DNA from: Hysterium pulicare CBS 123377
Taxonomy: Eukaryota > Ascomycota > Dothideomycetes > Hysteriales > Hysteriaceae
Length of the DNA stretch: 64,000 bases
Assembly (NCBI GenBank): GCA_000467715.1
Contig: AJFK01000185.1
Span: 86,726 to 150,725 of the forward strand
Reading direction: 5' to 3'
The notes under the pieces were generated by a model. The model searched no databases. It was not told the DNA's origin and saw nothing but the letters and a program-made list of their open reading frames with translations. Of this stretch, positions 1-64,000 are shown piece after piece. The translations under genes were made by a program, and so were the position numbers. The stretch's first letter is position 1, and each line of letters begins with the position of its first letter.

Positions 1-249
1 TCCGAACTCGAAAAGAAGCTTCCCCCAGGCCTCACCATGCTGGGTTCCGTCGTTTCCATCTGCACATCTAGCTTCACGCATGAGGACCAGATGAAGGATA
101 TTCAGACTTTCTTTGAGAAGCGAAGTACGAAGGGATTCGACCAGGCGCTTGCGCAGAGCTGTGATGCTATTAGAGCGAAGGCGGCCTGGATTCAACGTGA
201 CTCGGATGACGTGAAGGCTTGGTTGAAGGATAGAGGATATCTGCAGTAG
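1..249 (+). CDS. M1 zinc aminopeptidase, C-terminal end (partial)
   Basis: Only the last 82 codons are present; the frame is open from base 1 and ends in TAG at 247-249. The tail (KKLPPGLTMLGSVVSICTS, then KGFDQALAQSCDAIRAKAAW and WLKDRGYLQ) matches the extreme C-terminus of fungal M1 aminopeptidases of the Ape2/Aap1 group, where this helical ERAP1-C-like region closes over the catalytic domain. The HEXXH zinc site lies outside the window, so activity cannot be judged. In this family the enzyme removes N-terminal residues from peptides in the cytosol or secretory pathway. The identification is from remembered family sequence and is fairly secure for the family, not for the paralogue. Confidence 0.85.
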   Translation, partial: SELEKKLPPGLTMLGSVVSICTSSFTHEDQMKDIQTFFEKRSTKGFDQALAQSCDAIRAKAAWIQRDSDDVKAWLKDRGYLQ

Positions 250-743
250 GTGCAGCTGAGTTGGTTGTGAGTGACTCTTGATCATTTGGGAGGGAGTAAG
301 GAGGAGTGATACCCCACTTCCGGTTCTCCATTTGCATGAAGAGTATGCATAGCATGAGTGGCTTCTTTGCGATTGCCTTTGGTAGTCGAGGGCGTTGCTT
401 AGAGTGAATTGTTGTATATATAGAAATGCATACTTGACACCCTGTCCTAAGAGTGTAAGTCAACTCCTCCGCTCCAACCCCTATCGCTCTCCAGAAAATA
501 GCGAGAAGCCCATTTACTTTCTATAGACCAATGCACTACTAGACACAAACAACCACAAGCACAATATTCTTACACTTAAAGGCTAAATTCAAAATCCTTC
601 CCCCAAAATTCACTATACTTCCCAAAGCAAAACCTAACTGCCCAAACGGATAGCTATTTCGGACTTGATGGGGAATCAAGTCCAAATAGCCATCCTCAAT
701 TGATACCAATACTCTTATTACTCATACCCTTTCCCATACCTCC
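250..743. other. Intergenic, convergent 3' flanks
   Basis: This stretch lies between the ends of two convergent genes. It becomes AT-rich from about 530 to 660. A short inverted pair, ggacttgat and atcaagtcc, sits at 661-681 and could form a small hairpin between the two 3' ends. I see no coding frame or RNA gene. Confidence 0.6.
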
Positions 744-1814
744 TCACTGCCGCAGGGTGGTGTACACTGTATCAACATTCCCATCATCAACCGTCGTCAC
801 TCTCAAAGTCAGACAGCCATTCGCATCAAACCGCCACTCGACCTCATCGCCTAGCGCCCTTTCAATATCCATATTCGTATACCTGCCCAAGAACGCATAT
901 TCTCCCAAGCGCATGAATCTCGCTAAGACCTCCATATTCGCGTGCCCCACTGATTCAAACGTGTCTATGATGGTCCTGCGAGTAGCATGACGATCATAGC
1001 GTCTGAAAACGTCATGGACGACATTGAAGACGCGACCGTTTCGGGGGACGGGGAAGTACTGGTCGGGCTGCAAGGCGCGATTGAGGAGGTCAAGTGGGTA
1101 GGGGCGGAAACGGCGGAGGACATGAAGAGGAAGCTGTGAAGGTTGCTGTAAGGGTTGCTGTTCCGGTTCTTCTTGCAACTCATTTCGCACGCTCTCCACA
1201 TCGGACTCCAGATCCTGCCTCAACCCGCCTTTCAACTCCGCCATCAATCTCTCTTTCAGCTCTTCGATGAAACTTTCCTTATGTGCCGCCTTGAACTCGT
1301 CCTCGACGTCGCCTTTCAGGCTCGCTTTAACTTCTTCCGCGAGGTCTTGTTGCAATCCCTCCATTGTGGCCTGCCAATACGTATCTTCGAAGCCCTCTTT
1401 TACGTCCGGTTTCAACTCAGTAGTTAATTCGGTTTTCAGCTTCTTGACCAAGCCTTTATGCACGTCTTCTTCATAGTCCCTAGTAAATTCTCCCTTGACA
1501 TGCTCCTTCAACTCCCCATGTATTTCCGATTTCAATTCGTCGCCAAGCTGCGTCAAGACGTTATCTTGATGGTATCTCTTGAAATACTCTTTCAGATAAT
1601 CTTTCAAGTCCGCTCGCAATTCATCTTTCATTTCCTCCTTCAATTCTTCCATCAATGCTTTCTTGAACCCAGCTTTCCATCCTTGACGCAACTCCTTGCG
1701 CCACTCTTCTCTCACCTGCTATTTCAATTCCCCCCTAACCTCTTGAGCGAGATCCAACTCCTCTTGTCGACGTCTCTTGCGACTAGGCCCAGGCTTTGGG
1801 GACGCAGCAGGCAT
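744..1814 (-). CDS. ELK-repeat coiled-coil protein, interrupted by an in-frame TAG
   Basis: I do not recognise the family. An ATG at 1814-1812 opens a frame of 356 positions ending at 744, broken once by TAG at 1721-1719 (position 32). About positions 34-215 are a nearly uninterrupted charged helix in which E/D-L-K/R recurs every few residues (EELKEEMKDELRADLKDYLK and similar), predicting long amphipathic helix or coiled coil. About positions 230-355 form a different, folded-looking domain containing YFPVPRNGRVFNVVHDVF and a hydrophobic C-terminal strand region. The 31 codons before the TAG include a basic KRRR motif and then AQEVRGELK, which continues the same periodicity, so the TAG appears to lie within real coding sequence. 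A 21-nt GT-AG removal around the stop would be too short for splicing. Translation could instead restart at an internal ATG (KALMEELK). It could be a pseudogene, a nonsense allele or a readthrough gene. Confidence 0.55.
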
Positions 1815-2352
1815 GGCCAGTGGAATGTGGTGTCACGCTGGAATGGGAGGGACGGGATAGAGGGGCAAAGGCGCGAAAATCAAAAATCAAGAAGTTTTCG
1901 AAATAATGGAATAGGAATCGGGAAGAAGGCCCAGAAGGTGCGAGCTCTCTCTGTTTTAAATTGGGAGTTGCCGCGACGGGATGGTTGTTATCGACGCCCG
2001 CGAAGGTACTACTCCCAGATAGGAAAACTATTTACACGCGGAATCGCGGTCTCACGTGCTTTCATTTCAGCATCACGATCAAGTTTGAAAAGGGAATTAG
2101 CGGGGTTCTTGCTATATCTATAACGCGTTGGAGTTGGATTATGTAAGTTTAAGTCTATAAAAACATGTCAGAGAAATCGATGGATGAGGATGGAACGTGT
2201 TACGAGACATGGACGATCCGACTGCAAACGCGTCTGGAGGACGTTGTTCAGCAAGCATATTGTAGGGGCGTTAATTTATTATGTTGCCATCCTATCGACA
2301 GTATATCCAAACCCCTTGTGTCGTGGCCGTGAAGCACTCTTTACTTGTGGCA
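1815..2352. other. Intergenic between ELK-repeat gene and ATG5 3' end
   Basis: This holds the 5' flank of the interrupted ELK-repeat gene and the 3' flank of ATG5. Small plus-strand open frames here have no family resemblance. I see no RNA gene or repeat. Confidence 0.5.
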
Positions 2353-3436
2353 TCATGCCATCATGACAATAACGATATGCAGCCACCCATCCGTATAAGC
2401 GGCAGCTCGAATGAGCTCTTCAACAATGGCGCTCAAAGGCAAGACAGCTCCATGCAAAACAGCTTGCGCGAGTAACTCCGCCCTTCGACTCGGGAATAAA
2501 GTTGGGATGATGTGATTGAGCGCCGTGCCTATAGTCTGAGGCTGACCTAAAATTAATCATAAGTAAAATCCAAAGCATACCGATAGGGCTTGAAATCTTA
2601 CGAGATGACAATGAAGCGGGTACCAGAGCCTGAACAACCCGGAAGGTCCCTGGCGTAGCATCATCGGATCCAGATTTGGGTGGAGCATGAGGTAGATAAA
2701 GCTTGATTGGCATATGCCGGAGGTTGGTGCCTTGCGGGTTCAGCAGCTTTTGGTTTACGGTGTTGAAGCTGGGGAGGTTGTGGTGTTTGACGGCGGCCCA
2801 GAGGGAGGTGGAATCGTCTTTGCTGAGGGACATTACGGTTTTGGCGGTGCCGTTGCGGAGGAAGTCGGCCTTTTAGAGGTAAGTAGAAAGACTCAAATAC
2901 TGATTCTTAGTGGGTTTGAGAGTGAATATTTAGATATAGAAAGGTTTGCTCTTTACCTCTTTTACGCTGTTGATGAATGCATCATGCAAGACCTTCCCCT
3001 CAGAATCAAGTTTCGACAATTGGTCAATAGGCCATTCAGTAAAATGAACAGTCAACTTCCAAGGCAACGAATTTTCCGTCTCCGAATTCTCATGATCATG
3101 TTTCGAAGGCCCCCCTCTCCCATTCGCTCTAGCCGGTTCGCTGCCCGAATACAAATCATACAGCAGCCCCAAAGGGTAATGCCATTTCAAAGGCACACCT
3201 TCATAGTCCAACCATCCCTCCGAAGCCGCCACATCCGGATCAATCAAGTAACTCGAGAAGAAAACATGAATCCGAGGTAGTAGAAATGGTAGATAGCAGA
3301 GTCGGGGAGCATTTATTAGGTATGGATCCGAGATATCAAAAGTTCTACATTCCGAATTCGCGAGCCGGATCTCCAGTGGAATGGAACCATTCCATATTTT
3401 TTGTTGTAGCAGAGCCAGGTCGCGGGGTCTGCTCAT
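2353..3436 (-). CDS. ATG5: Autophagy protein Atg5
   Basis: Atg5 is the acceptor of the ubiquitin-like protein Atg12. With Atg16 the conjugate acts as the E3-like factor for Atg8 lipidation on the forming autophagosome. Exons are 3436-2957, 2869-2602 and 2546-2353 (introns of 87 and 55 nt), giving 313 residues, normal for fungi. Conserved blocks are present: WNGSIPLEIRLANSECRTFD near the N-terminus, PRLCYLPFLLPRIHVFF, and RQPQTIGTALNHIIPTLFPS near the C-terminus. SVKEADFLRNGTA spans the first intron; its Lys159 lines up with the KEAD lysine (Lys130) of human ATG5 that is conjugated to ATG12. The start is the ATG at 3436: two codons upstream only GTG is in frame, and Atg5 proteins normally begin close to this block. 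The gene is divergent from the next one across about 295 bp. Confidence 0.93.
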
Positions 3437-3731
3437 CGCCACGGCGTACTTGTGAAGTCGAGAATCGGTAAGTAGATTATTTGCCAGAGAAGCATCGTGA
3501 GGTTCTCAAGGCAGTAGTTGTGGATGGCGTGACAGGCTGCAGTTATATGCGAGGCTGGAGGGGTTGATACTCCCCACGTGTGAAGTTGATACAGGTGGAA
3601 TGCTGTACTACCTTAGTCAGGGATACAGCCTTGCATAGCAACGCCTTGTTGTTGAACCTCCATGTGCAAATCAACTGCAATGGCATTCACCAAAATCCTC
3701 TTACGTTTCTTGTTCACCCCTGGTTTCCTCT

Positions 3732-4493
3732 ATGCCGCTCTCCCGTAAACGTTCCGCGATATTCCTGGACGGAGACGATGCCGCCGAATCGGATTCCCAA
3801 GCTGCTTCGTTATTCGTACAGGATGAACCTGTGAAGCGGACGCAAACAGTCAACGAGCTCGATGCTCTTGACATTATCCCGGAGAGAGAGGCCTGGCCAG
3901 TTGATGTCGCTAGTATTCTCGCCTCACCTACCGTACGAGGGTCGCCAGGTGGTGAACCTTTAGCCCTTGATAACACGCGGAATTTTATGCAGGATAGATC
4001 TATATTCGTATTCTGTGTACAAGGCGACTACCAATTGCATTATGAGCTGCTATGGTAAGTCTCCGAACAAACCAACTTTCAAATAGACGGACTGGTTAGC
4101 TAAAAATAATCTAGTTCAATGCTCCCCGAGCTATACAGGCTCACACCCTCCCTCCAAGCCTTCATTCTCTGCCGGGATCCGAGTACTCACACACCGTCTT
4201 CTTCGACACCTCTATCTCTTCCCATGATACAGGCGGTAGGAACAAACTACAACCATTTTGTAAGGCTGGGTTTGCTCCACCCGATAGGCGGTGGGCATTG
4301 TCCGTTAGATGCAATAGCCGTACTAGATGCAAGAGGAAGACGGAGGCTCGTGCTTCCATTTGGATGGGGCGCTGGACGCCATGCTGCCAATGTAGGAGGT
4401 GGCAAGTTAGTTCAAAATCGAATGATGACGCTGCTAAGGCAATGCGTTGAGAGTCTACAAACAGAGTCACGCGAGGTAGTAATAGGGTTATGA
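3732..4493 (+). CDS. Conserved ascomycete protein of unknown function
   Basis: Two exons, 3732-4054 and 4115-4493, with a 60-nt intron (GTAAGT...TAG), encode 233 residues. The first 55 residues are acidic and probably disordered. The rest has alternating strand/helix character: IFVFCVQGDYQLHYELLCSM, then LQAFILCRDPSTH, NHFVRLGLLHPIGGG, PLDAIAVLDARGRRRLVLPF and GWGAG. The order strand-helix-strand, a DP motif, a LGLLHPIGGG turn and an AIAVLD strand is reminiscent of thioredoxin/AhpC-like folds, but no CxxC or peroxidatic cysteine context is evident, so this is only a structural guess. No signal peptide or membrane segment is visible. It shares the upstream region with ATG5. Confidence 0.65.
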
Positions 4494-4729
4494 ATCACAA
4501 GAACTCCAAATGCCCAACGCAGTTTTCGATACAACATCAAGAAAGTTCGTCACAAGAGCGAAGACACACCGGAGACACGTATGGAATTGAAAGCCTTTGG
4601 ATAATCATTGATTTGTTATATCGTTCCAGAAGCTGACCGCAGTCACTGGACACCCTCGCTATGTCATGCATTGAAGAATTTAAGCCACCGCCAGGCTCAA
4701 CACCTCATCATCATCGTTCCGCCTCTCCT

Positions 4730-5259
4730 CTAAAAATCAGTGTTGGTTGGCTTGTCCTTGATGGGAATGTCACTGCCGGTAGTGCTCTTGTACTGCTTGC
4801 GAATGTAGTCGGAGATCTGCTCATCCTTGAACTGCTCGGCTGCACTCTCGTTGGACTGTACATGATTAGTGGCTTGAGCGTCGAATGGCGGGAAAAGGTT
4901 AAAACAGTTGATGAGGTGGATTGCATACCTGGTCTCCAGCACCCAAGAACTTCTCTTGGACGAAGTCGACACCTGGGCTTTGTTAGTAACGGTCTAGTGG
5001 GATGGATGTTGAAGAGTTGGTAGCATTGATGGCACTAGTAGCCATATACCAGATAGAGGGAAATCAAATGGCACTTACCCTTATCAAGGTAGTCCTCGTT
5101 CTTCTCGCTCTCCTTGCCACCGCCAGCAGCGGAGTTGAGCTTTTCACCGATACCGCCGAGCAAGCCTCCACCTTCTTGCTTTTGCTGGTTGGAGGTAGTT
5201 GGGTTCTCGGTCTTCTCGGTCTTCTGCTCGCCGCCGGTGAACTTGTTAACGAAGTCCAT
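4730..5259 (-). CDS. Small glycine-rich conserved stress-type protein
   Basis: Three exons, 5259-5079, 4972-4929 and 4855-4730, encode 116 residues. The N-terminus MDFVNKFTGG is followed by a Gly/Lys/Glu-rich stretch (GGGLLGGIGEKLNSAAGGG). The centre carries DYLDKGVDFVQEKFLGAG and the C-terminus EQFKDEQISDYIRKQYK and TTGSDIPIKDK. This layout is familiar from a small, highly expressed family in filamentous fungi linked to stress or DNA-damage response in some annotations; I cannot name it safely. The second exon is only 44 nt. A TATATAA box on the minus strand at about 5378-5385, some 120 bp before the start codon, and an AGGGG element at 5690-5694 suit a TATA-driven, stress-inducible gene. 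No membrane segment is visible. Confidence 0.75.
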
Positions 5260-5982
5260 GATGATTGATTCGGTTGTGCTTGGTTTGGTTGAGTTTGGTG
5301 TGGAGAAGGAATTGAGGTAGTCGAAGTAGGCTGTAGGTAGGGCGTTGATTGTGTGTGGTAGGTCGTGTGTGAGTGGTTTATATAAGGTATAGCAAAGTAG
5401 GTCAACCAAGAAAGTACCTAGGTAGGTCCTCGTAAGAGGCGCTAAGAGGTGGGTGAACAGCTCCAGAGCATTGCGTCAGAGGGTCTCAGCTTCCTAATTC
5501 CATACCGGCGACAGCAAACAAGAATGGTCAGTTGCTTTGCTAGCTTTCTGGGCACTCTTGGCAGCTGCGGCATGAAGTGAAAGACTTCCAAGTTCTTTGA
5601 GGCTGGGGAAAGTCTAGGTCATTTCCACGCGCCAATGCCATGTGGACCTGGATGTTGACAGGCAGTTCTAGCTCGGGGCTGTGAATTGAAGGGGCTTGAA
5701 TGGCATGTATGAGGCAATTGAAGGCCGTTTCCCTGCTTCCCAATGCGTCGGTCGACTATCTCAGATCTGCTTGCTTTCCCGGGTCGCTAATCCTTGTCCC
5801 GCCCCCACTTTGCACGTGCTTTTGAGTTTTCTCGGGCAGCGAACATGTATGGAGCGATCCACGCCGTGCAATGAATAGCTAACAGACTTTTCCAATTGCT
5901 TTTCTCCCTCATTTCTTCTCTCTGAACCCTCGGTTTTGATGTTCTAAAATCCCTTTCGTTTATCTGGAGGCAGTTATCCACC
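5260..5982. promoter_or_regulatory. Divergent promoter of small stress-type gene and CobW gene
   Basis: About 720 bp separate two divergent start codons. On the minus side a TATATAA-type box lies at 5378-5385. AGGGG at 5690-5694 matches the STRE core bound by Msn2/4-type factors, and CACGTG sits at 5813-5818. Motif calls are by eye only. No open frame here looks real. Confidence 0.4.
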
Positions 5983-7358
5983 ATGGCGCCCATTCCGATC
6001 ACGGTTATTACGGGGTTCTTGGGCTCGGGAAAGACCAGTATGTATATCTACGTGCAGTTCACCTATAAAAGGAAAACAGATCACTACTTGAACTATTTCT
6101 GTACAAGGATGCGATCGGTACACTAATGGCGCTTTCTCGGGTGCTCCCACCTATCCTTGAGATCTTGAGTCCAAACCACAGAGTAGTCGAGAGCCATCAC
6201 GCAGAGACTTAATATTGTCTACCTATACTATGACCTATTAAAGAATTCTCTTACTAATAATGTTCCCTTCTAGCCCTAATCCTAAACCTCCTCCCGCAAC
6301 TTCCACCAAACTACAAACTCGCCCTCCTCAAGAACGAATTCGGCGACCTAGCCATCGACTCGCAACTCGCTTCCTCCCAGTCCATATCCGGCGTCCAAGA
6401 ACTTCTCAATGGCTGCATATGCTGCAACCTGGTCGGCCAACTTTCCGACGCCCTAGAAACTCTACGCAAAGACGTGACACCGGACCGAATTGTAATCGAG
6501 ACTTCTGGATCCGCGTTCCCGGCAACATTAGCAATGGAGGTAAACAGAATAGCTCGCGAAACAGGGAGGTACGTTCTAGATGGTGTGATGTCGGTGATTG
6601 ATGTCGAGAATTGGAAGGGATATGAGGATACGAGTTATACTGCGAAGATGCAGGCGCGGTATACGGATTTGATCGTGCTCAACAAATGGGAGCTTGTAAG
6701 TGAGAGGAAGGTTGAAGATTGCGAGGATATGATCTTCGCTTTGGAGGTTGATCCGCCGACACCGAGGACAAAGAGCGATAAGGGGTGGGTGGATAAGGAT
6801 ATTGTGTTCGGGTTGGACGCGAAGCTGGCAAAAGAGATCGGCCACGAGCCTAAAGATGATCATCACCATGATCACGGGCATCAAAAAGAGGTGGAGGTCT
6901 TATCAATAACCTTGTCTTCACCAACTGGCAAAACCGGAGTTGATATTAATAAGCTGCAGAAGCTCTTGGGAGAAGCCACCAAGGACGAAGTGTATCGGAT
7001 CAAGGGGATACTCTATGCGTCTTCCCTACCCAAATCTTCTGCAGAAGTCAAACCAGCCGACCTAGATGCCAATCTCGGCGTGAACAGACCGTCGCGGTAC
7101 ATCCTTAACTGGGCTTTTGGACGTTGGACCTTTACAAAAACATCCCCTGAGACCACGCGGTCCACACCACTGGATTCTGAGACTGCGACCCCTTTGACCT
7201 CGGGACAGTTGACACCAGCGGATGAGCCTACTCTGAGAATGACTGTCATTACAGCGAGGTATGAATCGAATCGCTGGCAGAAGCGGATAGAGGCTGGAGA
7301 ATTCGTTGCACTTGAAAATGGGGCGGAAGGATCACTGGCGGTGCAACGAATCTCATGA
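5983..7358 (+). CDS. CobW/COG0523-family GTPase, putative metallochaperone
   Basis: G3E-family GTPases of this group deliver zinc or other metals to client proteins. Exons 5983-6037 and 6274-7358 encode 379 residues. Visible motifs are Walker A GFLGSGKT at residues 11-18, the metal-binding CxCC motif at Cys66-Ile-Cys68-Cys69 within NGCICCN, an ETSG block, an NKWE guanine-specificity motif, a His/Asp cluster HHHDHGH in the linker, and a C-terminal domain with RYILNWAFGRWTF. The start fits the ITVITGFLGSGKTT N-terminus common to the family. Intron 1 is long for this window (236 nt) and interrupts the Walker A region between Thr18 and Thr19. It could be the Zng1 type, which activates methionine aminopeptidase, but the paralogue cannot be decided here. 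Confidence 0.88.
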
Positions 7359-7598
7359 TAGGGAGTGATAACTCTCGACACCAAGAGGCCCAATGGAAGG
7401 TTGAAGGTCATTCCACAACACGATGAATCAGGCCATTTCTTCCTCTGCCGTTCCCGCTAGTCTTGAGGGATTTAAAGGGGCTTACTACCCGTACGCAGTT
7501 TTCGACGCAGCTTCCCGCGACGGGTCAACGGCAATTCAACTAGAGATGTAGAGGATAGATGGATTCAGTAAAATAGGATAGGAGACGTAATTCACCGT

Positions 7599-8965
7599 TC
7601 AATCTGGTCGTGGTTCAAAATGAGGCAGTCTGGCTGGTATGAAGGTCGAAGGTGGTTCGCTTTCCCGTCCCTCATCATTCATAGACGAGGGTCGGCTAGG
7701 CGTCTGCGCTGCGCTTGAAAGATCCGATTCATCGACAGTGAAAGAGCCGCTTTCAGGAGCAGTCTGAGGATCGTCAAAACCGGGGAAGGGAATGGGTGAT
7801 GACGAGCGGGGCGAAACTGGCGCCTCAGGCTTGCTTTCAATTGGAGGCGACTAATTTGGTATCAGCATGTGGCACTCAGGAAAGTTAGCTGAGGATAACT
7901 TACCATGGTTTGCTCAGTTAGTCCACGCTGGGCGGCTAATTGTTGCGCATGTTGCCGTTTTCGTTCCACCTCCGCTTCTTCTTGTAGTCGTATTCTTTCT
8001 TCCTCTTCCTTCAAATCGGATAGTGATGGAATCTCTTCCATGTCTGATTCTGTACGCTTCCCTTTAGTGCTACGCGAGGACATCGTCCTGATAGACATGC
8101 GGGAACCGGCGCGTCTCTTGCTTCCTGGGCGGGTCTTTCCACTGCTGTTGTCATCTGGTCCTAAACTTGTCGCGCGACGCTCCAGTGCCATAGCAAATTC
8201 GTCATCAAGAGGCACTGCATCATCCTCATCTTCACTCGGAAATAGATCACCTCTAGAGCTTAAGGAATCAGTTGTGTGTCCGGAAGCGGAAGTATGACTT
8301 CTAGTCCGCCTGTGGCCCTTTCTTTCGAAGCTGCGTGAATCTCCTTCGTCGCTGTCCTCAATTAATGGCTGTTCCTCTGACTGATTCCTACGTGACGCGC
8401 CAGGATGCTCGGTCAAATCTGCCGCAGAAGGCTTATATCGCAGGACTTTTCCGCCAATTTTGAAGGGGAGTTTCCCCAGAAAGCCAAAATAGGAGCTGCT
8501 TGGTATTATAGTTGGATCGGGACCGCCATCGTGAGGTTGTACAGCACTTTTTCGTCGACCACTTGCGAACCGGTTGTCACGATCTCGTCTTGTGCCATAG
8601 CTCATCGCTCGTTGACGACCAGGCTGATTGTTGCCCGAGCCGGTCAGTAGCCTGTCCAGCTCGTCGTTGCCCCATCCTAGAAGCCCATCATTGTCATCAT
8701 CTTCCCAATCATCGTAGAAATCAAAACTCGATTCTGCCCTTCCCCGCGATCGTCCTCCGCGATTGCGTCGATGGCGCTCGTCTCTTGATGGAAAGCATGG
8801 CGCGGTGCAAGTTTGGACGCAGTGCCCGATGGAGGAGAAACAAGGATTTATGTAGTTCTGCGTGAATGTGAAGAGACCAGCTTGCGCATTTTCGTTTGCA
8901 GTTTCGATGTTGTCGGCAAGGTGTTGGATCGTTCTATTCCAGCGAGGATCAGAGCGGCGGTACAT
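7599..8965 (-). CDS. Conserved fungal protein of unknown function with Cys-containing N-terminus
   Basis: Exons 8965-7904 and 7850-7599 (53-nt intron) encode 437 residues. The N-terminus, MYRRSDPRWNRTIQHLADNI followed by NPCFSSIGHCVQTCTAPCF, has four or five cysteines within about 25 residues and may be membrane-associated or palmitoylated. Next come an Arg-rich stretch, an acidic DDWEDDDNDGLLGWGNDELD segment and AMSYGTRRD. A hydrophobic SSYFGFLGKLPFKIGGK patch precedes a long Ser/Arg/Glu-rich disordered region with a probable coiled coil near residues 320-350 (EEEERIRLQEEAEVERKRQ). The tail is Pro/Ser-rich. I remember similar N-termini in ascomycete hypothetical proteins but know no function. 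It is convergent with the CobW gene and divergent from the tRNA gene. Confidence 0.75.
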
Positions 8966-9300
8966 GGTTGGCGAGTTGTATTGATAAACGTTGCTATCGG
9001 GGAGATCGCAATAGATTGATTTCGCAGCGGGCAGTCGCTGCTATTCTATAGTGCATCGAGTAGGCAGAGTCGTAGGTAGTCGTTATTCGTGAAATAGTCC
9101 AAGGTGTGAATGTCGAGGCTGAGACACAGCGTTCTGCGAGGTTGACGTCTTCAAGGTCGCTTAGACAAATGTTGTTAGGCTGGCCCCGCCATCGAATTTA
9201 GCACATCTGGCCTGCTCTTCATGCTCCGATAACCCCGACTCAACAGAACTATGATTATTTCAGAGTCATAAATTTCATTATTTCCAACTTAACTCAATAA
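8966..9300. promoter_or_regulatory. Intergenic between unknown gene and tRNA gene
   Basis: About 335 bp hold the promoter of the minus-strand unknown gene and the upstream flank of the tRNA gene. No conserved motif stands out. Confidence 0.35.
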
Positions 9301-9428
9301 GGCTCATTGGTCTAGTGGTATGATTGTGAGTTTTCTACGTCGGCCTCGTTAATTTCTGATGCTGACTATTTAGCTCGCTTTGGGACGCAAAATGCGAGAG
9401 GCCCCGCGTTCGAATCGCGGATGAGCCC
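9301..9428 (+). tRNA. tRNA-Pro (UGG) with two insertions
   Basis: Removing two insertions gives a full cloverleaf. The acceptor stem pairs GGCTCAT (9301-9307) with ATGAGCC (9421-9427), with discriminator C at 9428. The D arm is GGTCTAGTGGTATGAT. The anticodon stem pairs CTCGC (9374-9378) with GCGAG (9394-9398), with anticodon TGG at 9381-9383. The T stem pairs CCGCG with CGCGG around TTCGAAT. A-box and B-box sequences are intact and a T7 run follows. Insertion 1 (48 nt, 9326-9373) lies between positions 26 and 27. Insertion 2 (8 nt, ACGCAAAA, 9385-9392) lies at 37/38, the canonical tRNA intron site, where the yeast tRNA-Pro(UGG) gene also has an intron. The first insertion is at a non-canonical site, so the gene may use two different splicing routes or may be dead. 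Confidence 0.88.
9326..9373 (+). other. GT-AG spliceosome-like insertion inside the tRNA gene
   Basis: The 48-nt insertion begins GTGAGT, ends TTTAG and has GCTGAC about 7 nt before the end, so it matches this genome's mRNA introns in donor, branch site and acceptor. It sits between T26 and C27 of tRNA-Pro. Its first five bases, GTGAG, can also pair with CTCGC at 9374-9378 (one G.T wobble), so the unspliced RNA would have a competing stem. That leaves removal by the tRNA endonuclease open as an alternative. Confidence 0.7.
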
Positions 9429-9442
9429 GAATCCATTACTCA

Positions 9443-9449
9443 TTTTTTT
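9443..9449 (+). terminator. Pol III oligo-T terminator
   Basis: Seven T residues lie 14 bases after the tRNA discriminator base, as expected for RNA polymerase III termination. Confidence 0.7.
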
Positions 9450-9784
9450 GAGTTCCAGTATAGAATGCGTTGATCGCTTTAACATAATTTCATTCTGATT
9501 AGGGAATTTACTTTTTTTTTTTTTAAAAAATAATTTATATCTACCGATTGTTAATTACGGCCAGCAGCGAGAGGTTAATTTTTGCCTACGAGACATCGCA
9601 TCACATTTTACCAAGGGTAGCGCCGCGATTTACGTACCCAGGAGCCTAGACTCTGAGATCGAAAGCGTCTATCAAAGCCTAAAGAGGGTTTGCGCATACC
9701 AGGAAACTTCAAAATAGGAACCTTTTATTTTCTCCGCTCTGCAAATGTCTCTCTCACATATCCACTCTTTTTCTCGTTTGCAGA
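9450..9784. other. AT-rich intergenic, 5' flank of methyltransferase gene
   Basis: It contains a homopolymer block near 9510-9530 (a T run followed directly by an A run) and otherwise unremarkable sequence up to the methyltransferase start codon. The T/A block can form a weak hairpin. No gene is seen. Confidence 0.45.
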
Positions 9785-11163
9785 ATGCGATACATTCGCT
9801 TTCTCAAGCCTCCACGCATTGTTGACAACGCCTGCACATTCCTTGTAACTATCACATCTGATCTTGGGGACGACTTCCTCCCTGACGACGTCATACTATC
9901 AGCTACCCTCCGCTCCGATGACCCCGCAGGCGACATCTATCTTCGTCGGACCCTAAAATGGACCTCCGGAATGCGCACACTTTCAGGGTCCTTTGAACTC
10001 GCGCACAATGATGTCGAGTATCCCGCCCGTGTTCATGTAGGCGTCCGAGCAAGTCCAACGTCCGATTTTTTCGAGAAACATCACGGAGATACGGATCCTC
10101 CTAACATTATCTCCGCCTGGAGCGCCATTATCGATCCCAGCAATGGAGTTGCTGAAGCCGAGAAGAAGGTTGAAAGACGCTTTATGCCACTGAGTAATCG
10201 GACAATATGTATATGGGAAGAAACGGGCGAAAGCATAGCGCGCCATTTATGGTATATTTTTATCACTTTCAACGTTTTCGGTAGAGCTTCAAGGTTGAGC
10301 TGTAAGCTAAATCGTCATATAGGGACGCTGGACTCGCTCTATCCGCATACCTCGACCGTATGGTTGCTCTTCAAGCCGAGGCTCTCCCACTCCTGGAAGA
10401 AGTGTACGTAAGGTCCGGGTACAAATACCATGTCCCCGTCTTTTTACTTTTACCCTGTATGGTCCTCCCCGGATGCTACTTTAGTGGTATTTCGGGATGG
10501 GAATATTATACGCAGAAGTACCAAGCGGGCACTGGCAGTACTTAAACCCCCCCATTTAGAGCTGATACTAATTGTGCTCCCGTCTTAAGTCTCAGCTCTG
10601 CCACATATAAACGTCTTCGAGTCTTAGAGCTTGGAAGCGGATGCGGTATTGTTGGCATCGCCCTAGCGCAAATTGTGCCCGACACCGAGGTCATACTGAC
10701 CGACCAGGCTGAAACGGAAGCAATAGCAGCCTTAAATATTAAAAGTGCGAATCCGGCCATGGGCTCCGACATCTTCTTTCAGACTCTGGATTGGGAGGAA
10801 TCTTTACCACAGGGCATCCAAGGGAAACTTTTCGACCTCATTCTAGTGGCCGATTGCACGTATAATCCAGACAGTAGCCCTGATCTAGTGCGCACGCTTT
10901 CTAGATTAGTGAATAGGTCACCGAAAGCCATCGTGGTGGTAGCCACCAAGGTGCGGCATCCGAGCGAGGCTGTCTTCTTCGAATTAATGTCCGGGGCCGA
11001 TTTCTTGGTTGGAAGTCAGACTATTTTGTCTCTGCCTGGGGACGGTGAGACAGAGCGAGAAAAGGTGGAAGTATACGTCTTTCACCATAAGGCTAGACCT
11101 AAGGTCATTCATGATGAATCAGGTACTCCGGGCGCACCTTTTGTTTCTTTTTGGCAATCTTAG
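9785..11163 (+). CDS. Seven-beta-strand protein methyltransferase, METTL21/Rrg1 type
   Basis: Exons 9785-10251, 10323-10403 and 10590-11163 encode 373 residues. The methyltransferase half starts after the second intron: RLRVLELGSGCGIVGIALA is SAM-binding motif I, VILTD the acidic strand, and LILVADCTYNPDSSPDLVRT the post-motif block typical of the Methyltransf_16 family, whose members methylate lysines of translation factors and chaperones. The N-terminal 150 residues resemble the extra domain of fungal Rrg1-like proteins. WDAGLALSAYLD, spanning the first intron join, is the usual lead-in to motif I. The second intron (186 nt) is long; the join GT+T gives EEVLSSATYKRL, which keeps the family pattern. 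The substrate cannot be told. Confidence 0.82.
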
Positions 11164-11880
11164 CCGGTCATGATATGGAAGGGCGCATTTTAGATACCTT
11201 ATCTTAATCTACTGCTGCCGTTTCTGCAGCATAGCGTACACGTCCGATCAATCTGCGCACAGAACATCAACTACTCGCTTTGTATTGAATCCTCAATGTG
11301 GAAAGAATACTACCCTTTTATCTTCCCATTCTAAAGCAAGACCTCTCCCTAAGGCAAGCGTGGTATAATGGCCCTGTACAGAACCAGCCTCGTAGATTCT
11401 CAAAGCTCATGAAGTCTATTCTAGACGAACTAATGTAAAGTCGAGCAAGCACATCATTATGAATCACTAATCTCCTGAAGTGCTTTACAGTGATAATAAT
11501 TACACAGAGGATGTTAGAGCATATATCTGTTATTGAGATTATTAAGATGCTGCATAGCGTCTCAGCGCACAATTTGGGAGCACGGTGTGGATAGGGGACC
11601 ATGCGGCACCTATGCAGCCAAGAATGAATTTAGTAGTCGCAACGTCAGCCCCAACACTTTTCGCAATTGGATCCACCATCGCCTCAAAAGCATGTGAAGA
11701 CTCTAGCCTACCTCGCTCGTATTGAGTTTACGCGCAAGCATAGCCTACAACCTGACATGTGGCTTTTAAAGTTTCAAACACTACATTCTTTCACTTACTC
11801 AACACTTTCACTCTCCCAAAATACAACCATTCGACAAGCTCCCGCCAACCTATGGAGCGAATTGATCCATTTTCACCAGC
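11164..11880. other. Intergenic upstream of dolichol kinase gene
   Basis: 717 bp between two plus-strand genes. The minus-strand frame at 11318-11602 has no family features. I see no RNA gene; the last 150 bp are presumably the promoter and leader of the next gene. Confidence 0.4.
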
Positions 11881-14728
11881 ATGTCTGAAGACGTGAAATA
11901 CCTCGAACCTTCGGATACGGCATCAGAGCAAATCCCGCCTTCCGAAATTGAGGCTCTTGAACTTTGGCGCCGCTCGCCGCATCCTTACCACCGAAGACAG
12001 GCAGACCTTGGACGGGCACAACTGTCCAGCGAACCCTCAAGCAGTGATTGTATCCAAAGTGCCCTAGGACCTGGGAAAGACCGTATAATATTAGATGGAG
12101 ATGGGAGAGATCGCAGGAAATTATCAGGTACACCAAGTGATAGCGGGACCGAAGCCGACGACGAAGGGTATGGATTCGTACGCGCTCTCCCGGCTCCCCC
12201 GATCAAACCACGGAAGGGTCTCCGAGATGTCAGAGGAAGTGGATATGGTGGAAATAGTCCGCTTCTCACGCCTTCACAGGTTGACGAAGAAGGCCGAAGA
12301 CTTTCGGCAGGATATTTCAAGCCGGGAAAGGAGGATTTAGATAGCCCTTCTCTGACTGTCGAGGATGAGAGGGCAGTAAGACAAAAATACCTTATGAGAA
12401 GGCGTGCTGAGCTAGCAAGGAGAACTACAGAAGTGGCCTTGCTAGGAGGCATAGGACTACTGGTGATATATGGTTGTGTTTGTTGGCAGACGATCATGCA
12501 GTGGCATAGAGGTCAGAGCAAAACAATTTTTTACGAATTTAGAAAACCTCACTGATTGGCTATTAGTAGAGGTTGTCACACACCTATTGATCGTTCCCAT
12601 CCTGCTGTGCATATATCCCCTGAGGCTATTGCGCTACTCGAGAAAGCGAGGTTCATATCCAAGCCAACGGTTTCGGCAACGAATTCGACTACCGGCAGCA
12701 TTCGATCCTGCTACTATCCTATACCCAATATATTTACCAATTCTAATATCATTGTCCTTACTTCCAACGTTCCCGAAACTTATACTACCCAACATAATAC
12801 TCAGTCTCTCAGCTTTACCAACGCGAATTATTCCCTGGAGCAATATGAAGATTGGCTATTCCACGATGCATTGGTTCATCTCCGCATTGCCGTTGATTGC
12901 TTCTCAAAACACTGAATGGCCCTCGAAGCTATTTCCCCCAAAACCGTATTCTCTCAAGCTTCCACCCCCCAGTGGCCTGGATCCTGAGATCCTTGTTTCT
13001 TTGTTCGCGCTTCACCAGGCTCTTCTTCCACCGCTTCATTACCTGACTACCACCAGCTTGCTCACTGCGGAGCTTCATCTTTTGTCTATTGGTCTCATCA
13101 ACGGTCTATTATTTGCCGATTCACCGCAAATGACAATCCTCACAATACTCATTTGGGTTGGTGGACTGGGATTGTTTGTTCTTTGTGGCCACATCCTCAA
13201 ATGGGGCGTAGCACTGGCACGAATCCCACGCTGGAGGTTTCGGCGCGCTGGTCAAATCATCAAAGCTCGACAATCCTTCCTGGGACTCCTGCGCCAGGGT
13301 CTCAAGTCAAGGAGCAGCAAGGACACCTCCGATAGTGATGCTGACGAAGACGACCCAAGGATCCAAAAGCATCGTCAGAGAAACGGAGGCCTAAAGTTGA
13401 ACATCCTAGACTCTGCAAGGAACGGCTTTCGATTTCAAACCCCATCCGAACCAAGATCTGCCGTCGAACAGTCGCAAACAGGCCATTTTCTGGAGCACGA
13501 CAGTGACCCGGCGCCAAAACTATCGCCTAGGCAGAGGAGATACACTCTTCCAAACCTTACTGAACCGAAATCAATTTCGCGTCATGCCTCAGTGGGTCGA
13601 CATAAACACTCGAGATCATCCGTCGCGCAATCTTTCCTTTCAATGACGCCTACTCAAGCCGCAATACGGAAATGGCTATATGCCGGCTATGTTTATCTAA
13701 TTATTATTGGTCTAATACTTGGGCCAATTCGACATATGATCCGAAAGTATGCGCTCCATGGTATCGAACCTTTTGGCTGGGCTATCGGATACCTCTTTGG
13801 CAATATACAACCACTCCGATTCTGGATTGTAAATTGGGACCTGGAGGAGTGGATTGCATTGCCACCGATGTACGACCCGAACGATACCACACTACAATCG
13901 AGAAGCCTTGGTATTGCAGAATATTGGCGAGAATATACCGTTGGTGCTGCCAATACCCGACTACTTCTTTGTCTTTATTGCCTCGGTGTCATCGCTGTTG
14001 GATTGGCAGTTGTATTTCGACTAAGCTCAGTCGTGGAGGTGGATACTCGAAGAAAAGTTTTCCACGGCATGATGGTCGCGATGCTTCTTCCCACCATCTA
14101 CATCGACCCAGCATTTGTTTCCCTAGCGTTAGCATTAGTATTGTCAATATTTCTGCTGCTAGATCTACTACGGGCTTCACAACTGCCACCTTTGTCCCGG
14201 CCTTTAGCAAACTTCCTAACCCCCTACGTTGACGGACGAGACCTCCGAGGGCCGGTCGTCATCTCGCACATTTTCCTTCTTATAGGCTGTGCTATCCCCT
14301 TATGGCTTTCTCTAGCCGGCACTTCAAGAACAGGAGAGAGGCCGTGGGAAGGTTGGGAGGTTGCATCCCGCGACGTAAGCATGGTGGCTGGAGTCGTATG
14401 TGTCGGCATGGGCGACGCAGCTGCCTCACTTATCGGGCGACGATTTGGCAGACGCAAATGGCCTTGGGCTGGAGGCAAGAGCCTAGAAGGGAGTCTTGCA
14501 TTTGCTATCGCGGTTACAATTGGCTTAGTCTTCGGCAAGGTCTGGCTGCGACTGGGTCAGTGGGAGGAAGATACCGCAACCGCCCGCGACGGTTGGGCCC
14601 TGATGATTATCAAAGCTGCGGTTTCAGCATGTGGCGCGAGCCTGAACGAGGCGGTGCTGACCGGTGGCAACGATAACGTGATTGTACCGGTGTGCTTATG
14701 GCTCCTCGTGAGAGGCGTCAGGCTGTAG
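11881..14728 (+). CDS. SEC59: Dolichol kinase
   Basis: The enzyme phosphorylates dolichol with CTP in the ER membrane, supplying dolichyl phosphate for N-glycosylation, O-mannosylation and GPI anchors. Exons 11881-12511 and 12567-14728 (55-nt intron) encode 930 residues. The first 200 residues are hydrophilic and disordered. Many membrane segments follow, starting with VALLGGIGLLVIYGCVCW, interrupted by a second Ser-rich hydrophilic loop around residues 440-580. The C-terminal third carries the kinase signature: VDTRRKVFHGMMVAMLLP, and GMGDAAASLIGRRFGRRKWP followed by KSLEGSLAF at about residues 823-855, the CTP-binding/catalytic region. Yeast Sec59 is much shorter (about 520 residues); the long N-terminal and central insertions are typical of filamentous fungi. 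The donor GTCAGA is weak, but frame and family continuity support it. Confidence 0.9.
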
Positions 14729-16747
14729 AGGGTCCTAGGCGTTTTTGTCTTGCATTTCAAATGAGGGCGGAGGCGTTGTTGGACTTGTTAGCATTAGAAC
14801 TGGATCTGGGATGGGAGCGCATCGCTTGGACATTTGTATAATTATATAGGTATGTCTCTCTACAGTAGAGCACGTGAGTGAGGCTGGGTGCTTCTGTTAG
14901 GCACGAGAATAAAGCAGGTGCGCGCGGTACAAGACTGGCTTAACGCGGCAAGCTGAGCATTTCGAATGTTCGTATCGTACTCACTTGGGGTGACGGAGAG
15001 TACGTATTGGGCGATCGATGCTATGACCTCTCGAAGTGCTGTTGGCCTGGCTAGTTGAATCCATTGGGATTTCCCGGAGAGAGTCGGGCTTTGCGAAGGA
15101 TTATGAACGCAGCATGCATCATCCAGCCTTGCTTTGCAGTAGCCAAACGTTAACAGCTGTTTCACAATAGATAGGAAAAGATAAGGATTCAGCGTAATAT
15201 GTATCTATAGTCCAGATCCGGTTCCGGCCCAATCAGAGAAAGGAAGACGAGGGACTACTGGATTAGGTAGCGCCAGTAGAAGCCTTCCACCCTTTCCCTC
15301 AGGGCAAGGCTGCTAAGGCGGACGCAGGTGAAGCTGAGCCGTAGTCTCTTCACCTAATTGAGAGGATTGATTTGATTGATTTGATTGACCGGCAAAGCCT
15401 TTATGCCTATCAAGCCGACCTGCCAGCGTTACGCCACGATCAAGCGCGCCTGCCCGCGGAGTTGATTTGACGATGTGATGCCGGAGCTGCACGTACCCAT
15501 CTCACCTCGACTGCAGGCTGGGATCTGAGCACCTGGTCGGGAAATAGGGCAGCTGTACCCCGAGCACGTCTAAATCCAGCAACCCGTGATGGAGGGGAGC
15601 GTCGTCCAATTAATAGCTGATGAACCCAGTCCTGATAGTGGCCATCAGCTGCAGAAAGGGTCTCTCTTGTCAACCCCTCTTGAGATGATGACAGGCACGG
15701 CTACTTAGTCCTCATGTCGCAGCTGTTGAGTTGCGAGAGCGTGGGACAAGCGCCAATGGGTTCGCATGCTGCGGTGGTTGATTCATCCTGAACTGCCTGA
15801 CCCAAGTTGAACTTCGTCATTCGAGAGAGTGCTCCAGTCAGATGACGCCTTTGGTAAAGACAATTACGTCCTGGCCCAATGCTGAGGGGTCCGAGCATGC
15901 GCCGACTTCGCAGGCCACGAGATGGCTGTAGAACCACAGCATTGCCCGTGGTAAGAAGGGCGCAGAGGGACCCTTATACTGCTGCGCTGCCCGTCCGCCA
16001 TTATAATGTAGCACACCCTCAGTCGATCTCCTGCATGCAAATCGTCGCTCCCCGCTGCCGACGGTCGCTGCGCTTTACCGTTTAGTGGTGTCCATGCCCC
16101 CGATCTCCGATAAGGAATAGCCTGGTTTCCTATCAAAGAGCCCGGGGTCTCGCGCAAGAGCTTCTACCTATGACTGTCGACCTGGGCCTGGCTCACCACT
16201 TCGACCCTTCGACCAGTGCCTGTTCACTCAACCTCCTCCCAGAACTCTCCACCACCCTCCTCTCTTCACTTCCTTTCCCCATATTCTGTTTATCTTTTCC
16301 TTGCGTTGCGCTTCTTTCCTTTCTTTGTCCACCCCGAACCCTGCTTTGACTCCATAGGTCGCCCTCATCACTCAACTTCTACCATTCGTTGACCCAGTTC
16401 CACCCCAGCACCCCAACTTTAACCTTCAGCCTACCACGCTATCCACCTTACATTGCCCATCTCTTTGGATCTCATCAACCTCCTTGATCCGTCATCCTCC
16501 GAACTTTACGTATCAACGCCTGCCAAGGACAACTTTACCTCACCTCAGCCATCGAGGTTCCAACATCCCAGCGCATACTCCTCCCAACCTCCAACATCTC
16601 CTCGATACCCTTCAGCGCCGTAGCTCATGTGTAACCGCCTTACCGCCACATTATATCCCCATCTCCGCTGGTAATTGAGTAGCTTCGGGCTTTTGGGCAC
16701 ACATTAGGGTTGATAGGAGACGGCTGGCCACCCCAGCACCCGCCAGT
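14729..16747. promoter_or_regulatory. 2-kb upstream region of ATG1
   Basis: No credible gene. 15366-15390 holds a short imperfect tandem repeat of gatttgatt. From about 16195 to 16670 the plus strand is strongly pyrimidine-rich, typical of fungal core promoters and leaders, so transcription of ATG1 probably starts here. Short frames on both strands lack family features. The long distance to the ATG1 start suggests an extended regulatory region or a long leader. Confidence 0.45.
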
Positions 16748-19700
16748 ATGGCGACCCAGGCGTCACCTTTCAAGAGGAGATCATCAAACTCTACACAGTC
16801 ATCTTCCACCATGCCGGAGCCTCTCATCGGGCCGTTCAAGAAGCTAAATCACATTGGGAAGGGTAGCTTCGCAGAGGTCTATCGTGGAATACACATTGTA
16901 CGTCAAAACCATTAGTCCTGCTTACTCCTAAGTCTCGAGTTCCGCGCCGTTGTCAATCTTTTGTAGATATGTAGCCTAGTGCATGCTAACACCAGCTCCT
17001 TTTTTAGGAGAAGAAACAAAGCGTTGCTATCAAGTCCGTCAACATGAGCAAGCTTAACAAGAAGCTCAAGGATAACCTGCTATCCGAAATATCGATATTG
17101 CGGAGTCTGCATCATCCACACATTGTGTCCCTGATGGACTGCCAGGAAGCGCCCTCGAAAATGCACATAATCATGGAGTTCTGCGAGCTTGGAGATCTGT
17201 CAGCGTTTATCAAAAAGCGAGCGGATGCAGCCAATCACCCTGAGACTCAGCGCATGATGGAGAAATACCCAAATCCAGAGGTTGGCGGGTTGAACGAGGT
17301 TATCGTGAGGCACTTTGCGAAGCAAATCGCAAGCGCTCTGGAGTTTCTTCGGTCGAAAAACTATATACATCGAGACTTGAAACCGCAAAATCTCCTGCTG
17401 AACCCATCCTCGCTCTATTACGTCAAAAATGGAATCATGGAAAACATGCCCTTGGCTGCCGACGCGAACTCCTTGATTCCTGCTGCTGGTATCGAGTCCT
17501 TGCCTATGCTCAAAATTGCCGACTTCGGATTTGCGAGAGTGTTGCCTACGACATCTTTGGCAGAAACCCTTTGTGGATCACCGCTTTATATGGCACCAGA
17601 AATCCTTCGCTATGAGAAATATGACGCTAAGGCAGATCTCTGGTCGGTGGGCACGGTTCTGTACGAAATGATGGTCTCGAAGCCTCCGTTCAGAGCAAAT
17701 AATCACGTGGAGCTACTTCGCAGAATCGAAGAACGGAACGACCATATCAAATTCCCGGAGAACCTTGTGATTAGCCGAGACATGAAAACACTAATCCGAG
17801 CTTTGCTGAAGAGAAAACCGACAGAGAGAATGTCATATGACAGCTTCTTTACAAACACTGTTATCCGCGATGAAATTCCTGGATTGATAGGCGAAGATCG
17901 TGCACCTGCCGCAGAACTTACACCCACTCCGTCATCTAAGAAAATCCAGAAAATGCCTGCGGAATTGGACAGACGCGCTCAGGAAAGCCCATATTCTCAA
18001 TCACCTCGGGATAGGAGCGGCTTTGGTACAACTCCACCCTCTCGACCCAGCTCGAGGCCGACATCAGGTCAATACTATTCCAGTACACCGCCACGGCCAA
18101 CATCCGCTCGAAGGCTTAGCAATACCCCGTTGTCCACAATCGAACAACAAATGGCAACTCGAGAGAGGAGACCTACGCTAACAAGCGCAGCCACAGCGCC
18201 TCCTCGTCCCGTTCTACTACAGGATCGAAATCCGGTCCCTGCGACCATTGCCATGGATCGACGCAATAGTCGGGGATCGCCTTCCCCTACCTCTTCTGTT
18301 CTCAAAGAACACCTCGATCGTGAGCGTATCCCTCAGCGAGCTGATGAGCGTTCCTTAAGGGAGGCTAGAGAGCGGGCGGCGCAAGACATTGCGTTCGAAC
18401 GCGACTATGTGCTTGTAGAGAAACGACGTGTGGAGATTGATGCTTTAGCAGATGAACTTGCTGCTAGCCCACAAACAGCACGGGATCGACCGCTAACACG
18501 AGATGGTGCAATGGTCCGTCGAGCCACAACTCAAGGGTCTCCAACATCAACGACAGGTGCAACGGTACCTTCCAAAGCAATTCAAATTGCCTCCAAGCAA
18601 GCTCCTGTTCATCAACGGACTGGTTCGTATGAACGGCGCTATCGACCCAGTTTCGAGAGTGCCACGTCTGCTCTATCGAAAGCAATGAACATGGTAAACA
18701 TTCGAGGTCTAGGCTTGTCGCCTCCGACGATTAAGGGCTTGTCTCCACCGCAAGGCTACTCGGCATTTCCTGTTTATCCCACAGCTCAAAGCAGTCTCTT
18801 ACTCGTGGGAGATGGTGGCAAGTCGGCAAGTAAAGATGAAGATTTGAAGACTATCACCGCCGTAGAGGCTCTTGCGCATCGTAGCAACGTAGTATATGGT
18901 TTTGCCGAAGTGAAGTACAAGCAGCTCATACCTGTCACACCTAGCGACCAAGGTCTTGGAATCGGACCCACCGGGATGATGAGGAAACCAAGCGCTGATG
19001 CTGACACCGATGAAGACGACGACGAACTGACGATCGATGCAACCCTGCTTATTTCGGAAGAGGCTCTTGTCCTCTATGTCAAATCCTTGGCCATTCTCAA
19101 TCGTGCAATGGATCTTGCTGGCTCTTGGTGGCATCGTCGGAATAGAACACTCTCCTCTGCCGAACCACGTTCTCAGCCGTCACATGGACCCGCGACTGAG
19201 CGAAATGCGGAACGAATGAATCGCGTTGTACAGTTCATTCGGAATCATTTCAACGAATGCTGCGACAAGGCTGAGTACGTGGCCCGCAAACTTCAGGACG
19301 CACAGAAGCAACTTCCTCTAGATCATCCCAACCACCCCAATAATCAGGTTTCTGCATCAGGATCTGCAACGACAATTGGTTCCGCTGAAAACATTCGTTT
19401 GACCACTGGGGTCACCGCCGAAAAGTTGATGTTTGATAGAGCTCTCGAAATGAATCGAACAGCAGCTGTAAATGAGCTTGTAGGCGAAGATCTTCCTGGT
19501 TGTGAACTCAACTACTGGACTGCTGCTCGCATGCTTGAGGCTATACTTGAAGCAGACGAAGAGATACCATCTAGAGGCAAAAGCGGCAGCGAAGAGCTGA
19601 TCAATGGCCTCGAGGAGGAGGATCGCCAATCTGTACTAAAATGTAAGCGCCAATACTGTCCATAAACAAATTCTGGGTTACTAACAGGTCATAGTGCTTG

Positions 19701-19840
19701 AAAGCACGAAAGCACGACTCAGAACACTCAAGAAAAAGATCGAACAACAGAAAGCGGCCAAACGAACATCCGTTAGTGGCGCACCAACTCCTCATCCTGC
19801 TAGTAGAGGCTCGCCATCATCTGCCGGCGTTGCGAGATAG
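16748..19840 (+). CDS. ATG1: Serine/threonine kinase Atg1 (ULK1 homologue)
   Basis: Atg1 with Atg13 and Atg17 starts autophagosome formation under TORC1 control. Exons 16748-16897, 17008-19642 and 19695-19840 encode 976 residues. The kinase domain is at about residues 28-325: glycine loop [16 protein letters not shown]-binding Lys59 in VAIK, catalytic HRDLKPQN at 171-178, DFG at 222-224 and [10 protein letters not shown] in the activation segment. A Ser/Pro/Arg-rich disordered middle follows, containing [14 protein letters not shown], an Atg1-typical helix. The C-terminal Atg13-binding tandem MIT-like helical region is seen in [21 protein letters not shown] and the segments after it. The last intron is 52 nt and uses the second of two close AG acceptors; this choice keeps the coiled C-terminus [19 protein letters not shown] in frame. 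The first ATG gives a short Ser-rich N-terminal extension before the kinase domain. Confidence 0.95.
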
Positions 19841-20935
19841 TCATCGCTGCTGCATTTCCTAGCAGCATACGCTTTTCTTCTTTTACTTGCACTCCAGACT
19901 TTTGGATCACTGGCAAGACATCATTCCGTGGATCGGGTAATCCACGTTGCCTTTGAGAAAGTCATGAACAACACAATATATACCGCATTTCATTGCGCAT
20001 ATCATAGTGAAGCATCATTTCACGCTTCTTTCATCTCTTTTGCATTCGGCGGAGTTCAAGAGGCGTTCCTCCGGATCGGCCTAACTCCTCTCTCTACTCT
20101 TTGTCGTTCTTTTTTGTGCGATTTGTACAAGCGTTTCTGGATTTGCATACAACATGCTTTCGGGTTTCACGTCTCGATCAATCTTCTGGTAAGGCGCCAC
20201 TGCGAATTTGGCGTTTTATTCTGGGTTCCCGAAGATACCAGATTGCGAATGATACCAGATGTCAAGCAGGTCATGGGGGCGTCCGAACTTTTGGCAAAGG
20301 TTGCCTTTCTTGTTTTGTGCGGCGTATGGCATTATGTTGATCTACATCGCTTTCTTATGTTTCTTTCCATCCCAATTTCGGGGTATGTTTATATCAAGGA
20401 CCTCGATTGGATTGGAGTTCATGGGTTCAGGGGCACAGCGGCTGCATTATCTCTGTTTTGGATTGGTATCAATCCGTGTACGGCACACACCGTGGTAGTC
20501 ATTAAAGAGGCTTAGACTGGACCTCATCAAGGATGAGTAGGGTGGATAGGGGCTTGCGCACCTACTGTACTCTCGAAATTGAATAAAACGAAGTATTACT
20601 ATGTTGGCAATCGCTTGATCACACTAGTGCCTTTCTGATGACTCTGGGATGCTAGGTAATCTACTATAACATTCTCCGCCAAATGCCCAATATATGTGAT
20701 GCTTGAAAGCAGGAAGGTTCTAGCGATATGGCGACCGCTGCAACAGCTGATTGGACAGGAGGATAAACAGTGGCGCAAATCGGTCGCAATTCGAGAACCC
20801 AACCACGACTTTGCCATCCCATACGCGGTGCGATTCAGGCTGGTCGGACCTGATGGACGTCAAAAACATAAACTCGCACGCCCTCGTTATGTGAGACAAT
20901 CGAATACTGTTCACTAGCGCTTACATATCTCCACG
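19841..20935. other. Intergenic, probable long ATG1 3' UTR and MFS promoter
   Basis: A plus-strand open frame of 195 codons (19928-20515) crosses most of this interval, but its composition is that of T-rich untranslated sequence and it shows no domain, so I treat it as chance. I see no tRNA or repeat. The last 200 bp should carry the promoter of the transporter. Confidence 0.45.
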
Positions 20936-22939
20936 ATGGGTCTCGGCATCCTGAACGATACGAAGCTTGAGCATGTTCCAGGTAAGGACCTGAGCTTCGA
21001 AAATGATGAGAATTCCTAACTTTCTATCGCAGGGACTGCAACTGTTCTGGACGAAGGCGCCAGATTGCAAGAGGAATATGCGGCAACTCATTCCAGCGAT
21101 CTGAAGTACGATTCGACTGGGCAATTCATTCTCGTGCCTCAACCTTCAAACGATCCCAATGATCCACTTGTATGTCTAGATCTCAGGGTTGTTCATTACT
21201 TGTACTGACATGAACGATGCTAGAACTGGCCATTATGGAGACGCGACCTGATCCTCCTAACACTGTCCCTCCTCTCCGTTATTGCCTCCACTCTTAGCCC
21301 GCTGCTCGCCGCAGATACACTATCCCTCTCCTTATATTTCGGTCGCGAATTTACTGAAGTCGCGCTGTTAACCGGATATCACCTTTTAGGAGTCGGCATA
21401 GCAGGCTTCTTGTTCGTTCCATCTGCCAGGGTATGGGGAAAGCGACATTGCTACCTCATTGGGACGGTCGTCTTAATTTTCAGCAGCGCGTGGGGCGGCG
21501 CGAGCAACCATAATTATAAGAGCTTACTAGCTGCGAGGTTATTCCAGGGTATAGGACTTGCCCCTTTCGAAGCTTTGGTCAATGCCAGCGTTGGCGACAT
21601 GTATCATGTCCACCAGCGCGGAAAACGAATGGCCCTGTCCAATTTAGCGCTATTTGGAGGAGCATTCTTTACGCCGGTCCTGGTGGGCAGGATTGCGAGA
21701 GATATGAATTGGCAGTGGACGTTCTATTTTGTGGCGATCTTTTCGGGAGTGCTGCTCCCTGTAGTGTTTTTCTTCGTGCCAGAGACAGCGTTTCGGCGAG
21801 ATGCGGAGTTTAATACGGATACGGCGACAAGACATGTCAGACACCAGAAGACAGAGACTGGACTTGAATTGAGCGAGAATGGACGGCATAGCCAGGGTAC
21901 GGAAGTCGACACTGTTAGAGGGGATTTAGAGAAGCCCGAGGGGATGACAGACATTCAGGGGATGAGAGCTGCTGATCACAGCATTACTCCAGCAAAAGTC
22001 AGTTGGACGAAGAGTCTCATGCCATTCAATGGTAGGAAGGAGGATGAGAGATATCTTCGCCTTCTGTTTAGGCCTTTCCCTCTGTTCTTCCATCCGGGCA
22101 TACTATGGGTAAGCATCAATCGCACTTCTTGATAGGCCTTACGAAGCTCCTAACAAATCTTAGGCATGTCTCATTCAAGGCACTCTCATCGGCTGGACCG
22201 TCATGATCGGTATCGTCCTGGCAGCCATTATGTTGGGTCCACCTCTTTTCTTTGGTGAAGTTGAAACTGGATACATGTACACTGGTGCCTTCATCGGCGC
22301 TCTTCTAGGCTTCTTCCTCGCTGGTCTGATATCAGACTGGTCTGCAAAAGCCTTCACTCGCCTCAATCACGGTATCTATGAACCCGAATTCCGCATGGTT
22401 CTTGTCATCCCTCAGCTCATTTTCGGATGCGCTGGACTTTATGGATTCGGCATCACGAGCAACAATACCTGGAAGTATGGCTGGTTTTGGCCAGACTTCT
22501 TCTTTGCGCTTGAGGTTATGGGGATGGTGTTGGGGGCTGTGGCTAGTGCTTTGTATATCGTTGATGCGCACCGTAAGTTTTACTGTCCTAGCTTGCCTGA
22601 TGAAACTTCTAATGGTTGTTCAGGCGAGATTTCCGTCGAAGCATTTACCTGCCTTCTCGTATTCAAAAACATATTCAGTTTCGGCCTGACATTTAGCAGC
22701 TATGACTGGCTTGTTGCAGCTGGTGTCAAGCCTGTTTTTATGGCCATTGCGAGCGTGCAGGTTGTTATTTGCTTGCTTACTGTGCCGATGTGTAAGTTTC
22801 AATTACGAATGAGTTTATTCGCTACAAGCTAATGTTGGTTATAGATATATTTGGAAAGAAAAATCGCTCTTTTGTTGCTCGCCATAATGTTTTCTTTAGG
22901 GCATCCGATAAGGTCGCTGATTGGCTAACGTTTTGGTAA
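20936..22939 (+). CDS. MFS transporter, DHA1 superfamily, HOL1-like
   Basis: Six exons (20936-20981, 21033-21169, 21224-22108, 22164-22572, 22624-22791, 22845-22939) encode 579 residues with about 12 membrane spans. After a hydrophilic N-terminus, NWPLWRRDLILLTLSLLS begins the first span. FVPSARVWGKRHCYLIG occupies the motif A loop, which lacks the usual DRxGRR core, as in fungal HOL1-type carriers. RLFQGIGLAPFEALVNASVGDMY is the motif C-like region, and FFFVPETAFRR ends the first half before the long cytosolic loop (about residues 280-340). The second half carries VETGYMYTGAFIGALLGFFLAG. Transport of a cationic solute or drug is likely but the substrate is unknown. All five introns are 51-55 nt. 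Confidence 0.85.
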
Positions 22940-23429
22940 TTCATTCACTAGAGATCCCCGATTGTCGCCATCGGTGGAGATCGATGGAGTTGGATTGATT
23001 GTGAAGATAGCTGAATAATATACATGGATATAATCTTAATCGCTTTCGTATTCATTGCTCCGAATTCGACCGCAGTTAATTATCTGAGATGTCAGAGACC
23101 GATAATGAAACGCACTTATCCCTTTTCACAGTCTTGAGGATCCTGTCTATCGAAGTATTCCATTTAGGGAGCTCGACTAGAGATAGCGCAAATATGATCC
23201 TAAAAGAAAATATATGACATGTCCAGTTTTGTGGTGGTGAGGTTTCTGGCCAATCACCAATCTGGAGAATTGCTGACTGGGCCAAGCGAGGATTAGCGCA
23301 TTCGGTCGAATCTTGCGAGGCAGACGACTCTCCTCTTCGCCGACGTCCTTTCACTCCACCAACGCACCACCACACACCCAATTGACCCTCTCCCCTCCTC
23401 CTCCGGCTTTGAGCCAGCTTCTCGACACA
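22940..23429. promoter_or_regulatory. Intergenic upstream of cytochrome c1 gene
   Basis: 490 bp. The last 110 bp before the start codon are C/T-rich (ctctcccctcctcctccgg), a usual leader feature in fungal housekeeping genes. Nothing else stands out. Confidence 0.4.
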
Positions 23430-24778
23430 ATGTTGGCGAGATCGTGCCTTCGCTCGGCGCGCTCGGTCGGCCCTGTCGCCCGCAATGTCGCCAACAAAAC
23501 AGCTTCGGTACGCCTCGATCATCCACCCATCCCAGCAACACCCGCAGCTGCACCAGCATCATCCCGAACTTGTGCTCTTATCAATTGAACTTTGTACTGA
23601 CTCATTGGATGAATAGCGCTCCGCCTCGACATCGAGCTCCTCAGCCGAGGAAGCTGCTTCGTCCTGGAAGACGACAGCTCTCGGCTCTGGTGCAACCGTT
23701 TTCGCGATCGGATCCGTTGCCTGGTACTATCATCTCTACGGACGCAATGTCGATGCCATGACCCCGGCGGAAGAAGGGTGAGTGATCCAAATACTGGGAA
23801 GCATTGGAATATGTGGTAGAGCGGATGTTGGAAGAGTGTGGGTTTATACAGGACAAGCTCTAACGACTTCGGGATTTTTTACAGGCTTCACCCACCCAAA
23901 TTCCCATGGGAACACACTAAATGGCATAAGACTTTCGATCACCAGACGTAAGTATACCCATCAATGGCACGAGGAACAACGCCGTTCTAAATATTCCTCA
24001 GTCTCCGCCGAGGCTTCCAGGTCTACCGCGAAGTCTGCGCATCATGCCACTCCCTTCAACGTATCCCCTACCGTAAACTCGTCGGAACTATCATGACAGT
24101 AGACGAGGCCAAGGCGTTAGCCGAAGAGAATGAGTACGACACCGAGCCCAACGACGAGGGCGAGATCGAAAAGAGGCCCGGAAAGCTATCCGACTACCTC
24201 CCATCGCCCTACAAGAATGACGAAGCGGCCCGTGCAGCCAACAATGGTGCTCTGCCCCCAGATCTGAGCTTGATGGTCAAGGCGAGACACGGTGGCTGCG
24301 ACTACATCTTCAGCCTGTTGACCGGATACCCCGAGGAGCCACCTGCGGGTGCGGTTGTGGCCGAAGGTCTGAACTTCAACCCATATTTCCCCGGAACCGG
24401 CATTGCCATGGCTCGTGTGTTATATGACGACTTAGTCGAATACGACGATGAAACACCGGCTTCAGCTTCGCAGATGGCGAAGGATGTGGTAGAATTCCTG
24501 AACTGGTCTGCGGAACCCGAAATGGACGACAGGAAGAAGATGGGCTGGAAAGTTATGGCTATTAGCAGTGTGTTGCTTGCGCTCAGCGTCTGGGTAAAGA
24601 GGTAAGTAAACCACTGAGCAGATCCTATTCTTAAAAAACGGCACTGACAGTTCAATCAAGGTATAAATGGGCTCCAATCAAGACCCGAAAACTCGTCTAC
24701 ACCCCACCAGTGGGCGCAGCAAAGAACCCCTCAACTCCCAAACCACCTGTCAGATTCGACAATCCAGGCAAGCAGTAA
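23430..24778 (+). CDS. CYT1: Cytochrome c1, mitochondrial complex III subunit
   Basis: Cytochrome c1 carries electrons from the Rieske protein to cytochrome c in the bc1 complex, on the outer face of the inner membrane. Five exons (23430-23507, 23617-23777, 23885-23947, 24002-24601, 24661-24778) encode 339 residues. The N-terminus is a bipartite import signal: an Arg-rich presequence ([12 protein letters not shown]), then the hydrophobic sorting segment [18 protein letters not shown]. The heme c motif is CASCH at Cys113-Cys116-His117. [32 protein letters not shown] and the axial-methionine region [14 protein letters not shown] are canonical. The C-terminal anchor is [21 protein letters not shown] followed by [13 protein letters not shown]. 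The intron density (four introns) is high for its size. Confidence 0.97.
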
Positions 24779-25769
24779 AGCATGAGCGAAACGGAAATGT
24801 GGAGCTTGGGAAGGTTGGAGGAGAGCATAGAGGGAGGCAGCATAGGGGAGCAGAGGCAGGAATGTCGTGTCTTATATTTGTACAGACTACCAGAAAAAAA
24901 GAAAGATCCCATTTTCCAACTGTTTCTCTCTTTGTCCTGTCCATGGAATAGACACCGTTGGGTTGCGCGTAGACGAGTATATTTCTGTACTACCAAATGC
25001 AAGTTCCTTTGAGTTAACTTGACCAGCTTCGTCCTGAGATAAGGGATGTGTGATGTTCTGAGTTATCTCATATAGGTTGAAGTGCACTCGCCTAACGTCC
25101 CTCAACTTCTTTATGGTAGGTTTGCACAGTCCATTTCGGCTCGAGGAGTCACATTTTATAACTCATACTCCTCTACACAAAGGGCTTAATAGTATTTTTC
25201 TACTTATCTAAAATTTATTATTTAGATTTTTTAATTTATTCAAATAATAAAAAGTAAAATTGAGGTATAAGGCTTTGAGGGAACTAAGCTTAAAACCCTT
25301 GAAGTCTTATACCTTGGTCTACAGAGCGCGATCAAGCTCTGGGATCCAAGCTGAATTCCTATCCAGGTTATGCAAGGAAGATATTATTAGAACGAGTGGA
25401 ATGCTAGTACTGTTCCGCTTCGAGTAATGGGTGTTTAAGGTTGGTGATGCTGGTGGGATATTTGAATTAGGATCTCCGTGACTAGATGCGGTTTTTAAGG
25501 GGAGGAGGTTGTGTGTTGTATTTACTTTCTATTGTTTAGTGATTGGATTGACGAAAAGTTAATGTGAAGCTTTGAATAATGTATGAAACTATAAGTATAG
25601 CAGTTGAACTTTAGGGGATGTTCTATATGTCAATTTGTCCATGATACCTAGCTTAATGGAGCTTATCTTCTTGTAGCTGATATGCGGTATGTAGGTAAAG
25701 AGGAAATTAGATATTCTAAAACTGACTATACATAAATTTCTAGATTCAAAGCATCAAAGTCTCCAACTT
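24779..25769. other. Gene-free AT-rich interval, possible decayed repeat
   Basis: About 1 kb lies between the ends of two convergent genes. 25190-25260 is strongly AT-rich and leads into a hairpin-forming inverted repeat (25263-25314). The following 300 bp are T/A-biased with no coding frame. The abrupt composition shift suggests an old transposon fragment, perhaps altered by RIP-type C-to-T mutation. No terminal repeats or transposase frames are visible. Confidence 0.45.
25263..25314. repeat. Imperfect 19-bp inverted repeat (hairpin)
   Basis: Arms 25263-25281 (aggtataaggctttgaggg) and 25296-25314 are complementary at 16 of 19 positions around a 14-nt loop. The three remaining positions are all transitions and would form G.U pairs in RNA transcribed from the plus strand. 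Confidence 0.65.
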
Positions 25770-27572
25770 CTACAACTTCGCTTTTGCCCCCTTTTCTTCC
25801 TCTTCCATAGCCCTAACCTTCAACACCCGCCTCAAAATCTTCCCACTCACGCTCTTCGGGATCTCATCCACGAACCTAACACCCCCTCTCAATTTCTTAT
25901 GACTAGCCACCTTCGCATTCATCCAGTCTGCGATCTCCTTTCCTTCTTTCTCCCCTTTACCTAATCCATCTTTCGGAACAACGTAAGCCCTCGGCACCTC
26001 AGTCGCCTGTTCTTTATCGTATATCCCAATAACCGCAATATCATTAACGCTAGGATGAGAGATCAGGATGCCTTCGAGTTCGGCCGGCGGGACTTGAAAT
26101 CCCTTATACTTGATCAACTCCTTAACGCGATCTGTGATGAAGAAATTCCCGTTTTCATCTTGATGTCCTACATCGCCCGTCTTGAAATATCCATCATGCG
26201 TCAGGGCATTGTTCGTGCCTTCGGGATTATTCAAATAGCCCTTGAAGATATTCGGGCCTTTGATCCATAATTCGCCTGTTTGACCCGCGGGCACTTCATT
26301 CTCCTCCGCATCCATATACTTCGCCGTTTGGTTAGGCAGAAGTCTGCCCACGGATCCAATCGTCGTATCCCAGTCCTCCCAGAGCTGGGTATGTGTCGAT
26401 GGACTCGTCTCCGACAACCCGTACCCTTGTTTTACGGGAATTTTGATGCGGGCATAGAGGGCATTGACGAGTTCGTGGGTTAGAGGCGCCGCGCCTGAGC
26501 TCATCATTCGCACGGATGAAAGGTCGTAGTTTGCGACGCAGGGGTGCTTAGAGAGCAGGAGGACGACGGGGGGCACGAGGTAGACGAAGGTGATTTTGTG
26601 GGATTGGATGAGTTGGCAGAAGGATTCGATTTCGAATTTGGACATTACGACTAGGGTGAGGCCGCAAGAGAGGGCTTGGTGGATTAGAACTGTGAGGCCT
26701 GATTCATTTATCAGTAACGGTTATAGTACTGTAATATGTGATTTGAGGAAAGAGAGGAGCCAAACCGTAGATGTGGAAGAAGGGTAAGAATGATATTATC
26801 TTATCCCCCTCACCCTTAGGCCCATTGTCCCATCTTAAGTTCCCGGCTTCTCCAGCCCTCAACATAAGGACATTGGCAACGATGTTCCTATGTGTGAGCA
26901 TCACGCCCTTCGGATGTCCCGTCGTGCCAGACGAATACACCAGAAACGCCAGGTCCTCCTCTGGATTGATCTTCGCGCGGCGATACCGCGCTGTACCAGA
27001 GGTATTTCGTATACTAGTGAAATGCTTAATAGTCCCACTCGTATCCCTCTGATCTCCCATGATAATAACCCTATCCTCAGGCAACCCCACCAGGTTCGCA
27101 GCCTTCTTCGCCGTCTCAATAAACGGTAGTTGCGTCACTATCGCCTTCGCGCCTGCATCTTTAAGCTGGAAGGCGAGCTCATTCACCGTATAGCCTGGAT
27201 TTGCAGGACTCAGAATCCCGCCAGCCCAGTGACAACCCCATGTTATTGCGGGTGTGTCAATGCAATTTGGGGTGTAGAGTGCCAGTACATCGCCTTTTTG
27301 CCAGTCCCAGAGCGCTTTGAGACCTTTCCCGAAGTCGATGGCCGTGGCTTTGACTTGGGCATAGGTGTAGGAGCGCTTGGTGCTGGCATCTTGGTAAATG
27401 ACTATTAAAATGTTAGTTGGCACGAGCAACAAAAATAGAGGGTGTGAGATGTGGTTTAGGACGAACCCTTGTCTTCTGGGAATTGCCGATCTTGATCTGT
27501 TCTTTCGAATAGAAAGGCCCATAGATCTATTTCGGGCACGTCAATTGACGGGAAAGTAGATGCAGTAGGCAT
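25770..27572 (-). CDS. 4-coumarate-CoA ligase-like acyl-CoA synthetase, peroxisomal
   Basis: An ANL-superfamily enzyme: it activates a carboxylic acid with ATP as acyl-AMP and transfers it to CoA. Exons 27572-27467, 27401-26766 and 26698-25770 encode 556 residues. Motifs are the P-loop-like LVYSSGTTGHPKGVMLTHRN, FFHIYGLTVL across the second intron, the adenine-binding GYGLSETSP, TGDVG, ITDRVKELIKYKGFQVPPAE and the catalytic lysine region KSVSGKILRR. The last three residues are AKL, a type 1 peroxisomal targeting signal. Introns of 65 and 67 nt use the weak donors GTTCGT and GTTTGG, which reading frame and family alignment support. A TATATATAT stretch at 27610-27618 lies about 40 bp upstream of the start codon. 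Possible substrates are medium-chain fatty, hydroxycinnamic or secondary-metabolite acids; the exact one is unknown. Confidence 0.9.
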
Positions 27573-28005
27573 GATGGCGAGTTAACAAAGAGATGTCTTG
27601 GTCTATAGGGTATATATATCCAACAAAAGAAGTGAAAGAAAGGAAAGATGCGATAAGCAAAAGAGATTTTGGGTCACATCAGCGCGACTGGCGAAGTCCG
27701 ATTCCTCGGAGCTCCAGAACCAGATTAGTCCCTTCACTACGTGACTTTTGTCGTGCCGTCACTCACAGACGGCATGCCGTGTATTTAAGCCGTTTGAACG
27801 CGGGGGAAGGAATCGTGGAGATACGCCGAGGTATTGTCTCTTGGCAGGGACAGGTGAAAGTCCGAGCTTCAACCGTGCCGAGGTCTGTTCTGACGTAGTA
27901 CGAGACATTCACTATGCGCCCTAGGCAGATGGAGCCGCATGGTAAGCATGCAACGACCACTGTACCATCTCAAAGCAGTAATTGGTCTTTCGTTGAATTA
28001 GAAAC
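27573..28005. promoter_or_regulatory. Shared divergent promoter of 4CL-like and thioesterase-like genes
   Basis: 433 bp separate the two start codons. TATATATAT at 27610-27618 is close to the 4CL start. A perfect 10-bp palindrome CGGCATGCCG (27770-27779) lies near the middle; it has the inverted CGG-N4-CCG arrangement of a possible site for a Zn2Cys6 regulator. No gene is seen in this interval. Confidence 0.5.
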
Positions 28006-28977
28006 ATGACCTCCTGGGCAGAAGCAACAGCAGTCAAGATCATAGATTCGCACACATACGAATGTTATCTCCGCGATGATTGGAGTATAGGCCAAGGCAA
28101 GCTTCTCATGCATACTTCCTGAAGAAGCCCCCCTCTAAACTCAATGTATTGACTATCTGAAATAGTTCCAAATGGCGGCTACGTAACAGGCTGTCTCCTC
28201 CAAGTTGTCTCAACCCACTTCAGCACAACCCTCCGCAAACAAAACCAACCACATACCATAGCCCTCCATGCCGAATTCCTCCGTCGGACAGGCATCGGAC
28301 AGGCAACATGCAAAGTCCAAGATGTAAAGCTAGGCCGCCAAACCTCCATCGTCCATGTCACGATGTCCCAAGAAGGACGAGAAGAAGTAGTAGCATATAT
28401 AACGAATTCAAATCTCCATACCGAGGATGGCGTATCATTCGACACAGAATACACATTGCATCCCCCACCTCCACCCGTAGATCTCGTTAGATTAGAAGAA
28501 GATAAAGACGACAATTGGGTCTTTGTAAAAGAGATGCCCTTTGCGAAATTTCGCAAAGCCTCTCAAAAAGTAAAATGGCACCTCCCACGTCAGGGGCAAA
28601 TAAACCGGAGTCTAGCAGACGAATGGCTACGTTTCGCGGACGGGTCCAGATTCATAAACTCGAGTCTTGGTTTCGTGTGCGATATGTTTCCGCAGATTGT
28701 TGAGGGGTATAGGGATACGAGCCAAGGGCCTTTTTGGTATCCAACGCTACTTTTGAATTTAGATGTGAAGAAGGCGCTGCCGGAGGAGGGTGTGGAGTGG
28801 CTTTACGTTCGAGTACGCTCGAAGCAGATTAAGAACGGGAGGTTGGATTTAGAGGTTATTATTATGGATGCTGAGGGGGATATTGTGGCGCTCAGTCATC
28901 ATGTCAGTATGGTGTTGGATGCCAGCAGGAACCTGGCGAAGAGGAGGGAGAAAGAAGATGGTGGGAGTAAGCTATAG
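28006..28977 (+). CDS. Thioesterase-like (hotdog) protein, peroxisomal
   Basis: Two exons, 28006-28096 and 28166-28977, encode 300 residues. The N-terminal YLRDDWSIGQVPNGGYVTGCL is the hotdog entry motif of the fungal thioesterase-like superfamily, with LHAEFLRRTGIGQATCKV and QTSIVHVTMSQ completing the first hotdog. FGK-like strands and LDASRNL complete the second. Members of this group hydrolyse or bind acyl-CoA. The protein ends GGSKL, the classical type 1 peroxisomal signal. The 69-nt intron has a GC-AG border (CAAG, then GCAAGC; acceptor AATAG), a rare class, and the join keeps VPNGGY intact. It is divergent from the 4CL-like gene, whose product also ends in a peroxisomal signal, so the two may work on the same acyl-CoA. 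Confidence 0.82.
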
Positions 28978-29457
28978 ACTAGACAACCATACCCGTAAGA
29001 GTAGAAATGTAAATATCATGTGGATTAATATTCTATCTGTAACACCCACCATATTAGTACCAATTTGTGGCCAAACACTAGGCCACTTTTCCGACCCATC
29101 AAACATTTCATGTACTACTGTTTGTGACAATTTCAAGGGAGCTCAGTCCTTTAGGAAAGTTTCTCCGAGCCCAAACGAACTATGCGGGCCGTTACCAGCG
29201 AAGATTGTAGAGACGGACGTAGACCTGGAAGAGCAGAGACTCAACGCGCCCACTGCGCATTCTGTAGAACTCTGCATGAGATCGAGCATCATACTCGTCG
29301 GCATTGGTTCTTAATAATATTTTACAGAAAAAAGTGTAGGTGATGCCACCCCCCATCTTGGTCTTCAAGCCAGAAGGCCGTTATTTACAAATCCCTTTCT
29401 GGGTGTCCAAGACACCGAACTCCAAACAGTGTCCATAATCTACAAATGTACGGTGTA
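28978..29457. other. Intergenic, convergent 3' flanks
   Basis: 480 bp between the thioesterase-like gene and the end of MDM31. I see only probable 3' untranslated sequence of the two convergent genes and no gene. Confidence 0.45.
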
Positions 29458-31705
29458 TCATGCTATATTACCAGCCAGCCCAAGAAAAAGTGCTTGGGCA
29501 GCGAGTTGGAGGGTCCAAATGCCGACCTTCTTGATCCGTCGTTTGCGCGCTGTGGTATCGTCCGTGACATCTCGAGCAAAAGCATCGTACATCTTAAGAC
29601 AAATTAGTAACGTCGAGAAAACTAAGTTTAGTGTAGAGAAACGTACCTCGCGAGACAAGTCGTCCATTAGCCCACTATCATAAATAGTCCAACTTCCATC
29701 GAATTCACTCGCTCGCTTGACGACTCTGCAATTGAGTGGAATAAAGGTTCTCTTGGAATTGATGTAGGCGACAATGGGTCGAACGAGAGCATTGTTGACG
29801 TAGGATATGTCTTTCGTGAAGATAGGGACTGCAGCCCGAACGTCATTGAGATGTACGCGCATGTCCATAATGATGAACCTTTTGTCATCTTTCTTTAGAA
29901 TAGCCTGATCAAAGGATTGTTGCGTCGCATCTTCCCTCTCTAATTCATGCGTATTATCATGAGCATGCCAGTGGCTGGATGTAACTGTGGCTTCAACGCG
30001 GTCGTACATGTCTGACATGACTTTGGCAATGCTCTCATCGTTGTCGTTTGGTATCATGATGTCTGCAACAATATCGACATTCCCTTCGTGTATCCAAGAA
30101 AATGGACCTTCATAACCCCTATTCAAATGATCGATGTTCAACGCATCAATCCTAATCCGGCTGTGTTTTTTCCAAGTGGCCCCATCCTCTGCATCGCGTC
30201 CGTCAATTAGTTGCGATCCCGTATAATTGTGGGTTTGACGAGGATGAATGGTGAATAGAGAATTGTCAAAAGACCCTGACATCATATTCGCGGACATGAA
30301 GTCATAGAACAGCCATTGCTTCCGTAGTTGCGGCAGATCGCAAGAGTAAATGCTCACTGAGAAAGGACGAAATTTGTTGGGTTGATAAATGGTGACCAGT
30401 AAGTCCTCCATCTTGAAAGAGTCCAATTCAAAGTCTCCTGGATGGTGCTCATGCTTGTACGTCCTTGGATCAACATATTCCGCCGGGTGATGCACTGAGG
30501 TTCGATCCACAACGCCACGGATCCCCTTTATTTCGACGTCTTTCAGTAATCCCTTACCATTGAACCATTTGGTGAACGATAGGGTTACATTCACTGTATC
30601 GATAGAGATATCAAATTGAGTATAATTCGTGTCCTCCTCTTCTACAGTCCCGTCTGCAATGTCCCGTTCTTTCTGCGCAATGCCCGCGGCAGCCGCTGCT
30701 GCAGACATTTGAGATCCTTTGCTGACTTTCGATTGTCCTTGGCCAGGCCTTCGAGAAACAAATACTGTCTTGAATGATATGACTCCATCTTTCCATTTCG
30801 GCACGACTGCGGATTCGAAAACCACTTTAATGCCGGAGGACTTAGTCAGATAGTTTCCAATCCATTGAGCAAGGGTTTCTATGAGTTCTAATTAGTTGAT
30901 CTCCTGGTCAAATATGAGGGAGTAAAAGCCTACCTTGCGCAAAGACGGTGTTGATTAACAGAATAGCCAAGGAGAAAAACGTTGTAGTTCCAACAATGAT
31001 CCAGATTACGTGGGCGGCGAGAATCCATGAGAATAGTGCGGTAATTTCATCGGCATTGAATGGACGAGTGCTCTTGATAGTGAGCCATTTGAAATGTACT
31101 TTCAGACGAGACCAAAATCCAGTTGCCGCAGAGAGAAGTTCTGCTTTGGTTGGGCGATGGAAATGCGGAAGAGATTGAGGTAGGCGCTCCAAGAATGGCT
31201 TGCCAGTCGTAGTCGATTCAGAGGAAGGTGTAGACGTAGGTTCCTCGGGCGATTCAGAGGACTTCGGATTAGGTGATAACTGGGCTTGAGGAGCGGAGGA
31301 TGGGTTGGATTTAAGAGGGGGTGCATTTGTGGCTGAACTCTTGTCTCTCCTATCACCTACACTTCTTCGCCTTGGCCCGAAGTATTTATAACGAGTATTT
31401 ATCCATGCTAAAGAAGCACATGCTCTCACCGTTCCGGGTGCGCGAGACGGGTATGTTGACAGTGTATTTAGGACAAATGCGGAGTTTATCCCACAATTCT
31501 TGGAAAGGGCGGGCGGAGTCCAAGAGGTTGATATGTGAGAATATGATCGCGGCCTCGAGAAGGTCGTCGGAGCAAGGAATGTTAGTGCTAATGGCCGAGG
31601 TCGAGAGAGTTTGAATATAGGGTGCGGAGGTGTGAAAGGAAGAGATTGGTCGACGGCAGAACGTCGCAATATCGCGCCGACCGTGATGCCTACATTGCGA
31701 CTCAT
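29458..31705 (-). CDS. MDM31: Mitochondrial inner-membrane protein Mdm31/Mdm32 family
   Basis: Mdm31/Mdm32 proteins of the inner membrane are needed for mitochondrial shape, nucleoid inheritance and phospholipid balance. Exons 31705-30934, 30878-29647 and 29592-29458 encode 712 residues. The Arg/Ser-rich N-terminus (from MSRNVGITVGAILRR) suits a matrix-targeting presequence. RPFNADEITALFSWILAAHVIWIIVGTTTFF is the first membrane span, followed by SGIKVVFESAVVPKWKDGVISF and FVSRRP, the hallmark of the family. The C-terminus has a second span, VGIWTLQLAAQALFLGLAG. Upstream of 31705 the open frame continues without an ATG, so this start is the first possible. The third exon is short (135 nt). I cannot decide between the MDM31 and MDM32 names with certainty. 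Confidence 0.88.
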
Positions 31706-32176
31706 TATCTTTTTGGCATAAACATGGTGGCCGTCTGCGTGGTGTCGAGTTCGCAGACAGGCATAGAGGACTGGTCTTGATTTAGTGACGCAGTACAGTT
31801 TCAAAAGTTATATATCTTGGCATATTTGTAGTCCGTGCGCTAACTCCGATCATTGCCTCACCACCTAAACAACTATGCGAACCTATTCCTCTTACTAATT
31901 CACTATTCTCGCTTCTATCTTCTTTACTTTCTCTAGCTTTTGATTGTACTTCTTTCGTTGTATTTATTAATTCTTCTTTTCTATTTCTGTAAAACTAACT
32001 TGATATAGATCTACTATATTTTAATAAGTATTTATTTTACTGTTTTCTCTACTTAGAATATTTTTTAATAATAATCAGTTAAGTAATGAAAATACGAGCA
32101 CCCTACCTCAATTCGCTACAATAGTATTCGTGATCCAGAGCGTGGAGTTTGATCGAGGCCACTTTCAAGCGCGATG
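31706..32176. other. AT-rich intergenic between MDM31 and Zn2Cys6 gene
   Basis: From about 31890 to 32090 the sequence is very AT-rich with pyrimidine runs on the plus strand (ttcttctttactttctc). It is 5' of MDM31 and 3' of the regulator gene. No coding frame is present; it may be a small relic of a transposon or only untranslated sequence. Confidence 0.4.
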
Positions 32177-34690
32177 TCACTGAAATGTCAATGAATCGAA
32201 ATCTTCCACCACCATTGGTGTCGTTTGGAACTGGCTGTCCCATAGTTCCTGTCCAACAATTAATACGTGCCCGGGTCCTTGAAATACTTTTGACGGATCA
32301 GAGCTTACCCAGTCGAAATTCATTTCTGTATCTGCCGTCCCCGTGAGAAAGTCTGCTGCAGATGATCCCACAAAATCCTGGGCACTAAAATCGAGCTTAT
32401 TGGAAGCCCCAAAGTATGCTTGATCGCTGTGTATAGGCAGTTGGGGGGCGGGTGTTGTATCTGGGGGAATAAAGGATCAGCATCAAAAGGGTGGAGATAC
32501 AAACCAGAAGTGGCATACCAGAGACACTTCTTGGATTAGAGACCAGAGTGGTTGGCACAGCTTCTACCGAATCAGCGGACTCGATATCCTTCAACATGAC
32601 CCTCAAAGCCTCTGCTGCTTTTACTGCGAGAGCTGATGTTGTGCTCGACTTGCACCAAATGCCATAGCTGCTTTTCAGTGCCTGCAGCCTTTTATGTCTT
32701 GGCCACATCGCTTCAATCTCGCCTTCATAATCAGAAGGCAAGCCCTCCTCCACTCTCATGCCCCAGGCAAGATCTAGACAGAGAATCATTGCTGCAAGGA
32801 CGTAGTCTTGATTGATGAGAGCGGCCGTTCTCCACTGTTCACCATACAGTTGTCCGCCAGGTTGAGTAGCCTCATGGAAAGTACATTGAACATCCAGAAG
32901 CTTCATTGCAGCATCGACAGAGGCAGTTCTTGAGTACCGGAATTGAGGATTAGACTTGCCCAGGACGAGATACTTTCGATGCAGCACACAGCGGCTCTTC
33001 TGAAAACAAACTTCAAGAGCGAATCTTCGGAGAATGAGATCCGCATCATCGGTGATAGAGAGACTTAAAGATCGCATTGTCAAGTACAGAGGGAGTGTAG
33101 CATGCGTTTCCATTAGTTTAAAATCGAGGCACATCAACTTATCGTAGGATGGAGGTGTGATGGAGTTAATTTGGTCCACAATCAGTCCAAGTTGTCGAAG
33201 TAATCGGACCATAAAAATTGCATATGCCACGGGCGTAACATCTGTGCTTGGCCGTGGGTGTGGGAGCTCAGTCATGCCTTCGTCAAAATCTGTGTCCAGT
33301 AAATTCTTAGGCTCAGCAGTATCGGTCTCTTCCTCCCGAATCATTCGAGGAAGTCCAACTTGAGCAGAAGTCATAAGATCGAGTTGAAAGATCAGAGACC
33401 ATACTCTCCTCCGCATTTCGCCGTCGAATGGCGATATGCTGGGATAGCGGCTTGCATCACGATGGTATCCAAGTCGCATGGCGACTCTAACGATAATCCC
33501 AAGGACCACGTAAGCCCCAAATTCCGAGACTCTGGCTTGAAACTTTTCAAGAGCGTAGTAGAAGCACAGAGTATCTACGGTATATCGTCTTGGACGGAGG
33601 TAATTTACCTCCACGAGGCATTGTGCAGTCCGGTCGCGAAACAGACGACTCATCTCCCACATAGAGGTAAAGGGTTCAGGCATGGCGTGCAATTCTTCCC
33701 CAGACACTGCATAGAAGTAAGAACCTAGGCCGAGAATAGAGAAGAGGAGCCCAATCCACATCAGCGGCGTTTCGGTAGGTTCTTTAAACATTTGGTTGTA
33801 CTACCGGTTAACTATTAGTCAATTCAATTTCATGGTTCACGTATGTGACCTACTTACCTCTTTCATAAATGTCGGCACATGTACGACCACTGTGGCTATT
33901 TCAGTACGTCTAAAGTCTGTTAGATGAACAGTGAACTTACTCGGCGCCATGTCCATGGTTCTGAACCAGCGCGAGATCAGCATGTCACAGACAGACCTTA
34001 TGGGGATTGAGGACATAATTTCGGACTTTGACGCATGGTTTGTACCAAATAAGATCTGGGGTTTGAAATCAATTATTTCGGACGTGTCTGGAGCCTCTAA
34101 GTCAATTTTCAACTCTGTGATGTCTTCGAGAATTGCCTCCCAATGTTCGTTTCCCACAAAATTCACTTGGTCCTTGGTGAGTTTCCCCAAAGAGGCTTTC
34201 GGAATATTCGGGTCTATCCGGTTATAAGGTGATGGCGCTACAGATTGAGCGAAGCCACCATTTTTGGCGAGACTGGTGGCAGAGGGTGATTTCTCTGTTG
34301 TAGGTCCATCTTGGTCTAGGATGGTCTGGCTGTTTAACAAAGTTATGACCATATCTTCCAAATGTCGGACTCTATCTTGAACGTTTGTTGTCCCTCGTAG
34401 CCTAGCAGAACGAGGACGAGAGGAATCTTGCTTGATGTAATCACATGATTCAGGCTGTCCGCGCTTGGTGCAGTTGAGACAAGGCTTCACGCGATCACAT
34501 TTCAATCTGTAGATACGTAAGCATAAGCTAAGCGTGTTTTGGGAACCAAACGTCACTTCTTCTGTCTGCAGATTGTGCAGGACAACTGCGGCTTGTCCCT
34601 GCGTCGACTCGGCTTGATTGGGGGCTGCTGAGAGTGAAATTCACCTTCACTAGGATTTGGGGCTGAGTTCGGTTCAAATATTGCAAACAT
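32177..34690 (-). CDS. Zn2Cys6 fungal transcription factor
   Basis: Six exons (34690-34557, 34506-33941, 33895-33858, 33800-32519, 32460-32309, 32248-32177) encode 747 residues. The binuclear zinc cluster CTICRQKKLKCDRVKPCLNC-T-K-R-G-Q-P-E-S-C (spacing C2C6C5C2C8C) begins near residue 39 and is split by the first intron, as is common. A linker and short dimerisation helix follow (VQDRVRHLEDMVITLL). The middle homology region runs through VVVHVPTFMKEYNQMFKEP, PLMWIGLLFSILGLGSYF, YALEKFQARVSEFGAYVVLG and GMTELPHPRPSTDVTPVAYAIF, with the RLGYHRD motif. Exon 3 has only 38 nt. The last intron (60 nt, in frame, no stop) could be retained, adding 20 residues. It is divergent from a DHA2 efflux pump and may control it. 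Confidence 0.85.
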
Positions 34691-35368
34691 TTTTGAGAGA
34701 CAAAGAATGAAAAGTTGCGTTCTGGAGCCGTGTACATGTGTAGGTACGATGTTGCGTCGTATGTTATTGTTAGTATTAGTCAGCCTATAGTTTGGAAGGG
34801 CCCTCGTCTCTCCTGTTCACGCCATCCATCAATACATCCCAGATGGCTCTATTTTAATCTGGCATCAAGTCTATGCACCCATTCAATATTCGATATATCA
34901 TTTCATGTAGCCTATAGAGACCTATGTAAGGTAGGTATCTACAATGTACTGTACATCTTCCGGTCCGCCCCAGCAACGCGTTGGCTTGCAGGCACGTTGG
35001 CAATACCGGCCAGGACTTGAGTAAAGGCCTACTATTCTACGATTTCGTGCATGGCTCTTTGCGTCCTGTCTCCTCGGGTCATTTCTTACTTCATTACTCG
35101 TTTTCGTCACGCCCATCTTCGGATCTTGATGTTGTGTCCGAATTTTAGATATGTCCGACCATCCGAGTCTAACTTCTTTCATACATCAAGTGTCATTTCA
35201 GTATGGCATTCGTAACCGCATATCAGTTATAAGCAACATAAATGTCCCCGATGAGCCTTTCAGGCGAAATATATCTGAATTTCTTGCTTCTTATCAGTTT
35301 ACTTCATAACGTACTTTACGTCTTCTCGTTTTCACCTGGGAGCACTCGCATCTTGCCAGCTCACCAAC
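34691..35368. promoter_or_regulatory. Divergent promoter of Zn2Cys6 regulator and DHA2 pump
   Basis: 678 bp between two divergent start codons. tccggtccgcccc near 34960-34975 contains CGG and CCG triplets that a zinc-cluster protein could use. This is by eye and unproven. No gene is seen. Confidence 0.4.
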
Positions 35369-37478
35369 ATGTTGTTCAAAAAGAAGGGGAAACAGCCACA
35401 GAAGGACGAGATCGTGCCGCCTGCGCCGGGTACGCAGTCCACCAACTTCGTCTACCCTTCGGGTTTCAAGCTCGCGCTGCTGATGATCTCCATCTTCATT
35501 GGCATGTTCCTAGTGGCCTTGGTACGTTCAACGTAGCAGACTCCTCCAGGAGCATGTCTACGTACGTGCAAGCTGATCAGCCTCGTTTGCAGGATAAACT
35601 TATCATCTCAACCGCCATACCTCAGATCACCAACCAGTTCCACTCGGCGAACAATATTGGCTGGTATGGGACGGCCTACCTGCTCACCAACTGCGCCTTC
35701 TTGTTGGTATTTGGAAAATTATACACCTTCTTAAACGTCAAAGCCACCTTTCTGACAGCCGTGGTACTCTTCGAGGTGGGCTCGGCCATCTGCGGCGCGG
35801 CACCGAACTCAATCGCTTTAATCATTGGCAGAGCCATTGCCGGCCTAGGAGCCGGAGGCGTTCAGTCTGGCATCGTACGATGTCCCTTCTCTTCACTAGA
35901 GACCATTTTTCGACCACCCTTCTTCCCCCTCTGCGTTGCGTTATCTTTCTCATCAAACTTACTCACACCATGGTGTATTAGATCGTCATTATTGTCTACG
36001 CTGTTCCGTTGCACAAACGGCCCAAATACCAAGGTTTCTTTGGTGCCGTGTTTGGGATCGCATCCGTGCTCGGCCCGCTAGTCGGCGGCGCCTTTACCAC
36101 AAACGTTACCTGGCGGTGGTGTTTTTACAGTGAGTAATGACAAGAGGAAATCCAAAATTGCTCCGCGCGTAGTAATTGATTCCTAGTAAATCTTCCCTTG
36201 GGAGGCGCGGTCATGGTATTCGTCTTCTTCTTGCTCCGAGTCCCCGACCGTCCCAACACCACAGATACTCTAAAAGACAAGCTACAGCAACTCAATATTG
36301 AGGGCCTACTTCCTCTCCTTCCCGGAGTAATCTGCCTCTGCCTAGCTCTACAATGGGGCGGTTTTACGTATAGTGTAAGTTTCGGGCCTGGATATCCTTC
36401 CACGGTGCCTTTTCTGCTGCCTCGGACCAGCAGAGCTGACCGCATTTAGTGGAGCGACGGGCGTATCATTGCGTTACTTGTGCTCGCTTTCGTACTCTTG
36501 ATCGCCTTCATCTTGATCCAGGTCTGGAAGCCGGACCAAGCCACGGTGCCGCCGCGCATCTTCATCCAGCGTAGCATCGCCAGTGGATTCTGGGTGAGCT
36601 GTTGTGTTGGCGCGCACCAGGCGCTGTTCCGTAAGTCTGCCCTATTTTAGATGAAAACAGAATCGCGTGCTAATGCCAGAACACCAGTTTATTACCTTCC
36701 CATCTGGTTCCAGGCCATTGACGGCAATTCAGCCGTCGAGAGCGGCATTCACCTCCTGCCCATGGTGCTTTCTCTCGTTGTTGCGTCCATTCTCACCGGC
36801 CTGCTAACGGCCCGCATCGGCTATTACATGCCATTCTTGATCTTCGGCATCTGCATTACAGCGGTCGGCGCTGGTCTGCTCACCTCCTTTAGCATCAACA
36901 CGTTGGTGGGCCAATGGATAGGTTACCAGATCGTGTACGGGTACGGCCTCGGCTCTTCCTCACAGGCACCCAACATGGCTGCGCAGACGGTGCTACCACG
37001 CAACGAAGTGTCTATTGGCGCTTCGCTCATGCTTTTCGGTCAGACGCTCTTTGGCGCCATCTTCGTCTCGGTTGGCCAGAACGTCCTCGACAACCAACTG
37101 GCCAAACGCCTCGCCGGCATCCCGGGCATCAGTCCCCGGCTGATCCAGAGCACGGGCGCCACCGAGCTCCTCAAGCTCATCCCTGCCGAGGACTACGCCG
37201 CGGTCCTGGGAGCATATAACGACTCGCTACGCGTGTGCTTTCAGGTTGGCCTCATTATGACCTGCCTCTCCATCCTGGGCGCTCTCGGCATGGAGTGGCG
37301 CAGCGTTAAGAAAAATCTCCCGCCCAAGAACCCTGACGGCGAGCGGGTTGCTGAGGATAGCGAGCGCCAGGGTGATTTGAGGGAGAAAAACGCGTCAGAG
37401 GCCGACGGGGAGAAGGACAGGAACGCAGCTGCGGCGGGATTGACGGTGGGCACCGAGGCCACACGCGCGGCTTCTTAG
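35369..37478 (+). CDS. MFS drug/toxin efflux transporter, DHA2 (14-TM) family
   Basis: Proton-driven export of drugs or secondary metabolites is the usual role. Six exons (35369-35521, 35593-35874, 35982-36129, 36187-36374, 36450-36630, 36688-37478) encode 580 residues. The first span is [36 protein letters not shown] is the DHA2 motif D (usually with Arg after D). [30 protein letters not shown] (motif C region), [20 protein letters not shown] and the terminal LGMEWRSVK are all typical. The stop is TAG at 37476-37478, but the frame stays open for 27 more codons to TGA at 37560-37562, encoding a Glu/Thr-rich repeat tail. DHA2 proteins often end in such charged tails, so the TAG may be recent. 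The start is chosen at 35369 because the preceding frame lacks the family N-terminus. Confidence 0.9.
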
Positions 37479-38383
37479 ATCGAGCAGAAGACCGAGGAGA
37501 GGACTGAGAATGAGACTGAGAATGAGACTGAGAAAGGAAACGCCAAGGAGATGGCTGCTTGAGCAGTGTCTTACTGGAACTGGGGAAGGAAAACAATTCT
37601 CTCACTTGAAGAATCAACATCGTTTGATTATAATGATACTTCATGGGCCCGGAAGGCAGGTCCCTCCCTGCTCGGGCTGTTTCTATACGGCATAAATACC
37701 CCACTCAAAAAATTCCTTATTGAACACTTAGCATACTATTTCCTTCATTAAGATTAAAATGAAATATTTCTCTGATTAAGACTAAAAAGAAATATCTCCC
37801 TTTTTAACGTTTCTTGGCGAGCTCTGTCTCCAAGCATGAACCTGCAAGACTGCCCACTGGTAGAGCTTGACGAAGGCGCTATCAAGATTCTCAACCTCAT
37901 TCGATTGCCCTGTATTAGAGAGGATGTAAGCATCTACCAAGACTGTATAGCGATGGGAACGAATCATCCATGAAGCTTCGTGTACGGGAAGTTTCGGTCT
38001 TCGAAGACGGCCGCAGTCGAGGCAGCGGAAGGACATCTTTACTCAGGCTGGCAATGGACTTGAGAAAGGGAGAATCGAGGAAGAGTGGCATCGATTTCTC
38101 GCCGATACAGAAGCTAGATTGTAGAATAGCAAGTGGAGGGCAGCCCGAAATGAGACGGGGCATCAAAATGCGATGTTAGGTTACTTAAAGGGGTTTCTCT
38201 AGGACTAGGCAGAATGTAGGCTAGTAGAGGTGGCCCCGGCTTAGCGCAGCCTTGATCCTCGCTTTATCGATTAGAATTAAGTCAAAGACAAAATTCACCA
38301 TTTGCACTTCTACCACAAACCGCCACAGCCAACCGGCAAAACTCTATCTACCGCACATATCTGTCGAACCGAAAGCCTTCAAT
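37479..38383. other. Intergenic with Glu/Thr repeat tail and possible gene relic
   Basis: 37479-37562 continues the DHA2 frame after its TAG with a 12-bp tandem unit (actgagaatgag, about 2.5 copies from 37503). 37782-38166 holds two overlapping minus-strand frames of about 84 codons in different phases, with hydrophobic and charged stretches that could be a frameshifted remnant of a gene. I recognise no family. The last 150 bp are the leader of PNO1. Confidence 0.4.
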
Positions 38384-39381
38384 ATGCCAGCTCCGACAGC
38401 GCTCTTGCGCAACCCAGAGGCCCTAGCCGAAGACCAAAAAATGGCCGAATCAATCCCACTTCCAGCAGACGAAGATTCAACTGGATTAATAGACATGGAC
38501 GTCCTTCCAACAGACACTCCCGCCGCAATCCAAACCGAACCTACAGCTACTAATGACGACGTTGTCATGACTGACGAGAGTGGACGACCGCGCTTCGCCC
38601 CCGCAAAAGAGATCCCAGTCGCATTTCGAAGAGAACAGAGGAAAGTCCCCATACCACCACATCGGATTTCGCCTTTGAAGAATTCTTGGTCCAAAATTTA
38701 TCCGCCTTTAGTGGATCATCTGAAATTGCAGGTTCGAATGAATCAGAAGAGCAGAGCTGTTGAGCTACGGACGAGTAAACATACCACAGACACTGGGGCT
38801 TTGCAGAAGGGCGAAGGTCAGTCCTCCTAGAGGTGCATGAATTGATGTGAAAGTGGTTTTAACTTGTGACCTGTAGATTTTGTTAAAGCCTTTACCCTTG
38901 GTTTCGACGTTGACGATGCTATTGCGCTCCTTAGATTGGTAAGTCCTCTTTTCTGCCTACTACAAGCAGCATACTAATGCCTTTCAGGACGGTCAGTACT
39001 TCCGATTAACCTTTTTTACTCTCACTCACTCCTTCAGATCTATACATCGAGACTTTTGAAGTCAAGGACGTTAAGAGCCTTTCAGGAGACCGTAAGCCTA
39101 CCTCTCCTAATGTCGTCACACACCTCATTAACATTTCTCCCACAGATCTATCCCGCGCAATCGGCCGCATAGCAGGCAAAGACGGTCGCACCAAGTTCGC
39201 CATCGAAAATAGCTCCCGAACCCGCGTCGTGCTCGCAGACCAAAAGATCCACATACTCGGCGGCTTCAAGAACATACACATAGCACGGGAAGCGATTGTG
39301 TCTCTGATTCTCGGTGCTCCGCCGGGTAAAGTTTATGGGAATTTGCGGACAGTGGCGTCGAGAATGAAGGAAAGGTTTTGA
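38384..39381 (+). CDS. PNO1: RNA-binding ribosome assembly factor Pno1/Dim2 (KH domain)
   Basis: Pno1/Dim2 binds pre-18S rRNA and recruits the dimethylase Dim1 and nuclease Nob1 during small-subunit maturation. Five exons (38384-38816, 38877-38938, 38988-38991, 39038-39091, 39146-39381) encode 262 residues. The N-terminal third is acidic and disordered. [20 protein letters not shown] and [21 protein letters not shown] start the conserved part. The KH region includes [52 protein letters not shown] and [11 protein letters not shown]. The third exon is a 4-nt microexon, GACG; without it the frame between ALLRL and YIETF is lost. The start ATG is chosen because only this in-frame ATG gives a normal N-terminus; the longer upstream frame begins in leader sequence. 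Confidence 0.93.
38988..38991 (+). other. PNO1: 4-nt microexon of PNO1
   Basis: GACG is flanked by CTTTCAG (with TACTAAT branch site upstream) and by GTCAGT. The next intron is 46 nt with branch GATTAAC and acceptor CTTCAG. Including the four bases gives LLRLDDLYIETF, exactly the conserved Pno1 sequence; skipping them shifts the frame. Confidence 0.8.
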
Positions 39382-39550
39382 AGTGTGGTTGGGAAGTAAA
39401 ACGGGATGAGGTTGTGTTATTGAGTGGCATTTGATGGCGTTTGGCGATGATAATCATGAGGGGAAAATACTATAGGGCGTTTTTGGGGTTCTCTACGAGC
39501 GGGCATATCGGAAGAAAACATAGAGTTCTTTCGACTAAAAATATGCTTAT

Positions 39551-41911
39551 TTATTTAATGGTCTGTCTAATGACGACCACGGCAACTACTTCCCGTCCAT
39601 CTTCTCCTCCCCAAACCCTCTTACAAGGAATCACCTGCGGCATCCCCTGAAACCAAATCGACAGTTCGCCTGGTACGGGTCTTGACGTATACAACGTACA
39701 TTGTTCCCAAATCACCTCTCCACTTTCCATTTCCTCGCCGCCGGGCTCCCACGGTGGGCTATCAAAAATCTCCTTCAGCCTCTCTCTTGATTTCTCTAAT
39801 TCTTCTATGCTTTCCACGGCTACGCTGATGAAACTCGTGCGAGTGCCTAGGAGCTTGGTGATATGCAAGCACGTCTCCGTGAGGTCCGACCAAACCGCCA
39901 CTTTAGCTTTTGAGAGGCCGACACTAGTCCATTCGATATCGACACCCCGAGGCAACTCCTCGACTTGTGCGACAAAGCACGGTGGTATAGCAGGTGGACT
40001 ACCCCACTGCACAGCATTGGGATCCGGAAGAGAGGATCTAGAGTCACTGTCTACTACACGATCCACTGTCCCTCCATAACCTCTTCCGTGTTTAAGATCC
40101 CAGACATCGAGCTCAGATTCCTCTTCGTCCTCGCTTTCTTCACCTTTTCGCGTGATTTCGTGAATCATTCTCCAAGCCGTGATGGTGGTCTTGGCTCTCT
40201 GGTCTCCTTCTTGTGTGCTGCAGTTGGATATGAAAGCGACGCTACCGGTCCACCATCGCACATCCATAGCTCTTCCGATGCGCCATAGATGCTGTAGTGC
40301 TAGCGTAGTCTGTAATCTGAACTCCTTTGTCTTTTCTTTGGGATTTTCGAGTCCTTCCCCTGTAGTAGCCCTCACGACCTCCATAGAAGCCGGGACAAGC
40401 GGGATCTGCCCAGCTATGTATACCGCTTCAGGTCCTTCCTTACCGCCAGTATCATCCGCCCTATCTTCGGCGGAAAGAGTAATAGGCGAAGCAATAGCCT
40501 GCGAATAAGGTCCTATATTCGCGGGAGCCCAATAACTCCTACTTTGAACATGGAGTCCCTTTCTCTTTTCCTTGCTTTTACCCACAACCAAACTCAGCAT
40601 GACCTCCGCCCTTGCCGGCATCTTATTCCCACAAGCAACCGTCACTCGTGCCGGAGGATTGGGTTTCGTAAACAGTTTGCCGTAGATAGGGTTTATGTAG
40701 GTGAAATCAGACATTGAGCGCAGAAGGAGCGTGCTGGAGATTATGTCTGAAGCGGTGAGGTTGTGAGTTGAAAGCATGGATGGGAGATAAGATAGGATCG
40801 TGTCGAGTTGGCTGGTTGCGGAGGGGCGGGATGTTGCGTAGAGGTTTGAGATTGTGAGGAGGGTAGGTGAGTCGGTGATTGAGGTTTGTGGGATGGTGAA
40901 GATCGGACTGTTGCGAGGGTCGCAGGAGGTTGAGGATAGAATAGTGAGAGGCGATGGTGTGGTTTGACTCGAATTTGAAGCTTTTAGGGCGTCGAGCAGC
41001 CTTTCGATTTCTTTATCCAATAGGGGTGGTATTCTTAACTTCTGCAGACTTATATCTGAGGCCGCTTCCACCTCCTTTGTCGCTACAACTCTTGCCCCCT
41101 TCAACCTCGCAATCGCACTTCCTCCCTCCCCGGCAACCGTGCCATCCACATCGACCTCAATGCTCTTCTTCCAAAGCACCCTCGGCCCGCCAACAGCCAA
41201 AGTCTCAAATTCTCCTCCCTCCCCCACCACTGCCCCATCCCCCGGAGATCCAAACCTGCTCATCGCCTTTTTGAGCCTCACGACCGTCTTCGCATCAGCC
41301 ACATTCGCCCACAAGAAGCTCTGGTCCAGGCCTCCAGAAGCGACCTTAATGATCCGAGCATCTTGCCCCACAGCCGCCATGTCTTCGAGAAGCGCGGATT
41401 GGGTGTAAGGTGGGAGGGAGGTATATTGCCACAGATAAGAAAGGGGTACGAGACCGAGACGGATGGCGACAGACTCGACGCGCGTGCGTTGGTAGGTGCT
41501 TAGGATGGCGCCTGTAGAAATAGCGTTGGCTTCGGGGTGTGCTTGCATTATTCTCTTCAATAGGGGGACTAGAGATTCGGTCTCATCTACATCACCGCCA
41601 ACCCCTTCCGTTGACGTAGCGGGTCCAGCATACTCTCTCTCCATCCTCCCCGCGCCCCCTAAAATCTGCTGTCGATATAGCGGAATTCCAAGGGCCTCCT
41701 CGTAGAGTGGGATGACGGAGTGACCGACTGTTTGATACATGTAGCTGTTAAGGTCCTCGCCTTCGCCTTCATGATGGGCGGGACCGGCCGGCGGGGGAGG
41801 ATAGAGATTTGCGAGGGCAATAATTTGGTGGCCATTAGAAAGACAGTGTAGAAGAGAAAAGAGGGAGTCTTTGCCGCCGGAGATGAGGGCTATGACTTTG
41901 AGCGGTGCCAT
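39551..41911 (-). CDS. DPH6: Diphthine-ammonia ligase with RidA-like domains
   Basis: DPH6 performs the last step of diphthamide synthesis on elongation factor 2, amidating diphthine with ATP and ammonium in the cytosol. The gene has a single exon and encodes 786 residues. The N-terminal adenine nucleotide alpha-hydrolase-like domain starts MAPLKVIALISGGKDSLFSLL, whose SGGKDS is the PP-loop, with LANLYPP, SYMYQTVGHSVIPLYEEALG, AISTGAILSTYQRTRVE and GLVPLSYLWQ following (about residues 1-250). Two RidA/YjgF-like domains follow in the C-terminal half, seen at IDQLDTIL-like TSQLDTILSYLPSML and YWAPANIGPYSQAIASPI plus EAVYIAGQIPLVPASME. This three-part layout is the usual one for fungi and yeast. 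It is convergent with PNO1, with only about 170 bp between the two ends. Confidence 0.95.
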   Translation of the reverse strand: MAPLKVIALISGGKDSLFSLLHCLSNGHQIIALANLYPPPPAGPAHHEGEGEDLNSYMYQTVGHSVIPLYEEALGIPLYRQQILGGAGRMEREYAGPATSTEGVGGDVDETESLVPLLKRIMQAHPEANAISTGAILSTYQRTRVESVAIRLGLVPLSYLWQYTSLPPYTQSALLEDMAAVGQDARIIKVASGGLDQSFLWANVADAKTVVRLKKAMSRFGSPGDGAVVGEGGEFETLAVGGPRVLWKKSIEVDVDGTVAGEGGSAIARLKGARVVATKEVEAASDISLQKLRIPPLLDKEIERLLDALKASNSSQTTPSPLTILSSTSCDPRNSPIFTIPQTSITDSPTLLTISNLYATSRPSATSQLDTILSYLPSMLSTHNLTASDIISSTLLLRSMSDFTYINPIYGKLFTKPNPPARVTVACGNKMPARAEVMLSLVVGKSKEKRKGLHVQSRSYWAPANIGPYSQAIASPITLSAEDRADDTGGKEGPEAVYIAGQIPLVPASMEVVRATTGEGLENPKEKTKEFRLQTTLALQHLWRIGRAMDVRWWTGSVAFISNCSTQEGDQRAKTTITAWRMIHEITRKGEESEDEEESELDVWDLKHGRGYGGTVDRVVDSDSRSSLPDPNAVQWGSPPAIPPCFVAQVEELPRGVDIEWTSVGLSKAKVAVWSDLTETCLHITKLLGTRTSFISVAVESIEELEKSRERLKEIFDSPPWEPGGEEMESGEVIWEQCTLYTSRPVPGELSIWFQGMPQVIPCKRVWGGEDGREVVAVVVIRQTIK

Positions 41912-43222
41912 TGTGGGCGGTGGGTTTGGTAGCGAAAGATAGGAGGGAATGGGGGTGTAGGAGGTAAGATTGTGAGCCGAGGAATTGGATGATTGCTTTG
42001 GAGTTTTGTCGTATGAAAGTTGTTTTTATGATGAAGAAGGAAAGGAAATTCAATATTTAAGGAAGACAGGTTGAGAATAGCTTTGCATCATTTACAAAAT
42101 GAGGAAATCGTAGCACGCGGAAGTCAATTTTTAGGAATTGAAAGCAAAACAGGCCCAGGGAAAGTTTGTGACTCCCTGTTGACTTCTTGTAAATTACGCA
42201 ATGCCTGCGGTTTCGTGTCAACTGGTTGGTGTTTGCGTTGAGGTTGAAGGTTGGCCGTCGGTGCCGAAGTGCTGGGTCGTTTGGTGGACGCACGAAGTCT
42301 TCTGGAAGGAATTCAGATCTCGTCACAGGGGAAAGTTCGTGAACATAGCTACATCTGAACCCTTAACCGACCATCTCCAATGATATATGAGCACTTTTCA
42401 ATCAAGGAGGAAGCCGTCACGGTAGAAAAAGTCCAAGCAAGGTCCGTCGCTGAGCTCAAGTACTTAAAGTATGGCGACAACATTGGTATGGATATGTACC
42501 TTCTACCAGTGTCGTCGAGCGGTTCACAATCTTCACATGAGGCATGCATTTCATAGTGTAAAATTGAACTTTTGCAAATTTGTATGTTCGATATCTGTGA
42601 CCAGCACTAACCCACATCAAAGGAGAGCAGGAGAAAACTTTAAGGGGGGAGAATACAGGGTGCAGAATAGAAAATTTCCAGAATTCAGCCCACCGACAAT
42701 ATGGTTATTACCCAAGATGTCGTAGCCATATTACAACGAACGTAAGAAGGTAAAAGCAGATAAACGATCGGCCATTACGATGACCGTATCATTATTCCCC
42801 AAAATAGGCCTTCAAACACCAAGATCTACCGCCATGACCGTCCGACCCCGGATCCAATTTCCTTCCGTGTGCAGAAACGCTGGCAAGTAAACAAACAAAT
42901 GCAATGCAAAGAAAGGCTCGGAGTGCAATCTCGGTGCTATGTGATGCATTTCAAGCAGAAGGGGGAAACAGATACAAAGAAAAGTATGGTCGAGCAATGA
43001 AGGACTTTAAAGACTTTTTCCAGAGAAAGGGGATGCTCCATGCCATTAAACCGGATCCTATCGCCGATAAACCCTTCTACAATTGCCGCCGGCATAAGTG
43101 CATTATACTCCTGAAGGGAGTGGGGTGGTCATGTCGGTTCGTGAGAGGTCGGTGGTGGAAGTAGTTCCCCACCGCACCCATAAAGAGAAAGGAAATGCAG
43201 TCGGGTGCCAGGTAGCCACCTC
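41912..43222. other. Intergenic, DPH6 promoter and probable MSN2-type 3' UTR
   Basis: 1.3 kb. The part near 41912-42060 is the short DPH6 leader. The part adjoining 43222 is probably a long 3' UTR of the C2H2 factor gene. Plus-strand frames such as 42904-43164 show no family features. No RNA gene is seen. Confidence 0.4.
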
Positions 43223-45064
43223 CTACTCGTCTCGCTTTCGCTTCCTCTTCTTCTCACTCGCAGGGGGGGACATTTCCATATCCGAGAAAGATTCAGAACC
43301 ACTGCTACTGGACACGGCTGCGGCAGCATTGTAGAGAATGGCACCGAGCATAGCGGGATTTTGTGATTCGAACGCGTCTTGCTCGGGGTGCCTCATCTCC
43401 GAATCATCGAATACTCCCATCACGACAGCACCAGTTCCGTGAGTGCGTTGGTGCTGGGAGAGGTTGTCAGAGCGTGAAAATTTCTTGCCGCAATCATTGC
43501 ATTCGAAGGGCTTGTCATGCGTGTGAAGGGAACGATAGTGACGCTTGAGATGTTCCTGGCGGCGGAAGCGACGAGCGCAAAGGGTGCAAACGAAAGTCTT
43601 CGAAGGATCCTCCGTCAAAGATTGCTTGCGGCCACGACGGCTGGTGGTGGTCGCCGCTGGAGTAGTGGCATTGTCATCAGAGCTGGAAGCGATAGCACTT
43701 TCACCCTGACCGGACGATTGTTGCTGGCCGGACTGAGTCTTGCCAGACTTGCCACCGGACTGAGTATTCTCCTGGTATTCAGAGTCGGCGTCACTACTGT
43801 CGGCACTCTTGGGTGACTTCTTGTTGGTGCGCTTCTTGCTGGCTTTTGGGAGTGCCATGTCGTCAGTGATAAATGAGTCAGTGTCGGAAGGAGTCAGGAG
43901 ACCGTTGACCGTCAAATCGTCCTCGAAATCGGTGAAGCTTCCCTCACTTGTTAGGCCGTCGTCCTCAGGGGAAAAGTCGATCAAGTCAGTGCGTTGTCGC
44001 TTGTTGCCTAGAAAGGCAGAGTTCTCTGTGGGAGGGAACTGCACGAGACCTGAGAAGTCGTCTTCGGAATCTAGCTCAAATAGAGGCTCAAATGTGGGCA
44101 ATCCGGTGAGGTCGAAGTTTGTTGACAGTGTTGTCTCGGCCTTGACCGTTGTGTTGTCAAACGCGTCACCCCTAAGAAGCTTGTGCTCCTCGTCGTCACC
44201 TGAGCACAGCGTAGGTAAGCAGGCAAATTCAGCTGAAGAAGTCGAAGCGACGGTCAAATTTCTGGGATCGCAAAAATTGTCTTCCGTCTCGAATGTGCGT
44301 GGAAGTGGTGATGGTGAAGGTGAGAGCGAGGGACACGAAGCCGCGGAAAGGAGGTAGGAGCCCTGGCTAGCCGAAGGTGGCTGTATGAAAACTGTTTGCC
44401 TTGTTAGCAACCCGCATTCACCGCACCAACAATTTTCGCGTGGCGTGACAATCACGCAACCAATTGTTCAATCGCAGGCAAAGTCTCGGTGCTACGTACC
44501 AGGAGTCATTGGGGGCGACGCAGATCGCGTCCAATCTCCGCCAGCAAGAATCTCAGAGAAGACCTCCTCCTCGCAGCCTTGCTTGACGCCCTCCAGGCCT
44601 TCTGCATGGAAAAAAGTACCATTCACTGGAGTGGGCAGGATATCGCAAGTCGAAGGAGGGCTGCTAATAGCGCTCCCTGAGGAGGACAAGGGTGGAGTAG
44701 CGGGAGCAAATCGCAGATCCGAAAAGTCTGTGTCCAACGGGTGTAGGTAAGGCGAGTCTTGCTGGATAAGGATCATGGGCTTCTGGTACATTGGCTGAGG
44801 AGAGGCAACCGGGGTCAACATCTGCGATGCATAGGCGGTCCGTGGTGCGTACGATGCCTGGGAACTGGACGATGAAGGCCTCCTGAACATCATATTCGAA
44901 GGGCAGAAGGCTTCTTGTGGGTGAAATGACTGCATGGGCGCGCCGTGAGGATGAGGCGTAAAGTGGCCGTGTTGTCGAGTCTCTGGGCTTGGATCGGGGT
45001 TGTAATAGAAGAATGGCGATTGACCCATTGCCTGAGCGGGATGCATTGGGTATGTACCTTCCAT
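43223..45064 (-). CDS. MSN2: C2H2 zinc-finger stress regulator, Msn2/Msn4 (Seb1) type
   Basis: Msn2/4-type factors bind STRE (AGGGG) and mediate general stress responses. Exons 45064-44500 and 44391-43223 (108-nt intron) encode 577 residues. The two adjacent C2H2 fingers near residues 462-515 are [22 protein letters not shown] and [21 protein letters not shown] (written without the linker), with the RxEHLKRH and RSDNLSQH recognition helices that define the family. The rest is disordered and Ser/Pro-rich with acidic patches ([12 protein letters not shown]), candidates for activation. The C-terminus ends in a basic stretch KKRKRKRDE. The start is the ATG at 45064 ([15 protein letters not shown]): the frame upstream has no ATG, and a consensus intron ends just before it, so the upstream exon is probably untranslated. 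Confidence 0.9.
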
Positions 45065-45085
45065 TGTGGATGTTGGTTTTTCTTC

Positions 45086-45141
45086 CTGGATCGGAATGTT
45101 AGATGCAGCATTCCTAGTCGACGTCACATGTTGACACTTAC
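45086..45141 (-). other. Probable 5' UTR intron of MSN2-type gene
   Basis: On the minus strand GTAAGT (45141) to CCAG (45086) makes a 56-nt intron with a TCTAAC branch site, ending 21 nt before the chosen start codon. No ATG-started frame continues through it, so it is more likely a leader intron. Confidence 0.55.
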
Positions 45142-48100
45142 TACTAGATCTCTGTCGAGGTTAACTACAGGATCGTATGATACAGGTGTGCTTTTCGATT
45201 ATCTTTCGATGTCGATGCCGTCGAGTTTCGAGTTGGTATTAAGGTTACAGATGGTATATCAGAGCAGACCGCTGCGAGTAAAAAGAGGATACAGGAGGAA
45301 AAGTTCAAGAGAGCGACAGGACAACAGCAACGATATAACGAAGCTGTCTACTAGTTATTTACTGGATCAAGAATAGTCTCATAGGGCTTGAGAGCGTGGG
45401 TGCGTGTAATGCAAAGGAAGGGCCGGCAACGATTCAGAGCTGTCGAAATGAAGAGCAGCAATGAATGCACCAAAAGGGAAGATGAAATAAACGGCGGTGG
45501 ATAAGGAAGAGAAAGACAAATGACGAGGTTGATAAACCTTCAAGCAAGGAAAGCGAACGAGTGATGGGACACGGCCGTGGATAAGTAAGTTCAGATCAGC
45601 GAGAGACGAGACAGAATTAGGTCTGAAGAAGAAAAGATGACCAGGCACAAGAGCGACCATTGGGTCTTTAGTCGTGGAGGGGATTCGGGCGCAGCACCCA
45701 CCGGACACCAACCAGCGCTGGAGACATGCATGCTACGAGACCCCTGCGGCCTAATGCGCCCGCTGAGTTCTGCGACTGGGAAATGACTCGTGGGATTGCC
45801 GGACTTCGCAGTGCGCAGCTTAGGGCAGCAAGACGCGCGGCATAAGACTGCCATAACTTATGCAGCAGGCGTGCACTAATATTGGGGCATGAGATTGCGA
45901 CCGGCGCCCCAGCCTGCATCCTCGGCGCGCACGACGGCACAAATGGTGTGAAGTCGCTTGCATAACCCTGTGCTACTGGCCGCGCTGACTTGTGCCCTCG
46001 TCCATCCGGACTGTGCGCTCGAAGCACCTCTGCAGCGGAGGAATTGACGCCCTGCCACCTCTCGATAATTCGCTGCTCGCCAGCCCAGGAACGTCGTGGC
46101 CGGCATGAAGCAGGCCAACCATCGCCGGGACCGCCGTCACTGTGTGATTTTGTGTTTCGTTCGATGGGATGAAAAAGAACAAAGTCTCAGCGCCTCGTCC
46201 ACCCAAGCCGGGAAACATGGGTCTGGCCAACGGGAAGATATCATATCGATTGGTAGGATAGGCTGAAGGGCCACCACCGAGCGTGCACTCACAGGCTGAA
46301 TATTGACGTAGAAAAGAGATGTGCCACACTCATTTGCGGTTGTTCTGTGGAGGAGTTTCGCTCTCCACAAACATTGGAATGGCGGTGGCTTTTCGTCACA
46401 CAAGACAGCAGCGTTAACATCGTGTTACACCGCAAATGCAAAATCTCCGGAGCGTTGAGGTTTCTGCACCATCTCACATGTCTGTTGTTGAAGTCAGCCT
46501 GGCGATACCGTCATTCGCCAATTCTTATAGGCGACTCGCAGACGCAGATGCAGATGGATCCTCGAAAGCGTCGGCGCCGCCATGAAGGAACAAGTGGCGA
46601 GAAACACCATTGGCGTAGCGATACAATGTTGCGCTTCGGTCTGCAGGTACCCTCTGCTGATTCTCGCCATGCTGTATAGATCCGCGTTGGGTCTCATTTG
46701 CTCGGCCAGCAGGCGAGCTGTCTCCCAATCCATGTGGGGTAACTTGTCACCACCGCACCGTTCCTCTCGTCGAAGATGATGGTGCGACAGAGCTGCGCTG
46801 TGTTGATCTCAGTTGTGGAGGGTTAGAGCTGACTGTGGTTGGCCATGATGCAGACCTTGACATGGCCTCACGCGTTCATGCGAAGCTCCACTGCCGTTGA
46901 AACACTCGTTTCAATAATTTTTCCCTCGGTGTGCACATCTGCATGGTGGACGCAAAATAGCGAGATGGTGGTGTATCGCTCTATCGATAGATTTACTGCT
47001 GTCAGCCCGGCGATAATGTTTCTATTCGCATCAGCAAATTATGCACCCTTGTGCACTTCGTATATCTCTTGTAAGCTCAATAAAACATCCTCATGCAACA
47101 TGGAAGCTGTTGTGCGGTTGCTATTTCTGGCCCCCCGAGTCTGCAGGCAAATAATGCCCAGATGAATAATTCGGGGGCTGACGGCTTTTTTGGAATAGCG
47201 TCTCGCCGCCCTTAGGACAATATTTCATTACGAGTTAATGCATGCCAATACTTCTTGGGACATGGGATAGAAGAAACGGTCGATGCATGCTCGAAAGTAT
47301 CCAATCGAGTCCCATTCATACCCCCACAAAATCTGTAAGAATGCTGTCTAATGCAGGAACAAAGCAGGTACGTATCGTGCAAAAATCCAAGCGAGGGTTT
47401 CAGAGACCGTGGTGGATACAACTTCTTATCGTGCGTCGAGAAAAAGAAAACGTTTCAACTTCTTCGAAAAGGCAATTCGCGAGCTTCTGGAAAACTCATC
47501 GCCCGATCATGATCAGACGCAGAGGCCCGTCAAACTCTCCGACGTCGCCAGACCCTGGGCTGATGGATACGATTCAGAAAGGGACCCCGGCTCAGAATCT
47601 TCATCCTTCCGCCTTGACTGTTGTGTCGCGGCGTCGCCCGCGGAAGTGGGTGTGGCTTCCATAGCGCCCACTCCCTCAGGATTTTACTCCACTGCATCAA
47701 CCTTATCATATTCGCGAGATTGCGTAGAAGCCCTCAGAGCTTCTACCGGCTCCAAAAGATTTTGGCGAAGCTCTCCACGTCGGCGGGCCGCGGTGTGATT
47801 CAGGTCTTCCGTCTTCACAGGCCGACCCATGGCCTTGACTCGCCCGACTGCATCGTGCTGGGTGACAGCAGAGAGGCGTGCATCGTGGATTGAAAAGCTG
47901 ATCCAGAACCACTGCCCTGATTCAGAGGCCTTGCTTAGAGAGTTCATTAGACTCCCATCGAAATGTAGTCGCCCACACATGGATATGAGGACACTTGGCG
48001 GATAGGACTTTCACGAGACACCACGCCGCTCTGACGATGCGTACATCATGGTAGGCACCGCGGTATGACATTGTTTTGCTCTTGAATGAAAAAGCCCATC

Positions 48101-49300
48101 ACAATTTCTACGAAACCTTGTTGGACCCGAGCAGCACCCAAATGGGACTAGGAACCGCGTTTAGTAGCTCCATTAGGAAGCTGAGGACCCGCGAGGTGGC
48201 TAGGGTCTGGAACGGCTGGTGGACCATCCCACCTCCTCTTGCACAGACGAGATTTCAAGTTCATGCCATGTGGGTATCTTTTTCCCGAGGGAGCGTACCG
48301 CAATCCGTGTGTCTGGTTGATACTCAATTCCCGTACCTGGCTTCCCCTTCCCCACACAAAGTTTCGTCCCTGGGCCTTCCGAAATTGTTCAATTGCCGTA
48401 TGGCGTTGCAGAAGCGATTCCCCACGAGCAAGGTCCTTCCTTTCAATTCCAACAGCACAGTCCTAAAATCTCACTTGGTATGATGCTATCGTCAATAGTA
48501 TGGGACCGATAGACTTGGGCCCGGTCACTCCACACGAAGGCAGGCGGACCGAGACGAGAAGGGCCGTGAACCTGTTGACGTGTGGCTCTTTGGGATTCCA
48601 GCAGCGCGGAAGGTTCCAGCGTCAGGGACGACGAAAAGTAGATCATACACAGCCACCGGTTGGAATCATCTCGAAAATAGTGTTCTGTGCGACATGATGT
48701 CTGAAGGGGTCTTCTGCAATGCGCGTCTGTTGAGTTATTTTCAGCCCTAGAACTGGCGAACAATATGATGTGTCAAGTTTACGATGTTCAAAACGTTGGC
48801 CCGCATCGCCCTGACTATACTGAGCTTCCATAATCCGATGAAGGCCATGGATTTGGGCCTGAAAGTTTGAAAACGACGTTTGACCTGGTCACCTAGATTC
48901 TTCGTTATCTTAACAGCCAACCTTGGAATATCAATCGCGTTGGCGATTTTCTTTGCGAACCCTGACGATCTTGATGCCCAGCGGGAAGCCGGTGATGTCA
49001 ATGGAGCTGAGCGCTCCCGCTCCTCCACGATTTGTCAATGATTTTCGATTCCGAGGTCCTCTGGATCTGCCTGATTACTGTAGGTTGGCTACCAGAATGA
49101 TGACTTTGCTGCTTTGAAGAAAACGTAAAAAGCAACTCGATCGGCCTTGAGTATGTCTAGTGTCCGGCGCATCCGGAGCTGGTATCAGTTACATCCCCAT
49201 ATTTGCTCTCGTTGAAGCACAGGTAAAGTGAAAATGTGCCTAGAGTGGAAAGGAACAGGAATGCTTGAGAGATGAACGCATTGAATACACCGTACTAGCC
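45142..49300. promoter_or_regulatory. Gene-poor 4-kb region upstream of the MSN2-type gene
   Basis: I find no convincing gene. The sequence is GC-balanced, unlike a transposon relic, and rich in short open frames with no family features. At 47352-47801 one plus-strand frame (about 150 codons without an ATG, following a TTTCAG acceptor-like site at 47402) encodes a basic then Ser/Asp-rich peptide that looks slightly more gene-like. Long upstream regions are usual for stress and developmental regulators, and a long leader of the C2H2 gene or non-coding transcripts may lie here. Confidence 0.4.
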
Positions 49301-49653
49301 TCACAATGGATTACACGTTGCGTGACTCCCTCGAGATTCTGGCATATTGAGTTAGATGAAGAAACTCGAAGAACTCGTTCCACATTGAGAGAATACTGAG
49401 TAGTGTTTTTGCACAGGAACCGATCGTGCTTACGAACAGACATTGAAATGTAATCTTCTGCGCTCTCTTCAAGGTACTTAGCATAACTCGTGATGCCGGT
49501 GAAGTACTTTCTCCCTGATGCCGGCGAACGCGATCGTGTTTTACTGACGACCTTTCCTCGGTGAAGCATCTCCAAATCCTTTTGCCTCTTTGAGAGAACT
49601 CTTGGACGTGGGCTGGTACTTGGCCCAGTTATGGGTGGGTTAAAGTGAGCCAT
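49301..49653 (-). CDS. Possible small two-exon gene, unknown
   Basis: An ATG at 49653 opens a frame of 73 codons (MAHFNPPITGPSTS, then basic KTRSRSPASGRKYFTGITSY and YLEESAEDYISMSV). It ends at a good donor, GTAAGC, at 49433. An acceptor GCCAG at 49339, with a TCTAAC branch, leads to a further 12 codons and TGA at 49301, 85 residues in all. The intron would be 95 nt. There is no resemblance to a family I know; the evidence is only splice signals, codon-like composition and frame continuity. It could be chance. Confidence 0.3.
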
Positions 49654-50912
49654 ATTTCAACACTGCCGTCAGGAGATTTAGTGGTGGCTTGGGATACCCA
49701 TCAAACATGTACATGATAAATAGTCCGATATTGAGAAAGCAACAAAGACAGGGCTTTCTGTAGCATGATATCGAGGGATATCGTTATGGGCTACAGTATC
49801 AGTGATGCGCTTGACATATGTCCCGCGACCCATCCCACGGCTGTGGCGGTTTCCCGGACAGTCTTGAGCTCGGTGAAGGGTGGTAAATGTCTCTTCCATC
49901 TCTTTTAAGATCCTCTAGAATGCTATTATATCCAAGTCTGGTTATGTGTGCAAGAGAAAAGGCTTCCATTTTTAAACTTATTGTGGGCTTCGAAGACATT
50001 CCACTGCTGGGACCTAGCTTCCCAATGCACTGTCAGAGCCTGAATGTGAGTGTGAAAGTATAAGACCAAGTCATAACTATGATAGTAGAATAGAATAGTA
50101 TTGCTTTAGAGCAGATTGGAACCTAGACAAAAGGAAATGTGACAATCTTCGAAAGGGACTGAACAGGCAAATGCTCCTCGAGAATAAAGGTCGTCTCAAG
50201 CATAGCTTTGACAGGCTTCAGAGAATTTAGTAAGTAAGATCACACTCAGCTGTCGCCAAGTCATTCTCTTCCTATCATATAATATTTGATCTCATCATAA
50301 GCTATGAAGGGAAGAAAGAAGAAAAGATTCAACGACAGTCTCATAAGATTTTCCGCCTCAGCTCCGTATCCGTGCTGCCCTGCTCCTTAAAAAAAGGTAT
50401 TGCCGAAGTATCCCCGACGTCGTGCACATTTATTCGATTTTCTTTCCGTGTCCTCGACTTGACAGCGGCGATGCGAAGTTTTCAAGGAGTTTCCAAGTTG
50501 CTTGTTGTCCAGAATTTCAGTTGGATTAAACAAGTGTCACTCGCATCACAGAGTGAACATATTGCACAATCGACTGCCATACACTTTGCAGATGCGTCAA
50601 ATTTGTTGGCGCTTCTGCTGGAACACGCTTTCGAACAGATTTTAGCTTCCCACAAAGATTTTCAACGTCTTCTCCCACGGGCAGTCACATAGGAATAGAT
50701 ACACAGAGAGGCAAACAACGCAATAGAGGCAAGGTGGAATGAGTCCTGAAATGCTTTCAGGTTGTGTCATGTCGTGAGAGGTCTATAGGCATCAATCGTA
50801 GAAATGCCATGAGAAGAATCTTCCGAGCTCCTATCCAAGGCTCCACACCATGCAGAACCCTAAACCACGCAATACTCCTTTCATGCCATTGTCCGTGAAT
50901 ATCGTCGGGGTT
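49654..50912. other. Intergenic, no gene seen
   Basis: 1.26 kb of mixed composition, AT-rich at 50040-50330, upstream of the possible small gene and downstream of the TXNL1-type gene. Short frames on both strands lack features. Confidence 0.4.
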
Positions 50913-52022
50913 CTATGCATCATCTCCAATCTTCTCCAGTTTGCCCATCTCCCGCTTCTCTCCCGACTCTCCAATAATACGGACCCTGTCTAACCGCACT
51001 TTCTCACCCTCGCCCTCTCCATCAACAACGAATATTACCAAAGATGTGATGTTCTGAAATTTGACGAAGCGAAGTTCAAGCTTCGCGGTGCCAGTCTTCT
51101 CATCCCAATCCGTTGGCTTCAGAACAACGGACTGAACAAATGGAATATCCTCGGCTTCCTCAAAGCCCAGATTGTGTGCGCGATTTGTGTATAGTTGGAT
51201 GGTCTTAGGTCGCATCGGCGTGTCCTCGTCGTCAGACTTAGGTGGCAAGGAGGTCAAATGGATAGTGTGGGCCTTGAGGGTGGATTGGAAGGGAATGTAC
51301 AGCATCAGCTGCTCATCGACGTCGCTCTCTACCCAGTCGGACTTCGATTCTGAGCCAGTGGCTTTGCCCTTCCCAGATCCTAAAGATGTCGGCACAGCGG
51401 ACTCAAATAGATTTCTCACTCCGCCAAATTCACTGTCCGAATTCAATAGCTCCAGTCCCCGTATGTCCACTTGGTCTGTGACATCGTTATATCCTCGAGG
51501 TAACTCTGCGCCCCGCCAGGTACCTCCACTCGAACTCGCTTCTCCGAAGCCTCCCGAGCTGCCATCGGAATCTGCTTCAGCGGCGAGCTTCTTGACGGCT
51601 TCCGACAGCTCTTGTGCGCGGGCTCCACGTATCTTCGAAACCTCTTGGCCGTTCTTGAAGATCATAAACGTGGGCATTCTATTGCGGGAAACAATCAGCC
51701 TCACGTTCCGAGTCTTATGGGCCCAGTGTAACTCACGCGGTAATGCCATAGCTCTGTGCTACGTCCGACTGCTTGTCCGTATTGACCTTGGTAAATGTAA
51801 TGATGTTCGGCCTTGACAGCTGAGCGGATAGCTGCTCATATACGGGTGCTATTGCCTTGCATGGCCCACACCAGTCGGCGTAAACTGCGGAAGAGAACGT
51901 ATCAGCATCGGAAGGTGGGGCAGCTTTACTTGGGACAGCTTACAATCTACGACGACGATTCGTGAAGAAGAAAGAAGGGAGCTGAACTGATTCTGGGACG
52001 TTATATGTATCGTTTTCGACAT
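50913..52022 (-). CDS. Thioredoxin with PITH domain (TXNL1 type)
   Basis: TXNL1-type proteins associate with the 26S proteasome and act as redox-active thioredoxins in the cytosol. Exons 52022-51944, 51884-51737 and 51678-50913 encode 330 residues. The thioredoxin domain (residues 1-105) has [20 protein letters not shown] with the active-site CGPC, and a cis-proline region AMPTFMIFKNGQEV. The PITH domain follows at about 130-315: DVTDQVDIRGLELLNS, DEQLMLYIPFQSTLKAHTIH, TIQLYTNRAHNLGFEEAED, and TAKLELRFVKFQNITSLVIF. Both introns (59 and 58 nt) lie in the thioredoxin domain. It is divergent from the UBX-domain gene, and both families relate to the ubiquitin-proteasome system. Confidence 0.92.
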
Positions 52023-52748
52023 GTTTGGTGGCTGTTGGTAGAGGTAAGGGTGGACAGTTTGAAGGTGTTTTGGAGCTCGATTGTCGAGGTTGACGTCGTC
52101 GCGTTGATGTCTCGGCGCTCCAACAATTTAGGAAACTCTTCAGGCACCAGTGTGATGACTATACGATAGCAATCACTGCTAGACGCTCCTGTCAACCCCT
52201 TTGCCGCAAGAAAGAAGCAAGGCTGCACTTTCCTCCCCGTGATTACGTCGAGGGTTAGAAGCTTCTGGAAAATCCCGTGCTTCACGTCCGCACTTGCGTG
52301 AATGATTCGCCGCTTGTGAACATAGATATCAAACATACACTCTTTTCCAGAATTCTCCGATTAGCAGCATCTGTAACGCAAAAATACTTCAGAGAATCTC
52401 TGAAGTCCCACCCTGTTCAGCACCAATCTGTGTAAGGCTGTCTAGAAGTTGCGGGGCTTGAAGGTGAGCTTTCACCACCTTCGCCTGTGTCACTCTACCT
52501 ATCTATCAACAACACCTCTGGAAAGGCCAAACAGCAACCCGAATGGCAGACTTGAACGGCCTCGCGCTGACCAAATCAGAAACGCAGCTCGTCCAACTAC
52601 TAGGCTACACGTGCTGCACAATAGTCGGTCTTGAAGGTTACAATCAGCTTCAAGAACGACATACGACCAGCTGTGACCGACGCCGAACACTCTCCATTCT
52701 CTACGCATCCTCTATTCTTTTCTCCGCATACAAATCCGTCAGCCTAGT
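52023..52748. promoter_or_regulatory. Divergent promoter of thioredoxin/PITH and UBX4-type genes
   Basis: 726 bp between two divergent start codons. The plus-strand leader of the UBX gene contains an ATG (52543) opening a frame that overlaps the main start. I see no other gene. Confidence 0.4.
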
Positions 52749-52767
52749 ATGGCGTCTCATGTCGTAG
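52543..52767 (+). other. Upstream ORF overlapping the UBX4-type start codon
   Basis: A 74-codon frame from ATG at 52543 runs past the main ATG (52749) in another phase and stops at 52767. If it is in the mRNA, ribosomes using it would miss the main start. The context (G at +4, C at -3) is only moderate. Confidence 0.4.
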
Positions 52768-54335
52768 TCGTGCATACGTCTGCACGAACTGTCAAGATAC
52801 CAACCACACCAGTCAAATACCTGACTGAGATCCGAGATGAAGCTTGTAAAAAGTTCAACGTCAAACCAGATCAGTTCACTTTGAAATACAACAACAAACC
52901 GATATCTCTCTCCCAACAAATCCGCCATTCCAATCTCCCTCAAGGCGCTCGTCTCGAGCTCGTCCAAGCCTCGCGGTCCCCTTCCGTTATCTCCGTAGCC
53001 CTTCAACTCCCCGAATCCGAGAAGAACGTCCGCTTGACGCAGAAGTTTGCTAGCAACACTTCGCTGTGGGAGATACTCCGCCAATTTGAAAGCGGAGGTG
53101 GGGCAAACTATAACTTTACACAGCGTGGAGTACCGCAATTAAGTTCCAACGGGGCGTCTGGAGCGGGAAGGCTCCATTATGAGATGCCAGTAATCACTGT
53201 CATGCCTGGACATCGAGAGCAGTCGAGTTTCGTTGGATTACAACAGACGTTGGGCCAGTTAGGATTCGACAACGGAAGCGCTTTATTGAAGCTGAGCTTC
53301 AAGAACAGTGGCACACCACTAGAAGAGGCTATGGCTGAGATATCACAATACTTCAAGAGCTCGGAAGAGCCTGTATCAAATGCCGCAAGTGGTGCTCATG
53401 CTATCAGTCCCGCACAAGCAAGCTCTATATCCGACCCAGACAAGGCGGCGCCGGAAGCAACGGAAGGTATTGCGGGCGTCGATGGTCAAAGTGATGTGCC
53501 AGAGCCGATGGAAGTAGAACCGAGTCCAGCTCCAGAGCCTGTACAGACTCCCATATCACCAGAGTGTGTAACAGAAGCCCCATCGACCGCAACCGCACCC
53601 TCCCCGTCAACATCTCAGACACAACCTACTAGCATAGGTGGCCGAAACGTCCAGATCTTCTCCGCTCCAACATCGTCAACACCTCAAGCCGCCCGTCGTG
53701 CCTTTAACGAAAATGACTATGAACCCACAATCGAACACGCAAAAGCCCACCAAGCCTCGCTCCTAGCCAAAACCCGAAACCAACGTCTCCTCTCCGACAA
53801 AGAACTGGCAGAGCAGGAAGATGAACGCCTAGCTAGACTGAATGCAGTAGCTGAAAAGGGGGCTCGTCTACGAGTGCGAATGCCCGATCAGAGTATTATC
53901 GAAATGGAGATTAACAAAGTGGATACGGCTCAGGCTCTGTATGACTTTGTGCGGGAATTCTTAGAGTACCCAGATCAACCGTTCCAGCTGCGGTATCTCG
54001 GCTCTAAGGGTGCGCCTGTCGTTATGAAGAAAGGAGGCGAGAAACTACTTCAAGATCTGAGGCTCTCGAGTCGAGAAATCGTTACTTTTGTCTGGGATGA
54101 AAATGCTAGTAATGAGGCTCGGCTATCGAGGAAGCCGCTGAAACAGGAATACCAGGATCAGGCACGGCCACTGAAGTTTGAGGAACCGGCTTCAGATACT
54201 GGGACTGGTAAGACGGTCGAGAAGGGTGAGGGGAGTGGAAAGGGTAAGGGAAGGGCTTTAGGTGGTGGAAGGAATGATGTTGATAAGGAGAGTAAGTTGA
54301 AGAGTATTCTTGGTAAGGGATTGTTCAAGAGATGA
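52749..54335 (+). CDS. UBX4: UBX-domain protein, TUG/ASPL (Ubx4) type
   Basis: These proteins are adaptors of the AAA ATPase Cdc48/p97. A single exon encodes 528 residues. The N-terminal TUG-UBL1 ubiquitin-like domain (residues 1-78) reads MASHVVVVHTSARTVKIPTT, then YLTEIRDEACKKFNVKPDQF and LVQASRS. The second conserved part, at about 85-200, includes VALQLPESEKNVRLTQKFAS and QTLGQLGFDNGSALLKLSF. A disordered Pro/Ser-rich linker follows. The UBX domain at about 370-460 has RLRVRMPDQSIIEMEINKVD and FVREFLEYPDQPFQLRYLG. In classical UBX domains the loop carries FPR; here the corresponding position reads GSKGAPV, as is usual in the TUG group. The first ATG that fits the UBL1 domain is chosen. 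Confidence 0.9.
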   Translation: MASHVVVVHTSARTVKIPTTPVKYLTEIRDEACKKFNVKPDQFTLKYNNKPISLSQQIRHSNLPQGARLELVQASRSPSVISVALQLPESEKNVRLTQKFASNTSLWEILRQFESGGGANYNFTQRGVPQLSSNGASGAGRLHYEMPVITVMPGHREQSSFVGLQQTLGQLGFDNGSALLKLSFKNSGTPLEEAMAEISQYFKSSEEPVSNAASGAHAISPAQASSISDPDKAAPEATEGIAGVDGQSDVPEPMEVEPSPAPEPVQTPISPECVTEAPSTATAPSPSTSQTQPTSIGGRNVQIFSAPTSSTPQAARRAFNENDYEPTIEHAKAHQASLLAKTRNQRLLSDKELAEQEDERLARLNAVAEKGARLRVRMPDQSIIEMEINKVDTAQALYDFVREFLEYPDQPFQLRYLGSKGAPVVMKKGGEKLLQDLRLSSREIVTFVWDENASNEARLSRKPLKQEYQDQARPLKFEEPASDTGTGKTVEKGEGSGKGKGRALGGGRNDVDKESKLKSILGKGLFKR

Positions 54336-54608
54336 GGTCTGAATGGTGAAGGGTTGGTTTTATACCACATAACACAGGGAATATCCGTGATATTCTCGGA
54401 GCCGTAGGCGTATATACCACAGTATGAATAATGATGACTTTAGCATCGGGCATGCCTTGCTGAAAAAGCATTGCGGTAGTTTCTGAAATAGAATGAGCCT
54501 TTTACCACGTTCTCGAAGACCACGTGAAACATCAACAGATTTTCTTCCTCCAAGAATCTCTCCAACCACCAACAACGAACATCTTCCAATCCCTCTGCCT
54601 CCGCACCC

Positions 54609-64000: not shown

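Follow-up and report, generated by a model that had tools for sequence, protein, structure and literature searches.

Putative mRNA-type introns in tRNA genes of the fungus Hysterium pulicare, among them the three proline tRNA genes identified

Judged from its DNA, the ascomycete Hysterium pulicare CBS 123377 very probably places introns of the mRNA type inside its tRNA genes. An example is the tRNA-Pro(UGG) gene at positions 9301-9428 (forward strand) of the 64,000-nucleotide stretch of contig AJFK01000185.1 analysed here (hereafter the window), which consists of three exons and two introns of different kinds (Table 1). One of these introns sits at the canonical site between positions 37 and 38 of the tRNA. 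The other is a 48-nt insert that appears to be a U2-type, mRNA-like spliceosomal intron within a gene transcribed by RNA polymerase III (Pol III); the fungus seems to have no fewer than eight introns of this kind, spread over seven or more tRNA genes. It is also probable, with somewhat more reserve, that this fungus possesses a second pathway of tRNA splicing, in which the spliceosome would be obligatory for the proline tRNAs and would serve dispersed tRNA genes, most of them needing two machines for their maturation.

Table 1. Parts of the tRNA-Pro(UGG) gene, two mRNA introns of the window, and the interrupted tRNA genes of the genome. Numbers such as 26/27 follow our own cloverleaf numbering.
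Feature	Location	Strand	Basis
5' exon: acceptor 5' strand, D arm, to position 26	9301..9325	+	sequence, cloverleaf score
A box TGGTCTAGTGG of Pro(UGG)	9308..9318	+	sequence
Putative mRNA-type GT-AG intron, 48 nt, between T26 and C27	9326..9373	+	splice signals, cloverleaf score
5' splice site GTGAGT of the Pro(UGG) insert	9326..9331	+	sequence
Branch-point-like CTGAC, A 8 nt from intron end	9362..9366	+	sequence
3' splice site TAG (intron end TTTAG)	9371..9373	+	sequence
Middle exon: anticodon stem 5' strand and loop, anticodon TGG (CTCGCTTTGGG)	9374..9384	+	
Canonical tRNA intron ACGCAAAA, 8 nt, at 37/38 of Pro(UGG)	9385..9392	+	
3' exon: anticodon stem 3' strand, T arm, acceptor 3' strand, base 73	9393..9428	+	
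B box GTTCGAATC of Pro(UGG)	9408..9416	+	sequence
T7, Pol III terminator-like, 3' of Pro(UGG)	9443..9449	+	
Ornithine decarboxylase mRNA intron, 57 nt, GTCAGC...GCTCAC...ACAG	58691..58747	-	homology-supported
Ornithine decarboxylase second mRNA intron, 59 nt, GTAAGA...ACTGAC...ACAG	57678..57736	-	homology-supported
tRNA-Pro(UGG), insert at 26/27	window 9301-9428		
tRNA-Ala(CGC), insert at 25/26	L027		
tRNA-Ala(AGC) copy 2, insert at 58/59, T loop	L028		
tRNA-Gly(UCC), insert in variable loop	L017		
tRNA-Leu(AAG), insert at 28/29	L115		
tRNA-Pro(AGG), insert after G19, D loop	L116		
tRNA-Pro(CGG), two inserts, one in D loop and one in T loop	L117 (C127)	-	

A first-pass annotation of the window had described a tRNA-Pro(UGG) gene in which positions 26 and 27 are separated by a 48-nt GT-AG insert bearing GTGAGT, GCTGAC and TTTAG signals, together with an intact A box, an intact B box and a T7 tract, and each of these elements proved to be present as described. 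Its further claim, that the halves on either side make a perfect tRNA, stood in part: removal of the GT-AG segment does fall within the top-scoring tie, but the 8-nt intron at 37/38 had been overlooked and is still inside the joined halves. With removals of 40-60 nt ranked by a strict cloverleaf score, the best tRNA was a tie of 2 out of 1281 removals, one of them exactly the GT...AG segment 9326-9373. The score is 31.5 after this removal against 25.0 for the unspliced gene, which attains even that value only with a 57-nt intron at 37/38.

The window gene is far from alone. Seven tRNA genes carry GT-AG inserts among the 27 clear ones found in the genome (37.2 Mb in 596 contigs; every comparison lies within this one genome), a proportion that is not a genome-wide rate because the tRNA list is incomplete. 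The 27 genes were located with tRNA-arm patterns and the Rfam tRNA model, not with splice signals. The inserts number eight in total, all of them 48-54 nt long, and lie at 18/19, 19/20, 25/26, 26/27, 28/29, 46/48, 57/58 and 58/59. Apart from Ala(AGC) copy 2, every interrupted gene has a canonical 37/38 intron too (six of seven), and Pro(CGG) thus holds three introns in total. Enumerating removals with ARAGORN yielded between 50 and 285 distinct products per gene, and because this was too permissive the stricter cloverleaf score was written. By that score, removal of the GT-AG insert lay within the top tie for all five genes scored, which, besides the window gene, were Ala(CGC) (a tie of 9 out of 1596 removals), Ala(AGC) copy 2 (3 out of 1155), Gly (15 out of 1638) and Leu (2 out of 1722). 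ARAGORN called Pro(cgg) only when both of its GT-AG introns were taken out, and Pro(agg) only when its single one was.

The inserts also carry the signals by which mRNA introns are recognised. All eight fit the pattern GT[AGC]NG...[CT]AG, against a fraction of 0.000245 of 400,000 random genomic segments of 48-56 nt; in seven of them CTRAY lies 7-20 nt before the 3' end, against 0.039 of the random segments, the Ala(CGC) insert being the one with no CTRAY branch point. Both signals occur together in 1.5e-5 of random segments, and chance is not a reasonable explanation for them. The 5' sites read GTGAGT in three inserts, GTACGT in two, GTAAGC in two and GTCAGT in one. The first-pass claim that the signals of the window insert are like those of mRNA introns in this genome is borne out by two homology-supported introns of the window's ornithine decarboxylase gene, which look alike, and whose GTCAGC and GTAAGA starts are resembled by the GTCAGT and GTAAGC inserts. 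The best named matches of the ornithine decarboxylase itself come from Lindgomyces ingoldianus and Lepidopterella palustris (90% identity across 83% of the query), and those of a diphthine-ammonia ligase, also in the window, from Lophium mytilinum and Zopfia rhizophila (53% identity); all four genera belong to the Dothideomycetes. Over 311,554 bases, intron-like segments are in modest excess (126 observed, 96.8 expected). The excess is most marked for GTAAGT, GTATGT and GTACGT (11 against 2.2 for the last of these) and weaker for GTGAGT (10 against 6.2); GTCAGT is not enriched (3 against 7.8), and GTAAGC fell outside the pattern used for the count. The over-represented lengths include 48 and 51-55 nt. 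This larger and looser count superseded a de novo count in the window alone, where there was no overall excess (7 observed, 7.85 expected) and where 6 segments of 44-60 nt were observed against 2.5 expected.

In their extended GT-AG ends (8/8), their branch points (7/8) and their mRNA-intron-like length, the inserts therefore resemble U2-type introns, and none of the eight lies at 37/38, the position of canonical tRNA introns. No Rfam family scored above threshold in the window, and 48-54 nt is too short for the ribozyme core of a group I or a group II intron. An exact 24-nt pattern had no match in viral contigs.

Of the competing explanations, the one that survives best, though it is still improbable, holds that the tRNA endonuclease excises the inserts, as non-canonical tRNA introns, at bulge-helix-bulge-like structures, their GT-AG ends being a coincidence. 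Ectopic tRNA introns do exist in algae and archaea (PMC4090602), and the first-pass annotation had itself drawn attention to an endonuclease route through pairing of GTGAG with CTCGC. That pairing is real: the first seven bases of the Pro(UGG) intron pair with the 3' splice-site region in 7 of 7 pairs once two intron bases are counted in, the MFE fold contains this helix, and it could mask the 5' splice site or give another processing route. The insert can pair with the 3' exon. The proposed route is nevertheless weakened, for the corresponding pairing in the other seven inserts amounts to only 3-5 of 7 pairs and the helix is not common to them; a general hairpin joining 5' site and 3' site was rejected as Pro(UGG) alone has such pairing. 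Suitably placed helices of 4-5 bp, with G-U pairs allowed, are available to Ala(CGC) and Ala(AGC) copy 2, whereas the remaining six of the eight inserts have no central helix of at least 4 bp. This is a weak test, in which 2 of 8 GT-AG inserts and 4 of 14 canonical controls had the helix and the two kinds of intron were not separated; because the counts are alike in both, structure allows for the endonuclease as well. The signals speak differently. Splice signals of the mRNA type occur in all eight inserts, with a branch point in seven, while GT-AG ends occur in none of the 18 canonical introns reported by ARAGORN, which, unlike the inserts, are fixed at 37/38 and measure 8-35 nt. In the tRNA genes of nucleomorphs and Cyanidioschyzon merolae, D arms, T arms and stems also contain insertions, for which the tRNA endonuclease and BHB motifs are held responsible; those of the Guillardia theta nucleomorph span 3-24 nt, against 48-54 nt here, and the passages of that source which bear on these introns, unlike what is seen in the present inserts, mention no GT-AG signals (PMC4090602).

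Ranked just behind, and likewise improbable, is the explanation that the interrupted genes are dead copies, the intact ones being absent from the 596-contig assembly or missed by the searches. In its favour, an intact Ala(AGC) copy exists beside the interrupted one, and many tRNA species, including initiator Met, were not found, so that the assembly or the search must be incomplete. Against it, both our own score and ARAGORN recognise full cloverleaves in the joined genes, and one would not expect dead copies to possess splice sites or branch points. Without its intron, Ala(AGC) copy 2 is identical to the intact copy 1, even though the 600 nt upstream of the two copies have no meaningful similarity. 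Furthermore, the three proline isoacceptor genes found (UGG, AGG and CGG) are all interrupted, and an intact proline gene, sought both as joined DNA and by anticodon-arm patterns, was not found. A search with the A-box pattern, at 3 mismatches, gave 31 places, 30 of which were examined as loci, and the sole proline gene among them was that of the window. In the best 100 of 248 places matching the proline anticodon-arm pattern, the two with 0-1 mismatches were Pro(AGG) and Pro(CGG); 19 others had 2 mismatches, and none of the 7 of these that were read was a tRNA. The arm without its canonical intron matched at 24 places, all with 2-3 mismatches, compared with 26 in the control; one of the 24 fell in a stretch that was read (L103) and was no tRNA. 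Proline tRNA is indispensable to a cell and no intact gene was found; therefore the interrupted proline genes must be spliced, unless intact copies are absent from the assembly or too divergent to match. The possibility, raised by the first-pass annotation, of this tRNA needing the spliceosome has accordingly gained strength, from seven more inserts of the kind in six other tRNA genes, from the interrupted and intact pair of Ala(AGC) genes, and from a set of proline genes in which no intact member was found.

That the whole 128 nt of the window gene is a misread tRNA of another kind, Glu(TTC) or Lys(TTT), is extremely improbable: ARAGORN does call the unspliced gene Glu(ttc), adding a 36-nt intron, or in another setting Lys(ttt), but the cloverleaf scores given above reject the Glu(TTC) identity, the higher of them belongs to the molecule that has lost the GT-AG segment and then reads as Pro(UGG), and six further genes have inserts of this type.

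If the inserts are spliceosomal introns, excision would be only one step in the maturation of these tRNAs. Pol III would transcribe each interrupted gene in its entirety, intron included, as suggested by T runs that nowhere exceed 4 inside the seven precursors and by a run of T5 or longer that lies within 40 nt downstream (4-39 nt) of every one of the seven genes. The nuclear spliceosome would then excise the GT-AG intron in lariat form, and removal of the separate 37/38 intron, in the six genes that have it, would fall to the tRNA endonuclease and ligase, the order of the two steps being drawn from yeast cell biology; for the proline tRNAs the spliceosomal step would be obligatory. By sequence the A box is whole in all seven genes, and the T-loop introns break the B box of Ala(AGC) copy 2 and of Pro(CGG). 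In Ala(AGC) copy 2, GTTCGAGTA remains despite the intron. The second GT-AG intron of Pro(CGG) contains GTTCGAGCC, which fits the B-box consensus. It is a matter of speculation that either might serve TFIIIC, GTTCGAGCC possibly as a replacement promoter element.

With regard to origin, unrelated mRNA introns may have been reverse-spliced into tRNA transcripts and the products then copied back into the genes. The eight introns are mutually unrelated, with 1 of 28 pairs weakly similar (at 2/100 shuffles), and a common intron family was rejected on this count. Repeats flanking the insert joints are 0-2 nt long and there are no target-site duplications; the related copies and target-site duplications that mark introner-like or transposon-borne introns are thus both lacking among the eight. 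Since the introns are unrelated and the joint repeats so short, reverse splicing fits better than transposon-borne introns. In the D loops of Pro(AGG) and Pro(CGG) the introns occupy sites a single base from each other and their sequences are different; they were therefore likely gained independently.

A review of 2026 counts tRNA splicing among the processes that do without the spliceosome (PMC13149111), the relevant passages of an account of intron classes are without spliceosomal introns in tRNA genes (PMC11782384), and among the open-access papers listed on the subject, judged by titles and abstract openings, none reports spliceosomal introns in tRNA genes. Related cases are known from other RNAs. 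The U6 snRNA of Schizosaccharomyces pombe has an mRNA-type intron thought to have come from reverse splicing (Tani and Ohshima, cited in PMC10484740). Fungal U6 is like the tRNA inserts in having an mRNA-type intron within a Pol III transcript; unlike the tRNA hosts, however, it is itself part of the spliceosome and its intron lies near catalytic bases, whereas the tRNA inserts occupy several dispersed genes, most of whose transcripts also contain an intron of the endonuclease type. Ascomycete rRNA genes, including those of the lichen fungus Cladonia grayi, hold short spliceosomal introns, and yeast removes a 57-bp lichen rRNA intron from a Pol I transcript (PMC8527467). There, too, short spliceosomal introns lie within a structured non-coding RNA, but it is the product of Pol I and not a tRNA made by Pol III. 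If the spliceosome removes the inserts described here, the split between tRNA splicing and the spliceosome fails in this fungus, and the capacity for mRNA splicing would directly set the supply of tRNA. The interrupted genes would, in addition, document how introns are gained in nature where no reading frame acts as a constraint, and would show how tRNA finders can overlook genes.

ARAGORN missed three of the seven interrupted genes (Ala(AGC) copy 2, Pro(AGG) and Pro(CGG)) and gave two the wrong isotype (Pro(UGG) and Leu(AAG)). For Gly(UCC) it named the right isotype with the wrong intron, as it did for Ala(CGC) in one of two settings. The Rfam part of our own search favours uninterrupted tRNA genes. 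In one search 63 of 1229 tRNA candidates were scored; in another, 100 of 222 B-box places (267 in the control) were listed, and 66 of the 100 were read. One set of twenty regions held no tRNA and another set of twenty held one; five candidate regions for initiator Met and one A-box match held none. The initiator-Met anticodon arm was matched within 3 mismatches at four places, none of them a tRNA, and the gene could be missing from the assembly, diverged, or interrupted in the anticodon arm. Isotypes that were not found, initiator Met for example, may be hidden by introns such as those described here.

Two of the 27 genes are read with some ambiguity: the first gene of L016 is Ile(gat) according to ARAGORN and Gln(CUG) by our own reading, and Ser(UGA) of L014 was found by ARAGORN in one setting and missed in another; both were kept. 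A second Gly(GCC) gene (L050, C475:13424, +) was left out, as it is cut by the end of its contig, and a contig end inside this gene hints that tRNA repeats may break the assembly. Also left out were odd tRNA-like genes in L034 (C95:49437, -), L019 (C95:48875, -), L079 (C63:43164, -), L020 and L094 (one each, C129:22804 and 23133, -) and L021 (three, C493). These have recognisable D and T arms with anticodon regions that are odd, hairpin-filled or variable; several lie in close pairs or in a triplet, and they are not ordinary tRNAs. Finally, the Glu(CUC) genes L078 and L139 have the same exons and canonical introns of 23 and 12 nt, respectively, which are identical over the first 6 and the last 4 bases.
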